Shown here piece after piece: positions 1 through 64,000 of a DNA stretch of 64,000 bases. The notes under the pieces are model-generated. The model was given only the letters and a program-made list of their open reading frames with translations, ran no database searches and was not told where the DNA came from. How positions within the stretch are numbered: position 1 is the first letter of the stretch; each line of letters opens with the position of its first letter. The translations under genes were made by a program, and so were the position numbers. The DNA comes from Sulfuriflexus sp. (GTDB lineage Bacteria; Pseudomonadota; Gammaproteobacteria; AKS1). The stretch covers positions 186,001-250,000 of the forward strand of contig JAGLUW010000010.1 of assembly GCA_023134145.1 (NCBI GenBank). The letters are read 5' to 3'.

Positions 1-1118
1 GTCTCATTGGTAACGGTGTAGTGTTATCACCAGATGCCTTATTTACTGAAATGGCAGAACTCGAAGCAGCCGGCATTCCTGCGGCAGAACGTCTTAAAAT
101 CAGTGAAGCTTGCCCATTAATTCTTCCGTATCACATCGCTTTGGATCAAGCGCGCGAAATCGCACGCGGTAAAAAAGCCATTGGTACAACAGGCCGTGGT
201 ATTGGCCCAGCTTACGAAGATAAAATTTCACGTCGCGGTCTTCGCGTAGGTGATTTATTTAACGCTGAATTATTTGCCACTAAGTTAAAAGAAGTCATGG
301 AATACCATAACTTTGCGCTAGTGAATTACTTCAAGGTTGATGCGGTTGATTACCAGGAAGTACTGGATGGCATCATGGCACAACGTGATCGCCTAATTGC
401 AATGGTAGATGATATTCCTGAACTGCTTTACCAGGCACGCCAACGTGGTGAAAATGTCATGTATGAAGGTGCACAAGGTACCTTGCTTGATATCGATCAC
501 GGTACTTACCCGTTTGTAACTTCGAGTAACACCACTGCTGGTGGTGCTGCTTGTGGTAGTGGCACCGGCCCACGTGACTTGGATTATATACTGGGTATTG
601 TAAAAGCCTACACAACACGTGTTGGTGGTGGCCCATTCCCAACTGAATTATTTGATGGCACAGACGCGCACACAGATGAAGATGGTCGTCACATGGCAGA
701 GAAGGGCGCGGAGTTTGGTGCAACAACCGGTCGTGCACGTCGCTGTGGTTGGTTAGATGCCGTAACACTACGTCGCGCAATTCGTATTAACAGTATTTCA
801 GGTATGTGTATTACTAAGTTAGATGTACTTGATGGTATGGAAACTATTCGTATTTGTACCGGTTACAAATACCAAGGCGAAATACGTGAAGTGAATCCAA
901 TTGGTGCGGAAGCGTTCGAAAAATGTGTACCTGTTTACGAAGATATGCCAGGTTGGACAGAATCAACTGTTGGGGCAAAGAGTTTTGATGATTTACCTGA
1001 AAACGCACGTAACTACATTACTCGCGTTGAAGAATTGGTTGGCGCACCTGCCGATATCATTTCAACGGGCCCAGACCGAGTTGAAACAATTATTCGTCGT
1101 CATCCCTTCGCGGATTAA
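1..1118 (+). CDS. purA: Adenylosuccinate synthetase, 3' part (5' end outside window)
   Basis: PurA joins IMP and aspartate using GTP to make adenylosuccinate, the first committed step from IMP to AMP. The reading frame is open from the window edge (first full codon at 3) and lacks roughly the first 80-90 residues, including the N-terminal P-loop. The visible part starts in the LIGNGVV segment and carries the motifs [50 protein letters not shown] and [12 protein letters not shown], all characteristic of the family, and ends at a normal C-terminus ([12 protein letters not shown]). The internal GTG at 21 is not the true start. A hairpin terminator follows. In pseudomonads purA is followed by tRNA-Leu and rnr; here about 10 kb of signalling genes lie between. 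Confidence 0.98.
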
Positions 1119-1126
1119 TCATATTG

Positions 1127-1164
1127 AAGGCTCTCTGTTTTATAATAGAGAGTCTTCTTTTATT
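1127..1164 (+). terminator. Rho-independent terminator of purA
   Basis: A 10-bp stem (AAGGCTCTCT at 1127-1136 with AGAGAGTCTT at 1147-1156, one G-T wobble) with a 10-nt loop is followed by a T-rich run. It lies just after the purA stop and before the 3' end of the convergent kinase gene. Confidence 0.8.
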
Positions 1165-1175
1165 ACTTACTTCAG

Positions 1176-3860
1176 TTAGCTATCAAGTAGTGTTCTTATT
1201 TTTTCTAATAGCTGCTGCGAACTAAATGGTTTGCTAAGTATGTTTTTTCGTAGCGTTTCATCTACTAATTTTGAATTAGAATGATCGCTAAAACCGCTCG
1301 CTAATTGTATTTTTATATCGGGATATTTATCACCCACCATAGATGCTAATTGGTACCCATCCATTTCAGGCATAATGATATCCGATAGCATTAGGTCAAT
1401 ATTTTTTCGTTCAAGAAGCTGTAAAGCATGTTGAGCATTATCAGCACATAGTGTCTTATATCCGTGTTCTTTTAATATATCAGAGTTCAATTTAAGCAAT
1501 GAGACCTCATCGTCCACCAGCAAAATTGTTTCATTGCCTCCAACGTTCCCGATGCTCTTACTGGTTGTTATTTGTTCGTCATTATTATTTGAATGGTGTC
1601 GCGGGAAATAGAGAATAAACTGCGTTCCATGTCCTGATTTAGAGATGACTTTAATATCACCACCGCAGCGTTTCACAAAACCATAAACCTGACTGAGACC
1701 TAGTCCTGTCCCATCGACCCCTTTTGTTGTGTAGAAGGGTTCAAATATGTTTTCGCGTATAGATTCCTTTATACCGCTACCAGTATCAGCTATTGATAAA
1801 CTGATATAATCTCCAGCAGATAAATCTAATGCTTGAATATCAAACTCATCAAGTTGTTCATTTTTTGTTTCAATGGTTAACTGACCATTTTCCTTTATGG
1901 CATGCATAGCATTGATACTCATATTGAGAACTGCATTGATTAAATCATTTTCATCTAAATATGTTTTCCAAAGATCATCACTGAGATTGAGTGTTAATTT
2001 AATACGTGCAGTCAGGATTTTATCCAGCATGTCATTTTCATCTTGCAATATAGTATTTATATTTACGCTTTTATTATGACCTCTCTTATTGCTAGAAAAA
2101 TTAAGTAATTTTTTGGTGAGACTTGCGCCGCGTTCACCTGCGCGATGAATTTCATCAGAATACGCTAATAGTTTTTCATTATCTTTTAATGCCTGTTTAA
2201 GCAAACTCGCGTATCCCATTATGACGCCGAGCATATTATTATAATCATGAGCAATACCACCGGTAAGTTTTCCGAGGGCATCCATTTTTTGGCTGCGGCG
2301 AAGCTGTTCTTCTTGTTGCTTAACCTGAGTTAAATCAACACAGGAACCGATAAATCGTCGTTTTCCATTAGATGAAACAGGCAATTCAGCAACAAGTAGC
2401 CGCAGAGGGAAAGTTTTTTTATTTTTATGTAGTCCTTCTACATCACGGCTAAAGCCAATAACACGTGCTTCACCTGTTTTTAAATAATGTTGTAAATAAC
2501 CTGTGTGATGAGATGAATAAGGTTCTGGCATTAATTGGTTAATATTTATTTCAGTCGCGTCATTAGCACTATAACCAAATAATTCTTCAGCGGCGGTATT
2601 GAAACTTAAGATAATACCATCTTCATCAATACTGATGACGGCATCAACCATTGAGTTGAGCATTTGTCGTTGTTCTTTTTCTTTGTTGATCAGCTCATGT
2701 TCTACGCATTTACGGGCCATAGTCATTCGGTTAATACCCGATGTCATAGCGTCAAGTTCTCGTATGCCGGTAGGTTCTAATGAGACTTCATAATTCCCTT
2801 TGGCGACAAGATCAATCGCATCTGATGCTTGTTGAATAGGTTTTAATGTTTTATTTACTAACGACAATACAAACCATAGAAAAACAGCTACGCCGAACAG
2901 TGTTGCAGACATAATCTTGAGCAAGGATATCCATATGGGCTGTGTTATTTCAGAGATAATAACCTCTGATACCAGACTCCAGTTTAATGACGGAATTTTA
3001 GTTAGTGTGCCGAATACAGGCTCATCGGTGACGCCAATGTATGGCGTGTCGGCTTGCCATTGTTTATTAAACAATGCGGTGCGTGTAATGGCGAAGTGTG
3101 TCATTAAGTCACCCGCTTTGAATTGAGTATTATTTATATCTGTAAGCAGGGCACCACGGCGATCCAATATATAATCTCGCGTTTTTTCCAGACCAATTCC
3201 ATGAGTGTTGTCTTCTTCATGAGTGGCCCATAATTTTTTTATATCAACAAATATAACCAATATAGCTTTAGCCGGGTTTCCTATAGGAGCGGCCAAGGTG
3301 AAGGTGTACTTGTTTTTTTCATTATGGCTTTCGTGTAGATTTATATCTTTTTTGGGTGAACCTATATAGATTCTTCCTGATGATGGAATAATAATCTCGG
3401 GAGATTCGGCATTATTGACAATATTGTTGTTTGCTGTGATTGGCTGCAATTCTTCATATGACAGGGGCTTATCACCTAATATATTCATATCTGGTTCAAT
3501 TAAGGCAATAATATTCGCTTCTGTAGATAATACCATTGCCTCATGAATAGCTGGCTCACGCTCAATGGTCGCTCGTAGTAATGCATTTATTTCGCTTAAA
3601 TTTTTTGGGTTACCTGGTTCATTTATTAAAAAGGCGAGTGCATCAGTTCTGTTTTCAACGGTTGATTTCAATCGACCAACTTCAAATTCAATTTTATTAC
3701 GGATTAATATATTGGCCTGATTTTCGCTGATTAAGGCAGCGGATAACTGAGTTTTATATATTGTCAGACTAAACCATATTGCGGAGATTAGAATAGGCAC
3801 AAGCACAGAAAATAGAACGATCAGCGTCCATGACTGTTTGAGTGAGAGATTCAATTTCAT
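1176..3860 (-). CDS. Hybrid sensor histidine kinase (Cache-HAMP-PAS-HisKA-HATPase-REC)
   Basis: An 894-residue membrane hybrid kinase. TM1 is at about 10-32, then a large periplasmic Cache-like domain to about 305, TM2 at about 308-333, HAMP, one PAS domain (about 400-510), HisKA with the motif GGIAHDYNNML (phospho-His H538), HATPase_c with DTGSGI and GTGLGLS, and a C-terminal receiver with SDIIMPEMDG (D827). The PAS domain matches the FixL/DosP haem-PAS signature: MPEPY, then H452, and an Arg exactly 20 residues later (R472), the same spacing as the haem His and the regulatory Arg of FixL. That it binds haem is inference. The start lies 6 nt after the binding-protein gene at 3867, so the two are co-transcribed and the binding protein probably delivers a ligand to the Cache domain. 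No output regulator is adjacent. Confidence 0.93.
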   Translation of the reverse strand: MKLNLSLKQSWTLIVLFSVLVPILISAIWFSLTIYKTQLSAALISENQANILIRNKIEFEVGRLKSTVENRTDALAFLINEPGNPKNLSEINALLRATIEREPAIHEAMVLSTEANIIALIEPDMNILGDKPLSYEELQPITANNNIVNNAESPEIIIPSSGRIYIGSPKKDINLHESHNEKNKYTFTLAAPIGNPAKAILVIFVDIKKLWATHEEDNTHGIGLEKTRDYILDRRGALLTDINNTQFKAGDLMTHFAITRTALFNKQWQADTPYIGVTDEPVFGTLTKIPSLNWSLVSEVIISEITQPIWISLLKIMSATLFGVAVFLWFVLSLVNKTLKPIQQASDAIDLVAKGNYEVSLEPTGIRELDAMTSGINRMTMARKCVEHELINKEKEQRQMLNSMVDAVISIDEDGIILSFNTAAEELFGYSANDATEININQLMPEPYSSHHTGYLQHYLKTGEARVIGFSRDVEGLHKNKKTFPLRLLVAELPVSSNGKRRFIGSCVDLTQVKQQEEQLRRSQKMDALGKLTGGIAHDYNNMLGVIMGYASLLKQALKDNEKLLAYSDEIHRAGERGASLTKKLLNFSSNKRGHNKSVNINTILQDENDMLDKILTARIKLTLNLSDDLWKTYLDENDLINAVLNMSINAMHAIKENGQLTIETKNEQLDEFDIQALDLSAGDYISLSIADTGSGIKESIRENIFEPFYTTKGVDGTGLGLSQVYGFVKRCGGDIKVISKSGHGTQFILYFPRHHSNNNDEQITTSKSIGNVGGNETILLVDDEVSLLKLNSDILKEHGYKTLCADNAQHALQLLERKNIDLMLSDIIMPEMDGYQLASMVGDKYPDIKIQLASGFSDHSNSKLVDETLRKNILSKPFSSQQLLEKIRTLLDS

Positions 3861-3866
3861 GCTAGA

Positions 3867-4883
3867 TTATTTGGTACGCATTGTTTGTTCGGCTTTTTTA
3901 GCGAACCGCATGTCAAAATAACCGCTGACAATATCGTTAGGTATTTTGGGCCATAGCTTCATTTCGACCAGTTTTTTTGCCATGGATGTCATGTCTTTTT
4001 CATTGGCGACCATATTCGTGTAGGTGATCCAGTCGGGTGGTGTCGTGAGTACTTTTTCAAATACCTCGGCCTGAGCACCGGTATAATCTTCACCCATCAC
4101 CGCGGCTTCATGAGGATTGTTTTCTATATATTCGCCACCTCGAACCAGCTGGTTAACCAATTCCTGTAATTTTTCCGGTTGTTCATTAATAAAACTGTCG
4201 GATGCAAGGAACACATGATCCATATGGTTTTTCCATATTGTTGGTGAAATAGCTGCCAGCCAGCCTATACCCAGACTAATGGAACGATTGCCTTCCGGTT
4301 CACCTACGATAAAGCCATCAATCTCGCCATTACGTAGTGAATTAATCATATCCCGAGGTGGCATACCTAACACCTTTACATTTTCTTTAGGGATATCGTG
4401 TTGTTGTAACACCATATGTAATAACACGTTATGTTGCGAATAGACGTGAGGAACAGCGATGATAGTTTTTTTGTTCTTTAGCTCATCAATTGATTTGAAC
4501 CTGGTAGATAAGACAAAGCCATTACCATTACGGTCGGACATTAAAACGATTTTTCCGGGAAAGCCTTCGTGAATTAGGTTCATGGCGAGAGGAGATAAAA
4601 TAAAGGTACCGGCAAGTTCCCCTGACTTCATGTTAGCAATGACATCGTTCCAGTCATGATTTTGCACAGTGTGCAGCTTAAAGGTCTTGAGCTGATCCTG
4701 ATATTTCTTCTCGACTATGGCCAATGGCAAATGGCCACCACAGATGAGTCGCCCAATGTTAACTGTATCAAGCGTATTTACCTGTTCGGAATTACAGCCA
4801 GATAGACCAAGCATAGGTATAACAATGAAGTAACCGAGTATGTTTAGTTTGAGAAGCTTGTTGCGTATGAATTCTAAAATCAT
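3867..4883 (-). CDS. NrtA/SsuA-like substrate-binding lipoprotein, no transporter genes
   Basis: A 338-residue protein with a lipoprotein signal peptide ending in the lipobox LSGC (Cys about 30), so it should be anchored in the periplasm. The mature part looks like the NMT1/NrtA/SsuA class of ABC binding proteins (nitrate, sulfonate, taurine, bicarbonate): CGGHLPLAIVEKKYQ near the N-terminus, a VIANMKSGELAGTFILSP segment and an INSLRNGEIDGFIVGEP segment. The ligand cannot be read from the sequence. There is no permease or ATPase gene nearby. The gene sits 6 nt upstream of a Cache-domain hybrid kinase, so a sensory role, as in the TorT/TorS or LuxP/LuxQ pairs, is more likely than transport; that is inference. 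Promoters should lie in the 440-bp divergent region upstream. Confidence 0.85.
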   Translation of the reverse strand: MILEFIRNKLLKLNILGYFIVIPMLGLSGCNSEQVNTLDTVNIGRLICGGHLPLAIVEKKYQDQLKTFKLHTVQNHDWNDVIANMKSGELAGTFILSPLAMNLIHEGFPGKIVLMSDRNGNGFVLSTRFKSIDELKNKKTIIAVPHVYSQHNVLLHMVLQQHDIPKENVKVLGMPPRDMINSLRNGEIDGFIVGEPEGNRSISLGIGWLAAISPTIWKNHMDHVFLASDSFINEQPEKLQELVNQLVRGGEYIENNPHEAAVMGEDYTGAQAEVFEKVLTTPPDWITYTNMVANEKDMTSMAKKLVEMKLWPKIPNDIVSGYFDMRFAKKAEQTMRTK

Positions 4884-5323
4884 TTTGAGTTCTCTAATAT
4901 AAGGGCATTTCGCCTGATTTGATCATGTTATCGGCTAATATTTAATTTTCTTTACGTTAAATATATAGCTGTTTTGATCGCAGATCTGACTGTTTGGTTA
5001 AGAGCTTCTTCGCTAGTCTAGACCAAATTCCAGAAATCACCTACAGTTACTGGGTGATTTCCCGTGAATTTATTTAAATCTTGTATTTGATCATCTGATT
5101 TTCGATAAATCAGTTATACGCGGTACTGAAGTCCCAATATTGCCTCAATCATTCTGCAAGCTTGTTATGTCAATAATATTTTGTGTTTGTGCATTAAAGA
5201 TAATCACAATTCTGACGATACGAAATCAGTAACCGATGGTTTTAATTCACACATTAAGATTAATGGTTTTGATCATTTTGTCGTCAATTATGTTTTTCGA
5301 ATTATTAAGCAAGAGATAAGTTG
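4884..5323. promoter_or_regulatory. 440-bp divergent control region with repeated TTTGATC motifs and two dyads
   Basis: No gene was found here. The region separates two divergent operons, each of a binding protein plus a kinase. It holds three exact copies of TTTGATCA (4918-4925, 5086-5093, 5268-5275) and one TTTGATCG (4973-4980), all on the plus strand. There is a 9-bp dyad (GAAATCACC at 5033 with GGTGATTTC ending at 5061, 11-nt loop) and a second dyad CTGATTT/AAATCAG at 5095-5113. Neither dyad is followed by a T run, so operator or RNA structure is more likely than terminator. No full FNR box (TTGAT-N4-ATCAA) is present. Assigning a regulator would be a guess. Confidence 0.5.
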
Positions 5324-6229
5324 ATGAAATATACACCTACCATAACGATCATGTTGTGTTTCTTCGTATTAGGTATGCAGCAGCTTGCTGCGACAGAATA
5401 TACCTTTGCAGTGCGTGCACATCGTGGTGTTGAATCTGCACATAAGAAATGGGGGCCAACGCTTGACGTGTTGAATACCAAGTTACCTGAACATGTGTTT
5501 ACTTTGTTGCCAATTCTCAGTCTTAATGAAATAAGCGAGAGGGCGGGCAAGAGTGAATTTGATTTTTTATTAACCAACCCATCATCACATGTTGAGGTTT
5601 CTACCTTATATGGTGCGAAGGCGCTGGTAACGCTCAATAACAAACGTGGTTTTACAGAACAGAGTCGTTTTGGTTCGGTTATCTTTACTCACGTACTTCA
5701 AAAAGACATCAAGTCGATTGCCGATCTAAAAAATAAGAGGTTGATGGTGGTATCTGAACCCGCATTTGGTGGATGGCGTGTAGCATGGTTAGAAATGTTG
5801 GAACAAGGCTTTGACCCGTATATGAAGTTGAAAGAATTATTTTTCACCAAAAGCAAATCTCAGCGCGATGTGGTTTTCGCGGTAAAAAACAAGCAAGCAG
5901 ATGCTGGTGTTGTGCGTACAGATTTATTGGAAAGAATGCAGCAATCTGGCGATATTGACATGCGTTATTTTCGTATCTTAAATAATAAAAATGACAGAAC
6001 ATTTCCTTTCTTTCTTAGTACTAAACTTTATCCTGAGTGGGCTATTTCAGCATTAAAGAAAACATCCGCATTAGATGCGCAAAAAGTAAAACAAGTCTTA
6101 TTATCTATTGGTAGAGAAAGTGAGGCGGCGACAAAGGGCAAGTATATCGGTTGGATTGAATCATTAGATTACCAACCAGTAAATAGACTAATGGAAAAGC
6201 TAAAAGTGGGGCCGTATGAAGAAAAATAA
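5324..6229 (+). CDS. PhnD-like periplasmic phosphate/phosphonate-type binding protein
   Basis: A 301-residue secreted protein with an N-terminal signal peptide (hydrophobic ITIMLCFFVLGMQQLAA). The mature part looks like the PhnD/phosphite-phosphonate binding family (type 2 periplasmic binding fold): a FDFLLTNPSSHVEV segment, then DLKNKRLMVVSEPAFGGW and VKNKQADAGVVRTDLLE. The ATG at 5324 is chosen over the TTG at 5321 because AAGAGA at 5311-5316 is a suitable ribosome site. No ABC permease or ATPase follows; instead a hybrid kinase begins 35 nt downstream. The pair mirrors the divergent binding-protein/kinase pair at 1176-4883, which points to ligand sensing rather than uptake (inference). The true ligand is unknown. 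Confidence 0.85.
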   Translation: MKYTPTITIMLCFFVLGMQQLAATEYTFAVRAHRGVESAHKKWGPTLDVLNTKLPEHVFTLLPILSLNEISERAGKSEFDFLLTNPSSHVEVSTLYGAKALVTLNNKRGFTEQSRFGSVIFTHVLQKDIKSIADLKNKRLMVVSEPAFGGWRVAWLEMLEQGFDPYMKLKELFFTKSKSQRDVVFAVKNKQADAGVVRTDLLERMQQSGDIDMRYFRILNNKNDRTFPFFLSTKLYPEWAISALKKTSALDAQKVKQVLLSIGRESEAATKGKYIGWIESLDYQPVNRLMEKLKVGPYEEK

Positions 6230-6264
6230 AATAATATTTATATTGTTAGGAAATATATAAATTA

Positions 6265-9006
6265 ATGAAGTTATCTATTGTTACTAAACTTGGCTTAGGT
6301 GCAATGTTGCTAGTCGTCATTAGCACCAGCGTCACTGGTTGGTTGTTTTACAGCAAGACGACATCATTGCTGGTTGAGGAAGCATTTACCGATATTTCAG
6401 ACGAGGTTCGTTCAACTGGTCAACAACTTAAATTTAAAATTGATACACAAGAAAAAGACACATTATTTCTTGCAGGTACGCCACCTATCCAGGGAATGTT
6501 GCGACATCTTAGTGGGGAAAAAGGTGATAAGTCGACATTGAAGCAATGGGAAAAACGCCTGCAATCAATTTTTATTACGATGCTGGCAAGTAAATCAGAT
6601 TATTTAACGGTTCGATTTATTGGTAAAGATGGTCGCGAGATTGTAGTTGTGAGACGCACAGAAAATAATTTAGACATTGTTAACCCTCTCCAGCTACAAG
6701 ATAAGTCTAAACGTACATATGTTAAGGAAACCTTGAAAATACGACCAGGTAAAATTTACTTATCTGAAATAAGTCTTAATAAAGAAAATGGCGTTGTGAC
6801 CACACCATATCAAGAGGTATTGCGTAGCGCGACGCCAATTTTTTATGGTCAAACAAATAAATTATCTGGCTTATTGGTTATATCGTCTGAAATAGGTAAT
6901 TCCTTGCGTGAAATACACGACTCAGTATTGGGAACTGGACGTGATGTATTTATTACCAATGATCATGGTGCCTACTTACTACATTCAGATAAATCAAAAA
7001 CATATGGTTTCGACCTTGGTAAGCAGTACCGTGTACAAGAAGATATTCCGGATGTGTCTGAATTATATTCCCCTGATAATACTGACAAAAATATCGTTTT
7101 AGAAAGTACTGTTAAAGGTGAAAATTATGTATTGAATTTTTCGAAAATTTATTTTGATACAGAAAAACCAGAAAGATTTGTCGCAGTAGGAATGGTCGAA
7201 CCCTATAGCCAGATACTGGCACATGAGTCCGAGTTACTTAGTGACGTTATCTTACGTATCATTATTTTGACAGGTATAGTCATGTTCTTTGCGGTGGCTT
7301 TTGCATTTCGTTTAACTAAACCAATTATAAATATTACCTCAGTGATAGATGATCGTATTCACGGACGAGAGCCAACAGCGAAGATGCCCATTAATCACAA
7401 AGATGAAATTGGTGTGTTGGCACGTAGTTTTAATGAGTTAATGAATAAGGTTGAAGAGTCGACTCAAGATTACGAGGGAATCAATAGGAGTTTAGAGGAT
7501 CGTATTCGTGAGCGCACACAGAGACTTGAACTGAGTGAAAAACGGCAAAGTAGTATCGTAGACAGTATGGCCGATAGTCTGGTGACGATTGATCGGCGCG
7601 GGGTTATTTTATCTTTTAATAAAGCAGCAATAAAGATGTTTGGCTACCATCCTAATGAAGTGATTGGTTGTAATGTTAATATATTAATGCCTGAGCCTTA
7701 TCATAGCGACCATGACTCATACCTTCAAAATTACCATGTTACTGGTATTAAAAAAATAATTGGTACTGTATCTGAAGTAGACTGTGTGCGAAAAAATGGG
7801 AATATTTTCCCAGCTGAATTGTATGTGAGTGAGTTAGAATTGGCAGGCCAAAAAATGTACACCGGCATATTGCGTGATGTTACCGAAAGGCGGCATATCG
7901 AAAAGATTAAAAATGAGTTCATATCAACAGTTAGCCATGAATTACGCACACCATTAACATCAATCCGCGGCGCATTAGGACTTGTTACTGGCGGTGTTGT
8001 TGGTGAAGTGTCACAGCAGATGAAGGATGTATTAAATATTGCTAGCAACAACACGCAGAGATTATTATTTTTGATTAATGATATTCTTGATGTTCAAAAA
8101 ATGGAATCAGGTAACTTCAACTTTGAATTTGAACGTTTGAAAGTATTGCCGTTCTTGGAAAAATCTATTCATGACAATCAGACTTATGCAGAAGAAAATA
8201 ATATTACTTTTTCCATTGAGAATAAAATAGACGATGTTTGTATCTATGCAGACAAAGACCGGTTGATGCAGGTAATGGTTAACCTGCTCTCTAATGCGGC
8301 GAAATTTTCGCCTAAAAATAGTGAGGTCACACTATCCATTGCTCGGCATAATGGTTTAGTGCGTATTTCTGTAACTGATTTAGGTCCAGGTATTCCTGAC
8401 GAATTTCATTCTAAATTATTTGATAAATTCACCCAATCAGATTCATCTGATACGAAACAGAAGGGTGGCACCGGCCTTGGTTTAGCGATCAGTAAAGTGA
8501 TCGTTGAAAAACACATGGGAATCATTGATTTTGTTACACATAAAAATGCAGGCACCACGTTCTATCTTGAATTTTCGGAGTTATTACAAAGTAACGAGGA
8601 AGCTGACGAACCTAAACAAATACCGCTAAATCGTAAGCCATGTATATTGATTGTTGACCATGATATTGACGTGACAGTGTCATTGCGGAAAAAATGCGTT
8701 ATCGCTGGCTATAACGTCGATATTGCTTACGATAAGGCTCATGCGAGGGAATACCTTGAGCAAGTGTCAGCTAATTATAAATTAGTTATTCTAGGCATGG
8801 ATTCCTATGGTGAAATAGGCGGTAAATTCCTTGAAGAATTAATAATGGGTGCGAAGACAGAAAACATCCATGTGATCGCTCTCTCAGATGACACTGGTAA
8901 CAGTAAAGAGAAAATAACATCTAAAGTACTCGAGATGGTTAGTTGGATGAAAAAGCCTATAGACCAGAAGAAGTTAATAGAAATAATTAATAAATTAATA
9001 AATTAA
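6265..9006 (+). CDS. Hybrid sensor histidine kinase with degenerate receiver
   Basis: A 913-residue inner-membrane kinase. TM1 is at about 8-30, then a periplasmic Cache-type domain, TM2 at about 325-347, HAMP, a short coiled coil (IRERTQRLELSEKRQ), PAS (about 430-540), HisKA with STVSHELRTPLTS (phospho-His H558), HATPase_c with DLGPGI and GGTGLGLA, and a C-terminal receiver-like domain. The PAS has the FixL-like MPEPYHSDHDSYL stretch with H483 at the haem-His position, but the Arg 20 residues on is Ser503. The receiver is unusual: at the phospho-acceptor position the sequence is LVILGMDSYG, with Gly844 in place of Asp, although the acidic pocket (IVDHD) and the Lys (KKPI) remain. It is likely co-transcribed with the PhnD-like gene. 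Confidence 0.93.
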   Translation: MKLSIVTKLGLGAMLLVVISTSVTGWLFYSKTTSLLVEEAFTDISDEVRSTGQQLKFKIDTQEKDTLFLAGTPPIQGMLRHLSGEKGDKSTLKQWEKRLQSIFITMLASKSDYLTVRFIGKDGREIVVVRRTENNLDIVNPLQLQDKSKRTYVKETLKIRPGKIYLSEISLNKENGVVTTPYQEVLRSATPIFYGQTNKLSGLLVISSEIGNSLREIHDSVLGTGRDVFITNDHGAYLLHSDKSKTYGFDLGKQYRVQEDIPDVSELYSPDNTDKNIVLESTVKGENYVLNFSKIYFDTEKPERFVAVGMVEPYSQILAHESELLSDVILRIIILTGIVMFFAVAFAFRLTKPIINITSVIDDRIHGREPTAKMPINHKDEIGVLARSFNELMNKVEESTQDYEGINRSLEDRIRERTQRLELSEKRQSSIVDSMADSLVTIDRRGVILSFNKAAIKMFGYHPNEVIGCNVNILMPEPYHSDHDSYLQNYHVTGIKKIIGTVSEVDCVRKNGNIFPAELYVSELELAGQKMYTGILRDVTERRHIEKIKNEFISTVSHELRTPLTSIRGALGLVTGGVVGEVSQQMKDVLNIASNNTQRLLFLINDILDVQKMESGNFNFEFERLKVLPFLEKSIHDNQTYAEENNITFSIENKIDDVCIYADKDRLMQVMVNLLSNAAKFSPKNSEVTLSIARHNGLVRISVTDLGPGIPDEFHSKLFDKFTQSDSSDTKQKGGTGLGLAISKVIVEKHMGIIDFVTHKNAGTTFYLEFSELLQSNEEADEPKQIPLNRKPCILIVDHDIDVTVSLRKKCVIAGYNVDIAYDKAHAREYLEQVSANYKLVILGMDSYGEIGGKFLEELIMGAKTENIHVIALSDDTGNSKEKITSKVLEMVSWMKKPIDQKKLIEIINKLIN

Positions 9007-9031
9007 TAGTTAAATAATTAAGCTATCTCAA

Positions 9032-9065
9032 ATGTCTTATATAAATAAGGCATCTTCCGTTTATC
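9032..9065 (+). terminator. Possible weak terminator hairpin
   Basis: ATGTCTTAT (9032-9040) pairs with ATAAGGCAT (9045-9053) around a 4-nt loop, with one G-T wobble. The following sequence is pyrimidine-rich but has no clean T run. It sits in the 247-bp gap between the hybrid kinase and the lone receiver gene; nothing else was seen in that gap. Confidence 0.35.
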
Positions 9066-9253
9066 TCATATTTTCCTTATGGTTTTAAATTGTAAAGGTA
9101 ATAAAAATCAAAAATCCCGAAAATATAATTAAAGAATAATGCTTACATACCGATTTATAATAAAGAATTGGATCTTAATATAGAATAATAACCATGTCCT
9201 GTGACGTGTTTTTAGAGATATATTTTATGTGATTAATTTGGCATTATTAAACA

Positions 9254-9634
9254 ATGGATAATAAACCATACATATTAAGTGTTGACGATGAAGAGATGAA
9301 TCAAGAAATTGTCATGGATCTTCTTGAAGATGATTTTCATATTAAATCGGTATTCACTGGTAAGGAATGTATTGAGTCTTTGTCTGAACAGAGACCGGAC
9401 ATTATCTTGCTGGATGTCAACATGCCAGTGATGAATGGGCTCGAAACCTGCAAACGAATTCGCGACGATGCTGAATTTAAAGATATCCCTATTTTATTTG
9501 TTTCTGCATTAGCGTCGGCGAAAGAAATTCAGCATGGTTTAGACATCGGCGCCGATGGCTATATTACAAAACCTTTTGATGACGTTAAGTTGAAAGAAGA
9601 AATTATGTCATTGATAGGTGAAAAGAATGCTTAA
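9254..9634 (+). CDS. Single-domain response regulator (CheY-like receiver)
   Basis: A 126-residue protein that is only a receiver domain. The acidic pair is in LSVDDEE, the phospho-acceptor is D54 in LLDVNMPVMNG, the Ser/Thr switch is in FVSALAS and the conserved Lys is in ITKPFDD. There is no DNA-binding or enzymatic output domain, so it must act by protein contact or as a phosphate relay or sink. Its last codons overlap the start of the downstream kinase (ATG at 9627 within ATGCTTAA), which implies translational coupling and makes that kinase the most likely partner. It could also receive phosphate from the two hybrid kinases upstream. Confidence 0.92.
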   Translation: MDNKPYILSVDDEEMNQEIVMDLLEDDFHIKSVFTGKECIESLSEQRPDIILLDVNMPVMNGLETCKRIRDDAEFKDIPILFVSALASAKEIQHGLDIGADGYITKPFDDVKLKEEIMSLIGEKNA

Positions 9635-11120
9635 ATTTATTTGGCATGCTAGCCGGTGGGCAGTTCTACCACTGCTGATTGGTTCGCTACTCTTCTACAA
9701 TTTCGCACCCGGTCTAAAATGGAGTTATGAATTATTTCATGTGTTTCTAGAAGGTAGCGGTGCGGTTGTCAGTTTTGCGCTGGCAGCATTTATTATTTCA
9801 CTGGTTTCTAGGCGGCGGCTACAGGTTAATTTTATTTGGTTGTCATTATGCTTTATTACAATGGGCACAATGGATTTGGCACATAGCTTATTGCACCCAG
9901 GCCAAGCTTTCGTCTGGTTGCATTCTACAGCAACTTTTTTTGGTGGCTTATTTTCCGCGATGATTTGGATGCCAATTAGTTTTTCTAAGAAGATGCTGAA
10001 TAGTACAGTATTGTTTTTTGTTATCTTCTTTACTGTTGTATTTTGTGTTATTTCAATTATTTCACCAGAAATAACAACACCAATGCTAAGTGCCACAAGA
10101 GAGTTTACGGGGGCGGCTATTTTCTTAAATGTGGCTGGCGGGGTGTTGTTCTTAATTTCTTGGTTATATTTTGTCTTGGTGCTAAGTCATGACAATGAGG
10201 ATGATGTGATTTACTTTTCGAACCAATTGTTTTTGTTTTTCTTGGCGGGCGTATTGTTCCAGTCATCTTCATTATGGGATGCGAATTGGTGGCTTTGGCA
10301 TGTGTTGCGAATGTTCGCATACTCTACGTTGGTGTTGTATTTCGCAAGAATATATTGGAAGGATATGCGTGAGCTTGAGTTAAAAGATCGTGCCAAATCT
10401 GATTTCCTTGCCAATATGTCACATGAATTGCGTACGCCGATGCACGGTATTTTAAGTTATTCAAAAATGGGACGAAATAGAATAAATAGAGTGTCCTCCG
10501 AAAAATTAGAATGCTATTTTTCCAACATAGAAAAAAGTGGTAAGCGTCTATTGTTATTGTTGAATGACCTGTTGGATTTATCCAAGATGGAATCAGGAGC
10601 TATGCAGTTAGAAAAAGAACAGTATGAATTTTCGGTAATATTATCTGATTGTTATACTGAACTGTCAGCCAAGGCTGAAGAGCTTGATTTGACGGTAAAT
10701 ATTAAAAAGCATGCTGAGCCAGTATTTGTTTATTGTGACAGAGTGCGTATTGGACAAGTCGTCATTAACTTGTTATCGAATGCAATAAAATTTGCTCCCA
10801 AGGGAAGCACTATTGATATTGATTATCACATCAATGATTCGGAAGAATTATATTTATGTATTGCGGATAAAGGTCGCGGTATCGCTAAAGAAAATATTGA
10901 AAGTGTATTTGATAAATTCATTCAAGATGACGACAAAGAAACAGGAACGGGTATGGGCAGCACCGGTCTTGGTTTAGCTATTTGTAAGGAAATCGTTACG
11001 TTGCATGGCGGTAAAATTTGGGCCGAACAAGGAACAAGTGACGGCGTTGGCGGCCTATTTTGTTTCACCATACCGGTTAATGAGGCAGAATTGTCTCGTT
11101 CTTCTCGCCAAGTTGGTTAA
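9627..11120 (+). CDS. Multi-pass membrane sensor histidine kinase (MASE3-like N-terminus)
   Basis: A 497-residue kinase whose N-terminal half (about 1-235) has roughly seven hydrophobic segments and almost no periplasmic domain. The motif GTMDLAHSLLHPG followed by WLHSTATFFGG resembles membrane-embedded MASE3-type sensors, but that label is tentative. HisKA carries ANMSHELRTPMHGIL (phospho-His H266), and HATPase_c has NLLSNAIKFAP, DKGRGIA and GSTGLGLAI. There is no receiver of its own; the gene just upstream encodes a lone receiver and overlaps it by 8 nt. The ATG at 9627 is preferred over the upstream GTG at 9618 because AGGTG lies 6-7 nt before it. It closes the signalling island; the tRNA-Leu gene follows on the other strand. 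Confidence 0.9.
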   Translation: MLKFIWHASRWAVLPLLIGSLLFYNFAPGLKWSYELFHVFLEGSGAVVSFALAAFIISLVSRRRLQVNFIWLSLCFITMGTMDLAHSLLHPGQAFVWLHSTATFFGGLFSAMIWMPISFSKKMLNSTVLFFVIFFTVVFCVISIISPEITTPMLSATREFTGAAIFLNVAGGVLFLISWLYFVLVLSHDNEDDVIYFSNQLFLFFLAGVLFQSSSLWDANWWLWHVLRMFAYSTLVLYFARIYWKDMRELELKDRAKSDFLANMSHELRTPMHGILSYSKMGRNRINRVSSEKLECYFSNIEKSGKRLLLLLNDLLDLSKMESGAMQLEKEQYEFSVILSDCYTELSAKAEELDLTVNIKKHAEPVFVYCDRVRIGQVVINLLSNAIKFAPKGSTIDIDYHINDSEELYLCIADKGRGIAKENIESVFDKFIQDDDKETGTGMGSTGLGLAICKEIVTLHGGKIWAEQGTSDGVGGLFCFTIPVNEAELSRSSRQVG

Positions 11121-11165
11121 AGAAGATCTTTGTAAGATTAAACCGGAAGTGCGTAATAGCGTAAA

Positions 11166-11252
11166 TGGTGCCGTTGAGAGGATTTGAACCTCCACTCCCT
11201 TGCGAGAACCAGCACCTGAAGCTGGCGTGTCTACCAATTTCACCACAACGGC
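11166..11252 (-). tRNA. tRNA-Leu (anticodon CAG)
   Basis: Read on the minus strand, the acceptor arm GCCGTTG (5' end at 11252) pairs with CAACGGC, followed by discriminator A and an encoded CCA ending at 11166. The D-loop has the usual GGTAGACAC, the anticodon stem CCAGC/GCTGG encloses TTCAGGT with anticodon CAG, a class II variable arm is present (TCTCGCAAGGGA), and the T arm contains GGTTCAAATCC. A leucine tRNA between purA and rnr is also found in pseudomonads. Confidence 0.95.
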
Positions 11253-11341
11253 AAGTCGGGCAGGACTTTACCGACAGCCCCGTATGAAGTCAATTTTGCG
11301 GCGGATTTCCCTAACTCTATATAGGATGTCACAATAGGGTT

Positions 11342-13789
11342 ATGACAAAATCAAATAAACCCTCTGATCCACATTCACAGCGCGAAGCAGAAAAATATCA
11401 GCGTCCAATTCCGAGTCGTGAATTTATTTTATCGATATTAGCTGATGCCGATAAACCATTGAATTTTAAACATTTGACCAGAGAGTTAGGGTTAGATGAA
11501 GATGTTGACCATATTGCGTTACAGCGCCGTTTGAATGCGATGGAACGAGATGGCCAGTTATTACGTAATCGTCGTGGTGGCTTTTGCCTGCCAGAACGAC
11601 TCGATTTGGTGACGGGCCGCGTTACCGCCCATGCCGATGGCTTTGGTTTCCTTATTCCTGATGAGGGTGGTGAAGATGTCTTTCTTACTGGTCGTCAGAT
11701 GCGCATTATCTTGCATGGTGATCGTGCCATAGTCAGAGTTACCGGTGTTGACAGACGAGGCCGTCGTGAAGGTGCGGTGGTTGAGGTTATTGAGCGCAAC
11801 ACCGAATCCGTTGTTGGGCGTTATCACGAGGAGTCTGGGGTTAGTTTTGTTGTATCGGATAACCCACGCCTACAAGACATCCATATACCCGTTGATCAAC
11901 GTGGTATTGCTAAGCATGGCCAAATTGTTGTTGCAGCAATAACGCAGCAGCCAAATAAACGTTCACAACCGGTTGGTCGAATTAGTGAAGTGCTTGGTGA
12001 TCACATGGCGCCAGGCATGGAGATCGATGTAGCAATTCGTTCACATGGTCTGCCACATGAATGGTCAGATGAGGTCATGCAAGCCGCGGCAAAATTTGGC
12101 GATACCATTCCTGAAGCTGATATTGCTGATCGTGAAGATTTACGTGATATGCCTTTGGTTACGATTGATGGTAAAGATGCCCGTGATTTTGATGATGCGG
12201 TTTTCTGTGAACCACATGGCAAGGGCTGGCGATTATTAGTCGCGATTGCCGATGTATCAACTTATGTTGAAACAGGCGATGCCTTAGACAAGGAAGCCGT
12301 AGAACGTGGTAACTCGGTTTATTTTCCACAGCGCGTTATCCCGATGTTGCCAGAGAACCTGTCGAATGGCCTGTGTTCATTAAACCCAGAGGTAGATCGA
12401 CTCTGTATGGTTTGTGAAATGAACTTCAATGCGGCAGGTCAGCTAGGTGATTATAGATTCATGCGTGGTGTCATGCGTTCACATGCTCGTTTAACTTATT
12501 CGCAAGTTGCAGCCATGTTGGTTGATAAAGATGCGGCGTTACGTGAAAGCTATAAAGCCATCGTTCTGCATCTTGAAAACCTATATGGTTTATATGCGGT
12601 ATTGCGCAAAGCACGCGATAAACGCGGTTCGATTGATTTTGATACAACAGAAACGCGAATTGAATTTGGTGAAGATAAAAAGATTGAACGTATCTCACCG
12701 GTTATTCGTAATGATGCGCATAAGCTGATTGAAGAATGCATGATCAATGCAAATATCGCAGCGGCGCATTATTTATTAAAAAATGAAATGCCAACGCCAT
12801 TCCGTATCCATGATGGCCCGCAAGGCGAACGTTTAAGTGATCTTCGTGATTTTCTTACCGAGTTAGGTTTAACTTTAGGTGGCGGAGAAGATCCTGATTC
12901 AAAACACTATGGTCAATTGCTCGAAAAGATTACTGGTCGTCCTGATTTTCATTTGATACAAACTGTATTACTCCGTTCGTTACAACAAGCAGTTTATTCA
13001 ACTGAGAATATCGGTCACTTTGGTTTGGCTCTTGAGCACTACGCGCATTTTACATCACCAATTCGCCGTTACCCTGATTTAATGGTGCATCGAGCTATTC
13101 GCCATCTTATTGCGGGCGGTAAGGCCGATACCTTTAAATATAGTAAGCCAGAAGTACAGCGAATTTCTGAACACAGTTCGATGACCGGTCGCCGTGCCGA
13201 TGAAGCAACACGCGATGCGGTTGCATGGCTTAAGTGTGAATACATGCTTGAGAAGGTCGGCGACGAGTTTGAAGGTACGATCAGTGCGGTTACGGGCTTT
13301 GGTATTTTTGTAGAACTTGATGAAGTTTATGTTGAAGGTCTGGTGCATGTGACGGCCTTGGAAAATGATTTCTATCATTTTGATCCTATTTCGCATTGCC
13401 TAGTTGGTGAAAATACAGCACGTGTTTATCGAATTGGTGACCGTGTGCGCATTCAGGTTGCCAACGTGAACCTTGATGAACGTAAGATCGATTTCACCAT
13501 GGTTGAATACCTTTCTGAATCTACACCTTATACTAAGCGTAAAGTATCTTCTGTTCGTAAAGGTAAAAAGCGTGAAGGCAAGAAGAAAACCACAATGAGA
13601 AGAAAAGCTTCAGCAGGTGGTAAGAATAAAGACCGTAGTAAGGATAAAAAAGAAACTAACAAGAGTTCAGGTAGCAAAAAGAAACGCGGCAAGAAGAAGG
13701 TTTCCGGCAAGAAAAAAACGACCAGTAAACATGATGCTAAAAGTAAGAAAAAGTCTAAAGCTAAGAAGAAGCCTAAGGCCAAGCATTAA
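11342..13789 (+). CDS. rnr: Ribonuclease R with long lysine-rich tail
   Basis: RNase R is a processive 3'-5' exoribonuclease of the RNB family that degrades structured RNA, including rRNA fragments and tagged mRNA. The order of domains in the 815 residues is an N-terminal winged helix (REFILSILADADKPLNF), cold-shock domains (GRVTAHADGFGFLIPDEGG), the RNB catalytic domain with VTIDGKDARDFDDAV (the metal-binding Asp cluster) and FTSPIRRYPDLMVHR, and an S1 domain (GTISAVTGFGIFVEL). The last 85 or so residues are almost entirely Lys, Arg, Ser, Gly and Thr; such basic tails are known in RNase R and aid RNA unwinding and ribosome contact, but this one is long. The stop overlaps the rlmB start (TAATG), so the two are translationally coupled. 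Confidence 0.97.
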   Translation: MTKSNKPSDPHSQREAEKYQRPIPSREFILSILADADKPLNFKHLTRELGLDEDVDHIALQRRLNAMERDGQLLRNRRGGFCLPERLDLVTGRVTAHADGFGFLIPDEGGEDVFLTGRQMRIILHGDRAIVRVTGVDRRGRREGAVVEVIERNTESVVGRYHEESGVSFVVSDNPRLQDIHIPVDQRGIAKHGQIVVAAITQQPNKRSQPVGRISEVLGDHMAPGMEIDVAIRSHGLPHEWSDEVMQAAAKFGDTIPEADIADREDLRDMPLVTIDGKDARDFDDAVFCEPHGKGWRLLVAIADVSTYVETGDALDKEAVERGNSVYFPQRVIPMLPENLSNGLCSLNPEVDRLCMVCEMNFNAAGQLGDYRFMRGVMRSHARLTYSQVAAMLVDKDAALRESYKAIVLHLENLYGLYAVLRKARDKRGSIDFDTTETRIEFGEDKKIERISPVIRNDAHKLIEECMINANIAAAHYLLKNEMPTPFRIHDGPQGERLSDLRDFLTELGLTLGGGEDPDSKHYGQLLEKITGRPDFHLIQTVLLRSLQQAVYSTENIGHFGLALEHYAHFTSPIRRYPDLMVHRAIRHLIAGGKADTFKYSKPEVQRISEHSSMTGRRADEATRDAVAWLKCEYMLEKVGDEFEGTISAVTGFGIFVELDEVYVEGLVHVTALENDFYHFDPISHCLVGENTARVYRIGDRVRIQVANVNLDERKIDFTMVEYLSESTPYTKRKVSSVRKGKKREGKKKTTMRRKASAGGKNKDRSKDKKETNKSSGSKKKRGKKKVSGKKKTTSKHDAKSKKKSKAKKKPKAKH

Positions 13790-14535
13790 TGGCAGAGCAG
13801 CGGGTTTATGGGTTTCACTCGATAGAAGCGATCTTGCAGAATGAGCCAGAACGTATTCTTGAGGTATGGTTATTAGAGGGTCGCCAAGATAAGCGTTTGG
13901 AGTCTGTATTAAGCTTGTTATCGACGCATGGTATTCGCCACCAGAAAGTGAAGCGTGAAAAACTGGATGAGTTAGCAGGTAGTTCACGGCACCAAGGCAT
14001 TGTTGCACACTGCCGAGAAGCACCAAATCGCAATGAGAATTTCTTAGATCAGTTATTAGATAGTCTAGATGTACCGCCTTTTTTATTGATCCTTGATGGT
14101 GTTCAAGACCCACACAATCTTGGTGCGTGTTTACGTACCGCTGATGCGGTGGGTGTGCATGCAGTGATTGTGCCTAAAGATAATGCCGCGACATTGAATG
14201 GCACGGTGCGTAAGGTGGCTTGTGGTGCGGCAGAAACAACGCCATTTGTTACCGTTACCAATCTTGCCCGTTGCCTGCGTAACTTAAAGGAACGTGGTAT
14301 TTGGCTTGTTGGCGCGGCGGGTGAAGTCGACACAAATATTTACCAACAAGACATGACCGGACCATTGGCACTTATTATGGGTGCCGAAGGCAAGGGCCTG
14401 CGACGATTAACACGTGAGACCTGCGATCATCTTGTGACTATTCCAATGCCGGGGGGCATGGAAAGCCTAAATGTCTCTGTTGCAACCGGCGTATGTTTGT
14501 ATGAAGCCTTACGACAACGAGGCAATACTGTTTAA
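13789..14535 (+). CDS. rlmB: 23S rRNA Gm2251 2'-O-methyltransferase
   Basis: RlmB is a SpoU/TrmH-family knotted methyltransferase that methylates the 2'-O of G2251 in the peptidyl-transferase P-loop of 23S rRNA. The 248 residues include an N-terminal substrate-binding domain (RVYGFHSIEAILQ) and the SPOUT core with LDGVQDPHNLGACLRTADA, IMGAEGKGLRRL and MPGGMESLNVSVA (SAM-binding knot). Length is close to the E. coli protein (243). It directly follows rnr with a one-base stop/start overlap; the rnr-rlmB pair is conserved in gammaproteobacteria. Confidence 0.97.
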   Translation: MAEQRVYGFHSIEAILQNEPERILEVWLLEGRQDKRLESVLSLLSTHGIRHQKVKREKLDELAGSSRHQGIVAHCREAPNRNENFLDQLLDSLDVPPFLLILDGVQDPHNLGACLRTADAVGVHAVIVPKDNAATLNGTVRKVACGAAETTPFVTVTNLARCLRNLKERGIWLVGAAGEVDTNIYQQDMTGPLALIMGAEGKGLRRLTRETCDHLVTIPMPGGMESLNVSVATGVCLYEALRQRGNTV

Positions 14536-14544
14536 GTAATCTTT

Positions 14545-15213
14545 TTAGTAGTGTGATGGCAGCTTGTCATTAATAGTAATGATGCCGCTTTCCACTGTGA
14601 TGTAGCCGCCAGTGGTTAAATCTTTAAAGATACGGCTAACCATTTCACGTGAAGCACCGACCATGCTGGCAATATCTTTTTGAGTTAGTTTTTCACGAAT
14701 CACTTTGCTGCCATCTTCTTCTGGTTTAGCAAATTGCAAAAGGGTGCGAGCAACACGGCCATAAACATCCATGAGAGCTAAACTTTCGATGTTCTTATTC
14801 GCCTCACGAAGGCGTTTGGATAAACCTTTAAGTAGGTTGCGCACCAAGCTTGGGTTGTTATCTAGAACGTGATTGAAATCGTTTTGGTTGATGACACAGA
14901 ATTGGCATTGCTCCATTGTTACAACACGGGCGGAGCGGGGCTCGTCATCAATAAGTGCTAATTCACCAAAATATTCATTCGGTTCGAGAATGGAAATAGT
15001 GACCTCTTTACCATCTTCATCACTCAGCACCACTTTTACCTTGCCGGAGATAATGAGATAGAGTGAATCGGTATCATCGCCTTCATTAATAATGACATTA
15101 TTCTTTTGATAACTGCGTTTAGTGGTAATAGCGACGATTTCATCGAGTTCAGGTTCGGTAAGCCCCGAAAAGAGAGGAATGTTTTGCAATTGAGTTGTAT
15201 TGATTGTCGCCAC
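14545..15213 (-). CDS. Crp/Fnr-family regulator with CRP-type recognition helix
   Basis: A 222-residue regulator. The N-terminal cyclic-nucleotide-binding domain has the phosphate-binding cassette FGELALIDDEPRSARV, with the Glu, Arg and Ser that bind cAMP in classical members, so it probably binds a cyclic nucleotide. The C-terminal winged helix has KDIASMVGASREMVSRIFKDL; the SREMVSR pattern matches the CRP recognition helix (RExxxR) and not the FNR helix (ExxSR). It also lacks the N-terminal cysteines of FNR, so it is not the sensor for the FNR-like box at 31973. Gene order (next to rpsF) says little about its targets. A cyclic-nucleotide phosphodiesterase-like gene lies at 24330. Confidence 0.85.
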   Translation of the reverse strand: MATINTTQLQNIPLFSGLTEPELDEIVAITTKRSYQKNNVIINEGDDTDSLYLIISGKVKVVLSDEDGKEVTISILEPNEYFGELALIDDEPRSARVVTMEQCQFCVINQNDFNHVLDNNPSLVRNLLKGLSKRLREANKNIESLALMDVYGRVARTLLQFAKPEEDGSKVIREKLTQKDIASMVGASREMVSRIFKDLTTGGYITVESGIITINDKLPSHY

Positions 15214-15429
15214 CGACGTTTCCTTATTGTTATGAAGTTAGTCTAAATACACCTTATCATAGGGGGAAATCCTCATAAATAGGCAGTTTTATGAGAAATA
15301 TGGCTTTTTTGGCGAAAAACAGCCTTTTTCAGCACGTTTTTCCGTTGCCATCTGGCTCCATCATGGGTAGAATTCCGTTCCCTGCTCAGTCTAGGCTGAT
15401 GCAGGACACACAATTTGGTTTAACTCCTT

Positions 15430-15470
15430 GCCTTTACACATGTTGTGAAAGGCTACAAATCCGAGAGGAG
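15430..15470 (+). promoter_or_regulatory. rpsF leader hairpin, candidate S6:S18 autoregulatory element
   Basis: GCCTTT-A-CACA (15430-15440) pairs with TGTG-AAAGGC (15444-15453), leaving one bulged A and a 3-nt loop, followed by CCGAGAGGAG, which holds a CCG and the ribosome site just before the rpsF ATG at 15476. A CCG-containing leader structure bound by the S6:S18 complex is known upstream of rpsF in many bacteria. I infer that this is the local version; the match to the consensus fold was not tested. Confidence 0.45.
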
Positions 15471-15475
15471 CGTCG

Positions 15476-15955
15476 ATGAGACACTATGAAATCGTGTTTC
15501 TGGTCCACCCTGATCAGAGCGAGCAAGTTCCAGCTATGGTAGAACGTTACCGCAGCACCATTGAAGCTAAAGATGGAAAAATCCATCGTTTAGAAGACTG
15601 GGGACGTCGTCAACTTGCCTACCCAATTAACAAGATCCATAAAGCGCACTACGTACTCATGAACATTGAGTGTAGTCAGGACGTTTTGGACGAACTTGAA
15701 TCTTTATTCCGTTTCAATGATGCCGTGATTCGCAACTTAGTTATTAAGTGTGATGAAGCAGTCACTGATCAATCTCCACTAGCGAAGTCTAAAGAAGAAA
15801 AAGACTCTCGTGATAGAGATCGCGGTGGTGATCGTGCAGCTAAACCTGCCGAAGCTGCTAAGCCAGCTGAGCCTGCCGCAAGTGAAGAAGCTGCTAAGCC
15901 AGCGGCAACCGAAGAAGCTGCTGAAAAGCCTGCAGCCGACGCGCCTGCTGAATAA
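15476..15955 (+). CDS. rpsF: 30S ribosomal protein S6 with extended Ala/Glu/Pro tail
   Basis: S6 binds 16S rRNA in the platform of the 30S subunit as a heterodimer with S18. The core (about 1-100) is typical: [37 protein letters not shown] and [13 protein letters not shown]. The C-terminal tail is unusually long (159 residues against about 131-135 in E. coli) and made of Ala/Glu/Pro/Lys repeats such as [21 protein letters not shown] strong GAGGAG site precedes the ATG. First gene of rpsF-rpsR-rplI; the priB gene that enterics carry between rpsF and rpsR is absent (18-nt gap). Confidence 0.97.
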
Positions 15956-15973
15956 TTCAAGGGGAATATAAAG

Positions 15974-16198
15974 ATGTCACGTTTTTTCCGTCGTAAAAAA
16001 TTCTGTCGTTTTACCGCTGATGGCGTAAAACAGATTGATTACAAAGACCTTGCCACATTGAAGAACTATGTTACTGAAAATGGCAAGATTGTGCCTAGCC
16101 GTATTACCGGTACTAAGGCCCGTTACCAACGTCAGCTGTCTACGGCTATCAAGCGCGCTCGTTTTCTTGCGCTCTTACCGTACACAGACGCTCACTAG
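15974..16198 (+). CDS. rpsR: 30S ribosomal protein S18
   Basis: A 74-residue basic protein that pairs with S6 on the 30S platform. [21 protein letters not shown] at the N-terminus and the C-terminal [20 protein letters not shown] are family hallmarks. It follows rpsF by 18 nt with a GGGGAA ribosome site and precedes rplI by 17 nt, so it is co-transcribed. Confidence 0.98.
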
Positions 16199-16215
16199 AC
16201 CCGGAGGATTTAAGC

Positions 16216-16662
16216 ATGCAAGTTATACTGCTTGAGAAAGTACAAAATCTGGGTAACCTCGGTGAAAAGGTTAATGTTAAGGCCGGTTATGGTCGTAACT
16301 TCCTTATCCCTAAAGGTAAAGCTATCCCAGCTACTGAAGCCAATACGGCTGAATTTGAAGCACGTCGTGCTGAACTAGAGAAAGCAGCTGCTGAAAAATT
16401 AGCTGCGGCCCAAGCTCATGCTGATAAGTTAGCTGATCTAAGCATTACGATTACTCGTAAGGCTTCTGATGAAGGCAAACTATTTGGTTCAGTTAGTAAC
16501 GCTGATGTTGCTGATGCAATCACTGAAGCTGGCGTTGAAGTTAGCAAAGCAGATGTTCGTATGCCTGATGGCGCAATTCGCGCTACTGGCGAATTCGAAA
16601 TTTCGCTGCATTTCCACACCGATGTGAATGCAACGCTAACCCTTACGGTTGCTGCAGAGTAA
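16216..16662 (+). CDS. rplI: 50S ribosomal protein L9
   Basis: L9 binds 23S rRNA near the L1 stalk with its N-terminal domain and projects a second domain on a long helix. The 148 residues show [30 protein letters not shown]-type N-terminal sequence (split here as [13 protein letters not shown] and [16 protein letters not shown]), an Ala/Glu/Lys-rich connecting helix at about 45-80, and the C-terminal domain with [17 protein letters not shown]. Length equals that of E. coli L9 to within one residue. A GGAGG site precedes it, and a terminator follows. Confidence 0.98.
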
Positions 16663-16677
16663 ACTATTATCGAACGG

Positions 16678-16715
16678 CCTACTCCAGCATCGGCTGGGGT
16701 AGGTTATTTCGTTCT
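16678..16715 (+). terminator. Terminator of the rpsF operon
   Basis: CCTACTCCAGC (16678-16688) and GCTGGGGTAGG (16693-16703) form an 11-bp stem with one G-T wobble and a 4-nt loop, followed by TTATTTCGTTCTTCCTT. It lies 16 nt after the rplI stop. Confidence 0.8.
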
Positions 16716-16794
16716 TCCTTGATTTACCTCATATTTTTACTGCCTTAGTTCACACCTTCTATAGTTATTCACAGCCTGCACACAGATTTGTGCC

Positions 16795-16822
16795 TTGATG
16801 AACATCCTAAACCGCGTAAGAT
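16795..16822 (+). promoter_or_regulatory. Possible sigma-70 promoter for dnaB
   Basis: TTGATG (16795-16800) and TAAGAT (16817-16822) are spaced by 16 nt and each match the consensus at four of six positions. They lie after the rplI terminator and about 80 nt before the dnaB start. The call rests only on this match. Confidence 0.3.
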
Positions 16823-16903
16823 AAGTGTTATAGAAATGCTTGCTGCCAGTGTCAATATGGTAGTTATATACAATTAGAATAATAATCGAGAATTGCTTTA
16901 GCT

Positions 16904-18328
16904 ATGCCTGATTTTGCCCCTAATCCAACTGATATTAATGCCAGCAGTGATGCTGCGTTAGCCGCACTGAAGGTTCCTCCTCATTCTAATGAGGCGGAAC
17001 AGTCTGTATTGGGTGGCTTGATGTTGGATAACGAAAGTTACGACCACGTTACTGAAGTTATTGGTGAACATGATTTTTATCGCCATGACCATCGCATGAT
17101 CTTTCGTTCGATTACTTATCTCGCTAATAAAGAAGAACCTTACGATGCCGTGACGGTGTCTGAATACCTGAATGATCTAGGTGAACTAGAAAACATGGGT
17201 GGCTTAGTTTTCTTGGGCGGCATTGTGCAGAACACGCCGAGTGCGGCCAATATTAAAGCTTATGCCGGCATTGTTCGTGAACGTTCGATATTGCGCCAGC
17301 TGATTTCGGTTGGTAGTGACATTAGTGATGCGGCATTTAATACTCAAGGTGAAGACAGTAGCGTCATTTTAGACGAAGCAGAACGACGTGTATTAGAAAT
17401 TGCCGAACAACGCGCACGTGGTCGTAAGGGCTTCCAAAATATTAAAGACTTGCTCAATAAAAGTCTCGACCGTATTGATGAGTTGTTTCATTCGGATAAT
17501 CCTTTAACCGGTATTTCGACCGGCTTTGATGATTTTGATTTACAAACATCCGGTTTACAGCCATCTGATTTAATTATTGTCGCGGGTCGTCCTTCAATGG
17601 GTAAAACAGCCTTTGCGATGAACTTGGCAGAAAACGCAGCGATCAAAAGTGGCGAACCCGTTGCTATTTTTAGTATGGAAATGCCGAGTGAGCAACTTGC
17701 CATGCGTATGATGTCTTCACTTGGTCGAATTGATCAGCACCGTATTCGTACTGGTAAGTTAGAACAGGATGATTGGCCTCGCCTAAGTTCAGCGGTGAGT
17801 TTGCTTTCTGAAGCTCCGTTGTTTATTGATGACACGCCTGCGCTTAGTCCGGGTGAATTACGTGCGCGTGCTCGACGTCTTAAGCGTGAAAACGGTGGCA
17901 AGCTCGGTATGATCATTATTGATTACCTACAGCTCATGCAGGGTAGTGGTAATCGACAAGAAAACCGTGCAACAGAAATTTCTGAAATTTCGCGTTCATT
18001 GAAAGCACTTGCTAAAGAACTCGAAGTACCGGTGGTCGCTTTGTCGCAGCTTAACCGTGGTCTTGAGCAACGTCCGAACAAACGCCCAATCATGTCTGAC
18101 CTTCGTGAGTCAGGCGCCATCGAGCAAGATGCCGATGTCATCGCCTTTATTTATCGTGATGAAGTGTATAACGAAGACAGTCCTGATAAAGGTGTTGCCG
18201 AAATTATTATTGCTAAACAACGTAATGGCCCAATTGGAACGGTACGTTTAACTTTCAAGGGTCAATTTACTCGCTTTGAAAATTTCATGCCGGACAGTTA
18301 TGCCGGTAACTTTGACGGTTCTCAATGA
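16904..18328 (+). CDS. dnaB: Replicative DNA helicase DnaB
   Basis: DnaB is the hexameric 5'-3' helicase that unwinds DNA at the replication fork and recruits primase. The 474 residues contain the N-terminal collar domain (PPHSNEAEQSVLGGLMLDN), the linker, and the RecA-like ATPase domain with Walker A AGRPSMGKTAFAMNLA, Walker B MIIIDYLQLM, and the H4-type SDLRESGAIEQDADV segment. No intein is present. The stop overlaps the alr start (ATGA), giving a dnaB-alr-radA run. Confidence 0.98.
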   Translation: MPDFAPNPTDINASSDAALAALKVPPHSNEAEQSVLGGLMLDNESYDHVTEVIGEHDFYRHDHRMIFRSITYLANKEEPYDAVTVSEYLNDLGELENMGGLVFLGGIVQNTPSAANIKAYAGIVRERSILRQLISVGSDISDAAFNTQGEDSSVILDEAERRVLEIAEQRARGRKGFQNIKDLLNKSLDRIDELFHSDNPLTGISTGFDDFDLQTSGLQPSDLIIVAGRPSMGKTAFAMNLAENAAIKSGEPVAIFSMEMPSEQLAMRMMSSLGRIDQHRIRTGKLEQDDWPRLSSAVSLLSEAPLFIDDTPALSPGELRARARRLKRENGGKLGMIIIDYLQLMQGSGNRQENRATEISEISRSLKALAKELEVPVVALSQLNRGLEQRPNKRPIMSDLRESGAIEQDADVIAFIYRDEVYNEDSPDKGVAEIIIAKQRNGPIGTVRLTFKGQFTRFENFMPDSYAGNFDGSQ

Positions 18329-19404
18329 CCCGTCCGCTACGAGCGGAAATTTCTCTCAGTGCCTTGCAGCATAATTTGCAACAGGCACGCAACGCAGCAC
18401 CAGAATCCAAAGTTATTGCCGTTATTAAAGCTAATGGCTATGGCCATGATATGCAGATCGTCGCACATGCATTAAATACTGCAGATGCCTTTGCCGTAGC
18501 GAGTATTGAAGAAGCGATTAATTTGCGTGAAGCTGGCATTCATCAACCGATTATTTTGCTTGAGGGTTTCTTTGATGTAGATGACTTATTGTTATTGCAA
18601 GCCTATTCCTTACAACCTGTTATTCACAGCATGCATCAAATTGAAATACTAGAAGAAGCATCGTTAACCTATGCATTTGATGTGTGGATGAAGATTGATA
18701 CAGGCATGCATCGTCTTGGGTTTTCAACCATGGAAACCAAGCAGGCTTATGCTCGATTGCATGAGTGTGATGCGGTTGAAACGATTCATGCCATGACGCA
18801 TTTTGCGAATGCAGATGATCAAGAAAACTTATCAACTGCATATCAAATCGCGCTATTTAAAAAAACCATTGAAGACGTCGGTATTAATGCAACAACAAGC
18901 CTTGCGAACTCAGCTGGGATATTGGGTTTTCCTGATAGCCATGCTGACTGGATTCGCCCTGGCATTATGCTTTACGGTGCGAGCCCCTTTGTTGATGACG
19001 ATATTGAATCCTTGTCGCTGAAGCCTGTCATGAATTTAGTCAGTGAATTAATCTCGGTACGTGAAGTCATGCGTGGTGAGTCAGTAGGTTATGGCGGCGA
19101 GTGGATTTGCCCAGAAAAAATGCGCGTAGGTGTGGTTGCCTGTGGTTACGGTGATGGTTATCCTCGACATGCGCCATCCGGCACCCCCGTACTTGTTAAT
19201 GGGCAACGTGCGTCACTGATTGGTCGTGTTTCTATGGATATGATCACGGTTGATTTACGCGACTGTGAAGCCAATATAGGTGATCCCGTCATGCTTTGGG
19301 GTGATGGGCTGCCAGCAGATGAAGTGGCCTTGCATGCGGAAACGATTGCCTATGAATTATTTTGTAATATTGCACCACGCGTGCCACGAGTAGAGATTAA
19401 GTAG
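18325..19404 (+). CDS. alr: Alanine racemase
   Basis: A PLP enzyme that interconverts L- and D-alanine to supply D-Ala for peptidoglycan. The 359 residues show the PLP lysine in VIAVIKANGYGHD near the N-terminus, the TIM-barrel core, and the C-terminal domain with GESVGYGGEW (catalytic Tyr region), CGYGDGYPRHAPSG and GRVSMDMITVD. Length is the usual one for the family. It overlaps dnaB by 4 nt and is followed 2 nt later by radA. Whether the racemase is the biosynthetic or catabolic type cannot be told from sequence; the dnaB neighbourhood is the usual one for Alr. Confidence 0.97.
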   Translation: MTRPLRAEISLSALQHNLQQARNAAPESKVIAVIKANGYGHDMQIVAHALNTADAFAVASIEEAINLREAGIHQPIILLEGFFDVDDLLLLQAYSLQPVIHSMHQIEILEEASLTYAFDVWMKIDTGMHRLGFSTMETKQAYARLHECDAVETIHAMTHFANADDQENLSTAYQIALFKKTIEDVGINATTSLANSAGILGFPDSHADWIRPGIMLYGASPFVDDDIESLSLKPVMNLVSELISVREVMRGESVGYGGEWICPEKMRVGVVACGYGDGYPRHAPSGTPVLVNGQRASLIGRVSMDMITVDLRDCEANIGDPVMLWGDGLPADEVALHAETIAYELFCNIAPRVPRVEIK

Positions 19405-19406
19405 GC

Positions 19407-20771
19407 ATGGCCAAAGCAAAACAAGTTTATAGTTGCACCGCATGTGGAACGCAGACAGGTAAATGGAACGGTCAGTGCGGCGACTGTGGCGCATGGAACA
19501 CGCTGGAAGAAACCGTGGTGAGTATTAGCAGTAAAAGCGGCTCACTGAGTTCCCGATTTCAAGGCTATGCGGGTGACATATCCGTACAGTCTCTTACGGA
19601 TGTTAGCCCTGAAGAACACAAACGTTTTTCGATTGGTATCTCAGAATTAGATCGTGTGCTCGGTGGTGGTGTTGTGCCGGGTTCCGTGATCTTGATTGGT
19701 GGTGATCCAGGGATTGGTAAATCGACTATTTTGCAGCAAGCACTTGCTGAACTAGGTAAGACACTTAAACCTTTATATATCACTGGTGAAGAATCCTTAC
19801 AGCAAGTCAGTATGCGTGCACACCGACTCGGTTTGGATGACACGGACATTCGCTTGTTGAGTGAAACCTGTGTTGAAAAGATTATTGCCACAGCACAAAA
19901 TGAAAAACCACAAGTCATGGTGGTTGATTCCATTCAAACGGTTTTCACCGAGCTATTACAATCTGCTCCCGGTTCAGTTGCACAAGTACGTGATAGTGCT
20001 GCACAACTTGTTCGCTACGCAAAACAAACGGGTACTGTTTTATTTTTAGTTGGTCATGTGACTAAAGAGGGCGCATTAGCTGGGCCACGTGTGCTTGAAC
20101 ACATGGTCGATACGGTTTTATATTTTGAAGGTGATAGTTCGAGCCCGTATAGAGTGATCCGTGCTGTAAAGAATCGCTTTGGTGCGGTGAATGAGCTGGG
20201 TGTGTTCGCGATGACCGAAAAAGGTTTGCGTGAAGTGAATAATCCTTCTGCTATTTTTCTGTCTCGTCACGAAGAAGATGTTCCCGGTAGCGTGGTGATG
20301 GTTACGCGTGAAGGTAGTAGACCGATGTTGGTTGAAGTGCAAGCCTTGGTTGCTGAAAGCCATATGTCGAACCCACGCCGAGTAGCCCTCGGTGTAGATG
20401 CACAGCGTCTCTCGATGTTGCTGGCTTTGCTTGATCGTCATGGTGGCGTTGCCATGTATGACTACGATGTGTTTGTTAATATTGTGGGTGGTATGCGCAT
20501 TAGTGAAACAGGTGCGGATTTAAGTGTCATTTTATCAATTCTTTCTAGCTTTAGAGACAAGCCAGTACCGAAAGATTGGATCGTGTTTGGTGAAGTAGGT
20601 TTGGCAGGTGAAATTCGCCCAGTGCAAAATGGTCAGGAACGTTTACGTGAAGCTGTGAAACATGGTTTTACTCGAGCCATTATTCCTAAGGCGAATGCAC
20701 CTAAGCATGCTATTGAAGGCATTGAAGTACAGGCCGTCAGCCGTCTTTCAGAAGTGCTAGATTTTATCTAG
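19407..20771 (+). CDS. radA: DNA repair protein RadA
   Basis: RadA is a DnaB-like branch-migration helicase that works with RecA in recombinational repair. The 454 residues have an N-terminal C4 zinc finger (YSCTACG and GQCGDCGAW), a RecA-like ATPase with Walker A GGDPGIGKSTILQQ, the RadA-specific KNRFG motif (VKNRFGAVNELGVF), and a C-terminal Lon-protease-like domain (ADLSVILSILSSFRDKP, FGEVGLAGEIRPV). It begins 2 nt after the alr stop. The convergent PilZ gene starts 33 nt beyond its end; no clear terminator hairpin was seen there. Confidence 0.97.
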   Translation: MAKAKQVYSCTACGTQTGKWNGQCGDCGAWNTLEETVVSISSKSGSLSSRFQGYAGDISVQSLTDVSPEEHKRFSIGISELDRVLGGGVVPGSVILIGGDPGIGKSTILQQALAELGKTLKPLYITGEESLQQVSMRAHRLGLDDTDIRLLSETCVEKIIATAQNEKPQVMVVDSIQTVFTELLQSAPGSVAQVRDSAAQLVRYAKQTGTVLFLVGHVTKEGALAGPRVLEHMVDTVLYFEGDSSSPYRVIRAVKNRFGAVNELGVFAMTEKGLREVNNPSAIFLSRHEEDVPGSVVMVTREGSRPMLVEVQALVAESHMSNPRRVALGVDAQRLSMLLALLDRHGGVAMYDYDVFVNIVGGMRISETGADLSVILSILSSFRDKPVPKDWIVFGEVGLAGEIRPVQNGQERLREAVKHGFTRAIIPKANAPKHAIEGIEVQAVSRLSEVLDFI

Positions 20772-20803
20772 AACATCTTAAGAATAGTTGTATCTGATTA
20801 AAT

Positions 20804-21178
20804 TTATGCTTGGAGCGCCGAGAACTCCCGTTCCAACATTTCAGGATCACCTAGATTAAGTTCAACCAGCCGGCGTAGGTGAGTAATGCTATCTATGTCG
20901 ATGTGCTCGCAATGAAAGCCAACGTGATCATCTTCAATGTGGGCAACTTTTACATCCATGTTAATCGTACTAATGTTGTCACTAAGTACGATGCGTAGCT
21001 GCCCTGTATCGCCGACCTTTGCCATCCATGAGTCCGGTTTTTTAATCAGGGCACCTTTTAACGAGATATCTATCATAGAAGCATTCATATTGTCGGCATT
21101 GATGTGAATGCTTGCCACTGTGTCAAATAAAACGCGATGGTGTTTACGGTGTTCTTGTTCGGTTGTTGACTGATTCAT
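20804..21178 (-). CDS. PilZ-domain protein (c-di-GMP receptor candidate)
   Basis: A 124-residue stand-alone PilZ domain. Both c-di-GMP contact motifs are present: RKHHR (RxxxR) near residue 11 and DISLKG (D/NxSxxG) near residue 38, so binding is likely. There is no fused enzymatic domain, and the protein is predicted to be cytoplasmic. It is 18 nt downstream of the FHA gene in the same direction, so the two are probably co-transcribed. The Wsp operon at 45177-56575 would supply c-di-GMP; a link is inference only. Confidence 0.9.
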   Translation of the reverse strand: MNQSTTEQEHRKHHRVLFDTVASIHINADNMNASMIDISLKGALIKKPDSWMAKVGDTGQLRIVLSDNISTINMDVKVAHIEDDHVGFHCEHIDIDSITHLRRLVELNLGDPEMLEREFSALQA

Positions 21179-21196
21179 AATATCCCCATGTGCGTG

Positions 21197-21850
21197 TTAT
21201 GCGTGTAAGTGAAACTGTAAAGTGAGTTTACCTATCTTGATGACATCACCATCATTTAAAGGATGGCTTGTTTCACCAATATCCTTATCGGCAACACTGA
21301 GCGGATCGTCGTCAGTGAGGTTCGAAATAAAGTAACCATTTTCACGTAATGCAATTAATGCTGGTGACATGCCCAGTTTACCGAGATCGGTAAGGCCTGA
21401 TTTTAATTGAAAGGTTTTGCCTAAATTCCTTCCACTCATCACCTGCAACCAGCCATCATTTATTGGAGCTATTTTAATGGCCTCGGAAAATTGCTTGATA
21501 GCTTCTGGAATGGGTGTTGGCGTAGCGGATATCGCTTGCTCATCTTCGAGAGGAACCTGTAATGTTTCATCTCGATATTTGAGTGTGTGTTTACCAATGC
21601 GAATAACATCATTGTGTTCTAACACATGCTCTTCAATAGGTTTGTGATTAACAAAGGTTGGGTTTTCGGTATTGCTTTGCGTAAGCGTACAAAGTTTGTC
21701 GCGGATAACAAGTCGCGCATGTTGTGGCTCAACGGCGAGGCTATCAATATGCACATCGCAACTTGGCTCACGACCAATGTTGAGTAATCCGTCCTCTAAA
21801 GGAAAGACTTGAAGTGTTTTACCTTTAAATGCCAAGGTCAATGTCGGCAA
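21197..21850 (-). CDS. Double FHA-domain protein
   Basis: A 217-residue cytoplasmic protein with two forkhead-associated domains. The first (about 1-95) has LLNIGREPSCDVHID, then PQHARLVI, and TFVNHKPI; the usual Ser before the His (SxxH) is replaced (VEPQH), so phosphothreonine binding may be weakened. The second (about 130-215) keeps the end of the fold (HPLNDGDVIKIGKLTLQF) but lacks both the GR and SxxH motifs and looks degenerate. No Ser/Thr kinase or phosphatase gene is nearby. It lies upstream of the PilZ gene. Confidence 0.85.
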   Translation of the reverse strand: MPTLTLAFKGKTLQVFPLEDGLLNIGREPSCDVHIDSLAVEPQHARLVIRDKLCTLTQSNTENPTFVNHKPIEEHVLEHNDVIRIGKHTLKYRDETLQVPLEDEQAISATPTPIPEAIKQFSEAIKIAPINDGWLQVMSGRNLGKTFQLKSGLTDLGKLGMSPALIALRENGYFISNLTDDDPLSVADKDIGETSHPLNDGDVIKIGKLTLQFHLHA

Positions 21851-21961
21851 GTTGATCCACCTTTTTCGTTGCTATACATAGAGTATAGCTGCAGTTTAGC
21901 CTGATGGGTCGTGTCATTGGTCACATTTTGCTAACCGTTTGTCGATTTAGCTATTGTCTAG

Positions 21962-23245
21962 CTACTCACCTGTCTCAATATCCTTATCAAGTGAAGGGTA
22001 AATTCGCGCTGTTTTAACTACATTGCCACTACTTTGAAGAATATCAATGGGATGACCAGCAATTTTCAAGCTGGTGCCTGGCTCTGGAATACTTTCCAGT
22101 TGCTCTAAGAGCAATCCGTTCAATGTTTTCGGGCCATCTGTTGGTAACTTCCAATTCAGTAGTTTATTAAGCTCACGAATATTCGCAGTGCCATCAACGA
22201 GCCAAGTGCCATCTTTTTGCGGATGTACTTCACGGAAATTGGCAGCAGGATCGGTTGTGAACTCACCAACGATCTCTTCAAGAATATCTTCGAGGGTGAC
22301 TAATCCCTGTAATTCACCATATTCATCTACGACGAGAGCAATACGTCGTTTCGCACGTTGGAAATTAAGTAATTGCGTATTAAGGCTGGTGCCTTCAGGC
22401 ACAAAATAAGGTTCACGCACTGTCTTGAGTAGACTTTCTTTATTGAAATTATTTTGATGGAGTAATTTCAAAATACGTCTTAGATGAACGATGCCGATAA
22501 TATTATCAATATCACCTTCATACACGGGTAGACGGGTATGTTGGGAATTTTGCAGCATATCAATAATGGTGTCCCAGTCATCTTGAATATCAATACCGAC
22601 AAGTTCACCACGTGGCACCATGATGTCATCAACGCTTACCTGATCGAGGCCAAGAATACCTAGCAGCATATCTTGGTGAGCGCGTGGAATTAGATTACCC
22701 GATTCCAGCACGACAGTGCGAAGTTCATCTTGTGTAAGGTGTAGTGAGTCAGATTGATTAACGTCAATTTTAAGTAACTTAAATAAAATATTAGTGAACT
22801 GATTAACGAGCCAAACAAGTGGAAAGGCTAACTTCATTAATGGTGCAAGAATAATCGTGGAAGGAAAGGCAAAACGTTCTGGCCGTAACGCGGCTAATGT
22901 TTTAGGAGTCACTTCTGCGAACAGTACCATGATGACAGTAAGAATGATGGTTGAGGCAATAACACTGAGCTCACCAAAAAGACGCAACATAATAACGGCG
23001 GCTAATAATGTGATCATGATATTGACTGCGTTATTGCCAATAAGAATCAAACCAATTAGTCGATCTGGTTTTTCAAGTAAGCGTTGTGCACGTATTGCAC
23101 CACGGTGCTTGTCTTTAGCAAGATGACGCAGGCGATATCGGTTGAGGGTCATTAAGCTGGTTTCTGAACCCGAAAAAAATCCCGAGATCAAAATTAGAAT
23201 AATAAAAATTATAAATAACGCAGCTAGCGATAGATCGTTTAGCAA
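21962..23245 (-). CDS. yfjD: CNNM/CorC-family membrane protein (YfjD/CorB-like)
   Basis: A 427-residue inner-membrane protein with the DUF21/CNNM transmembrane domain (four hydrophobic segments within about 1-150, including SGFFSGSETSLMTLNRYRLRHLA), a pair of CBS domains (VDDIMVPRGELVGIDIQDDWD and YFVPEGTSLNTQLLNFQ) and a C-terminal CorC_HlyC domain (EIVGEFTTDPAANF to the end). Members are linked to magnesium and cobalt efflux. The ypjD-yfjD pair beside ffh is the same as in E. coli, which supports the naming. It follows ypjD by 24 nt on the same strand. Confidence 0.9.
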   Translation of the reverse strand: MLNDLSLAALFIIFIILILISGFFSGSETSLMTLNRYRLRHLAKDKHRGAIRAQRLLEKPDRLIGLILIGNNAVNIMITLLAAVIMLRLFGELSVIASTIILTVIMVLFAEVTPKTLAALRPERFAFPSTIILAPLMKLAFPLVWLVNQFTNILFKLLKIDVNQSDSLHLTQDELRTVVLESGNLIPRAHQDMLLGILGLDQVSVDDIMVPRGELVGIDIQDDWDTIIDMLQNSQHTRLPVYEGDIDNIIGIVHLRRILKLLHQNNFNKESLLKTVREPYFVPEGTSLNTQLLNFQRAKRRIALVVDEYGELQGLVTLEDILEEIVGEFTTDPAANFREVHPQKDGTWLVDGTANIRELNKLLNWKLPTDGPKTLNGLLLEQLESIPEPGTSLKIAGHPIDILQSSGNVVKTARIYPSLDKDIETGE

Positions 23246-23269
23246 GCAGGGAAGCCCTTTATGACGACA

Positions 23270-24076
23270 TTAAGTCAGAATGATTTCTAATACGAGCTTA
23301 CTACCAAAATAGGCGAGTAGTAGCGTGACGAAACCACCGAGTGTCCAACGAATGGCAGTGCGTCCACGCCAGCCTGCTTGCCAACGACCAAATAGTAAAA
23401 TGGCAAATACAAACCAAGCGACGATCGATAACACGGATTTATGAACAAGGTGTTGAGCAAAAATATCTTGTAGGAAAATAAAGCCAGACATCAGCGCCAT
23501 ACTTAATAAAATAAAACCAATCGCAATCATTTGAAACAGTAATGATTCCATGATCTGCATGGGTGGCAGTACCCGCATAAAGCCACCAGGATGTTTATTC
23601 CTGAGTTGGCGATCTTGAATGGCTAATAAAATAGATTGTAAGGCGGCAATTGTTAATAGGCTGTAGGCAAACAATGACAGAATAATATGTAGCTTAAGTT
23701 GGCTAGAGTATTCGTTGCTTATAATATGTTGAGCATCAAATAGGTTATCAAACAATAGTGCGATAGCCGCAACGGGTAAGATCAATAGGCCGAGGTTCTC
23801 AATAGGTTGCTTGATTGCGGCGAGTAACATCAGCATGGCAACTAAAGCCATGATTAATGATGCGGCACTATAAAAACCAAGGTTAATCCCCTCCGCGGTG
23901 AAGACACTATGTTGAACCACACTGATATGCAGAATGACGGCACCTAAACCCAGTGAAATTAAGGCAATGCGGGTTGCTGGTGGTGAATCCACAGCTTGAA
24001 TAAAGCGTCTTGCCAGCAACAGCGTTGTTGCTAAGTAGAGGACAATAGAAAGTGAACTAATAATGAGTGTATTCAT
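23270..24076 (-). CDS. ypjD: CcsA/CcmC-like inner membrane protein YpjD
   Basis: A 268-residue protein with about eight hydrophobic segments and the cytochrome c assembly (CcsA/CcmC) fold: conserved His residues in AVILHISVVQHS, KLHIILSLFAYSLL and LVHKSVLSIVAWFVF match the haem-handling positions of the family. The exact role of YpjD proteins is not settled; they lie next to ffh in many gammaproteobacteria. It is the first gene of the ypjD-yfjD unit and is divergent from the MBL gene at 24330 across a 253-bp gap in which I see no clear element. Confidence 0.87.
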   Translation of the reverse strand: MNTLIISSLSIVLYLATTLLLARRFIQAVDSPPATRIALISLGLGAVILHISVVQHSVFTAEGINLGFYSAASLIMALVAMLMLLAAIKQPIENLGLLILPVAAIALLFDNLFDAQHIISNEYSSQLKLHIILSLFAYSLLTIAALQSILLAIQDRQLRNKHPGGFMRVLPPMQIMESLLFQMIAIGFILLSMALMSGFIFLQDIFAQHLVHKSVLSIVAWFVFAILLFGRWQAGWRGRTAIRWTLGGFVTLLLAYFGSKLVLEIILT

Positions 24077-24329
24077 AAGTAAAAATCTTGTTTTCTCGGG
24101 AAATCGGCCTTTAGAGCCATAGCCGAGTTTATTTTTCTCTGCGTAGGCTGAATACTAAGAATAATCGCACATTAAGTCGCTCTATAGAAGGTTAGTAACA
24201 GGGATAAGTGCTAGTGTAGGAAAAGTCTGGCTTTTAACGACTATTTTCGCCTAAACTATTGGTTGTTTCGCAGAAAATGACTAAGCTGTTATAACAAGAA
24301 GAATTTTGAATAAAGGTTTCCAAAAAAAC

Positions 24330-25097
24330 ATGAAGTTACGTATTTTGGGTTGTAGCGGGGGAGTCAGTGCAGGTTTGCATAGCACTTCTTTGCTGGTTGA
24401 TGACGATATACTTATTGACGCCGGTTCCGGTGTGGGTAACTTAACCTTGGACGAAATGGCCAAGATTAAACATATTTTTATTACCCATTCTCATCTCGAT
24501 CACGTTACTTTTTTGCCTCTTTTGATAGACACTATCTTTGATCGCGTTAAAGAACCTGTTTTGATTCATGGTCAAGAAAAGACCCTGCAAGCTTTGCAGG
24601 CTTATATCTTTAACTGGGTAGTTTGGCCTGATTTTGCTGAATTACCTCGTCCAGAAACCCCTGTCCTCAGTTATTCTGCAATGGAACCCGGTTCTACATG
24701 GACTAATAACGGTCGAAAAGTAGAGATGATCCCCGTTGAGCATATTGTGCCAACCGTGGGTTATCGCGTAGAGGGTGAATCGGGTGGTTGTTTCGCCTTT
24801 AGTGGAGATACCTCTACGAATGATTCTTTATGGGATGCCCTAAATGCCCATGACAAGCTAGATATGTTGATTGTTGAATCGGCATTTTCTAATCGTAACT
24901 TGGTGTTGAGTAAGCTGGCAAAGCACTATTGCCCTGAATTACTTGCAGAAGACATTAAAAAGCTTAAACATAAGACCAAGATCTACATTACCCACCGCAA
25001 ACCGGGCGAGGAAGAAACCATCCTCAAGGAATGTCTGGAACTCATGCCTGACCTCGATATTATAGGGCTCGAAGGCGGAGAGACTTTTACGCTATAA
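24330..25097 (+). CDS. MBL-fold hydrolase, class II 3',5'-cyclic-nucleotide phosphodiesterase-like
   Basis: A 255-residue cytoplasmic metallo-beta-lactamase-fold protein. The metal-binding motif is ITHSHLDH (HxHxDH), with further ligands likely His in VEHIVPTVGY, Asp in FAFSGDTSTND and His in IYITHRKPGEE. The N-terminus MKLRILGCSGG and the segments DDDILIDAGSGVG and FNWVVWPDF are typical of bacterial proteins annotated as class II cyclic-nucleotide phosphodiesterases. The ATG at 24330 is chosen because this N-terminus is the family's usual one; the TTG at 24306 would add eight residues. If it is a cAMP phosphodiesterase it may tune the Crp-like regulator at 14545, but the substrate is inferred. 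Confidence 0.75.
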   Translation: MKLRILGCSGGVSAGLHSTSLLVDDDILIDAGSGVGNLTLDEMAKIKHIFITHSHLDHVTFLPLLIDTIFDRVKEPVLIHGQEKTLQALQAYIFNWVVWPDFAELPRPETPVLSYSAMEPGSTWTNNGRKVEMIPVEHIVPTVGYRVEGESGGCFAFSGDTSTNDSLWDALNAHDKLDMLIVESAFSNRNLVLSKLAKHYCPELLAEDIKKLKHKTKIYITHRKPGEEETILKECLELMPDLDIIGLEGGETFTL

Positions 25098-25163
25098 TGC
25101 ACTGATTCGGTGAGCGCACTCGTCGCGCTTACGCATTTATAACGAGAGTCTGGTAACCCCATC

Positions 25164-25211
25164 ATGTTTGGTACCTGTTATGTTTGATACCCATTATGTT
25201 TGATACATTAA
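25164..25211 (+). repeat. Three tandem 16-bp units, each beginning with ATGTTTG, ending at the ffh start
   Basis: ATGTTTG recurs at 25164, 25180 and 25196, exactly 16 bp apart, and the units are close copies (ATGTTTGGTACCTGTT, ATGTTTGATACCCATT, ATGTTTGATACATTAA). Because 16 is not a multiple of 3, the first two ATGs open other frames: MFGTCYV then stop (25164-25187) and MFDTHYV then stop (25180-25203). The third ATG is the ffh start. The second mini-ORF overlaps the ffh start, so reinitiation or coupling is possible. Confidence 0.75.
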
Positions 25212-26557
25212 GCGAGCGCCTGTCGAAAACGATTAAGAACCTGCGTGGTCAGGGACGTTTAGACGAAGCCAATATAAAAGATGCCCTGCGTGATGTGCGT
25301 ATGGCACTACTTGAAGCCGATGTTGCGCTTTCGGTAGTCAAAAGCTTTATTGATCAAGTTCGTGAGCGAGCAGTTGGCCAAGAGGTCATGCAAAGCCTCA
25401 CACCCGGCCAAGCCTTTATCAAGATTGTTAACGATGAACTCGTTAAAGTCATGGGTGAGACCAATGTTGAGCTAGATCTTCATACCACGCCCCCTGCTGT
25501 GATTTTGATGGCGGGCTTACAAGGTGCGGGTAAAACCACCAGTGTTGCCAAATTAGCGCGTTTTCTGACTGAAAAGCATAAAAAGAAGGTCATGGTTGCG
25601 AGTGTCGATGTTTATCGCCCTGCGGCAATTAAACAGCTTGAGACCTTAGCGGCAGAAGTCGAAGTCAATTTTTTCCCAAGTACCATAGAACAAAAGCCAT
25701 TGGCGATTGCTAATGCCGCGATTGAGCAGGCGCGTAAGCAGTTCATTGATGTCGTCATTATCGATACCGCGGGTCGTCTGCATATCGATGCAGAAATGAT
25801 GGATGAGCTGAAACAAGTACACAGCGCCATTAATCCAGTTGAAACCTTGTTTGTTGTGGATAGTATGACCGGTCAGGATGCCGCAAATACCGCCAAGGCA
25901 TTTGATGAGGCACTGCCTCTGACGGGTGTGATTCTGACCAAGACTGATGGTGATGCACGTGGTGGTGCGGCCTTGTCGGTACGTCAAATCACCGGTAAAC
26001 CGATTAAATTCCTCGGTGTGGGTGAAAAGACCACCGCACTGGAAGCATTCCATCCAGATCGAGTCGCTTCACGTATTCTCGGCATGGGCGACATGCTCAG
26101 TCTCATTGAAGAAGCTCAAGACAAGGTTGATCATAAGCAAGCTGCCAAGCTGGCGAATAAGATTAAGAAGGGCAAGGGCTTTGATTTAGCCGATTTTCGC
26201 GACCAACTGAAGCAAATGCAGAACATGGGTGGCATGGCCAGCATGATGGACAAATTGCCCGGAATGGGAGATTTGCCTAGCGGTGTGAAAGAGCAGGTAA
26301 ATGACCGAGATATGCTGCGTCTAGGCGCGATTATCGACTCGATGACTCCCGGTGAGCGTCAGCGTCCTGAAGTGATTAAAGGCTCGCGTAAACGCCGTAT
26401 TGCGACAGGTTCAGGCACTCAGGTGCAGGATGTGAACCGTTTATTGAAGCAATTTAAGCAAATGCAGAAAATGATGAAGAAAATGAAGGGCGGCGGCATG
26501 AAGAAACTCATGCGAGGCATCCCCGGCATGGGAAAAATGCCATTTCCGGGCGCTTAA
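25196..26557 (+). CDS. ffh: Signal recognition particle protein Ffh
   Basis: Ffh is the GTPase of the signal recognition particle: it binds 4.5S RNA and signal sequences of nascent inner-membrane proteins and docks with FtsY. The order is N domain (about 1-90), G domain with GLQGAGKTTSVAKLA, VDVYRPAAIKQL, DTAGRLH and LTKTDGDARGGAALS, and a Met-rich M domain (about 300-453). Starting at the ATG at 25196 gives 453 residues, the same length as in E. coli; the ATG at 25184 would add only four residues. The start region lies in a tandem 16-bp triplication with two 7-codon ORFs just upstream. No strong ribosome site is visible before any of the three ATGs. Confidence 0.97.
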   Translation: MFDTLSERLSKTIKNLRGQGRLDEANIKDALRDVRMALLEADVALSVVKSFIDQVRERAVGQEVMQSLTPGQAFIKIVNDELVKVMGETNVELDLHTTPPAVILMAGLQGAGKTTSVAKLARFLTEKHKKKVMVASVDVYRPAAIKQLETLAAEVEVNFFPSTIEQKPLAIANAAIEQARKQFIDVVIIDTAGRLHIDAEMMDELKQVHSAINPVETLFVVDSMTGQDAANTAKAFDEALPLTGVILTKTDGDARGGAALSVRQITGKPIKFLGVGEKTTALEAFHPDRVASRILGMGDMLSLIEEAQDKVDHKQAAKLANKIKKGKGFDLADFRDQLKQMQNMGGMASMMDKLPGMGDLPSGVKEQVNDRDMLRLGAIIDSMTPGERQRPEVIKGSRKRRIATGSGTQVQDVNRLLKQFKQMQKMMKKMKGGGMKKLMRGIPGMGKMPFPGA

Positions 26558-26574
26558 AACGTCTTTTTGAGGCC

Positions 26575-26599
26575 AAAGCCTTACCGCTAGCAAGGCTTT
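26575..26599 (+). terminator. Hairpin after ffh, possible terminator
   Basis: AAAGCCTT (26575-26582) and AAGGCTTT (26592-26599) form a perfect 8-bp stem with a 9-nt loop, 17 nt after the ffh stop. The sequence after it (AAGTAAAATAG) is not T-rich, so it may stabilise the mRNA end rather than terminate by itself. The rest of the 216-bp gap to rpsP shows no clear element. Confidence 0.4.
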
Positions 26600-26773
26600 A
26601 AGTAAAATAGTCTCCAAGAACCGTTAATCAGATGCTTCTAGGTCTTTCTTTTTGCAGAAAATAGCGTAAAATGCAGCGATTTTTCGGGGTCGATCTATTT
26701 CGGCGTCGCGAGTTATTATTGTGTCGGTTCATACTTAAATGAGCAGGCAATTATTAAGAGGTTTAACGGACTT

Positions 26774-27025
26774 ATGGTCACTATACGTTTATCACGCGCT
26801 GGTTCAAAGAAGCGTCCTTTTTATCACATCGTTGTCACAGACAGTCGTAACCGTCGTGACGGTCGTTACCTTGAGCGTTTGGGTTACTTCAATCCAGTAA
26901 CACGTAGCGATAACGAAACACGTTTGAGCATTCAACAAGATCGTATTGATCACTGGGTTAAGCTCGGTGCACAAACATCTGATCGCGTTGCAAAGTTATT
27001 AAAAGATCAAGCAGCTGCAGCTTAG
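26774..27025 (+). CDS. rpsP: 30S ribosomal protein S16
   Basis: An 83-residue 30S assembly protein. The N-terminal [20 protein letters not shown], then [19 protein letters not shown], and the following [20 protein letters not shown] are diagnostic. First gene of rpsP-rimM-trmD-rplS, an order conserved across most bacteria. A TTAAGAGG ribosome site lies before the ATG. Confidence 0.98.
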
Positions 27026-27055
27026 GCTGAATAAAGTGGCTGTTGTCTTTTCCTC

Positions 27056-27556
27056 ATGAGCGAGATGATCGTAGTGGGGAAAATCGCCGGAGTATTTGGC
27101 GTGCAGGGTTGGTGTAAGGTGTTTTCACATACATCACCTCGCGAAAATATTTTGCAGTATTCGCCTTGGTATTTAAAACGCGATGGTGAGTGGCAGTCGA
27201 TTAAGGTAAAACAAGGTCGAAAGCAGGGCAAAGGCATTGTTGCCAAACTCGAAAGTATTAATGATCGAGATGATGCCGCCGCGTTAAATGGGATAGAGAT
27301 TGCGATTAAGCAATCGCAGTTACCTGATTTACCAAAAGATGAATATTACTGGTCTGATTTAATTGGGCTAGAAGTAGAAACAGTTACTGGTGTGCAGTTG
27401 GGCAAGGTAGCTGAGATGATGGCAACAGGCGCGAACGATGTTCTCATTATTAAAGGTGATCAAGAAATATTGATCCCGTTTCTACAACCCGACGTAGTAA
27501 CCGAGGTTGATATTAAGGCTGGCCTGATAAAGGTTGACTGGGACCCGGAGTTTTAA
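27056..27556 (+). CDS. rimM: 16S rRNA processing protein RimM
   Basis: RimM binds S19 and helps mature the 3' (head) domain of the 30S subunit. The 166 residues contain the N-terminal RimM barrel ([20 protein letters not shown]) and the C-terminal PRC-barrel domain ([34 protein letters not shown]). It lies 30 nt after rpsP and 4 nt before trmD. Confidence 0.96.
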
Positions 27557-27560
27557 CGAC

Positions 27561-28331
27561 ATGTCATCGTCAACAAAGTCACTACAGCATATTGCAGTTG
27601 TGACACTGTTCCCAGACATGTTGCAGGCAGTGTCGCAATATGGCGTAGTTGGCCGCGCACTGAAGTCAGAGCTAGTAGGACTGACAACACATGATCCGCG
27701 TGATCATGCTACGGACAAACATAGAACGGTTGATGACCGTCCTTATGGTGGTGGACCCGGCATGTTAATGCAGGTGCAACCATTGCGCGATGCGATAGCA
27801 GATGCACGCGCAAGCCATCGCGGCAAACCTTATGTGGTGTATATGTCACCGCAAGGTAAGCGACTCGACCAACAAGGCGTAGCCGAGTTGGCACAACATG
27901 AAAATCTTGTGTTGGTGGCGGGGCGCTACGAAGGGATTGATGAGCGATTGGTTGAGAGTGAGATTGATGCCGAAGTATCAATTGGCGATTACGTTTTAAG
28001 CGGTGGTGAATTAGCAGCAGCTGTCATCATCGACGCAGTAGTAAGAACACTGCCAGGTGCATTAGGTGATGAGGCATCGGCCGAACAAGACTCATTTATG
28101 AATGGCTTGTTAGACCATCCGCATTACACCAGACCGGAAGAGATTGAAGGTCAAGTTGTACCGAGTGTTTTATTAAGCGGTAACCATGCAGAAATTGCAC
28201 GTTGGCGTATGCAGCAGTCATTAGGAAGAACTTGGCAACGCCGCCCTGACATGCTGGAAAAGATTGAATTAGATACAGAACAGCAGCGATTATTAGATGA
28301 GTATGTCGCTGCGTTTGATAAAAGTAATTAG
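27561..28331 (+). CDS. trmD: tRNA (guanine37-N1)-methyltransferase
   Basis: TrmD makes m1G37 in tRNAs that read CNN and some other codons, which prevents +1 frameshifting. The SPOUT knot motifs are visible: [32 protein letters not shown] and [16 protein letters not shown] (trefoil knot and SAM site), preceded by the N-terminal TLFPDML and [14 protein letters not shown]. The ATG at 27561, 4 nt after the rimM stop, gives 256 residues (E. coli: 255) and is preferred over the upstream in-frame codon at 27534 that lies inside rimM. Confidence 0.97.
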
Positions 28332-28347
28332 AGATTAGGAGTTCGTT

Positions 28348-28692
28348 ATGAGCAATATTATTAATAAAATTGAACAAGAACAATTGAAGAGCGATGTGCC
28401 AGATTTTGGTCCAGGCGACACAGTTGTTGTTAACGTAAAAATTACAGAAGGCGAGCGTGAGCGTATTCAAGCCTACGAAGGCATTGTTATCGCTAAGCGT
28501 AACCGCGGTCTTCATTCAGCTTTCACAGTGCGTAAAATTTCACACGGTGAAGGTGTTGAACGTGTTTTCCAAACACACAGTAACGCTATCGACAGCATTG
28601 AAGTTAAGCGTAAAGGTGATGTTCGCCAAGCTAAACTTTACTACTTGCGTGAATTGACTGGTAAGGCAGCACGTATTAAAGAAAAACTTTAA
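28348..28692 (+). CDS. rplS: 50S ribosomal protein L19
   Basis: L19 lies at the 30S-50S interface. The 114 residues show [41 protein letters not shown] and the C-terminal [19 protein letters not shown]. It follows trmD by 16 nt with an AGGAG ribosome site and ends the ribosomal operon; the nearest terminator-like hairpin is 80 nt downstream, inside the next reading frame. Confidence 0.98.
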
Positions 28693-28702
28693 GACGAATT
28701 GT

Positions 28703-30586
28703 ATGAGCATGCGTGAGCTGACTTTCGTTACTATGAGAGCAGCCAGCGCAGCACAAACATTTCGACATTGTTCACGGCGCCTTTTGGCGCCGTGTTCATT
28801 TCTACTGCTATTTACTTCTATTTCGTTATTACTCGTTACATCTAATAGCGTTGCAGAACCCGCTGTAATATCCCCTTCAGGCAATCAAGTACTGAGCGCC
28901 GATCCGCTAACCAATATTGTGCAATTAGTGAATCAAGGCGCAACAGAACTTGCCTTGCAGCAACTCAATGCACAACAACCCAACCCACTCGATGAACCGG
29001 AAGATTGGTTGCGCTGGGAACGCCAACGTATTGCTTTGTACCAACAAGCAGAACAATGGCAGATTTTAATACAGCGTATCAATAGTCAGGCCAGTTTTAT
29101 TGATCTCGCCTATAGTGAATGGTTTGTAGCACAGCAAGCTGAAGCAATGTTGGAACTTGGGCAGGGCACGCAGGCACGCAGAATTTTCCGAAAACTTATT
29201 TGGCAACGTGATACCGCACATGATGATAAGGCTTTATCTTTGTGGCGTACGCATATTATTCGTAGCTATTTACTTGATGACAAAACTAATGATGCGCATG
29301 CGGCAATGTTGCGTAATGCACAAGATTATCCGTCAGACATATCTGAGTCAGGAGTGTTACTGCGCGCGAGAGTATTGTTGCTGGCTAGGCGCGCAGATGA
29401 TGCTGCTGAGTTGTTAAGCCATAATAAAAAACTCGCTAATGCAAAAACACTTTATTTGTTAGCGGCCCTGCGTAGTTCTCGGTTGTCATCGAGTAAAGTA
29501 ATAAAAGAGATTAATACAACGCTGAAAAAGAAGAAGTTGGCTAAATTAGATCGCTTGCGTTTATTAGCCATTAAAATTGAAGCGAGTGAAGTTGATGGTA
29601 AGACAGGTCAGGCCGTTGCTGCAATTGAAAAATATTTGAGCTTAACCAGAGAAAATCAGATTGATGATGGCTTGTTTCAAATTAATGGTGAAAAACTTTG
29701 GCAGGCTTATTTAAAGCATGGTCAAACGATAGGTAACAAACAACAATTATTACTCGGTGATGATGCAAGCTGGTTTGCAGAGGCGGGTAAACATAAGAAA
29801 AACTCATTACGCCAACGTACTCTCTATGGTTTATTGGCACTTGAATCGCGTGCGTCAACAACGCGTGATCAAGCGAATGAATTATTAATTAATTCGCTGC
29901 GTAAGAAAAAAAATGGTATTGAGATTATTCGTCACCTCTATCTTGGTGCTAAAGAATTGCCTGCGTTGGCAAGATATAGTTTGTTAGATCAAGCATTAAA
30001 AGAATCTGATATAAGTTTGGCTTCGCAATTGATGCAAGGTTTACAACAAGCGCCAAAAGGCATCAAGCCTTTGTCGTGGGAATTACGTCGTGCACGTGTT
30101 TTTGTGATGGCGGGTAAGCCAGATGATGCAAGCTCAGTATTACGTAATATCGTTAATGAAAATCCATTAACAGACAATCAAGCACTCGACCGTTTTATGC
30201 AGGTTGTGTTTGATTTACAAACAGTCGAAGCACATGAGCCGGCATATCAATTATTTGCAATTTTATTAAAGAAGATTGAATTGCCCAAGGTTCAACGTGA
30301 ACTATATTACTGGATGGCTGAATCACGCAAGGCTCAAGCACGTTATGCTGATGCAGCAGCTTTGTACCTTAAATCATCGGAGTCAAAATCGGCTCCGCAA
30401 CCGGATTTATGGGCACAATCGGCACTTTATCAAGCAGCGGAAGCATTAGGTAATGCTGGTTTGGTAGATGATGCTCGGCGGCTTTATAGAAAGTTATTGC
30501 GCATCACTAAAGACGAAGCGCGTCGCGGTCAGTTACAACGACGTATTCAACAGTTATGGTTAAAGCGAAGTAAAGCACCGGCATGA
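28703..30586 (+). CDS. Exported helical-repeat (TPR-like) protein of unknown function
   Basis: A 627-residue protein I do not recognise. It has a signal peptide whose basic part (RRLLAPC) and hydrophobic core (SFLLLFTSISLLLVT) end near a cleavage site at SVA, about residue 50, so it is probably periplasmic. The rest is alpha-helical and Ala/Leu-rich with repeated helix pairs typical of TPR or Sel1-like solenoids (AEAMLELGQGTQARRIFRKL, LWAQSALYQAAEALGNAGL, DDARRLYRKLL). The start is uncertain: ATGs at 28703, 28709 and 28733 are in frame and all lie upstream of a GC-rich hairpin at 28773-28794 that falls within the signal-peptide codons. It overlaps ogt by 4 nt (ATGA). A scaffold role in the envelope is a guess. 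Confidence 0.75.
   Translation: MSMRELTFVTMRAASAAQTFRHCSRRLLAPCSFLLLFTSISLLLVTSNSVAEPAVISPSGNQVLSADPLTNIVQLVNQGATELALQQLNAQQPNPLDEPEDWLRWERQRIALYQQAEQWQILIQRINSQASFIDLAYSEWFVAQQAEAMLELGQGTQARRIFRKLIWQRDTAHDDKALSLWRTHIIRSYLLDDKTNDAHAAMLRNAQDYPSDISESGVLLRARVLLLARRADDAAELLSHNKKLANAKTLYLLAALRSSRLSSSKVIKEINTTLKKKKLAKLDRLRLLAIKIEASEVDGKTGQAVAAIEKYLSLTRENQIDDGLFQINGEKLWQAYLKHGQTIGNKQQLLLGDDASWFAEAGKHKKNSLRQRTLYGLLALESRASTTRDQANELLINSLRKKKNGIEIIRHLYLGAKELPALARYSLLDQALKESDISLASQLMQGLQQAPKGIKPLSWELRRARVFVMAGKPDDASSVLRNIVNENPLTDNQALDRFMQVVFDLQTVEAHEPAYQLFAILLKKIELPKVQRELYYWMAESRKAQARYADAAALYLKSSESKSAPQPDLWAQSALYQAAEALGNAGLVDDARRLYRKLLRITKDEARRGQLQRRIQQLWLKRSKAPA
28773..28802 (+). terminator. Intrinsic-terminator-like hairpin inside the signal-peptide coding region
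   Basis: CACGGCGCC (28773-28781), loop TTTT, and GGCGCCGTG (28786-28794) form a perfect 9-bp GC-rich stem followed by TTCATTTCT. It is 80 nt past the rplS stop, where the terminator of the rpsP operon is expected, yet it encodes codons 24-31 of the next gene. It may act as a partial terminator or attenuator. Confidence 0.65.
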
Positions 30587-31068
30587 TCGAGTGTGCCGTG
30601 GAAGACTATACGGCAATTGTTGATAGTCCTTGTGGCATGCTGGGTATCCTCGATAATGGCGAAGTCTTGCAAGCAATTAATTTTCTTTACGACTCACAGC
30701 AAGCACGTTTACCTCGCTCATTATTAGCAGAAAAAGTTGTAAACCAGTTAGAGAGTTTCTTCTCCGATCCTACTTTTCAATTTAATTTACCACTGACGAA
30801 ATCAATAACACCCTTTCAGTTAAAGGCACGCCAAGCCCTGTTAAGTATTCCTGTCGGTAAAACCATGAGTTATGGTAATGTGGCTAAAACAATCGCCAGT
30901 AGTGCACGGGCAATAGCAGGCGCATGTCGTCGAAACCCTGTGCCGATTATTGTGCCTTGTCATCGTATCGTCGCGGTTAATGGTATTGGTGGTTTTTCAG
31001 GCGCAATAGATGGTAAGCCTTTAGATAATAAGAAATGGTTACTTAAACATGAGTCCGCAATCAAATAA
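30583..31068 (+). CDS. ogt: Methylated-DNA-protein-cysteine methyltransferase
   Basis: A suicide repair enzyme that moves the methyl group of O6-methylguanine onto its own cysteine. The 161 residues show the active-site motif IIVPCHRIVAVNG with the acceptor Cys at C126, the DNA-binding helix-turn-helix (TMSYGNVAKTIASSARAIAG) and the C-terminal GGFSGAIDGKPLDNKKWLLKHE. No Ada regulatory domain is present. It overlaps both neighbours (4 nt with the upstream gene, 20 nt with xerD), so the three genes form one unit. Confidence 0.95.
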   Translation: MIECAVEDYTAIVDSPCGMLGILDNGEVLQAINFLYDSQQARLPRSLLAEKVVNQLESFFSDPTFQFNLPLTKSITPFQLKARQALLSIPVGKTMSYGNVAKTIASSARAIAGACRRNPVPIIVPCHRIVAVNGIGGFSGAIDGKPLDNKKWLLKHESAIK

Positions 31069-31954
31069 CGACCAGAGTGATATTGAGCTTTTTCTCGATG
31101 CGTTATGGATGGAGCGGGGGCTGAGCGATAATACCTTAATGGCCTATCGTAGTGATCTGCAAGGCGTTGCAAAAGCACTGAGCAAGGCTGATGAATCTCT
31201 ACAAACTGCATCACGACAAGATCTGCTCATGTATCTTGCACAGCGCGCTCAACAAGGAGCGCATGCACGCACTACCGCACGCCTTCTTTCAAGTATTCGT
31301 CGATTCTATCAATATCAAATTCGCGAAGGTTATTTAAAAGATGATCCAAGTGCGCAGATCGATGCGCCAAAAGTTGCACCCGCTCTCCCTAAATTACTCA
31401 CCGAAGATGAAGTCGATGATTTATTAGGTGCTCCCGATTGTGATAAAACACTTGGCCTACGTGATCGCACTATGCTGGAACTACTCTATGCCAGTGGCCT
31501 ACGTGTGACAGAACTCATTAGTCTTGAAATGTCACAGATTAATGTTCAACAAGGTGTCGTGCGAGTCATGGGTAAAGGCGGTAAAGAACGTCTGGTACCA
31601 TTGGGTGAAGAGGCGCTTGATTGGCTTGAAACTTATTTACGTCAAGCGCGTGGCGATATTATTAAGGGCAGAGCAGTTGATGCATTATTCCCAACCAATC
31701 GCGGCGCAGCGATGACACGCCAAGCTTTCTGGCAATTGATTAAACGTTATGCCAAACAAGCGGGTATAAAGAAAGATCTCTCACCACATACACTACGCCA
31801 TGCCTTTGCCACTCATCTTATTAATCACGGTGCTGATCTACGCGTAGTGCAGTTATTGTTGGGACACAGCAACCTATCGACTACACAAATTTACACTCAT
31901 GTTGCACGTGAGCGCCTCAAAGCCTTACATGCGGAACATCACCCACGGGGTTAG
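31049..31954 (+). CDS. xerD: Site-specific tyrosine recombinase XerD
   Basis: XerD works with XerC and FtsK at dif to resolve chromosome dimers. The 301 residues contain the N-terminal SAM-like core-binding domain (FLDALWMERGLSDNTLMAYRS) and the catalytic domain with Arg in YASGLRVTEL, Lys in VMGKGGKERLVPL, HTLRHAFATHL, LLGHSNLSTTQIYTH with the His/Arg pair and the Tyr nucleophile. The start lies inside ogt. XerD rather than XerC is chosen from the overall sequence and because dsbC, its usual neighbour, lies elsewhere in this window (37760); the distinction is likely but not certain. Confidence 0.92.
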   Translation: MSPQSNNDQSDIELFLDALWMERGLSDNTLMAYRSDLQGVAKALSKADESLQTASRQDLLMYLAQRAQQGAHARTTARLLSSIRRFYQYQIREGYLKDDPSAQIDAPKVAPALPKLLTEDEVDDLLGAPDCDKTLGLRDRTMLELLYASGLRVTELISLEMSQINVQQGVVRVMGKGGKERLVPLGEEALDWLETYLRQARGDIIKGRAVDALFPTNRGAAMTRQAFWQLIKRYAKQAGIKKDLSPHTLRHAFATHLINHGADLRVVQLLLGHSNLSTTQIYTHVARERLKALHAEHHPRG

Positions 31955-31972
31955 AGAGTAGTTTCCGTACGT

Positions 31973-32020
31973 TTGATTCAGATCAATGTGACTTATATAT
32001 GGCTTTGATACTTGTACGAG
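31973..32020 (+). promoter_or_regulatory. FNR-type box and class II promoter of the sulfur operon
   Basis: TTGAT-TCAG-ATCAA at 31973-31986 is a perfect match to the FNR/ANR consensus. GATACT at 32007-32012 matches the -10 box at four of six positions; a start near 32019-32021 would put the centre of the box at about -40 to -41.5, the class II activation position. It lies about 80 nt upstream of the OsmC gene. The operon is therefore expected to be turned on at low oxygen. Confidence 0.7.
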
Positions 32021-32063
32021 AGTACATTAATTGTAGTAATTAAGACTTAACAGGTGGCCAAAT

Positions 32064-32468
32064 ATGCCGAGTATTACAACGGAGTATAAAGGTGATGCGC
32101 TTTTTGAGACAGTTCTTGGCTCACATACGCTAAAGGTTGATGTGCCGGAAAGCATGGGGGGTAAGAATCGTGGGCCAATGCCACCACAGCTTTTTATTGC
32201 CTCGCTCGGTTCCTGTGTCGGTGTATTAGTCAGGGACTTCTGTACACATCACGATCTTGATCCGGAAGGCCTTAAGATTGATGTTTCATATGAATTTGCC
32301 AAACATCCCAACAGGATGACAGGTGTTGTTGTTGATGTGAGCCTGCCCAATGCGTATTGTGACGATAACTGCACGCGTAAAGCACTTGAGCATGTGGCAG
32401 AACATTGCCCTGTACATGAGACCATTGCTACACTCAAAGAGGTACAGTTTAATATCGTGACAGCTTAA
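32064..32468 (+). CDS. OsmC-family thiol protein
   Basis: A 134-residue cytoplasmic OsmC/Ohr-fold protein. The two reactive cysteines of the family are visible: C51 in IASLGSCVGV and the Cys in EHCPVHETI at about 115. OsmC-type proteins reduce peroxides or handle activated sulfur; the clade here (with PPQLFIASLGSC) is of unclear substrate. It is the first gene behind the FNR-type promoter and lies 16 nt upstream of a YeeE/YedE sulfur transporter gene, which points to persulfide or thiosulfate chemistry rather than peroxide defence (inference). Confidence 0.85.
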   Translation: MPSITTEYKGDALFETVLGSHTLKVDVPESMGGKNRGPMPPQLFIASLGSCVGVLVRDFCTHHDLDPEGLKIDVSYEFAKHPNRMTGVVVDVSLPNAYCDDNCTRKALEHVAEHCPVHETIATLKEVQFNIVTA

Positions 32469-32484
32469 GGTGAGGTGTTAGTCA

Positions 32485-33669
32485 ATGAATTCTAAAGCTA
32501 CGACGGATCAACCTGTTACCTTAATGATTATAGGCGGTATTATTGCCTTTAGTCTTTTCCTGCAATACGAGTTTGCAATCAAGCAAGCTTTACTGTTTCT
32601 TATTGGTATTGGGCTGGGAGTAACACTGTTACATGCAGCCTTTGGTTTCACCGGTTCATGGCGTGTGTTTGTACGTAAACGTCGTGGCGCAGGTGTGCGC
32701 GCCCAAATATTATTACTTGCATTAACATCAATATTATTTTTTCCTCTTTTAGGTAAGGCCTTCCCTGAATTAGCGGCCAGTGCGGCGTTAGCGCCTGTTG
32801 GTGTTTCTGTGCTTGTTGGTGCCTTTGTATTTGGTTTGGGAATGCAACTTGGTGGCGGTTGTGGCTCCGGAACTTTGTTCACCGTGGGAGGAGGGCATGT
32901 GCGGATGTTGATCGTACTGGCATTCTTTATTGTTGGTGCAACGATAGGCACGGTACATTTACCTGCGTGGTTGACCTTGCCAAGTCTTGGCAAGATATCG
33001 ATCATTAATAGTCTTGGTTGGTTGCCGGCACTGGTAATGCAGTTGTTAGTGCTAACCGCACTTTATTTTGTGGTTCGTGCTATTGAGCGAAAACGTCATG
33101 GCGATGTTGTTCAGCTTGGTGGGGCCAGTGATAAATCATTTACTGAGCGACTTGTGTTTGGGCCCTGGACATTAGTTTGGGCTGTTGTTGCACTCGCATT
33201 GTTTAATCTGGCGACATTACTACTTGCTGGTCATCCCTGGACAATTACATTTGGCTTTGGTCTCTGGGGAACCAAGTTATGGGCTGCGCTAGGTGGTGAT
33301 GTTAGCCAATGGGCTTTTTGGCAGAGTGGCTATGCTGCAAAGGCTCTGAACGGTAGTGTCTTGGCAGATACAACCACATTGATGGATTTTGGAATTATTC
33401 TCGGTGCGATGCTTGCCGCAGCATTGGCCGGAAAGTTTGCACCAGATAGCAAGATCAATATGGCCGGTTTCATGACGGCTATTATTGGTGGTCTGCTAAT
33501 GGGTTATGGTGCTCGGCTTGCCTTTGGTTGTAACATTGGTGGTTTGTTGGCAGGAATTAGTTCGGGTAGTTTGCATGGTTGGCTCTGGTTGATTGCAGGA
33601 TTTACTGGTACGCTTGTCGGTGTGCGACTACGTATTATCTTTAAAATAGATAAGCCTATTGAGGCCTGA
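32485..33669 (+). CDS. YeeE/YedE-family sulfur-compound transporter
   Basis: A 394-residue inner-membrane protein with about ten hydrophobic segments. The two halves each carry the conserved Cys motif of the thiosulfate transporter family: GMQLGGGCGSGTLFTVGG at about 130 and RLAFGCNIGGLLAGISSGS at about 350. In YeeE (TsuA) such cysteines pass thiosulfate through the membrane. It is a full-length two-half protein, not the split YeeE/YedE pair. Second gene of the sulfur operon; the next gene starts 2 nt after its stop. The exact substrate (thiosulfate, sulfide or another sulfur species) is unknown. Confidence 0.9.
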   Translation: MNSKATTDQPVTLMIIGGIIAFSLFLQYEFAIKQALLFLIGIGLGVTLLHAAFGFTGSWRVFVRKRRGAGVRAQILLLALTSILFFPLLGKAFPELAASAALAPVGVSVLVGAFVFGLGMQLGGGCGSGTLFTVGGGHVRMLIVLAFFIVGATIGTVHLPAWLTLPSLGKISIINSLGWLPALVMQLLVLTALYFVVRAIERKRHGDVVQLGGASDKSFTERLVFGPWTLVWAVVALALFNLATLLLAGHPWTITFGFGLWGTKLWAALGGDVSQWAFWQSGYAAKALNGSVLADTTTLMDFGIILGAMLAAALAGKFAPDSKINMAGFMTAIIGGLLMGYGARLAFGCNIGGLLAGISSGSLHGWLWLIAGFTGTLVGVRLRIIFKIDKPIEA

Positions 33670-33671
33670 TT

Positions 33672-33854
33672 ATGGAACATAAATACAATCGCTGGATCAT
33701 GGGAACAGCAGTGGGCATTGTTGCAATTGCTGCCATGATCGATCATACCCGACATACCCTGCCCACTGCGCAGCCGAATGATATCGTTATTATCGACGAT
33801 GAAACAGACGCTTCACCATGTTCGTTGGATGTCTCTCCCTGCAGTCTAGATTGA
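33672..33854 (+). CDS. 60-residue membrane peptide with tandem SPCSLD motif
   Basis: A small protein I do not recognise. A GAGG ribosome site at 33661-33664, seven nt before the ATG and overlapping the end of the transporter gene, supports translation. One hydrophobic segment (WIMGTAVGIVAIAAMI, about 8-23) is followed by an acidic stretch (IVIIDDETDA) and a C-terminus that repeats SPCSLD twice, joined by Val. The two copies use different synonymous codons at five of six positions (TCA CCA TGT TCG TTG GAT against TCT CCC TGC AGT CTA GAT), so the protein motif seems to be conserved while the DNA diverged. It may be a thiol carrier for the adjacent transporter; this is inference. Confidence 0.7.
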   Translation: MEHKYNRWIMGTAVGIVAIAAMIDHTRHTLPTAQPNDIVIIDDETDASPCSLDVSPCSLD

Positions 33855-33857
33855 GAC

Positions 33858-34454
33858 ATGCCACCTGAACAACACGCGATAAATATACTTACAGCACTGA
33901 GTTTTTTTGCCAATAAAAAGACGAATCTTGTTCTGGATGTCTTAGCCGGACAGACGCCACATGAAAACGAGAAATTCCCCAAAGGCGAGTTGAATTTTGC
34001 AGACTCGGGTTGGCGTGGTTTTTACCATTGTCATTCTGCGGAGGATAAAGATCCGGAAGAACATGGGCATTTTCATTTATTTGTTTGTTGTGGCGAAGAA
34101 CAATGGACTCACGTAGCGGCATTATCAATAGATAACCAAGGTCAGCCACGCAGCTGGTTTACTGTAAATCAATGGGTCACGGGTGCTAACTGGCTATCTG
34201 CCAATGATACTTTGATATTATTGGATAACATTCAGGTTCCAGTTGAAAGCACAATCACTGAGAAGTTCCTGTTATCAATGCTTGGCCTATACCATGATGA
34301 TCTAAGTGAATTATTGCTTGAGCGTGATAGACGGTTGACCCAGATCAATGCGGGTGCCAATATGGATGATACGCTTCAGGATAGAGATGTGTACGTTTTA
34401 AGTTTTCAGCCCATTGCTCTTCAAGAACGCTTGTTTCAGTCTGTACGTAAGTAA
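33858..34454 (+). CDS. Unrecognised cytoplasmic protein with HGHFH motif
   Basis: A 198-residue protein without signal peptide or membrane segment. I cannot name its function; it may belong to a domain-of-unknown-function family. Visible marks are GWRGFYHCHSAEDKDPEEHGHFHLFVCCG (split: WRGFYHCHSA and EEHGHFHLFVCCG), a cluster of His and Cys that could bind metal, then WFTVNQWVTGANWL. It sits 3 nt after the SPCSLD peptide gene and 30 nt before the rhodanese gene in the FNR-controlled sulfur operon, so a role in sulfur or redox handling is possible. Confidence 0.75.
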   Translation: MPPEQHAINILTALSFFANKKTNLVLDVLAGQTPHENEKFPKGELNFADSGWRGFYHCHSAEDKDPEEHGHFHLFVCCGEEQWTHVAALSIDNQGQPRSWFTVNQWVTGANWLSANDTLILLDNIQVPVESTITEKFLLSMLGLYHDDLSELLLERDRRLTQINAGANMDDTLQDRDVYVLSFQPIALQERLFQSVRK

Positions 34455-34484
34455 AATACATATCATTAATACAGGAGGTGCACC

Positions 34485-35459
34485 ATGAATCTTCGTCACT
34501 TGGTTATATTCTTAGGTCTATTATTATTTAACTTGTCTTTGCAGGCAGCAACCCTACCCGGGCCCGTTGTTGATTCGGCATGGTTGGCAAAAAACCTTGA
34601 TAAGGTTGTTATCCTCGATGCACGTAAAGATATCAAAAGTTTTACAGCTAAACCGGCATACAAAAAAAATAAAAAAACCGGAAAACTGAAACTTGCCCGC
34701 GTTGGTGGTCATATAAAAGGTGCGCAACTGGTTAATTACAAGAAAGTGCGTGCCAAGAGGGAAATTGATGGCAAGACAGTAACGCGTATGTTGCCAGTAA
34801 AAGCTGACTTTGAAAAACTCATGCAGGCAGCAGGGCTGAGTAAAAATAGCGCTGTTGTTATTGTCAGCAAGGGGCAGTCTGGTGGAGATATAACCATCGC
34901 GACACGCCTGTATTGGCAACTAAAGTACTATGGTCACACCGACATGGCTATTCTTGATGGTGGTATGGCACAGTGGCTCAAAGATGCTCATAAGGTGAAT
35001 ACAAAACCCGCAAAGGCAAGCAAAGGTAACTGGGTTGCGACCGCGGAAAACAAATCTATCCTCGCTACCAGCGATGATGTTGCCAAGGCCGTAAAAGATA
35101 AATCAGTCCAGCTCGTTGATACACGCGTCTTGAGTCAATACCTGGGTACTTATAAAAAGTCCTATGTTTATGCAAAGGGGCATGTTCCTACCGCTAAAGT
35201 TTTTCCGGTAGAGCTGTTGACATACCCAAGTTCACCCGCCAAGTTTACACCTAGTGATGATCTTGCTGCCTTGGCTCGTGAATTTGGTATTGATACGAAA
35301 AAACCTGCAATCACTTATTGCAACAGTGGCCACCTTGCATCAGGCGCCTGGTTTGTGATGAGCGAGGTACTAGGTAATAAACAGGCCAAACTTTATGATG
35401 GTTCCATGCACCAGTGGACACTGGAAAAAAGGCCAACTACAGCAATGAAGATGGAGTAG
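34485..35459 (+). CDS. Secreted two-domain rhodanese-type sulfurtransferase
   Basis: A 324-residue periplasmic protein: signal peptide LVIFLGLLLFNLSLQA, then two rhodanese domains. The second has the active-site Cys C279 in ITYCNSGHLASGAW. In the first the catalytic Cys is lost (IVSKGQSGGD), the normal pattern for tandem thiosulfate sulfurtransferases, where only one domain is active. An AGGAGGTG ribosome site before the ATG is the strongest in this operon, so high expression is likely. As the last gene after the YeeE/YedE transporter and the SPCSLD peptide, it may move sulfane sulfur in the periplasm. It ends 10 nt from the convergent cmoB gene. Confidence 0.9.
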   Translation: MNLRHLVIFLGLLLFNLSLQAATLPGPVVDSAWLAKNLDKVVILDARKDIKSFTAKPAYKKNKKTGKLKLARVGGHIKGAQLVNYKKVRAKREIDGKTVTRMLPVKADFEKLMQAAGLSKNSAVVIVSKGQSGGDITIATRLYWQLKYYGHTDMAILDGGMAQWLKDAHKVNTKPAKASKGNWVATAENKSILATSDDVAKAVKDKSVQLVDTRVLSQYLGTYKKSYVYAKGHVPTAKVFPVELLTYPSSPAKFTPSDDLAALAREFGIDTKKPAITYCNSGHLASGAWFVMSEVLGNKQAKLYDGSMHQWTLEKRPTTAMKME

Positions 35460-35469
35460 CTCTGAGTTT

Positions 35470-36444
35470 TTATCCTTTCTCCGCGATGAGAATAGCTCGT
35501 CGCGGAGCAGGGTATCCTTCAATAGTTTTGTTGATGTCATCAGAGTCAAGAAAGTCTTTGAGTGAGTGGAAGGTCATCCAGTCTGTAGCGCGCTGCTCTT
35601 CGCTGCTGGTTTGGTTGACATCAACAACACGAATATTTTTTAAACCTGCTCGTTTACACCATCGTACCAGTAATTTTATTGAAGGAATGAACCAGACATT
35701 ACGCATACAGGCATAACGATCTTCTGGAACTAATACAGTATTTTCATCACCCTCTATAATTAAAGTCTCAAGCACCAATTCTCCACCACTGACAAGGCAA
35801 TCCATTAGCTGTGTAATATGATCGATCGGGCTACGACGATGATAAAGCACGCCCATTGAGAACACGGTATCAAAGCTTTCTAATTTATTCGGTAAGTCGT
35901 CTATACCCGCAGGTATCACCATTACGTTGTCTGATTGGATATAGTTCTGCATGACTTGGAACTGCATATTAAATAGTGGGGTAGGATCAATGCCAACCAC
36001 ACTTGCTGCACCATCACCGGCCATTCTCCAGCAGTGATAACCGTTACCACAACCAACATCGAGTACATGTTTGTCGGTTAATGGTGAGATATGATCTTTC
36101 AGTCGATCCCATTTCCAATCAGAATGCCATTCGGTATCTATATCTAGACCAAATAGTTCGAAAGGACCTTTGCGCCAAGGATGAAGTTCTTTTAATTGTG
36201 TTTCTAAATCGGCACGTTGGTCGTCACTTATATCGTCAGCCTTACCAATGCGTATTGCTGACGTACCTAATTCTATTGATGATGGTTTGATAATAGGAAG
36301 TTTATCAATAGCCGCTTGCCATTTTGTAATATTGCCAAAACGTTCAGGACTAATGCCGTGACTAATTTGTGCGGCCAACTGTTCAGCCCATGCTGCTAAT
36401 GGCCCGTCTTGTAAATGGTCTAGAAACGGTTGGTAGAATTTCAT
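35470..36444 (-). CDS. cmoB: tRNA U34 carboxymethyltransferase
   Basis: CmoB transfers the carboxymethyl group of carboxy-SAM to 5-hydroxyuridine at tRNA position 34, giving cmo5U. The 324 residues (E. coli: 323) have the family's N-terminal domain with WRKGPFELFGLDIDTEWHSDWKW (split as GPFELFGLDIDTEW), the SAM motif VLDVGCGNGYHCWRM, GIDPTPLF, and the VFSMGVLYHRRSP segment. Its start overlaps the cmoA stop by 4 nt (ATGA), so the two are coupled and follow the order of the pathway. Confidence 0.97.
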   Translation of the reverse strand: MKFYQPFLDHLQDGPLAAWAEQLAAQISHGISPERFGNITKWQAAIDKLPIIKPSSIELGTSAIRIGKADDISDDQRADLETQLKELHPWRKGPFELFGLDIDTEWHSDWKWDRLKDHISPLTDKHVLDVGCGNGYHCWRMAGDGAASVVGIDPTPLFNMQFQVMQNYIQSDNVMVIPAGIDDLPNKLESFDTVFSMGVLYHRRSPIDHITQLMDCLVSGGELVLETLIIEGDENTVLVPEDRYACMRNVWFIPSIKLLVRWCKRAGLKNIRVVDVNQTSSEEQRATDWMTFHSLKDFLDSDDINKTIEGYPAPRRAILIAEKG

Positions 36445-37181
36445 TTAATTGCGAGTAGTGAAACAAAGTTGAGACATTGCTGCCAAACAACCACCTGGCT
36501 GAAGCCCGCTTGAGTTAGTCGTTGTCGATGAATTTCAATCGTATCTGGGATTAATACATTATCCAGCGCTGCGCGTTTTTGGCTAATCTCTAATTCGCTA
36601 TAACCATTAGCGCGTTTAAAATTGAGTTGTAACTCTTCTAGTAATGCTTGTTCATTTTCTTCTTCGCGTATAATCTTCTCAGAAAGAATTAATGCACCAC
36701 CATTATTCATGCCTGTCGCTATTTTACTGAGTAGAGGAAGCCGTTCATCTGGAGAAATAAATTGCAGGGTAAAGTTCATCACGGCAAGGCTGGTGTTTTT
36801 AAATGGAATATTGCGGATATCATCACAGATAACATCAACCGGTGTTTTTCCTTGCGTATCGTTAGCAATATTTTCACGGCATTGTTCGACCATGGCTTCC
36901 GCATTATCAACAGCAATGATTTTGCAGCCGCTGCTATTGATTCTTCGACGTAGAGAGAGAGTAGAAGCACCTAATGAGCAGCCAAGATCATAGATATTAG
37001 AATTTGCAGTGACGAATTTCTCAGCAATAATACCGAGCAGTGGTATGAGGTTGTCATAACCTGGTACGGAACGGCGAATCATATCGGGAAAGACGTGCGC
37101 GACACTCTCGTCAAACACGAAATCAACGATCATGTCTTGAGGTGTATCGTAAATACTGTCTTTTTGGCCAGATTTGCTCAT
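36441..37181 (-). CDS. cmoA: Carboxy-S-adenosyl-L-methionine synthase
   Basis: CmoA converts SAM and prephenate to carboxy-SAM, the donor for CmoB. The 246 residues match the family length (E. coli: 247): FDESVAHVFPDMIRRSVPGY, the SAM-binding IYDLGCSLGASTLSLR, AVDNAEAMVEQCR and NFTLQFISPDERLPLL. First gene of cmoA-cmoB; a 93-bp gap separates it from the divergent yajQ gene. Confidence 0.97.
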   Translation of the reverse strand: MSKSGQKDSIYDTPQDMIVDFVFDESVAHVFPDMIRRSVPGYDNLIPLLGIIAEKFVTANSNIYDLGCSLGASTLSLRRRINSSGCKIIAVDNAEAMVEQCRENIANDTQGKTPVDVICDDIRNIPFKNTSLAVMNFTLQFISPDERLPLLSKIATGMNNGGALILSEKIIREEENEQALLEELQLNFKRANGYSELEISQKRAALDNVLIPDTIEIHRQRLTQAGFSQVVVWQQCLNFVSLLAIK

Positions 37182-37274
37182 GAGGCCAGAGCGTAGCGGA
37201 TTTGCCGTATATCTGCCAGTTATGTCGGGTTATACTCTAGTTACTTAATAATACTTATATAACGGTAACGAATT

Positions 37275-37757
37275 ATGCCTTCCTTTGATGTGGTCTCTGA
37301 AGTAGATAGTCATGAATTAAGAAATGCAGTGGATCAGGCGAATAAAGAAGTAGCCAATCGCTTTGATTTCAAGGGTTCAGATTCTAAGATCGAATTGAAC
37401 GGAACAGACATGAAGGTGTCTAGTGATAGTAAGTTCCGTGTAGAACAGGTTTGTTCTGTATTGCATCAGAAGTTGGCAAAACGCGGCATTGATATGAGTT
37501 GCCTTGACGCGGGTGATGTTGATGAAGCGGTAAAAACGGCTAAACAAGTGATCAAGATTCGTGAAGGTCTTGATAAGGAAATGGCTAAAAAAGTCGTCAA
37601 ATTGATTAAAGATAGTAAGCTTAAGGTACAAGCGGCAATTCAAGGTGAGCAAGTTCGCGTAACCGGCAAGAAAAGAGATGACTTGCAGGGTGTGATGGCG
37701 ATGTTAAAGAAATCATTTACGGAACAGCCCTTACAATTTAATAATTTTAGAGATTAA
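37275..37757 (+). CDS. yajQ: YajQ-family nucleotide-binding protein
   Basis: A 160-residue protein (E. coli YajQ: 163) with two ferredoxin-like halves. MPSFDVVSEVDSHELRNAVDQ and NRFDFKGSD at the N-terminus and the C-terminal VTGKKRDDLQGVMAMLK are diagnostic. YajQ proteins bind nucleotides, in Xanthomonas c-di-GMP, and may act as co-regulators; whether this one does is not visible. It lies 2 nt before dsbC on the same strand. Confidence 0.95.
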   Translation: MPSFDVVSEVDSHELRNAVDQANKEVANRFDFKGSDSKIELNGTDMKVSSDSKFRVEQVCSVLHQKLAKRGIDMSCLDAGDVDEAVKTAKQVIKIREGLDKEMAKKVVKLIKDSKLKVQAAIQGEQVRVTGKKRDDLQGVMAMLKKSFTEQPLQFNNFRD

Positions 37758-37759
37758 TA

Positions 37760-38497
37760 ATGAATATAGTGAAATCAAGTTCAAGAATATTAGTTATATT
37801 GTGCGCGTTAATAGCTCTGCCATTAAATGCAGCCGACGATGATATTTCTAAATTAAAACAACGTTTGTCGAGTATGTTTCCCTCAGACACGGCTTACACT
37901 ATTTCAAAAACACCTGTACCGGGTTTGTTTGAAGTTGATTTTGGTGATTCCTTTGTGTACATCACCGCAGATGGTCAATACGCTGTAAAAGGTGACATTA
38001 TTAATATGGTCACTAATGCAAACCTTACTAATCTTAAACGCGCTGAAGGGCGTTTAAAGACAATGGAAGTGATTACTGAAAAAGACACACTTGTTTATCC
38101 CGCGAAGGATAAAGTAACGACCATGACAGTCTTTACCGATATCGACTGTTCATATTGCCGAAAACTTCATAGTGATATGAAAGGCTATAATGAACAAGGC
38201 ATTGAAGTTCGTTATGTATTTTATCCTCGTGCAGGCCTAGGTTCAAATTCTCATCAAAAAGCGACATCGGTTTGGTGTGCAGACGATCAACGTAAGGCGC
38301 TTGATTTTGTTAAGAGTGGCAGAAGAATTGATAAACGGGATTGCGATACACCTATTGTAAAACATGTTGAAGTGGCGAATAAATTAGGCGTGAATTCTAC
38401 TCCGACATTAATGTTTGAGGATGGCACAATGATGCCGGGTTACATTCCACCAGCACGTTTGGCAGCGATTCTAAAACAGCGCAAGGTAATTAAGTAA
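37760..38497 (+). CDS. dsbC: Thiol:disulfide isomerase DsbC
   Basis: A periplasmic disulfide isomerase that corrects wrong disulfides and is kept reduced by DsbD. The 245 residues have a signal peptide (ILVILCALIALPLNA), the N-terminal dimerisation domain (DTAYTISKTPVPGLFEVDFGD), a linker, and the thioredoxin domain with TDIDCSYCRKLH (CSYC active site) and the cis-Pro region GVNSTPTLMFEDG. It follows yajQ by 2 nt. Its stop abuts the stop of the convergent addA gene. Confidence 0.95.
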   Translation: MNIVKSSSRILVILCALIALPLNAADDDISKLKQRLSSMFPSDTAYTISKTPVPGLFEVDFGDSFVYITADGQYAVKGDIINMVTNANLTNLKRAEGRLKTMEVITEKDTLVYPAKDKVTTMTVFTDIDCSYCRKLHSDMKGYNEQGIEVRYVFYPRAGLGSNSHQKATSVWCADDQRKALDFVKSGRRIDKRDCDTPIVKHVEVANKLGVNSTPTLMFEDGTMMPGYIPPARLAAILKQRKVIK

Positions 38498-41400
38498 TTA
38501 GTTTAATTCTACGTGAATAAAATCATTTGAAGCAGTAAGTAATAGACCTGCACGGACGCGCATATCTGGCCATAGCTTTTGAATGCCGGTTGCGTAATAT
38601 TGCAATTGTTTCTTATATTGTTCGATTAATAATTCATCACTGGTATCACGGTGTGTTTTATAATCAATAATAAGTAATTCATCTTGATAGCGTACTAAGC
38701 GATCAATAATACCATTCACTGTCTTGCCTGAATTATTTATATAGCTAATAGAAACTTCATTCCATGCTTGTTTGAAATGACTATCATCAAATAAGTGGCT
38801 GTTCTTAGTATCATCAATAACGGTGACAGCTTCCTGCCAGTAAGTATTAAATTCATCCGTGTTTATAGAGGTTGCATATTTGTTTTGTATTTTAGAGCTG
38901 ATGGCTTCTCTTGGGTTATTGCCAACTAAGCATTTTTCAATGATTTCATGTATTAGCGTGCCACGCAGTTGGGCGTTAGTGTTTTCAGTTTGTAGATGAT
39001 TTTCATCAACAGCACTTGGAGAAATTAATGTTTCTTTGCTGGCGGTATGAGTTGCATGCATCAAATAACTAGGTAGAACCTCTTTGTTATTTGCCACTAA
39101 GTCATTAGTTTTTTCGGTTAATACGGGTATTGTATTTGATGCACAATCATAACCGCCATTTTCGTCAACCAATTCTAGTTTTTCAAGTCGCGTTTTAATT
39201 TTCTCATACCAACTGACTGCACTGGTCTTTCTAGCCGGTTCACTCCCACTGATGTAGAGGTATTGGCGTGCACGTGTTATTGCAACATAGAGAAGGTTTT
39301 CATCTTCACGTTGTTGAGCCACTTTCTGTTTATCTAATATTTCAGCGGTTTTACTGTCAATAGAATCTTTTTTTGCGACTAATTGAAATAAATTTGGTTG
39401 ATCATCACCACTAGGCCAATCAACAAAGGCATTATAAGCAGATTTATTTTCTGGCATGCTTGCCGTATCAGCAAGAAAAATAATCGGTGCTTCGAGTCCT
39501 TTCGCACCATGAATTGTCATGATATCTACTTTATGTTCTAAACTTGTATCTAATGCGGGGTTCGGTCCATCTCTGCCTTGTTTGTGCAAAGAAAGTAATC
39601 GTGCACGGAACTGCGCCAGACTTGGATAACGACCACTGTCTATTTCTAATGCCAGTTCAATAAATCGGCGTAGGTTCGCTGCAACACGGTTATGTAAATG
39701 TGCGGGGAAGCCTTGTTTAAATCGTGCCATCACATCGCCACTGCAATAGATATGATCCAGTAGATCGTGCACGGGCAGGGTGTCGGCAAGTTGATACCAC
39801 GAGGTTAATAATGACTGAGCACGCGCGAGTGTGGGAGAGTCATCCGTTGGCAATGATTGTAAGCGGCTAAACCAATTAAGTCGTTTGCCTTGCTCAAACC
39901 GAGCCAGTTTCATTAAGTCTTGTTCTGAGCATGCAAATAATGGGCTTCGTAATACACGCGCCAAAGCGAGATTATTATAAGGTGTATTAAGTGTGTTGAG
40001 CAGTGCCTGCATATCTTGTATTTCAACACTGCTTAATAACGTACCCGGTGCGCTACCTCTATAAGGAATACCAAGTTGTTGTAGGGCTAATTCATAGCGT
40101 GCTAGATGGGTGCGGCTACGAAGTAAGATCATGATGTCGCCATAGTGCGCTGGACGTTGAACACCATCATCAGTGATCACCGTATTTTCTTCGACTAATT
40201 GTTTTATCTTGTCGGCGAGTATTGCCGCTTCAAGATCGCGAGTATTATCTTTTTCTTGTCGTGGTTCATGTAAAGGGTTACGCAGTGCGGGAGATTCATC
40301 GGCTTCTTCTGCTTCAGCTGGTTTTTCAAGGCTAAGCAATGGCAGTACGTGTACCTCACCATAGTGATTTTTAAGATACGTGCTGTGTTCACTAAAATCA
40401 CTGAGCTTGCCATCGGTGAATACTAAGTTCACAAAATCAATAATGGCAGGGGCTGAACGCCATGATGTGTTCAATGGTGTGCTACTGGCACCAAGGTTGT
40501 CACTTAACCATTTTCGAGCATAAGTAAATAATTGTGCATCAGCACGACGGAAGCGATAAATAGATTGTTTTGCATCACCGACTAAGAATACTGAGCGGTG
40601 TTTCTCAGCATCGGCAGCAGCAAGCTCTTCAAGTAAAGGAAGTAACAAACGCCACTGGGTTGGGTTGGTATCTTGAAATTCATCAACTAACATGTGATCG
40701 ATACGTTGGTCGAGTTTGTATTGAATCCAATGTGCGTGATGAGATGCGTTGAGTAATTGACATGCTTGCCATTCAAGATCAGTAAAGTCGAGTAGACGCT
40801 GTTGTTGTTTAATCGTTTGATAATGCTCAAGGTAGCACTGGCCAACTTGATACCAAGCATTATTTATTGAGTAATTATTATGTCTTGCAAGTAGGTCCTC
40901 AATTTCCTGACAGGCAGAGCCAATCATTTTTTGTAATTCTTCTAGTCTATCCGCCTTGTCATCACCGAGTTTCTTGCGAACGGTTTTATTCGCGATATCT
41001 TTGAATAATCCATTTCCTTTATTAATCAAGATAGCTTTTATTGATGACAAGGATGCGCCGGTAAAGTTTTGTTCGGCAATGATGCAGTGAATATTGGTTT
41101 GGTGTTTTACATTGGTCTTTGTGTCATGAATGCCAATTAATTCTGCAAATTCAGATAGTTCAGGTGTTTTCTGTTGAAACCACGTATTTAGATCTGGTTT
41201 GTTATCAGGATCGATCTCAAGTTGTTTCTGCAATGCAGTTAAGGCAATAGTGACCGGTTCATCACTAGTATGGGTTAAGGCCCACCAATCGCTGCGGTTT
41301 CTTAAGAAACTATTTAATGCCTGTTGTGTTGAGTAGAGGCCATTACATTGGCTAAATAATATTTCAAGATTACTGGCAAGCGTAGAATCAGGGTTTTTAG

Positions 41401-41872
41401 TTGCCTGTGAAAATAAGGCATCCCATGCTTCGGTTTCCAATATGCCTGTTTTATCGATAAGTTCAAAACCCGCAGGGATGTCTGCCTCAAGTGCAAAGCG
41501 CCTTAATATTTGTTGCGAGAAGGCATGGAAGGTTGTGATGCTTACTTGTCGTGGTTGTCGCAATAAATCTTCATAGAGATTTCGAGCGCGTTCAAGTAAT
41601 GCATCATTTGTTTGTATGCCAATGATATCGAGTTCTTTAATGAGTTCGTCATCTTGCATGATACTTAGATCGCGTAAGCGTTCTAATAAACGTTGCTGCA
41701 TCTCGGCGGCGGCTTTACGCGTAAAGGTAATAGCTAAGATGGCATCAGGTTTTACGCCACTGAGTAATAAATGTAATAAGCGAGCAATAAGCAGCCATGT
41801 TTTTCCGCTACCGGCGGATGCGTGCACGCTGGTGCTGCTATTGGGTTGGCAGGCTTGTTGAGTGATGTTCAT
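38498..41872 (-). CDS. addA: AddA-type UvrD helicase-nuclease
   Basis: The helicase/nuclease subunit of an AddAB-type enzyme that processes double-strand breaks for RecA. The 1124 residues carry superfamily 1 helicase motifs: Walker A HASAGSGKTWLLIAR near the N-terminus, AITFTRKAAAEMQQRL, MLVDEFQDTNPTQW, VGDAKQSIYRFRRAD, IMTIHGAKGLEAPII and YVAITRARQYLY, and a C-terminal RecB-like nuclease domain with LLIIDYKTH (catalytic Asp and Lys). The ATG at 41872 is chosen because it makes a 4-nt overlap (ATGA) with addB, and the family normally starts right before the ATPase; the track ORF begins 10 codons earlier. It lies in the fdxA-addB-addA unit. Confidence 0.93.
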   Translation of the reverse strand: MNITQQACQPNSSTSVHASAGSGKTWLLIARLLHLLLSGVKPDAILAITFTRKAAAEMQQRLLERLRDLSIMQDDELIKELDIIGIQTNDALLERARNLYEDLLRQPRQVSITTFHAFSQQILRRFALEADIPAGFELIDKTGILETEAWDALFSQATKNPDSTLASNLEILFSQCNGLYSTQQALNSFLRNRSDWWALTHTSDEPVTIALTALQKQLEIDPDNKPDLNTWFQQKTPELSEFAELIGIHDTKTNVKHQTNIHCIIAEQNFTGASLSSIKAILINKGNGLFKDIANKTVRKKLGDDKADRLEELQKMIGSACQEIEDLLARHNNYSINNAWYQVGQCYLEHYQTIKQQQRLLDFTDLEWQACQLLNASHHAHWIQYKLDQRIDHMLVDEFQDTNPTQWRLLLPLLEELAAADAEKHRSVFLVGDAKQSIYRFRRADAQLFTYARKWLSDNLGASSTPLNTSWRSAPAIIDFVNLVFTDGKLSDFSEHSTYLKNHYGEVHVLPLLSLEKPAEAEEADESPALRNPLHEPRQEKDNTRDLEAAILADKIKQLVEENTVITDDGVQRPAHYGDIMILLRSRTHLARYELALQQLGIPYRGSAPGTLLSSVEIQDMQALLNTLNTPYNNLALARVLRSPLFACSEQDLMKLARFEQGKRLNWFSRLQSLPTDDSPTLARAQSLLTSWYQLADTLPVHDLLDHIYCSGDVMARFKQGFPAHLHNRVAANLRRFIELALEIDSGRYPSLAQFRARLLSLHKQGRDGPNPALDTSLEHKVDIMTIHGAKGLEAPIIFLADTASMPENKSAYNAFVDWPSGDDQPNLFQLVAKKDSIDSKTAEILDKQKVAQQREDENLLYVAITRARQYLYISGSEPARKTSAVSWYEKIKTRLEKLELVDENGGYDCASNTIPVLTEKTNDLVANNKEVLPSYLMHATHTASKETLISPSAVDENHLQTENTNAQLRGTLIHEIIEKCLVGNNPREAISSKIQNKYATSINTDEFNTYWQEAVTVIDDTKNSHLFDDSHFKQAWNEVSISYINNSGKTVNGIIDRLVRYQDELLIIDYKTHRDTSDELLIEQYKKQLQYYATGIQKLWPDMRVRAGLLLTASNDFIHVELN

Positions 41873-44805
41873 GGCGATACATCCCATGCGCCGTGACGAC
41901 ACAGGCCATTCATTTCACAATAACTACAGGTCTTACTATCACCCCATGCAGGAAGAACGTCACCGTTGTTTAATTGTGCAAACAAGTCAGTGAGACGTTG
42001 AGTATGAGATTGCATCAGATCTTGTAGTTTATCCTCTTGTAAAATGCCGCTAGTCTTCACCTTGCTATCATTTAATTCTAAATATTCTACTTGGCTAATC
42101 GTATCGCCAAGTAAAAGTGCATAGAAGGGAAGTTGTACCGCTTCACCACTCATAATATCTTTTTGCGATGGCGGTTTACCGGTTTTGTAATCAATAATGC
42201 CGACACCATCATCTGAACTATCTGTTCGGTCTAGAATTCCTTTTAAGGTGAAACTGCCGATGAGTTCATTGTTGGCTCGTTTCTCAGTATTGTTAACTTG
42301 CCATGTCTTATTGTGTTGAATTTGCCAATCGATATACATTGGGATCAATTTTTGCCAAGTTTGTAGCCAACCACGATGCTGAAAGTTATCTTCAAGGTCA
42401 TGGGCGAAAATTTGTGCAGAAATATCATTAAGACACTGAATAGCAGCGGCACGATTATCTTTGTTAATCGTTGCCATGAAGGGCCCAGGAAGATATTCAT
42501 CGTCTGAATGAAATGCTTGTAAACAGCGATGTACACGACTGCCATAGTCGCTTTTTTCTAATACTAGGCGAATTTCATCGGTTGCCTTCAGGTTTAGGCA
42601 TCGGGCACTAAAGAATTGATAAGGGCAATTCATTAGTTGTTGGTAAGCACTAGCAGACAAATCGGTCGGTAATAAATCGATATCACAACTAATAGCGGTA
42701 TGTTCTTTGACAGGCACTGGAGTAGATGCTTTATCTTCGAGGCTATACCCAGAGTACTGATTGCTTAACCACTGTTCTAATTGTTGCGGTGCTAATGTGT
42801 TTCCCCATGCAATGCTGTGATAGTGCTGTAAGCATTCCAGCCATGGGCTTGCCAAATTGGCATTGCCATCGTTATCAGAGGAATAACTTAATAATATTGT
42901 TGGTGCAGCATGCAATAAACATCGGTAACGATAGAAAAGGTTTGTTGAATATTCGGTCGATGTTGTTAATTTTAGAGAGAAACGTACCGCATCATTAAAA
43001 AAGGCGGCTTGTGAAGAGCGTCCAGGAAGGTGTTCTGCATCAGCTCCTGCGATAATAAGCGCGTCAAACTGGCAGAGTGGACTGCTATTAAGATCAAGCA
43101 GCTGAACTTGCGAAGAGCAAGTGGGCGGTACAAAATTATATCGCTCTAATGTGCGTCCTAGCCAATTTCTAAATTCAGACCAATTAATACTAAATTCTCG
43201 CTCAGAAAGAGACAAGCGCATATTATTGATTTCATCTAATACGCGTTGACCGGCTATATCTGTCGCTAGACCATCAGTTAATTGAATGTCTTGCATGCTA
43301 TCGAGAAGATTATCGAGGAATACAGTTGGATTATGTTTTCCTCGTTGCAATTTCTGCAATGGTTTTGCGGCACTATCAAGTTTATCGAGTAAATTGTTTA
43401 GCGAGTCGACAATTTCTTGAGTCCATATTTCATCAATGCGATTTGCGCGTCGCTGAATTTGTTTTTTATAGCGAGAAATATTTTCTGCAATATTTTCGTG
43501 CAAGATAATATCTTGTTCAAAACGATATATAGGGTATAGCGACTGCTCTTTATTATCTGATGAGAATGCAAATGATGATTTGAGTAGATCGAGTAAGGGT
43601 AAATGATTGAAATCCTGTTCAATACATTCAAGCCAGCGTTCAAGTGCAGCAGCAGCGCTGGTTGTTGAGAGTGCCCAACCAGAATAATCTTGTAGATTGA
43701 TGTCGGTGCGTTCAAGTAGCGCGCGTAACCGCCGTGCTAAGCGGCGATCTTGTGTAACTACAGCAATATTTTGTTTTCCTTCGTATAACCATTGGCGTAT
43801 TTGTAGTTCGACACCAAGTGCCTCTTGTTCTGCGCTATTGGCCGCTAATATAGTTAGTTTTTCTTGTAATGGACTGTTGGGATGTTGTTCTGAAGCAGCT
43901 TTAGCACGCTTGGCAATATTAATATTGCCAAGTGTATAAATATCATCCATTACTTGCTGATAGGTATCACCTTGAAGCTTAATCTCGTTAAGGTGTTGTA
44001 CATTATTGATAAGTAATTTATTGATGGCGCTACTAGGATGGTGGTTATCATCATCAAGCTTGTCACCTTGAATAATGAGGGTTGCTTTGCCTTGTTGCGC
44101 AAGGGAATCAAACCATATTTGTTCGGCGGGTATAAAATGACTGTAGCCTAATAAAAATAGTTCTTGTCCATTGGTGAGCTGATGGTTCGCAAGTTTCTCT
44201 ATATAAAGTTGAGCTTGATCTATACAGCCCTCATCGGCAAGTTGCTGTTGCCAGGCCTGCCAAAGTGTATGGACTAGTTTTGCCTCATGGCTAAGTTGCA
44301 TTTCAATATCTGCACTAGCCGATTCAGGTATGTTGTAGGCCTGTTTTACTTTTGCAGTAAAACTGTCGATATCGTCAGGCAATAAGACTTGTTGTTGTGA
44401 TAATTCATCAAATAATTGCAGTAGATTTTCAGCAAGTAACCAAGGGCTACTTTTTCCATAAAGTTCAGGAAAGTTACGCAGGGCTTCCACCAACATGAGT
44501 TCACGCGTTGCCTTGGGGATCGTCTTAAGAGAATCGGCTGTTTGGCTATCATCAATAAAATGTGTAAGGCTTTTTATATTTGGACCGAGTACGGCGGCAA
44601 AGCCTGCACGGTTTGCTTCTCGAGTTAAAACTTCACGAAAATACGATGTTGCATGCGTATTCGACATCAAGATAGTGATGTGGGTTAAATCGGGTAACTG
44701 TTCTTTGAAGTGCGTAACTAAATATTGGCAAAGGTATTCAATTGGATCGCAATGGTATGGTAGGAGCCATACAGGAGCAGAATGGTTTTTTGATATGGAG
44801 CTCAA
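41869..44805 (-). CDS. addB: AddB-type PD-(D/E)XK nuclease with Fe-S cluster cysteines
   Basis: The partner subunit of AddA: an inactive helicase fold with its own nuclease domain. The 978 residues begin with an atypical N-terminus ([17 protein letters not shown]) and end with a RecB-like nuclease carrying [13 protein letters not shown]. Four cysteines fit the Fe-S pattern of AddB: one in the LMNCPYQFF segment at about 735 and a C-terminal [10 protein letters not shown]. AddAB is less common in gammaproteobacteria, where RecBCD is usual; some lineages have it. It overlaps addA by 4 nt and fdxA by 4 nt. Chi sequences were not sought. Confidence 0.9.
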
Positions 44806-45125
44806 CGTTCGAGATATTTTAATTTATCAGGGATATCAGCCCATTCATCGGCATCATCAGGAGCTGGTTTCATTTCATTAATTACCGGCCACTCTTTAGC
44901 TAATTCATCATTCAATGCGATAAATTTTTTCTGGTCTTCAGGAAGATCATCTTCTTCATAAATTGCAGTTACAGGACACTCCGGCTCGCAAAGTGCGCAA
45001 TCGATACATTCTTCAGGGTCGATGACCAGAAAGTTGGGCCCCTCATGAAAGCAATCGACAGGGCAAACGTCAACACAATCTGTGTATTTACACTTAATGC
45101 AGGATTCTGTAACAACGAATGTCAT
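44802..45125 (-). CDS. fdxA: 7Fe ferredoxin FdxA
   Basis: A 107-residue ferredoxin with two clusters: [22 protein letters not shown] supplies one set of ligands and [20 protein letters not shown] the other, as in the 3Fe-4S/4Fe-4S ferredoxins of Azotobacter and Pseudomonas. The long C-terminal extension ([20 protein letters not shown]) is typical of FdxA. In pseudomonads fdxA lies next to mutS; here the Wsp operon lies between them and rpoS is not in the window. Its overlap with addB implies co-transcription; a role in the Fe-S supply of AddB is a guess. Confidence 0.95.
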
Positions 45126-45176
45126 AATGGTTGTTCTTGGTCATGTTATTGGCCAATTGTAACCTACCCGACTGAG

Positions 45177-46199
45177 CTATTCAGCGATTTTTGCGACGAT
45201 TACGCAGTTTCGACCACTTTCTTTCGCTTCATATAGACATTTATCTGCATGTTTGAGTAATGTTTCTGGTTCGGTTAATCCTGTTGACTCGGCAACACCC
45301 AGACTAATACTAACGTGTTGACCGCTTTCGGAGTGTTCATGGGGTATTTTAAGTGACTCGATAGCCTTGCGAAGATGCTCTGCGACAACCGCGGCACCTT
45401 TGCTATCCGTTTCAGGCAGGATAGCGACAAATTCCTCACCACCATATCGTGCCACGGTATCAGCTGGACGGACAATTGTTTCTTTTAGTGTTTTCGCAAC
45501 ATCTTGAAGACATGAGTCTCCTGATTGATGACCGTAGTTGTCATTGTATGGTTTAAAGAAGTCTATATCGATCATGATAATGGATAAGGTTGTTTTATTT
45601 CGGGTAGCTCGGCGCCATTCTGTACCTAATTCTTCATCAAAGTGACGTCGATTGGCAATGCCAGTTAGTCCATCTAAGGATGATAGTTCCTGAAGTTTCC
45701 TATTTGATTCTTCTAATTGTTTTTGTGTTTCACGTAAGGCGAGGAAGGCGGCATCGCGTTCGAGTTGGACAGAATAGCTCTTTGAATGAGCGCGAATTCT
45801 GGCGCATAACTCGATTGGATCTGGCAATTTTACAAGGTAGTCGCTTGCACCATTGCTAAAAGCATCACTTTTAATCTGCGCATCTTCTTTAGAGGAAAGT
45901 ACAATAATCGGTATATTTCTTGTTTCCATATTGGCTCGAAAGAAGCGTACTAATGTCATGCCATCGATATCAGGCATAACTAGATCTTGAAGAACCACGG
46001 TAGCATTAATGTCAGCAGCCATTTTTATTGCATTACTGGGATCTTCACAGTAATGAAAAACCATATCATTTTCACCTTCGAGCATACGCCGTATTCCTTC
46101 GGCGATGATAGGTTGGTCATCAACAAGTAAAACAATGCATTTATTTGCTATGCGTTGGCTACTTTGTTCGAGGACGTCTTTTATGTTGGAATCACTCAT
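45177..46199 (-). CDS. wspR: Diguanylate cyclase response regulator WspR
   Basis: The output of the Wsp system: phosphorylated WspR makes c-di-GMP. The 340 residues start with a receiver (LLVDDQPIIAEGI, phospho-acceptor Asp in LQDLVMPDIDG) and, after a coiled linker (FLALRETQKQLEESNRKLQEL), a GGDEF domain with active site ARYGGEEFVAILPE. The inhibitory I-site RPAD lies five residues upstream of GGEEF, so product feedback is expected. The ATG at 46199 is preferred over the GTG at 46214 because it starts right after the CheB stop (46201) and gives a length near the Pseudomonas protein (347). Confidence 0.93.
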   Translation of the reverse strand: MSDSNIKDVLEQSSQRIANKCIVLLVDDQPIIAEGIRRMLEGENDMVFHYCEDPSNAIKMAADINATVVLQDLVMPDIDGMTLVRFFRANMETRNIPIIVLSSKEDAQIKSDAFSNGASDYLVKLPDPIELCARIRAHSKSYSVQLERDAAFLALRETQKQLEESNRKLQELSSLDGLTGIANRRHFDEELGTEWRRATRNKTTLSIIMIDIDFFKPYNDNYGHQSGDSCLQDVAKTLKETIVRPADTVARYGGEEFVAILPETDSKGAAVVAEHLRKAIESLKIPHEHSESGQHVSISLGVAESTGLTEPETLLKHADKCLYEAKESGRNCVIVAKIAE

Positions 46200-46200
46200 A

Positions 46201-47223
46201 TTATTCTTCACCACAGATAATGTTTATTATTGAGTCAGCAATTTTTTCTGGGTCTAATGATTCTAATGACACACCCATTTCATCAGCTGCTTTTGGCATG
46301 CCATATACTGCACAGGTTTCTTTTGTTTGGGTTATGGTGTGGCCACCTACTTCATGAATGTCGGCAAGTCCTTGTGCACCGTCTTTACCCATTCCTGTTA
46401 AAAGGCCGGCAACAATTTGTCCTTTCCAATTTTTGGCAATACTTTCAAAGAATACGTTAACAGAAGGCTTGTAAACAAGCTCCTTAAATTTCTCACTATA
46501 GGCAAGATGCTTATTTTCATTCATTACTAAGTGTTCACTTTTCCCCGCGACCAAAACAAGACCAGCTTTGGGAAGAACATTTTTCTCAGCAATTCTCACT
46601 TTAAGTTTAGATTGTTTGTCTAGCCAGTGCGCAAAATTTTCTGTAAAAGAACTATCGACATGTTGAACTATAATAATAGGTGCAGGGAAGTCGGCAGGTA
46701 GCATGCTAAGAATAGTTGCTAATACACCAGGGCCGCCGGTGGATGCTCCGAGAACAACAATTTTATCTGATGTTCTATCATTTTTTTTATTTGTGGCAGA
46801 TGATGATGTTGATTTTTTTTCACTATCAGAATCTACAAGGCTATTAATAACTTTTATTTTCTTTAAGAACGTGGCTATCTCAGTTTTACTTGTCTTCACT
46901 CCTGAAAAAGGGGTTTGAACGACATCAAGTGCACCATAGCTCATCGCTTCAAAGATCATTGCCGCATTGTCTGAAACGGATGCCGTTACAATAAGGATGG
47001 CACAAGGTGTTTCTTTCATTATGATGCGACTGGCTTCAACCCCATTTGTGTTGGGCATAATCATATCCATAAGGATAAGATCAGGAGTATCATTTTTGCA
47101 TTTATTAATAGCATCAGAACCATCGATAGCGGTCCATGCAATGTCATAATTAGTCAGATTCTCAATAGCATGCTTGAGTATCGTAAGGTTAGTATCATTG
47201 TCATTTGCAATAGCTATACGCAT
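46201..47223 (-). CDS. wspF: Chemotaxis methylesterase WspF (CheB)
   Basis: A CheB-type enzyme that removes methyl groups from, and deamidates, the Wsp receptors. The 340 residues have a receiver (IAIANDNDTNLTILKHAI, phospho-acceptor in LILMDMIMPNTNG) and the methylesterase domain with VVLGASTGGPGVLATIL (catalytic Ser), VQHVDSSF (catalytic His) and LTGMGKDGAQGL (catalytic Asp). In Pseudomonas, loss of wspF locks the pathway on and gives wrinkly colonies. Its start overlaps the WspE stop by one base. Confidence 0.95.
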   Translation of the reverse strand: MRIAIANDNDTNLTILKHAIENLTNYDIAWTAIDGSDAINKCKNDTPDLILMDMIMPNTNGVEASRIIMKETPCAILIVTASVSDNAAMIFEAMSYGALDVVQTPFSGVKTSKTEIATFLKKIKVINSLVDSDSEKKSTSSSATNKKNDRTSDKIVVLGASTGGPGVLATILSMLPADFPAPIIIVQHVDSSFTENFAHWLDKQSKLKVRIAEKNVLPKAGLVLVAGKSEHLVMNENKHLAYSEKFKELVYKPSVNVFFESIAKNWKGQIVAGLLTGMGKDGAQGLADIHEVGGHTITQTKETCAVYGMPKAADEMGVSLESLDPEKIADSIINIICGEE

Positions 47224-49871
47224 TAATCTGCCTCACCGATTAGATCAATAACTGCATCGATAAGGCTTTCATCATGGAAACTGCCTTTAGTGAGATAATA
47301 GTCGGCACCAGCATCTAGGCCAGCAGCTCGATCTTCTTCGCGATCTTTATACGAAACGATCATGACGGGAATTTTCCTAAACTCATGATCCATTTTTAGT
47401 TTTTTAACAAACTCAATACCATTCATACGCGGCATATCAACATCGCTAATAATCAGGTCGTAAGTTCCATTGTGAACAGTGTTCCAGCCATCCATACCAT
47501 CTACGGCAAGTTCAACATGATAGCCATGCGATTCAAGTAATTTCTTTTCGACTTCTCGGACAGTAATAGAGTCATCAACAACAAGGACTCGTTTTACAAT
47601 ATTCTCTTTGGATGATTTTGAGTTATCTTTTATCTTCGAGAGTCGCTCACCGGATAAAATTATTTCGATTGATCGAATCATGTCTTCAATATCAATGACG
47701 AGCGCGGGATTGCCATCTTCAAGCAATGTTGCGGCACTTATATCGCGAATCTTACCTAAGCGCGGATCCAGAACATGAACTGCGATATCACGTTCGCCAA
47801 TGAATTTTTCAACAACAAGACCATAATGATTATTTCTGTCGCCGAGAACGATTACATATATCTCGTTATTCTGGCCTTGTTTTTTATTAACCTCGAGAAC
47901 TTGGGATGCGTCAATTAATCCAATATGCTTATCATTAAGTGTGAAATATTGTTTTCCTTCGAGGGTCTTAAGATCGTCGTGTGCTAGTGTATGGATAGAG
48001 TCTATTCGTGCTAATGGGAATGCATAAGCTTGCCCGCCAATACTGACTAATAGACTACGAATCACAGAAAGGGTAAGCGGCAGCAGTAATTGAATATTAA
48101 TGCCTTTACCTTGAACCGAGGAGGTACGTATTTTTCCTCGCATCTCCTGAATGGTGCTATGCACTACATCGAGTCCTACGCCACGTCCTGATATTTCTGT
48201 AATGTCATTGCGAGTACTAAAACCAGGCAGGTATAGAAAATCGAGCAATTCAGCATCACTTAGACTATTGATCATTGCCTTATTTGATAGTTTTTTGTCA
48301 AGTATCCGTTTGCGCAACACCTTCATGTCAACACCACGACCATCATCTGATATCGATATGGAAAGCATTCCCATGTTATGGGATGCCTCAACTTTTATTG
48401 TTGCGGTTTCGGGTTTTCCATTAGCGATTCGTTCTTCAGTGGTTTCAATGCCATGATCAATGGCATTTCGTAATATGTGGTTAAGTGGCGCTTCAATCCG
48501 AGAGAGAATTTCTCTATCAACTTGTGTATTTTCTCCAATAATCTTTAAATCGACGCTTTTCCCCAGTGACCTTGCAATGTCGCGAATCATTCGGTCAAAA
48601 CCGTGCGTACAATCAGAGAAGGGACGCATTCTTGTTTGTAGCACTTCTAAATTTAATCTACCAGATAATCCTGTGATGCGACGATCGTAATCATCGAGTT
48701 CACTCAATCGGCTACCAAGATAGCTTCGGGCATCATTGGCCCGTTTTTGTATATCACCAAATAATTCAATTACATGTTCTGCCGCATTTGTTTCATCCAG
48801 ATGATTTCTAAGATTATCAAGTGCATTAATTATTTCTGATTGGCGACGCTTATATATGAGCATGGAGTCGGCATGCGAACGAACCCAACGTGACTCTAGA
48901 ACACTTTCACCAGCTAGCCCAACTAACTTATTTAAACGCTGAGTGCTTATTTTTATGGAGTGTTCATTTAAGGGTGGAGTTTCGTTTACTTGTGGTGGTT
49001 TAGCCGGTGCCGCTGCTTCGGTAGGTGTTTCAGGCTTGGTTTCATCAGGATATGAAATTAACTCTTTTAGAACTTTAGATAGCTTGACCAGATCTTCGTT
49101 ATCGTTGTCAGATACTGAACTTCTTATGGCAGCGCTAAGTGCATTGAGTGCAGTAGATATATCTGCTTCAGCAGATAAATCTATATCAGCACCACTTTCT
49201 TTTGTGTTTTTTATGAGATCTTCAATCAATGCGCAGAATTCGCTAATAATATTCGCGCCACATAATTTGGCGCCACCACGTATTGTGTGAAGATTATTTA
49301 AGATGGAATCAATATCTTTATCGCTTGGTTTTGAATTAAAACAAAGTTCCAGTGTTTTATTTATCTTTGCATAGATATTGATGGCGTCAGCTTTAAATAG
49401 AGCTAGCATAGGATCATCACTATCATCGGCCTTGTTGGATGTCGATGTGCCCGTGGTTTCAGTAGAAAGTTGGCCTAATTTAATTTTTTCCAGATTATCA
49501 GTTAGTTCTTCTATTTCGCTGTCCGTCAGGCCTGTGTCTTGACCTTCTGCAATGGCGCTAATTGCATCGATCCCTTTTAACAGCACATCAACACATGTAG
49601 CAGAAAGCTTTATAGTGTTGGCTTGCGCAGCAACGAAACAGTCTTCCATTATATGGGCGATGCTAACAACGACATCAACACCTACCATTCGTGCGGCACC
49701 TTTAATTGAATGTGCTGCACGCATTAGTTTTTCTGACGATGCGGTTGTATCGGTGGCTTTTTCAAAATCAAGCAGGCCAGAAGTAAGATCTTTTGCATGC
49801 ATCTCGACTTCTTGCTTAAATAAATTATGCATTGCTGGGTCAGCAGATGGATCATATGAAGAATTACTCAT
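47223..49871 (-). CDS. wspE: Hybrid CheA kinase WspE with two HPt domains
   Basis: The central kinase of Wsp. The 882 residues contain an HPt domain with AAHSIKGAARMVG (H54), a second HPt-like domain with LHTIRGGAKLCG (H195), a Pro/Thr-rich linker, the dimerisation helices (TQRLNKLVGLAGESVLESRW), HATPase_c (NAIDHGIETTEERI, SDDGRGVD, GRGVGLDVV), a CheW-like domain, and a C-terminal receiver with ISDVDMPRMNG. The Pseudomonas protein has one HPt as far as I know, so the second is unusual. It phosphorylates WspR and WspF. It overlaps WspD by 4 nt and WspF by one base. Confidence 0.95.
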   Translation of the reverse strand: MSNSSYDPSADPAMHNLFKQEVEMHAKDLTSGLLDFEKATDTTASSEKLMRAAHSIKGAARMVGVDVVVSIAHIMEDCFVAAQANTIKLSATCVDVLLKGIDAISAIAEGQDTGLTDSEIEELTDNLEKIKLGQLSTETTGTSTSNKADDSDDPMLALFKADAINIYAKINKTLELCFNSKPSDKDIDSILNNLHTIRGGAKLCGANIISEFCALIEDLIKNTKESGADIDLSAEADISTALNALSAAIRSSVSDNDNEDLVKLSKVLKELISYPDETKPETPTEAAAPAKPPQVNETPPLNEHSIKISTQRLNKLVGLAGESVLESRWVRSHADSMLIYKRRQSEIINALDNLRNHLDETNAAEHVIELFGDIQKRANDARSYLGSRLSELDDYDRRITGLSGRLNLEVLQTRMRPFSDCTHGFDRMIRDIARSLGKSVDLKIIGENTQVDREILSRIEAPLNHILRNAIDHGIETTEERIANGKPETATIKVEASHNMGMLSISISDDGRGVDMKVLRKRILDKKLSNKAMINSLSDAELLDFLYLPGFSTRNDITEISGRGVGLDVVHSTIQEMRGKIRTSSVQGKGINIQLLLPLTLSVIRSLLVSIGGQAYAFPLARIDSIHTLAHDDLKTLEGKQYFTLNDKHIGLIDASQVLEVNKKQGQNNEIYVIVLGDRNNHYGLVVEKFIGERDIAVHVLDPRLGKIRDISAATLLEDGNPALVIDIEDMIRSIEIILSGERLSKIKDNSKSSKENIVKRVLVVDDSITVREVEKKLLESHGYHVELAVDGMDGWNTVHNGTYDLIISDVDMPRMNGIEFVKKLKMDHEFRKIPVMIVSYKDREEDRAAGLDAGADYYLTKGSFHDESLIDAVIDLIGEAD

Positions 49872-50542
49872 CTTAGATTCCCTGCAATTTCGGCTAACAA
49901 TGCAACATGGTCAATACAGCCGATATTTTTATCATTAACAATAGTTACACCATCAATAAGGTTGGTTGTGGAATTCCTAATGGTGTCAGGCGCAGTAGCT
50001 AATTTCTCTTTTTCATAGTGAACAATTCCATCTATTTCAGATACAGGGAAGACTATATAGCCATTATCTTCTCGTATTGTAATGAGCCTGTTAATGGAAT
50101 GTTCGTCATCAATAAAATCATCATCTGGTTTTTCTACGCCGAGCAAATTACCTAGCGACATACAGATAACAAGTTCACCACGAATATTAACCATGCCACG
50201 TATCTTTTTATTATGATTATGTGGAATGTCATAGATGTTTTTTAATAAAGTTATTTCATTAATGATACTGACCGGCAAGGACAACCATTCGCTACCGAGT
50301 CTAAATACAACAGCAGATTGAAGGTTCTTACTTTTTAATTTCTTGCCGGAGGCAAGAATGTCAGCCCAATCATCACCATATCCTTCCGGTGATTCTCTAT
50401 TTAATAGTGAACGGCCTGCATTTGAATAAATATCACAGTTATAGCAATGAATAACATTATCAAGTTTTTCACAGCGATTATCACCATTAGACCAGACGCC
50501 TATCTTATTCCAGCAATCATTAATTTTAAGTGTGTCGGTCAT
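49868..50542 (-). CDS. wspD: CheW-type coupling protein WspD with cysteine-rich N-terminus
   Basis: Scaffold that couples WspE to the receptors. The 224 residues have a CheW domain from about 75 (VVFRLGSEWLSLPVSIINEI, VNIRGELVICMSLGNLLGV, GVTIVNDKNIGCID) preceded by an N-terminal extension typical of WspD: CWNKIGVW, CEKL, IHCYNCDIYS and AGRSLLNRESP. The Cys in CWN, CEK and HCxxC could bind a metal or cluster; this is inference. It overlaps the CheR stop by one base. Confidence 0.92.
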   Translation of the reverse strand: MTDTLKINDCWNKIGVWSNGDNRCEKLDNVIHCYNCDIYSNAGRSLLNRESPEGYGDDWADILASGKKLKSKNLQSAVVFRLGSEWLSLPVSIINEITLLKNIYDIPHNHNKKIRGMVNIRGELVICMSLGNLLGVEKPDDDFIDDEHSINRLITIREDNGYIVFPVSEIDGIVHYEKEKLATAPDTIRNSTTNLIDGVTIVNDKNIGCIDHVALLAEIAGNLR

Positions 50543-51789
50543 TATGCTGTTCGTCTTTCTTTAACGCGTTGAGCGCGGTTTTTATATTTTATAGCATCAT
50601 CATGGTTGCCCGATTGCTCGGCCAGTAATGATAAATGGATTAATGCTTCAAGATTGTTAGGGTCAAGATAAATTGCTTTATTCAGAAATTCGTTTGCTTT
50701 ATCTGTTGAGCCTTGTGTGTCATAAATAACACCGGAAAGGTAATAAGCTCTTGATGAGCTGCGATTTTCAGATAAGTAATTATTGCAGGCACTCATCGCA
50801 CCATCAAGATCCCCTTTGTTCGCTAGCCTAAATGCGACATCGAGCTGCCCATCGGGTGAGATGCTTTTGACAATACGTTCTTTTTTATCAGTTTCTCTTG
50901 ATGCAGAAAAGGGGCGAGGGATATTTTTCTTATGTTCTTGCCTAGAGTTCTGAATTAATAAATCAGTAGTGCGTTTTTTATGTTCTTCGGCAAGTGGCTT
51001 ATCAAGGTTGCTTGATTTTACGTAAATGTAGAACTTTGAGCCTACTGCGGATACAAAACGATCATTTGCGTGTTGAATTGTTTCAGCATGACCTAGAACG
51101 AGCATTCCTTCTGGTTGCAAAAGTTTATCTAAGCGCGAGAACATGGTGCTTTGAGTGTCTTCGTCAAAGTAAATAAGTAAGTTTCGGCAGAAAATAATGT
51201 CGTATGATTTGCACTCTAAAGAAAATGTGTCGTTTAGCACGTTCTCACAATGAAAATTAACTTTTTCTTTGATATCACTTGTAAGACTAAATAGGCCGTT
51301 ATTTTTTTTGAAGTATTTGTCAACGAATCTTAAGTCATTACTTCGAAAAGAGTTTTTTCTATACTGTGCAATATTTGCTTTATCAATGTTCTTTACAGCG
51401 ATATCAACGGCATCAATTGAATATCTTGATTTATGGATATCATTATCCACTAGCATCATTGCAATAGAGTAGGGTTCTTCACCTGTTGAACATGGAATGC
51501 TGAGTATATTTATCTTTTTTGAAGGCGGTTGCTCTTGAAAGTAATTCAAGATGTATTCATAGGGTTGGTTTTCTCTGAAAAACCAAGTTTCTGGGATAAT
51601 TACTTCTTCAATAAGCTCGTCGATTTCAGTTGGGCTCGTAATGATGAGTGACAGATATTTTTCCGAGTTGGTAATATTGCAGGCACGCATTCTACGGTCA
51701 ATTGCACTTGATACTGTTACCATACCAACGGTAGGCGCATGTAGGCCCATAGCGTCTTTTAGTTTTTCTGCAATTAGTTCGCGTGACAT
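50542..51789 (-). CDS. wspC: TPR-containing CheR methyltransferase WspC
   Basis: A SAM-dependent methyltransferase that adds methyl groups to Glu residues of the Wsp receptors. The 415 residues have the CheR N-terminal domain and the catalytic domain with IIPETWFFRENQPYEYI, INILSIPCSTGEEPYSIAMM (SAM site) and YDIIFCRNLLIYFDEDTQ, then a linker and TPR repeats at about 310-400 (AFRLANKGDLDGAMSACNNYL, SGVIYDTQGSTDKANEFLNKA, LLAEQSGNHDDAIKYKNR). The TPR tail marks it as WspC type rather than plain CheR. It starts 6 nt after the WspB stop. Confidence 0.95.
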   Translation of the reverse strand: MSRELIAEKLKDAMGLHAPTVGMVTVSSAIDRRMRACNITNSEKYLSLIITSPTEIDELIEEVIIPETWFFRENQPYEYILNYFQEQPPSKKINILSIPCSTGEEPYSIAMMLVDNDIHKSRYSIDAVDIAVKNIDKANIAQYRKNSFRSNDLRFVDKYFKKNNGLFSLTSDIKEKVNFHCENVLNDTFSLECKSYDIIFCRNLLIYFDEDTQSTMFSRLDKLLQPEGMLVLGHAETIQHANDRFVSAVGSKFYIYVKSSNLDKPLAEEHKKRTTDLLIQNSRQEHKKNIPRPFSASRETDKKERIVKSISPDGQLDVAFRLANKGDLDGAMSACNNYLSENRSSSRAYYLSGVIYDTQGSTDKANEFLNKAIYLDPNNLEALIHLSLLAEQSGNHDDAIKYKNRAQRVKERRTA

Positions 51790-51795
51790 GATGTG

Positions 51796-52248
51796 TTAGC
51801 CCGCAGCCTCAGATTCTTTAGGGAACAAGCAATCCCGAATGTCGTCGGTTAATAATTGTTCAGGATTAATAAGTTGTAAAAATCGATTGTTATATTCTGT
51901 TATTTTTCCTAAAAAATCATTCCCGTTAATTTTTATTCCAGATTCTTTAAATTCAGATTCATCAACTCGAATTGTTTCGGTAACACTTCCGGCTTTGATA
52001 CCAAGGGTATGATTATTATAATTAACAATAATGATACGAGTTGTTAGTGTATCGACAACGTCGTGTTGTGCGCATAAAAGGTTAATGTCGACAACGGGAA
52101 CAGATGTGCCATGGTAGTTAAGAAGCCCACAGACACCATGTGAACTGCCAGGTATCGTTTTAAGTCGCACTAAGGGTGTGACTTCTATTACATGGCATGT
52201 ATCAATGACATATGTCTCATTATCAATATTGAAACCGAGCAACAACAT
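51796..52248 (-). CDS. wspB: CheW-type coupling protein WspB
   Basis: A 150-residue CheW domain that links receptors to the kinase. LLLGFNIDNETYVIDTCHVI at the N-terminus, GLLNYHGTSVPVVDINLLC and GIKAGSVTETIRV show the two-barrel CheW fold. It lies 4 nt after the second receptor gene and 6 nt before WspC. The order receptor-CheW-CheR-CheW-CheA-CheB-GGDEF is that of the Pseudomonas wsp operon. Confidence 0.93.
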   Translation of the reverse strand: MLLLGFNIDNETYVIDTCHVIEVTPLVRLKTIPGSSHGVCGLLNYHGTSVPVVDINLLCAQHDVVDTLTTRIIIVNYNNHTLGIKAGSVTETIRVDESEFKESGIKINGNDFLGKITEYNNRFLQLINPEQLLTDDIRDCLFPKESEAAG

Positions 52249-52252
52249 CTGT

Positions 52253-54502
52253 TTATCTCATTTTTACAGTGAATAGTGATACGCCATTTTGAAGAGCGCT
52301 GGCGGCATTTTTTAGCGTGTCGATGGAAAGAGTGGATTGTCTTAGTGACTCAACCGTTTGCTGGGTTGCATCATTCAATTGCACCATGCCATCAGATATT
52401 TGTTGCGCACCGTGAGACTGTGATTGCATACCTTCGTTAACAGCCTCGAAACGAGGTGTGAGTGTTTGAACTTGTTCAATAATATGAGCAAGCTTTCCAC
52501 CAATATCACGCACTTCATCAACCCCACGGGTGACTTCTTCTGAGAATTTATCCATTCCCATTACGCCGGCAGAAACAGCCGATTGCATCTCTTTCACCAT
52601 TTGCTCGATATCCCACGTGGCAACGGCAGTTTGATCGGCAAGGCGACGTATTTCAGTTGCGACCACAGCAAAACCCAATCCATACTCACCGGCTTTCTCT
52701 GCTTCAATGGCGGCATTCAGAGAGAGTAGGTTGGTTTGATCGGCCACCTTGGTAATGGTGGTGACAACCGTATTAATATTGGCTGCTTTTTCACTCAGTA
52801 CCGCGAGTTTGGAAGTAATTGATGCGGTTGCATTATTCATCTGCATCATGGTGTTTTCCATATTGACGAGTGCTTCTTGCCCATCATTCGCTGAGTCAGT
52901 GGTTTTTTCTGCAACATCAGCAACTTCATGCATGGTTGATGCTAACTCACGTGTCGTTGCCGATATTTGTGTTGCTGTTGCCATGATTTGATTGGTTGCC
53001 GCGGCTTGTTCAGTCACCGTGGCTTCTTGTTCTTTAGCCGTAGCTGCAATTTCGGTAGTAGAGCTTGTGACTTGAATGCCGGATTGTTGTACTTGAGAAA
53101 CTAATTTATTAAGGCTGTCGATCATCGACTGAATACCCGATGCGAGTTGATCGATACCTTCTTCACCATCGAAGTTTATTAATTGGCCAGTTAAATCACC
53201 ATTAGCTGCCTGGGATACAACATCGTTAATGAGTTGTATCTTTTCTTTGAGTTGACTAGTGCTGGTGACTTGTTGCTCAGCTATTTCTGCTAACGTATCT
53301 GTCATGATCGCGAGGGTTTTTTCTACTCGTTCTATTTCATCGTCAGATGATTCAAGCTTAATGTTGTTATCAGCATCTCCGGACATAATTGCCATCACGT
53401 CATTTATTCTTACGATGCCATTATCAACAGCAGTTGTCATCGGTTTAATGATTTGTGTTGTTAGTAACCAGATCATGATGACAATAGCCGCAATAGCAAT
53501 AATGAGTAATGTAACAACAACAACAATGGTGTTACCTGTATTAGAAGATAATCCTTCTGCATATTCATTACTTTGATTGCGAGTTTCTTTTACCAGTACA
53601 TCAAGATTAATATTAATCATATTAACCAAATCGCCAATTTCAGTTTTTATTAACCAAGCATCTTGACGCCATTCATCACTAAGGTGTTTGTCTCTAACAT
53701 TAGACAGGTGCTCTCTAAAGAGAAGAGAACTTTCTTTTATAATCAAGAAAGAATCTTCTTGCTCGAAAGTTAATTTGTCGCTAAACCCATCGTTTACTCT
53801 GTTAAGTACTACTGCAAAATACTCTAGTTGGTCGTCAAGTATAAGAAGGTTGGTTTTTGAACGGAAGCCAAGGAATGCGCGCATTTCACTCATTACCCGT
53901 GACCAGGTGTAGCGCAAATCTTGCATAGAATTTAGAATTTCTATTCTAGGATTATCTTCGTATTCGTCGATTTCAGAGTTAAAAGCCAGTTCAATGTTGG
54001 AGAGAAGTTTTTGGCTCAATGGATTAATGTATTTTGCAGAATAACTCGCAGCCGGGTAATTTTTTTCAAAGCTTTCAGTGACGCTGAAAATTTTGTCTTG
54101 TGATTCTATTAATTTTTTTACACTTTTTTGAATTTCGGTAATCGCTTTAATTGAAACTGGGTTTGTTGTGATTTGTGAATTCCCCGACAGGGCAGTCAGA
54201 TATATTTCAGAAATACGGATTTGCTCTAAATAGCTTTCTTTGCGTTGCTCATCCTTGCTGAGCATATAGAAACCGAGTTCAGTGATTGCTTTTTGTAGAT
54301 CTTTCGATAGTTTTAGTGAGGTAATGGTCGCGGGCTGAAGATCATTTGTTAGCGTTTTTATTTGGCTTTGCGCTTGTAGTAAGTTAATAAGCACGACAAT
54401 GACGACAATACCCATAATGCCTAATAGGGTGGCAAAACCGGCATACATTTTCTTCTTTGTAGACAAGCTGAGAAGATTTTTAAATTGTTTGATTATATTC
54501 AT
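52253..54502 (-). CDS. wspA: WspA-like methyl-accepting receptor with helical periplasmic domain
   Basis: A 749-residue receptor: TM1 ([20 protein letters not shown]) at about 20-40, a long mostly helical periplasmic region of about 270 residues with no Cache signature, TM2 ([20 protein letters not shown]), HAMP and a second coiled segment, then the signalling domain with the hairpin tip [23 protein letters not shown]. The signalling domain matches WspA closely, including [20 protein letters not shown] and [14 protein letters not shown]. It is 3 nt downstream of another receptor gene with a nearly identical C-terminal half. The periplasmic domain is longer than in Pseudomonas WspA, so the signal may differ. 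Confidence 0.92.
52381..53034 (-). repeat. Signalling-domain repeat, copy 2 (in wspA)
   Basis: A 654-bp stretch of the receptor signalling domain that matches 54628-55281 at a constant offset of 2247 bp. By eye I count about seven single-base differences. High similarity, though weaker at the ends, extends for another hundred bases past 53034. Confidence 0.9.
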
Positions 54503-54505
54503 GTG

Positions 54506-56575
54506 TTATTTGACCCTAAATTTTGACGCGCTTTCTTGTAAGGTAGATGCAGCACCTTTTAGTGAATCGATAGATATGTTGGATTGCCGTAGTGAGTCAA
54601 CCGTTTGTTGGGTTGAATCATTCAATTGCACCATGCCATCAGATATTTGTTGCGCACCGTGAGACTGTGATTGCATACCTTCGTTAACAGCCTCGAAACG
54701 AGGTGTGAGTGTTTGAACTTGTTCAATAATATGAGCAAGCTTTCCGCCAATATCACGCACTTCATCAACCCCACGGGTAACTTCTTCTGAGAATTTATCC
54801 ATTCCCATTACGCCGGCAGAAACAGCCGATTGCATCTCTTTCACCATTTGCTCGATATCCCACGTGGCAACGGCAGTTTGATCGGCAAGGCGACGTATTT
54901 CAGTTGCGACCACAGCAAAACCCAATCCATACTCACCGGCTTTCTCGGCTTCAATGGCGGCATTCAGAGAGAGTAGGTTAGTTTGATCGGCCACCTTGGT
55001 AATGGTGGTGACAACCGTATTAATATTGGCTGCTTTTTCACTCAGTACCGCGAGTTTGGAAGTAATCGATGCGGTTGCATTGTTCATCTGCATCATGGTG
55101 TTTTCCATATTGACGAGTGCTTCTTGCCCATCATTCGCTGAGTCAGTGGTTTTTTCTGCAACATCAGCAACTTCATGCATGGTTGATGCTAACTCATGTG
55201 TCGTTGCCGATATTTGTGTTGCTGTTGCCATGATTTGATTGGTTGCCGCGGCTTGTTCAGTCACCGTGGCTTCTTGTTCTTTTGCGGAGGAAGAAATCTC
55301 GGTAATTGAACTGGTCACTTGAATGCCGGATTGTTGTACTTGAGAAACTAATTTATTAAGGCTGTCGATCATCGACTGAATACCCGATGCGAGTTGGTCT
55401 ATACCTTGAGTACCAGAAAAACTCATAACCTCGGCATTGAGATCGCCAGCACCTACCTTTTGTACTGTGTCATGTAGTAATTCAATTTTTTCTTCAAGAT
55501 CTTCTTTGCTGATCTTTTCATTGTAAAGCCTATCGACCACTTCATCAGCCATCTTATTGAATGCAGTGCCTAGTTCACCTATTTCATCATCATGCTGCAC
55601 ATTCGTTCTGGCCATGGTGTCACCAGCGTGCATTTTATGCACCGTATCAAGCAGTGCATTGAGCGGCTTGAATGAATAAAATATGTAATACGATAAAACC
55701 ACGACGCAAAGAATGATGACGATGCTGACACAGATATAGACTAGCCACTGTGTATTTCTTTCAGAAAGGTAACTTTCAGTTATATCTCGTGCTGTAACAA
55801 GGTGAGAAATAGGTTTGTTAGTTTTATCAGTGACGGCTTGGATGGCGACTGAGTAATATTGTTTATCGACTTTGTAACGAGATACCGAGGTTTCACCAAG
55901 TGCTGGCAATGTCGGCGATAATTTTTCATATAGTTCTGAATGAGTACTGTGTAATAGTTTTCCATCGGCAGAGGCAATGAAAGCGTCAAGTTTATTTTCA
56001 TCTGCGAAAGTTTTTATTGCGGTCTGAATACCTTGAATAAATACGCTGGTGCCAACAAATTCACCGTTAGAAAAAAGCGGGAGGGCAACGACACTCTTTA
56101 ATGTACCATTTTTGCTTATTTGAATATCTTTACGTTGTTTCTTTTCAGCTAATGTTTTTTGTACAATAGGCAACTGACTCTTTCCGCTACTATCATTAGA
56201 GCAATATATAATTTTTCCTGTTTCATCAGTTATTTGTAGATGCTGAAGAATGTTTGCCGCTTGTAGACGAACTAATGTCTGTTCAGCATATTCTTCGGTG
56301 CGCTCATCGTCACCTTCTGCCAAGGCACGTGGGATTCGTTGTTGCCTACGTAGACTATTAACACCAACCTGAAGTTTGTTGAATTGAGAATTAATGATTC
56401 GTTGCCATAAGATATCTTGGCTGGTGATTTTTTCATTGTTAAAGCGATTTTCTGTCGCGGCGGAAGAAATTTTGTTTGCGATCCCCATTGCAACGGCAAT
56501 CATCAACATGCCTAGTAGTGCGATAGCGGCAAACTTATAACGGAGAGGTAATTTATTAAGTGACTGTATTTTCAA
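54506..56575 (-). CDS. Second WspA-like methyl-accepting receptor, Cache-type sensor
   Basis: A 689-residue receptor and the first gene of the Wsp operon. TM1 ([19 protein letters not shown]) at about 13-32, a periplasmic Cache-like domain ([49 protein letters not shown]) to about 275, TM2 ([20 protein letters not shown]), HAMP and the WspA-type signalling domain. Its last 250 or so residues are nearly the same as in the next receptor, while the sensor half is unrelated. The operon therefore feeds two different periplasmic inputs into one kinase. The gap upstream to mutS is 144 bp; no clear promoter was read there. Confidence 0.92.
54628..55281 (-). repeat. Signalling-domain repeat, copy 1 (in the Cache receptor)
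   Basis: Partner of 52381-53034 with about seven differences over 654 bp, mostly synonymous. The two genes' sensor halves are unrelated, so the shared block reflects recent duplication with domain swapping or ongoing gene conversion. Confidence 0.9.
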
Positions 56576-56719
56576 AATATACCCTTTTCTTCACGTATGG
56601 AAGTGAGGCCAAATTGGCATTCACTTTTTGTATCGGCAAGAAGGGGTATAAACTTAAGGGGAATTAGGTAAGATTTAGTAATAAAACTAGATAGATAGTG
56701 CCGTTATTGCAGGTAAAGG

Positions 56720-59293
56720 TTAATTTTCTTTTTTACTGAGTAACGACTTTAGATGATATAGCGCTTCTAGGGCTTGTTTAGGGCTGAGTTCGTCAGGATT
56801 TATGTCAGTAAGCTCTTGTTCTAATTTGTTTTTTTCTATTTTCTGCGGGGTATTATGCTTAATCGTAGGCGTATTTTCTAAGCGCTGTAGATGTTCTTGA
56901 GCTGCGTTGAGTACGTCGGCTGGTAAACCAGCCAATGCGGCGACTTGTAGACCATAGCTTTGGCTCGCCGCACCCTCATGAATTTCATGTAAGAAAACAA
57001 TACCTTGCGCATGTTCAGCGGCAGAAAAATGGATGTTCGTCATGCCGGAATGTTGCTCAGCGAGCTCGGTTAGCTCAAAGTAATGGGTAGCAAACAGGGT
57101 ATAGGGGCCATCATTAGCTGCGAGGCGCTCAGCACAAGCCCAAGCCAGCGCTAACCCATCGTAAGTACTTGTTCCTCTTCCAATTTCATCCATTAACACG
57201 AGGCTATGGGCTGTTGCATTATGGAGTATATTGGCCGTTTCGGTCATTTCGACCATAAAGGTAGAACGGCCACCCGCGAGATCGTCTGAGGCGCCTATAC
57301 GGGTAAAAATGCGGTCAATTGTGCCTATCTTCGCCGAAGTGGCTGGGATATGGCTACCTATGTGGGCAAGTATCAAGATCAGGGCCAACTGGCGCATATA
57401 GGTGGATTTACCGCCCATATTGGGGCCAGTAATGATCAAACTGCGCCGCTGTCGATCCAGCAGTAGATCGTTGGCGATGAAATTGTCATCAATTGCTCGT
57501 TCCACAACAATATGCCGACCACCGCGAATATCAATTTGATCATCACTGGTGAGTTCAGCGGCACAGAAGTTTAGGTTATCGGCACGCTCGGCAAGATTTT
57601 GTAGCACGTCTAGGGTGGCGACAGAGTGAACGGTTGTTTGTAGGGTTTCGAGTTCTTCAGCAATGCGATCTAATAATTTGGCATAAAGCATTTTCTCGCG
57701 TGCCAGTGATCGTTCACGACTACTGAGCACTTCATCTTCAAAGGCCTTTAATTCTGGGATGATATAACGCTCACTTGCCTTGAGCGTTTGGCGACGCTGG
57801 TAATCGGCAGGTACTTTGTCGGCATGGCCGCGACCCAATTCAATAAAATAACCGTGCACACGGTTGTAACCGACTTTGAGTGTGGCAATGCCGGTGCGCT
57901 TTTGTTCGCGTGCTTCAAGATCTAATAGATATTGTTCGGCGTCGTCACGGATATGGCGTAGCGCATCAAGTTCTTTGTCGTAACCATCACACAACACACC
58001 ACCATCACGTAAAACAACGGGCGGTGTTTCAACAATGGCCTTGCTGAGTAATTTTTGGCAAGCGGTGTGTGGATTAATATCAGCGTGAATTTCTTTTAAT
58101 AAACCAGAGGTACTGGCAAGGCTTTTTTTCAATGCAGGCAGTAAACCTAAACTATCTCGTAAAATAGAAAGGTCACGAGGTCGTGCTGTGCGTAATGCAA
58201 TACGCGCAAGAATACGTTGGCAATCACCAAAGCCGCGTAAGGTATCAGCAAAATCACTATAACTAGTGTTATTACGCAAAGTACTTACGGCAGAGTAACG
58301 TTGATTTAAAATATCATGATCGCGCAGTGGACGGTTCAACCAACTTTGCATTAAGCGGCTACCCATTGCCGTTGCGGTTTTATCCATTAAATCACGTAGT
58401 GTATGTTCTTCACCGCCTGAAAGATTGGTATCAATTTCAAGATTACGTCGCGTGGTGGCATCAAGCAGAATACTGTCGTGCAGTGATTCAGTTTGTAGCG
58501 CACGAATATGCGGTAACTGAGTACGTTGTGTATTACGCACGTATTGAAGTAACGCGCCGGCAGCACAAATGCCGAGTTTAAGCTCTTCGCAACCGAAGCC
58601 ATGTAAATCATTGGTTGAAAATTGTTCGCATAATTGACGGTGCGCCGTGCTGTATTCAAAATACCAAGGGGCCAGAGGTTGATGTGATTGATGTATTTGT
58701 AGTGATGATGCGGTATCTAATGTTGAAGTGTTTTCTTCTATTAATACTTCAGCCGCTTGCAAGCGTTGTAACTCACTTGCTAATTCGGTTTCGTTTGCAA
58801 GTTCGCTGATACAAAAACGACCACTGCTCATATCGAGTGAAGCGAGACCGAAGCATTGCTTGTCACCTTTACCTTGGCGATGCACAGCAACCAGTAAAAT
58901 ATTTTGTCGGTCATCAAGTAAAGCTGCTTCGGTAACCGTACCCGGTGTAATAATCCGCATAACTTTACGTTCAACGGGGCCTTTGCTAGTTGCGGGATCG
59001 CCAATTTGCTCACAAATCGCGATGGACTCACCGAGTTTAACTAAACGAGCCAGATAATTGTCGGCAGCGTGGTACGGCACGCCCGCCATAGGAATAGGAT
59101 CACCATTGGCTTTGCCACGGTGGGTCAGCGTGATATCGAGTAATTGCGAGGCGCGTTGAGCGTCGCTGAAAAATAACTCGTAAAAATCACCCATACGATA
59201 GAACAGCAAAGTATCAGGATGTTCTGCTTTAATGGCCAAATATTGGCGCATCATTGGCGTGTGAGTTTCAAATTGTGGTGGTGATTTGCTCAT
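56720..59293 (-). CDS. mutS: DNA mismatch repair protein MutS
   Basis: MutS recognises mismatches and small loops and starts MutL-dependent repair. The 857 residues (E. coli: 853) have the mismatch-binding motif MGDFYELFF near residue 38 (Phe-x-Glu), the connector, lever and clamp domains, and the ABC-type ATPase with [15 protein letters not shown] (Walker A), [16 protein letters not shown] and [11 protein letters not shown]. The C-terminal tail has an oligomerisation-type end. It is divergent from pncC and upstream of the Wsp operon on the same strand. Confidence 0.98.
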
Positions 59294-59366
59294 GCGTTAT
59301 CGTTTTTTTGTTCACCGTAGTATCAATCATCTGCATTTATCTATCCAGTATGCGATACTATTTATT

Positions 59367-59873
59367 ATGGATAAGGAATTGTACCAACTTGCAGAGCAAG
59401 TCGCTGCGAAATTAGTCGAAACCGGTGATCGGTTGGGAACGGCTGAGTCTTGTACAGGTGGCTGGGTTGCTAAGTGCCTGACAGACATACCCGGAAGCTC
59501 GGGCTGGTTTGAGCGTGGTTATGTCGTTTATAACGGACTAGCTAAGCAGCAAATGCTCGGTGTACCCGCGGCGACTATTGAAGAGAATGGCGAAGTCAGT
59601 GAGGCGGTGGTTCGTTCTTTAGCAGAAGGCGTACTTGCTAATAGTAATGCCAGTATCAGTTTATCGATCAGTGGTATTGCTGGCCCAGGTGGTGGCTCAG
59701 CTGAAAAGCCAGTCGGTACAGTTTGGTTTGCCTGGTCGCATGCCGATAAAGTTGCGGGTGTTGTACGTGGTGTAAAAACAACTGCTGAGACGCAATGTTT
59801 CAGTGGTGATCGTGAGGCAGTTCGTAGGCAGGCAGTGATACATGTAATGCAAGGTGTATTAAATATTTTATAA
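59367..59873 (+). CDS. pncC: Nicotinamide-nucleotide amidohydrolase (CinA C-terminal domain)
   Basis: PncC deamidates NMN to nicotinic acid mononucleotide in the pyridine-nucleotide cycle. The 168 residues are the stand-alone CinA C-terminal domain: GTAESCTGGWVAKCLTDIPGSS with the catalytic Ser, GVVRGV and SISGIAGPGGGSAEKPVGTVW. The ATG at 59367 gives the normal single-domain length; the longer frame from 59286 overlaps the mutS start and adds residues unlike the family. A gene of this type between mutS and recA is the usual gammaproteobacterial order. Confidence 0.95.
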   Translation: MDKELYQLAEQVAAKLVETGDRLGTAESCTGGWVAKCLTDIPGSSGWFERGYVVYNGLAKQQMLGVPAATIEENGEVSEAVVRSLAEGVLANSNASISLSISGIAGPGGGSAEKPVGTVWFAWSHADKVAGVVRGVKTTAETQCFSGDREAVRRQAVIHVMQGVLNIL

Positions 59874-60758
59874 AAATGCCCAACCCGCAAAGGGTTCAAT
59901 TTCATCTCTATTCATTAAGATCAATTGATAAGCATTCGGGTTTAAAGAATGATCAATTGTCGTATCAACTGAAAGTCTATGCAAACTATAACCAACCAGC
60001 GCGCGACGAATATCTAATTCAATGACATCATTTTTTACATCATAATCAATTAACAAACTACACCGTTTTGCTTTTGATAATTTTGGATGCGGTGAGAGTT
60101 TCACTGTAATCGCTTCGGTCCAATCATCGTCATACATTGGACTGGATTCTGCTGCGACATCAAGTAATTCAGATTCAATAAAGCGCGATAAAACAAAATC
60201 ACGAAATTCATAACTGTGTTGACAGTACGCACGTACATGCCAGCGCAAACCTGTGTTTACTAATGCATGGGGCTCAATCAATCTATCTTGAATATCTTCG
60301 CGTTCAGAAAGTGATTTATAGCTTGCGCGTAATTGCTTGCCTTGTTTCAGCGCGCGCACAATCGGTGCGAGTACTTCTTTACTGGGGAGACGTATCGGCA
60401 AGGGCAGGGACTCGACAGGGATACTATATATAGCAAGCTCTTCAATAGGTTCGGCGACCACGGCCAAATTATTGGCAATCATTGGTAAAACGACATTTGG
60501 CGATAGATCGGCAAACATAGCCTGAAAATTGTCAGTAGGAACGAATCCAAACACCTGATGACGGTAAATAAGGTTATCTGGTGCCAGTTCACTGTACAGC
60601 TTGAGGTCTTTGGTCGCAGCGGGATCGGAGATGCCAAAGCTCTTGGCAACGTCACTGCGTGTTACCACACCGGTATAAAACGCCATAATTTCAATGTATT
60701 GCAGGCGTTGACGGGTGTTTCGTTTGATATCTGATGCTGTTTTAAATGTTGGACTCAT
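59868..60758 (-). CDS. WYL-domain transcriptional regulator, BrxR/CapW-like
   Basis: A 296-residue protein with a winged helix-turn-helix at about 15-75 (RLQYIEIMAFYTGVVTRSDVA, FGISDPAATKDLKLYSELAP), a central WYL domain (about 130-200, with IEPHALVNTGLRWHVRAYC and FRDFVLSRF) and a C-terminal extension. The layout and N-terminal sequence resemble the BrxR/CapW repressors found with BREX and CBASS defence systems. No defence genes are seen here; the neighbours are pncC (6-nt overlap at the 3' ends) and recA, with which it is divergent. WYL domains bind nucleic acid or nucleotides, so a link to DNA damage is possible. Confidence 0.8.
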   Translation of the reverse strand: MSPTFKTASDIKRNTRQRLQYIEIMAFYTGVVTRSDVAKSFGISDPAATKDLKLYSELAPDNLIYRHQVFGFVPTDNFQAMFADLSPNVVLPMIANNLAVVAEPIEELAIYSIPVESLPLPIRLPSKEVLAPIVRALKQGKQLRASYKSLSEREDIQDRLIEPHALVNTGLRWHVRAYCQHSYEFRDFVLSRFIESELLDVAAESSPMYDDDWTEAITVKLSPHPKLSKAKRCSLLIDYDVKNDVIELDIRRALVGYSLHRLSVDTTIDHSLNPNAYQLILMNRDEIEPFAGWAFL

Positions 60759-60817
60759 GATGCCACTTTATTGAAAAATAGGTACTGATACAAATTATAG
60801 GGCCACATCGAATAAAA

Positions 60818-60833
60818 TATACCACTAAGTATA
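60818..60833. promoter_or_regulatory. Small inverted repeat in the WYL-recA gap
   Basis: TATAC (60818-60822) and GTATA (60829-60833) form a 16-bp dyad with a 6-nt centre, 60 nt upstream of the WYL gene and just upstream of the recA promoter. It is a candidate operator for the WYL regulator; the short arms in AT-rich DNA make chance likely. Confidence 0.25.
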
Positions 60834-60856
60834 AAATATGCACATGATAAAAAGTA

Positions 60857-60885
60857 TTGACATTGATTTGTGTATATCATATTCT
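60857..60885 (+). promoter_or_regulatory. Sigma-70 promoter of recA
   Basis: TTGACA (60857-60862), a perfect -35 box, is followed after exactly 17 nt by TATTCT (60880-60885; four of six -10 positions). A start about 7 nt on would give a leader of some 75 nt before the recA ATG at 60969. No canonical LexA box overlaps it. Confidence 0.65.
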
Positions 60886-60968
60886 CGTTTCATCAGCTGA
60901 TGTTGAGACAGTAAAACAGCACAGCAATACGTAAACATACTAATAACGAGACACACTGGAGAAGCACC

Positions 60969-62030
60969 ATGGCGAAAGAAGATCAAAAGAGCAAAGCACT
61001 TGCAGCTGCATTAGGGCAAATCGAGAAACAGTTTGGTAAAGGCTCGGTAATGCGCTTGGGTGAAGAAGGTATCAATAATGATATCGACGTTGTTTCAACA
61101 GGGTCAATTGGTTTGGATTTAGCGCTGGGCATAGGTGGCTTACCCAAAGGCCGTGTTATTGAAATCTACGGCCCTGAATCTTCAGGTAAAACGACCATGA
61201 CCTTGCATGTAATTGCTGAAGCGCAAAAAGCCGGTGGTACCTGTGCTTTTGTTGATGCCGAGCATGCCTTAGATCCTGCTTATGCTGAAAAACTCGGTGT
61301 GAATATTGATGATTTGCTGGTATCTCAGCCAGACACAGGTGAGCAGGCACTAGAAATTACCGATATGTTAGTTCGTTCAGGTGCGGTTGATGTTTTGGTT
61401 ATCGATTCAGTAGCCGCATTAACACCAAAGGCTGAAATTGAAGGCGATATGGGTGATTCACACATGGGGCTTCAAGCTCGTTTGATGTCACAGGCACTGC
61501 GTAAGCTCACCGCTAATATTAAACGTTCAAATACCATGGTGATCTTCATTAACCAACTGCGTATGAAGATTGGTGTGATGTTTGGTAACCCAGAAACAAC
61601 CACCGGTGGTAATGCACTGAAGTTCTATGCCTCGGTACGTTTGGATATTCGCCGTATTGGTGCGATTAAGAAAGGTGATGAAATCCTCGGTAATGAAACA
61701 CGCGTGAAAGTGGTCAAGAACAAAGTTGCGCCACCATTCAAACAAGTTATTTTCGATATTCTCTATGGTGAAGGTGTTTCTCATGAAGGTGAGTTGATTG
61801 ATATTGGCGTGAAAGAAGAAATCGTCGACAAAGCCGGTGCGTGGTATAGCTATAAAGGTGAGCGTATTGGTCAAGGTAAAGACAAGGTGCGTAATTTCCT
61901 TAAAGAGCATCCAGAAATTGCGGCAGATATTGAAGAGCAAATCCGTACTAAGTTACTGCCGAAAAAGGGCGCAGCGGAGAAGCCAGCCGAGGTTGATGCA
62001 GATGACGAGCCTGAAGAGGCAATTGCTTAA
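60969..62030 (+). CDS. recA: Recombinase A
   Basis: RecA forms filaments on single-stranded DNA for strand exchange and induces LexA cleavage. The 353 residues (E. coli: 353) have the N-terminal oligomerisation helix, [21 protein letters not shown], Walker [29 protein letters not shown] (Walker B and L1), [20 protein letters not shown] (L2), and an acidic C-terminal tail ([13 protein letters not shown]). A GGAGA ribosome site precedes the ATG. It is followed by a terminator hairpin and then recX. Confidence 0.99.
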
Positions 62031-62043
62031 AAAATAAGCACAA

Positions 62044-62075
62044 AGGGGCGCGCAAGCGCCCCTATTGCTTTATGT
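62044..62075 (+). terminator. Terminator between recA and recX
   Basis: AGGGGCGC (62044-62051), loop GCAA, and GCGCCCCT (62056-62063) form a perfect 8-bp GC-rich stem followed by ATTGCTTTATG. It lies 13 nt after the recA stop. recX probably gets some readthrough from recA, as in E. coli. Confidence 0.75.
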
Positions 62076-62151
62076 GTCCGTCGAGAAAGGCTAAACTACG
62101 CCGCTGTTATTGAGTGGAATGTCAGACTGGCCTCATTTTGTTGTATAGCCT

Positions 62152-62595
62152 ATGTTAGCTAAAACATATCAGTCAGCCATGAACATGCTCGCCCGGCGCG
62201 AGCATTCTGTTTTTGAGCTGACTCGCAAGCTACAACAAAAAGACTTCCCTCACGAAATGGTTAACGAAGTAATCGAGCGTTTAGTCGCCGATAACTTACT
62301 GAGCGATGAACACTATGCAGAAGCTTATGTTCGTATACGCAGTGCACGTGGTTTTGGTTTACAGCGTATTCGCCTTGAAATGAAAGAACGTGGCGTTACT
62401 AGTGAGTTGATTAGTGATGCAATAGAACAAAGCGACGTTGATTGGTTCACATTAGCCAGCGACGTCAGAGATAAAAAGTTTGGTGAGCAAACTCCGCAAG
62501 AAGTTGCATTGCGTGCCAAACAAATAAAATTTTTGCAGTACCGAGGTTTTTCGCACGCACAAATAAATGCAGCAGTAACAGGTTTGGAAGATTAG
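62152..62595 (+). CDS. recX: RecA regulator RecX
   Basis: RecX binds RecA filaments and limits their growth. The 147 residues show the three-helix repeats of the family: [55 protein letters not shown] and [19 protein letters not shown]-like sequence at the end (here [16 protein letters not shown]). It lies 121 nt after recA, beyond a terminator hairpin, and 4 nt upstream of alaS. Confidence 0.95.
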
Positions 62596-62599
62596 CACT

Positions 62600-64000
62600 A
62601 TGATGAGTACCAATGAAATTCGACAACTTTTCCTCGACTACTTTCATGACAAAGGTCATAAGGTGGTTGCGAGTAGCTCGCTTGTGCCCGGCAATGATCC
62701 GACCCTGTTATTTACCAATGCTGGCATGGTGCCATTTAAAGAAACTTTTCTTGGCCAAGAAAAGCGTAGTTACAACCGCGCAACCAGCGTGCAGCGCTGT
62801 GTACGTGCTGGTGGCAAACATAATGATTTAGAAAACGTCGGTTATACCGCGCGTCATCATACTTTCTTTGAAATGTTAGGTAATTTTAGTTTTGGTGATT
62901 ACTTTAAAGAAGACGCCATTAAATACGCGTGGGAATTCTTAACTGAAGTTGTAAAACTGCCAGAAGAAAAACTTTGGATCACCGTTTATGAAGACGATGA
63001 TGAAGCCGCGGATATTTGGCTAAAAGAAATTGGTGTTAGTGCAGATCGGATTACTCGTATTGGTGATAAGCCAGGTGGAAAAGATCACGAGAGTGATAAT
63101 TTCTGGTCAATGGGCGACACAGGGCCTTGTGGTCCATGTACTGAAATATTTTATGATCACGGTGAAGAGATTGCCGGTGGCCCACCGGGAACACCAGAAG
63201 AAGATGGTGATCGTTATATTGAGATCTGGAATTTGGTCTTTATGCAATACGACCGAGACCAAGAGGGCACATTAAATCCTCTGCCTGCACCATCAGTCGA
63301 TACCGGTATGGGTCTAGAACGTCTTGCCGCTATTTTGCAAGATGGCCATGAAAATTATGATATCGATTTGTTTCAAAATTTAATTAAAGCAGTTGCCAAA
63401 CTAGTTGGTACCGATGATTTAAAACAAGCCTCACTACGAGTCATTGCTGATCATATTCGTGCCTGTAGTTTTCTGATTGTTGATGAAGTGATTCCATCGA
63501 ATGAAGGCCGAGGTTATGTACTGCGCCGCATTATTCGCCGCGCTATTCGTCATGGTTACAAACTCGGTATTAAAGACACCTTCTTTTATAAGTTGGTTGA
63601 ACCGTTATGCAAGGAAATGGGCGAAGCCTATCCCGAGCTACTAAAAGCACAAGCGCAAGTAGAACGTATTCTTAAAACAGAAGAAGAGCGTTTTGCGGAA
63701 ACATTAGATCAGGGTATGAAGATCCTTGAACAAGAAATAAAAATGGGTATTGGGAAATATTCTATTTCACAAAGTGGTAGTGGCGTGAAAGGTGAGAATG
63801 AAGTGCTTACGGATAAGCCCGAGTTTTCAGGTGAAGTCGCATTTAAGCTCTATGATACTTACGGATTTCCTTTGGATTTAACCAAAGATGTTTTACGCGA
63901 GAAAGGTTTAGAGTTAGATGAAGCTGGTTTTGATGCTGCTATGGAAGCGCAACGTACACGCGCACGTGCAGCAAGTAAATTTGATGGGGCTGAGTTAATG
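62600..64000 (+). CDS. alaS: Alanyl-tRNA synthetase, 5' part (runs off the window)
   Basis: AlaRS charges tRNA-Ala. The frame is open from 62600 to the window end (467 codons), about half of the family length of about 870 residues. The class II catalytic core is present: [37 protein letters not shown] (motif 1 region), [16 protein letters not shown] (motif 2), [40 protein letters not shown] and GMGLERLAA (motif 3). Tandem ATGs at 62600 and 62603 both fit; GGAAG at 62586-62590 is better placed for the first. It follows recX by 4 nt, the order seen in pseudomonads and E. coli. Confidence 0.97.

Follow-up and report, generated by a model that had tools for sequence, protein, structure and literature searches.

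Among the described systems, TsuA–TsuB (YeeE–YeeD), which takes up thiosulfate, shares with the locus analysed here a YeeE-family transporter with equivalents of Cys91 and Cys293. SoxT1A and SoxT1B of Hyphomicrobium likewise feature a YeeE-like importer, which serves dissimilatory sulfur oxidation, and a small protein with a single transmembrane (TM) helix is encoded near soxT1A (PMC11582611). The YTD cluster, known from sulfur disproportionators and cable bacteria, joins yeeE with genes for sulfur-transfer proteins and conserved hypothetical proteins (PMC13047784), while in the clusters for MNIO (PF05114) RiPPs, namely bufferins, captophorins and oxazolins, an exported Cys-repeat precursor is encoded beside a cytoplasmic putative metalloenzyme (PMC12452194, PMC12668002).

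Here, we analysed 64,000 nucleotides (nt) of Sulfuriflexus sp. DNA (this whole stretch is referred to as the window), in which an initial annotation had pointed out five closely set genes preceded by a perfect FNR box. Both are present as described: five plus-strand genes lie behind the box, separated by gaps of 16, 2, 3 and 30 nt, with the open reading frames (ORFs) set by simple rules rather than by a gene predictor. The operon is real, and four of its genes, which encode a YeeE transporter, a Pro-Cys-repeat peptide, a DUF6969 protein and a rhodanese, constitute a conserved unit that may form an undescribed route for moving sulfur into the cell. The operon is flanked by xerD-like and cmoB-like genes, and its features are as follows.

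31973–31986, plus strand: FNR-type box TTGATTCAGATCAA, the sole perfect match in the 64 kb
32007–32012, plus strand: putative −10-like hexamer GATACT, read from the sequence (4 of 6 matches)
32064–32468, plus strand: osmC, OsmC-family protein (PF02566, E-value 1.9e-14), an accessory gene specific to this genome
32485–33669, plus strand: yeeE, YeeE/YedE (Sulf_transp) transporter (PF04143, 6.6e-66; 223 bits against a cut-off of 27, which places it in the family)
33672–33854, plus strand: 60-aa membrane-anchored Pro-Cys-repeat peptide with a predicted N-in TM helix, IDHTRH, an acidic linker and two SPCSLD repeats
33813–33851, plus strand: repeat segment SPCSLDVSPCSLD of this peptide; Cys always follows Pro in the aligned family
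33858–34454, plus strand: DUF6969 protein (PF22308, 2.8e-42), predicted to be cytoplasmic, candidate metalloprotein
34059–34076, plus strand: EHGHFH motif (DUF6969 residues 68–73), with H57, H59, H85 and N104 a candidate metal site
34485–35459, plus strand: periplasmic tandem rhodanese (Rhodanese, 3.6e-24, two stretches) with a signal-peptide-like N-terminus

A set of 95 relatives was initially searched with the DUF6969 protein and the neighbourhoods of the matches were then read; further searches added loci. Among the relatives, yeeE and the genes for the peptide, DUF6969 and the rhodanese form a block of preserved order, and all four occur together in 12 other loci in Gamma- and Alphaproteobacteria: L015 (genome G038), L016 (G002, from the same genus), L017 (G048), L018 (G093), L019 (G070, where the contig ends within yeeE), L020 (G046), L026, L027, L081 (G102), L082 (G180), L085 (G260) and L125 (G594, from the same phylum and another class, presumably an alphaproteobacterium). 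Partial arrangements exist as well: in L086 (G360), no rhodanese adjoins yeeE, the peptide and DUF6969, L083 (G196) retains only the peptide and DUF6969, and L028 has DUF6969 by itself. An all-against-all comparison of flanking ORFs returned NPC-repeat proteins, the rhodanese, the Pro-Cys peptide and YeeE as the widespread same-strand neighbours of DUF6969. In two further genomes of the genus, G001 and G003 (the latter only 80% complete), no DUF6969 match was obtained, and the block is therefore accessory.

The fifth gene, osmC, had been counted as part of the set, and here the initial annotation has to be amended: while the other four genes recur together, no OsmC homologue adjoins the block in any relative's locus examined, and OsmC was rejected as a core member. 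The same observation bears on the idea that OsmC, the rhodanese and the transporter are merely an ordinary FNR-controlled redox-stress group assembled by chance. The perfect FNR box and the presence of OsmC in this genome would agree with it, but with OsmC specific to this genome and the other four genes kept together as a block in many families, such an assembly is hardly credible. Rather, in this genome the conserved four-gene block would have additionally acquired osmC and an FNR-type promoter.

As for regulation, base-shuffled windows contain on average 0.15 perfect FNR boxes by chance. Class II control was defined by a box at approximately −41.5 from the transcription start together with a −10 element; here, the box-to-hexamer spacing is class II-like, with the box centre at approximately −40 relative to the presumed start. 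A promoter scan listed no promoter at the GATACT site, as expected, because there is no −35 element. The same genome encodes an FNR-like regulator scoring above the NCBIfam cut-off, which, together with the perfect box, agrees with the FNR control proposed for this operon. As a general feature, however, this control fares poorly: box-like sites (1–2 mismatches) within 150 nt upstream of yeeE occur in only 3 of 11 relatives (L026, L081 and L082; p ~0.04). Low-oxygen control of the block is therefore plausible in this genome, and it does not define the system.

The transporter and the rhodanese carry conserved cysteines. Cys126 and Cys349 of the transporter align with TsuA Cys91 and Cys293 (structures 8j4c, 8k1r and 6leo), cysteines reported to be indispensable (PMC11582611). 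The position of TsuA Cys22, which is located at the YeeD interface (PMC11073785), is occupied by Gly54 in the window and by Gly in all full-length relatives, leaving two of the three pore cysteines of the TsuA/SoxT type (Cys22, Cys91 and Cys293); the protein also scores below the cut-offs of the NCBIfam TsuA models (67 vs 400 bits and 39 vs 645 bits). The rhodanese has the tandem architecture, with a single catalytic Cys, Cys279 (loop CNSGHLASG), in the second domain and none in the first, and Cys279 is retained in 16 of 16 homologues. That the operon handles selenium or tellurium oxyanions might be read from two weak similarities, one between the transporter and the selenium YedE/FdhT model and one between the rhodanese and ExtH; we consider this very improbable, as both scores fall far under the curated cut-offs (138 vs 350 bits and 94 vs 200 bits, respectively) and the association observed is with dsrA instead.

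Indeed, dsrA exceeds its curated cut-off in 11 of the 13 genomes with the operon-type peptide, the two exceptions being G180 (only 72% complete) and G070 (95%). Within the set of relatives, it was found in 6/7 genomes with this peptide vs 26/88 others (p = 0.005, a value confounded by phylogeny and uncorrected for it). Together with the recurrence of the four genes, this supports the initial suggestion of a sulfur-handling module of undescribed composition, and the lack of co-occurrence elsewhere that would have spoken against that suggestion is not seen for these four genes. Given the link to dsrA, the cysteines of YeeE and the invariant Cys of the rhodanese, we therefore favour a reading in which periplasmic sulfane sulfur would be passed inward to the Dsr pathway.

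The peptide itself matches no family in Pfam or NCBIfam. Its homologues (mean column identity of 42% in a set of nine) are 60–121 aa long and share a short positive N-terminus, a single hydrophobic helix, IDHTRH, an acidic linker and 2–9 repeats of the pattern [SAN]-P-C-[GS]-[LM]. The charge distribution predicts an N-in topology, which would place the repeats in the periplasm. In the aligned set, every repeat contains one Cys, and consecutive Cys residues are mostly 6–12 residues apart (19 in one case); with Pro before each of them and this spacing, they represent isolated thiols and form no CxxC pairs. Since cysteine-rich metallothionein-3 binds sulfane sulfur (PMC12618007), a Cys array acting as a sulfane-sulfur holder is chemically reasonable. 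A class-wide search of 369 genomes, each representing a species, yielded peptide matches (E < 1e-19) in 12 genomes, all of which (12/12) are DUF6969-positive (Fisher p 5e-15, with phylogeny ignored).

What had been described as an unrecognized HGHFH protein does belong to a Pfam family, DUF6969, as it contains the EHGHFH region and scores 145 bits against a gathering cut-off of 27; the function of the family itself is not known, and the open-access literature searched held no relevant paper on DUF6969, PF22308, NPCAAK, SPCSLD or SPCGLD. Nine positions (H57, H59, E68, G70, H71, H73, H85, N104 and V107) are invariant in 44/44 DUF6969 sequences, among them seven polar residues (five His, one Glu and one Asn), while H69 is kept in 43 of 44. 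An AlphaFold (AF2) model built from a nine-row alignment reached a pLDDT of 90.5 and a pTM of 0.89, and its strands 52–58, 68–79 and 82–92 hold most of the conserved His residues, alternating in the way expected if they pointed to one face. The quality of this model depends on the alignment, since a single-sequence run was poor (pLDDT of 38). Against the PDB, neither a sequence profile nor a structure comparison of DUF6969 gave a match (best structural E-value of 0.62). In the DUF6969 tree, the operon type is separated from the rest with a support of 100/98; this clade comprises the 15 operon-type rows, including that of the window, plus L028.

Outside the operon, DUF6969 genes adjoin genes for exported Cys-repeat proteins in several distinct settings, with NPCAAK, NPCAPG, NPCASK, CGAK, CAAKKP or GCC repeats, and many of these proteins carry a fused cytochrome c domain of the SoxA/TsdA type. 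The initial annotation had missed this regular partnership far beyond the operon. Defined as a same-strand ORF within 1 kb containing at least four copies of one Cys-containing tripeptide, a Cys-repeat ORF accompanies DUF6969 in 26 of 43 loci vs 2 of 109 control genes (p 9e-16; 20 regions in these genomes supplied the controls, and both control matches come from one place). Three loci (L089, L091 and L116), which combine an NPC peptide with DUF6969 and the same rhodanese family, form a bridge between the two DUF6969 settings; none of the three genomes with this NPC–rhodanese type has dsrA above its cut-off. The other DUF6969 subfamily mostly lacks the rhodanese and YeeE, and sulfur therefore need not be a general theme of DUF6969. 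Some genomes that gave no DUF6969 match (G060, G064, G113, G258 and G307, apparently from the same 369 genomes) nevertheless encode NPC-repeat proteins, and this rules out DUF6969 as obligatory for all such proteins; for that family, the pairing is thus strong and not exclusive.

This pairing allows different roles for DUF6969. The logic of MNIO clusters, in which published precursors have Sec signals and Cys repeats (PMC12452194, PMC12668002), is shared here, in that an exported Cys-repeat precursor accompanies a cytoplasmic protein that conserves a set of His residues, and one DUF6969 locus, L088, also contains an MNIO gene. DUF6969 might accordingly be a metalloenzyme that acts like the MNIO enzymes of bufferins and captophorins, converting the Cys of the PC repeats by oxidation into groups that chelate metal; the product would be a RiPP-like periplasmic buffer for copper or a similar metal, with the rhodanese and YeeE supplying or clearing sulfur. 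We regard this as somewhat unlikely: the operon genes have no PF05114 match in Pfam, L088 is the sole exception seen to the lack of a recurrent MNIO or DUF2063 partner in DUF6969 loci, and the association with the rhodanese, YeeE and dsrA points to sulfur. Moreover, Pro precedes every Cys here, whereas Pro in the repeats was not accepted by the MNIO enzyme FonB (PMC12668002). Alternatively, the diversity of the partner repeats (NPCAAK, SPCSLD, CGAK and GCC), cytochrome fusions included, would suit a generic client-binding DUF6969, that is, a thiol or metal chaperone keeping Cys-repeat proteins reduced or export-competent without covalent change, the remainder of the operon importing thiosulfate or sulfane sulfur. 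The polar set invariant in all DUF6969 sequences looks less like a binding surface than like an active or metal site, and such a chaperone seems unlikely to us.

Our preferred, still tentative reading, to which we assign a probability of approximately 0.4, is that a tethered thiol peptide relays sulfane sulfur from the rhodanese via YeeE to cytoplasmic oxidation, with DUF6969 maturing the peptide. DUF6969, predicted to be cytoplasmic and probably metal-dependent, would modify, protect or metallate the Cys repeats before export; the peptide would then sit in the inner membrane by its anchor and expose its repeats to the periplasm, and every isolated Pro-Cys thiol there could hold sulfane sulfur loaded by the periplasmic rhodanese. 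From the tethered array, this sulfur would move on to the two-cysteine YeeE-type transporter and through it to Dsr-type oxidation in the cytoplasm. The content of the block, its conservation and that of the catalytic Cys, the joint occurrence of its genes and the position of DUF6969 beside exported Cys-repeat proteins are shown by the data, whereas sulfur as the cargo, import as its direction, the action of DUF6969 on the peptide and its metal dependence are what we infer. Counting against this reading are the loci that lack part of the block, the two genomes in which dsrA stays below the cut-off, the NPC-repeat proteins of genomes lacking a DUF6969 match, and the second DUF6969 subfamily, which mostly does without rhodanese and YeeE. 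A bolder and rather doubtful extension is that DUF6969 represents a new class of post-translational modification enzymes, unrelated to MNIO, whose targets throughout Proteobacteria would be the Pro-Cys repeats in exported peptides and cytochromes, with a membrane-tethered persulfide conveyor feeding YeeE as its product in Dsr oxidizers.

To our knowledge, the entry of periplasmic sulfane sulfur, whether made or stored there, into the cytoplasm of Dsr-type oxidizers is still unsettled. The four-gene block is a concrete candidate for this step, and the persulfide conveyor, if true, would answer how such sulfur reaches the cytoplasmic Dsr pathway. In addition, the pairing of DUF6969 with Cys repeats provides a family lacking an assigned function with a testable substrate, and hints at what may be a new system of peptide modification or of thiol carriers across Alpha- and Gammaproteobacteria.

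Compared with the known systems, the locus departs from MNIO RiPPs in that DUF6969 falls outside PF05114, lacks both a recurrent DUF2063 neighbour and a fold match in the PDB, and accompanies Pro-Cys instead of EGKCG repeats. The YTD cluster has TusA-like, DsrE-like, Chp1 and Chp2 proteins, and its listed content includes neither a Cys-repeat peptide nor DUF6969 nor a rhodanese (PMC13047784). In Hyphomicrobium, there is no cysteine in the small protein but three conserved ones in SoxT, DUF6969 is missing, and oxidation proceeds via sHdr rather than Dsr (PMC11582611). Relative to TsuA–TsuB, finally, the transporter has Gly in place of Cys22, and in lieu of a TusA-like gene the block encodes the peptide, DUF6969 and the rhodanese.

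Across the window (1-64000), 15 FNR-like boxes with at most one mismatch were found, against 5.5 expected from shuffled sequences. The same stretch encodes a regulator of the Crp/FNR family and, read by eye, a thiol-disulfide protein whose gene lies roughly 2.3 kb beyond the 3' end of the operon:

14563-15174 (G000:C2:200563-201174), minus strand, Crp/FNR-family regulator gene
37760-38497, DsbC-like thiol-disulfide protein with a CSYC motif

In two loci, the small exported repeat peptide adjoining DUF6969 is built of CAATCAATC or GCCGCCGCC repeats, in which the cysteine is no longer preceded by proline:

L022, 8480-8698, small exported repeat peptide adjoining DUF6969
L023, 8921-9127, small exported repeat peptide adjoining DUF6969

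NPC repeats are also present on SoxA/TsdA-type cytochrome c domains (L087, L115, L117, L128 and L168), being located, in the first three of these loci, also behind the haem motif. MtrC/c554-like multihaem cytochromes have NPC-repeat proteins as neighbours at L165, L167 and L168, loci whose genomes yielded no match to DUF6969.

A pair of NPCAAK-type peptides shares the locus L088 (4395-8731) with DUF6969 and with an enzyme of the MNIO type (PF05114 match, 1.7e-109); the gene for a DoxX-domain protein comes next after this set. The substrates of DUF6969 and MNIO may be common to both or split between them. At L169 (5686-7722), a CKGKNGCKGKN repeat peptide is followed by MNIO (5e-112), together with one further ORF, an arrangement similar to that of the Cys-Lys captophorin group.

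Follow-up and report, generated by a model that had tools for sequence, protein, structure and literature searches.

The 60-residue peptide encoded at 33672-33854 (+ strand) of the 64,000-nucleotide stretch of DNA analysed here (the window) is a genuine member of an undescribed family of membrane-anchored peptides built around Pro-Cys (PC) repeats. Judging from its motifs, neighbours and hosts, it probably carries sulfur on its cysteines, and we see about an even chance that it serves as a carrier of sulfane sulfur with several cysteine sites, tethered to the membrane and feeding a YeeE-type importer. According to the abstract of PMC11582611, it is poorly understood how external sulfur gets to the oxidation enzymes of the cytoplasm.

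The peptide and its family

The reading frame starts with ATG and runs for 60 codons to a stop, and the product comprises a hydrophobic stretch, a DHTRH motif, an acidic stretch and the end SPCSLD-V-SPCSLD (first copy 33813-33830, second 33834-33851, both +, with Val between them), in agreement with the description given by an earlier, sequence-only reading. In the AlphaFold (AF2) model, residues 5-24 (33684-33743, +) form a helix that is predicted to cross the membrane and is followed by a disordered tail, all at modest-to-low confidence (mean pLDDT 62, about 61-69 in the helix). The DHTRH motif (33741-33755, +) follows the helix. The window peptide matched no Pfam family at E 0.1.

Homologues were found in four of the 55 other genomes in a search of 56 near genomes, with E values of 3e-13 to 2e-7 and in the same place after YeeE. 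A single-sequence scan of the genome contigs gave no match, and a five-sequence profile was needed to retrieve 22 named contigs, all of them from metagenome assemblies; the titles of 21 name gammaproteobacterial groups, and that of the remaining one gives Proteobacteria only. With the same profile, 12 of the 369 genomes of the class, the window's included, are clear carriers, and one further carrier (G594) belongs to another class of the phylum. Many of these genomes and the named contigs represent one and the same organism; with each counted once, there are 26 members besides the window's (the 22 named contigs plus G002, G260, G196 and G594). The gene is thus real beyond chance, recurring each time with a PC motif. 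Weaker profile matches (L079-L087, E 5e-4 to 0.009) were not accepted, except for a Cys-less homologue in genome G265 (L084, L160) described below; L087, a tandem DNA repeat translated in three frames, was rejected.

All members combine an apolar stretch long enough for a helix with the triplet DHT (invariant in 26 aligned rows), a linker and a PC motif, and the 26 other members share one membrane helix, DHT, an acidic tail and one to nine PC[SG]L repeats. The best conserved part is the helix with the DH motif. L053, for which no start was accepted, is included in the 26-row alignment and left out of the statistics on 25 peptides. These 25 hold 97 cysteines, 94 of which follow Pro and 92 of which form PCx[LMIV]; there are one to nine PC sites per peptide, the C-C spacing is 6-19, and neither CxC nor CxxC occurs. 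The thiols are therefore isolated, and the paired cysteines of the sequence-only reading give way to a different unit, the single PCxL site. In all 25 peptides the net charge switches from positive (+1 to +4) before DHT to negative (-2 to -16) behind it, a pattern that by the positive-inside rule places the tail, by prediction, in the periplasm. This charge pattern and the modestly confident helix together bear out the single membrane span claimed earlier.

The family corresponds to none of the Pfam and NCBIfam models that were searched. The SoxY domain (PF13501) has no match among the 26 members, nor does a GGCGG C-terminus, the peptides finishing in PC[SG]L or in a short tail beyond it. In the open-access papers searched we found no description of the peptide family or of DUF6969, and no paper related to the repeat strings.

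Repeat codons and selection

Compared codon by codon, the two SPCSLD copies differ at five of six positions, all synonymously (TCA/TCT, CCA/CCC, TGT/TGC, TCG/AGT and TTG/CTA, with GAT/GAT identical), as had been reported. Given the local codon usage of six neighbouring genes, 3.69 of 6 independent codons would be expected to differ, and the probability of five or more differences is 0.22; the copies have thus reached synonymous saturation. The divergence argues against a recent slip in the window peptide, and that half of the earlier argument stands; its other half, in which codon divergence was taken as proof of selection, was rejected on the same figures. The arrays of other members are mostly diverged as well (L049, L061), with recent repeat expansion in L073 and L077. 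The real evidence for selection on the peptide is instead comparative, namely the conservation of the family and a dN/dS of 0.10 for L056/L059, the one measurable pair; in the pair L060/L062 synonymous sites are saturated and pN is 0.15. On these grounds, selection on the peptide is upheld.

Operon layout

The cluster in the window, which lies wholly on the + strand, begins with an OsmC-family protein (PF02566; 32064-32468), a gene found upstream elsewhere in L052, L056 and L059 only. It is followed by a YeeE/YedE-type transporter of 394 residues (PF04143, Sulf_transp; 32485-33669; 223 bits, cut-off 27), the peptide, a DUF6969 protein of 198 residues without a signal peptide by eye (PF22308; 33858-34454; 145 bits, cut-off 27), and a tandem rhodanese (34485-35459), whose N-terminal segment looks signal-like by eye and whose catalytic-type Cys279 (35319-35321), in YCNSG, is invariant (16/16). 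Scanning for promoters and terminators yielded no useful signal over that of shuffled sequence.

The same arrangement of YeeE, peptide, DUF6969 and exported rhodanese is repeated at other loci. Among the named loci, YeeE lies directly 5' of the peptide in 21/21 with upstream DNA and DUF6969 comes next after it in 20/20 with downstream DNA. Of the 19 loci whose DNA extends far enough, 15 have a rhodanese following, and L046, L053, L058 and L065 have none nearby. The yeeE stop and the peptide start overlap as ATGA in 10/20 loci. Counting all members, YeeE, always of one subfamily, is directly upstream in 24/26, the exceptions being L063, whose contig starts at the peptide, and G196, where another gene occupies that place; the proposed tie to YeeE/YedE thus holds wherever the upstream DNA can be read, with G196 as the one exception. 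That locus (L138) encodes five NPC[SN]LD repeats and DUF6969, with YeeE and rhodanese not adjacent, and the gene upstream of its peptide resembles a cobalamin adenosyltransferase by eye.

The YeeE neighbour

Two cysteines of the window's YeeE, C126 (32860-32862) and C349 (33529-33531), are invariant in 30/30 rows. They match two TsuA cysteines that the excerpted text of PMC11582611 calls indispensable. TsuA models score the protein at 66.6 and 38.9 bits, below their cut-offs of 400 and 645, and the YedE/FdhT (selenium) model scores it at 138 bits, below its cut-off of 350. A role in selenium metabolism was considered and rejected: selenium-named NCBIfam models are among the best matches of YeeE, rhodanese and OsmC, all below cut-off, and SelD exceeds its cut-off in 1/12 carriers.

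YeeE matches at E 1e-30 or better occur in 33/369 genomes, of which 30 were put in a tree (G070, read as L057/L116 only, was left out, and the G111 and G061 matches were not included). Nineteen form one group (support 93/92), and all 19 are followed by a small one-helix ORF: ten of the PCSL type, six of a CAPC type, two with one Cys (G226, G259) and one without Cys (G265). The tails of the sister CAPC type end in CAPCGAPC or CAPCGQAC (L165, L166, L168, L169, L170, L177). The eight genomes with CAPC or one-Cys ORFs are without DUF6969, and each of them encodes a rhodanese relative upstream of YeeE.

In G265 (L160, oriented about 2676-2855), a YeeE 65% identical to the window's is followed by a peptide with the plan TM-DHFNHH and no Cys, and DUF6969 has no match in the genome. 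Because G265 is nested among the PCSL rows of the YeeE tree, it would most simply have lost Cys and DUF6969 together, which suggests that DUF6969 serves the PC tail. The sequence-only reading had expected similar short Cys-bearing ORFs after yeeE-like genes in relatives, and had named loss of the cysteines in an orthologue as a refutation of its proposal. Such ORFs are indeed found across the family, and the loss occurs once, in G265, along with the absence of DUF6969.

DUF6969 and other Pro-Cys proteins

The tightest partner of the peptide, missed in the sequence-only reading, is DUF6969, which is present in 29/369 genomes, comprising all 12 carriers versus 17/357 others (Fisher 5e-15). Ten further genomes with the domain come from a phylum sample. 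In all 39 proteins H57, H59, E68, G70, H71, F72, H73, H85, N104 and V107 are invariant, and His69 is kept in 38/39, giving the pattern HxH..EHGHFH..H. The structural model is confident (pLDDT 92.6), and a search with it returned no PDB match at E 0.001 or better (best VIA Z 3.4). A new fold with a His-rich site is possible on the basis of the model, the absence of a listed fold being no proof of one.

In 12 of the 17 non-carrier genomes, an exported-looking protein with a different Pro-Cys repeat (NPCAAK-like, RGGNPCAPSA or GNPCAPG) is encoded directly upstream of DUF6969 on the same strand; the other five (G090, G213, G032, G027, G129) have no upstream Pro-Cys ORF. In the phylum sample, such an ORF lies directly upstream in G427, G553, G641 and G594 (the PCSL peptide in G594), directly downstream in G456 and upstream on the other strand in G597, and none is present in G380, G438 (contig end), G514 and G443. 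Overall, a Pro-Cys repeat ORF immediately precedes DUF6969 on the same strand in 28 of 39 cases and lies within about 2 kb in 30/39; of the nine DUF6969 genes with none nearby, those of G213 and G438 sit at a contig end or close to one. Two criteria for PC-rich ORFs were used, G264 and G153 passing the looser only. By the stricter, DUF6969-centred loci totalling 357216 bases contain 17 Pro-Cys ORFs, every one of them close to the gene, whereas the 129777 bases of control loci have such ORFs at one place; the control comprises 43 loci weakly matched in earlier searches and is not a random sample.

Repeat types follow the branching of the DUF6969 tree, in which the 13 PCSL-linked proteins and that of G129 fall in one supported group. 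At the G129 locus (L137), which has no PC peptide, a small YgaP-like_TM membrane protein (PF11127) with Cys is encoded between a cytochrome c and DUF6969.

The plan of YeeE, Pro-Cys protein, DUF6969 and rhodanese recurs with differently built repeats. G160 has two adjacent half-transporters (PF04143 each), then an RGGNPCAPSA protein, DUF6969 and a rhodanese; the same two half-transporters were read by eye in G270, and in G553 and G641 a YeeE-like protein, an NPCGPKK protein, DUF6969 and a rhodanese follow in order. At L134 and L135, a metallo-beta-lactamase (PF00753) with a Tat-like start (by eye) is clustered with two half-YeeE genes upstream of the PC-repeat protein. In G017, G128, G054 and G427, a SoxA/TsdA-type cytochrome domain is flanked at both ends by NPCAAK-like repeats, and these cytochrome c proteins adjoin DUF6969 (L121 5445-6227, L122, L131, L155). 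SoxA/TsdA-type cytochromes are enzymes of thiosulfate chemistry. In G138 (L124 8186-9091), an MNIO RiPP enzyme (PF05114) comes directly after an NPCA-repeat/DUF6969 locus, and a DsbD-type protein lies upstream.

By gene content, the carriers are mostly Sox/Dsr sulfur oxidisers: SoxB exceeds its cut-off in 10/12 against 137/357 others (p 0.002), SoxY is present in 11/12 and DsrA in 10/12. Hosts with dsrA and sox genes often store sulfur globules.

Discussion

If the peptide is a sulfur carrier, its N-terminal helix would lie in the inner membrane against the YeeE-type transporter, and its acidic, disordered tail would reach into the periplasm, as the charge pattern suggests, and offer isolated Pro-Cys-x-Leu thiols. 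The exported rhodanese may load these thiols with sulfur, held as a persulfide or thiosulfonate on Cys, and from the tail the sulfur would pass to the two invariant cysteines of YeeE, to be imported towards oxidation by cytoplasmic rDsr. DUF6969, presumably cytoplasmic, may be a dedicated maturation partner that acts on the Pro-Cys repeat before export, either as a chaperone or as a modifying enzyme with a His metal site. A thiol or persulfide relay with YeeE, as the sequence-only reading suggested, is consistent with the presence of an exported rhodanese, with the Sox/Dsr metabolism of the hosts and with the analogous repeats on SoxA/TsdA cytochromes. Several observations count against a carrier: the peptide of G265 is Cys-less and those of G226 and G259 have one Cys each, the G196 peptide and DUF6969 have no adjoining YeeE, a rhodanese is absent near 4 of 19 loci, 9/39 DUF6969 genes have no Pro-Cys ORF nearby, and the AF2 model of the peptide is of low confidence. 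Moreover, since SoxY is present in 11/12, the hosts do not lack a known sulfur carrier.

The MNIO gene beside the G138 NPCA/DUF6969 locus also counts against it, pointing to a RiPP or copper role. In a RiPP-like system, a metal-dependent DUF6969 would chemically modify the cysteines of the PC sites ahead of export, and the active form, which binds sulfur or metal, would be this altered array instead of a free thiol. We consider this rather unlikely, although the invariant His/Glu set, the confident model without a fold match or signal peptide, the position directly after exported-looking multi-repeat Cys proteins and the disappearance of DUF6969 where the peptide has lost its Cys would all suit a modifying enzyme. 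DUF6969 shows no enzyme homology, however, CAPCGAPC-type peptides exist without it, and neither the window nor any of the 22 named peptide loci has a match to MNIO (DUF692, PF05114), a query that did detect the gene in L124. The same lack of MNIO near PCSL peptides weakens the idea that the tail chelates or buffers copper or a similar metal at the periplasmic membrane face, which we hold to be improbable: the Cys-rich acidic tail and the His after the helix, together with the analogy to bufferins in the excerpted text of PMC12452194, speak for it, but the peptides have no CxC or CxxC and their partners are YeeE, rhodanese and Sox-type proteins. A multi-site sulfur carrier fits better than a metal cluster, because isolated thiols on a membrane tail are combined with a Cys-lined importer, an exported sulfurtransferase and sulfur-oxidising hosts.

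Two further explanations dispense with delivery of sulfur to YeeE by the tail. Globule storage in dsrA and sox hosts and the freely varying repeat number would suit a structural role as tether of sulfur globules or polysulfide chains in the periplasm. The close coupling to yeeE, with start-stop overlap in 10/20 loci, counts against such a tether, which we hold to be very improbable. There is likewise little probability that the peptide is a small assembly or regulatory subunit of YeeE in which the helix matters and the Cys tail is secondary. The helix and DH motif are indeed best conserved and persist in the Cys-less G265 peptide, and in the excerpted text of PMC11582611 a Cys-less one-helix protein of 56 residues adjoins soxT1A in Hyphomicrobium; nearly all members nevertheless retain the PC motif, and the dedicated partner DUF6969 is common to unrelated-looking Pro-Cys proteins.

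Among known systems, SoxYZ carries sulfur covalently on a periplasmic Cys, in a GGCGG C-terminus. A carrier peptide would resemble it in using periplasmic Cys in this way and differ in having neither the SoxY domain nor that end, and in offering several sites on a disordered, membrane-bound tail. The TsuA/YeeE and TsuB/YeeD system of thiosulfate uptake (PDB 6leo, 8j4c) belongs to the same transporter superfamily and likewise has a small Cys partner encoded alongside, and the Cys of the TsuA GGC and GCNIG loops are kept in the window's YeeE as C126 and C349. The first TsuA cysteine, Cys22, is not conserved there, and TsuB is cytosolic and TusA-like, whereas the window's YeeE has as its partner a PC-repeat peptide anchored in the membrane and predicted to be periplasmic. 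Hden_0678, in the SoxT1A neighbourhood as excerpted from PMC11582611, is likewise a small protein with one helix, encoded next to a YeeE-family sulfur importer in a sulfur-oxidising host, but it is Cys-less, and that neighbourhood shows no PC repeat or DUF6969 in the excerpt. The bufferins and other MNIO precursors, such as the Buf_EGKCG repeats in the excerpted text of PMC12452194, share export, a variable number of Cys repeats and a dedicated partner gene; our peptides have a PC motif in place of EGKCG, DUF6969 in place of MNIO, and YeeE and rhodanese in the operon.

More broadly, and more tentatively than for the peptide itself, exported Pro-Cys repeat proteins matured by DUF6969 might constitute a new modular class of multi-site carriers that take sulfur from Sox and rhodanese proteins to YeeE importers and so bridge the periplasm to Dsr. 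The findings provide a first functional context for DUF6969, and the few, countable cysteines, associated with a YeeE importer, a rhodanese and DUF6969, offer a direct genetic and mass-spectrometric handle on sulfur import. If the proposal is true, Pro-Cys/DUF6969 carriers would supply the missing link from sulfur in the periplasm to the Dsr pathway of the cytoplasm.
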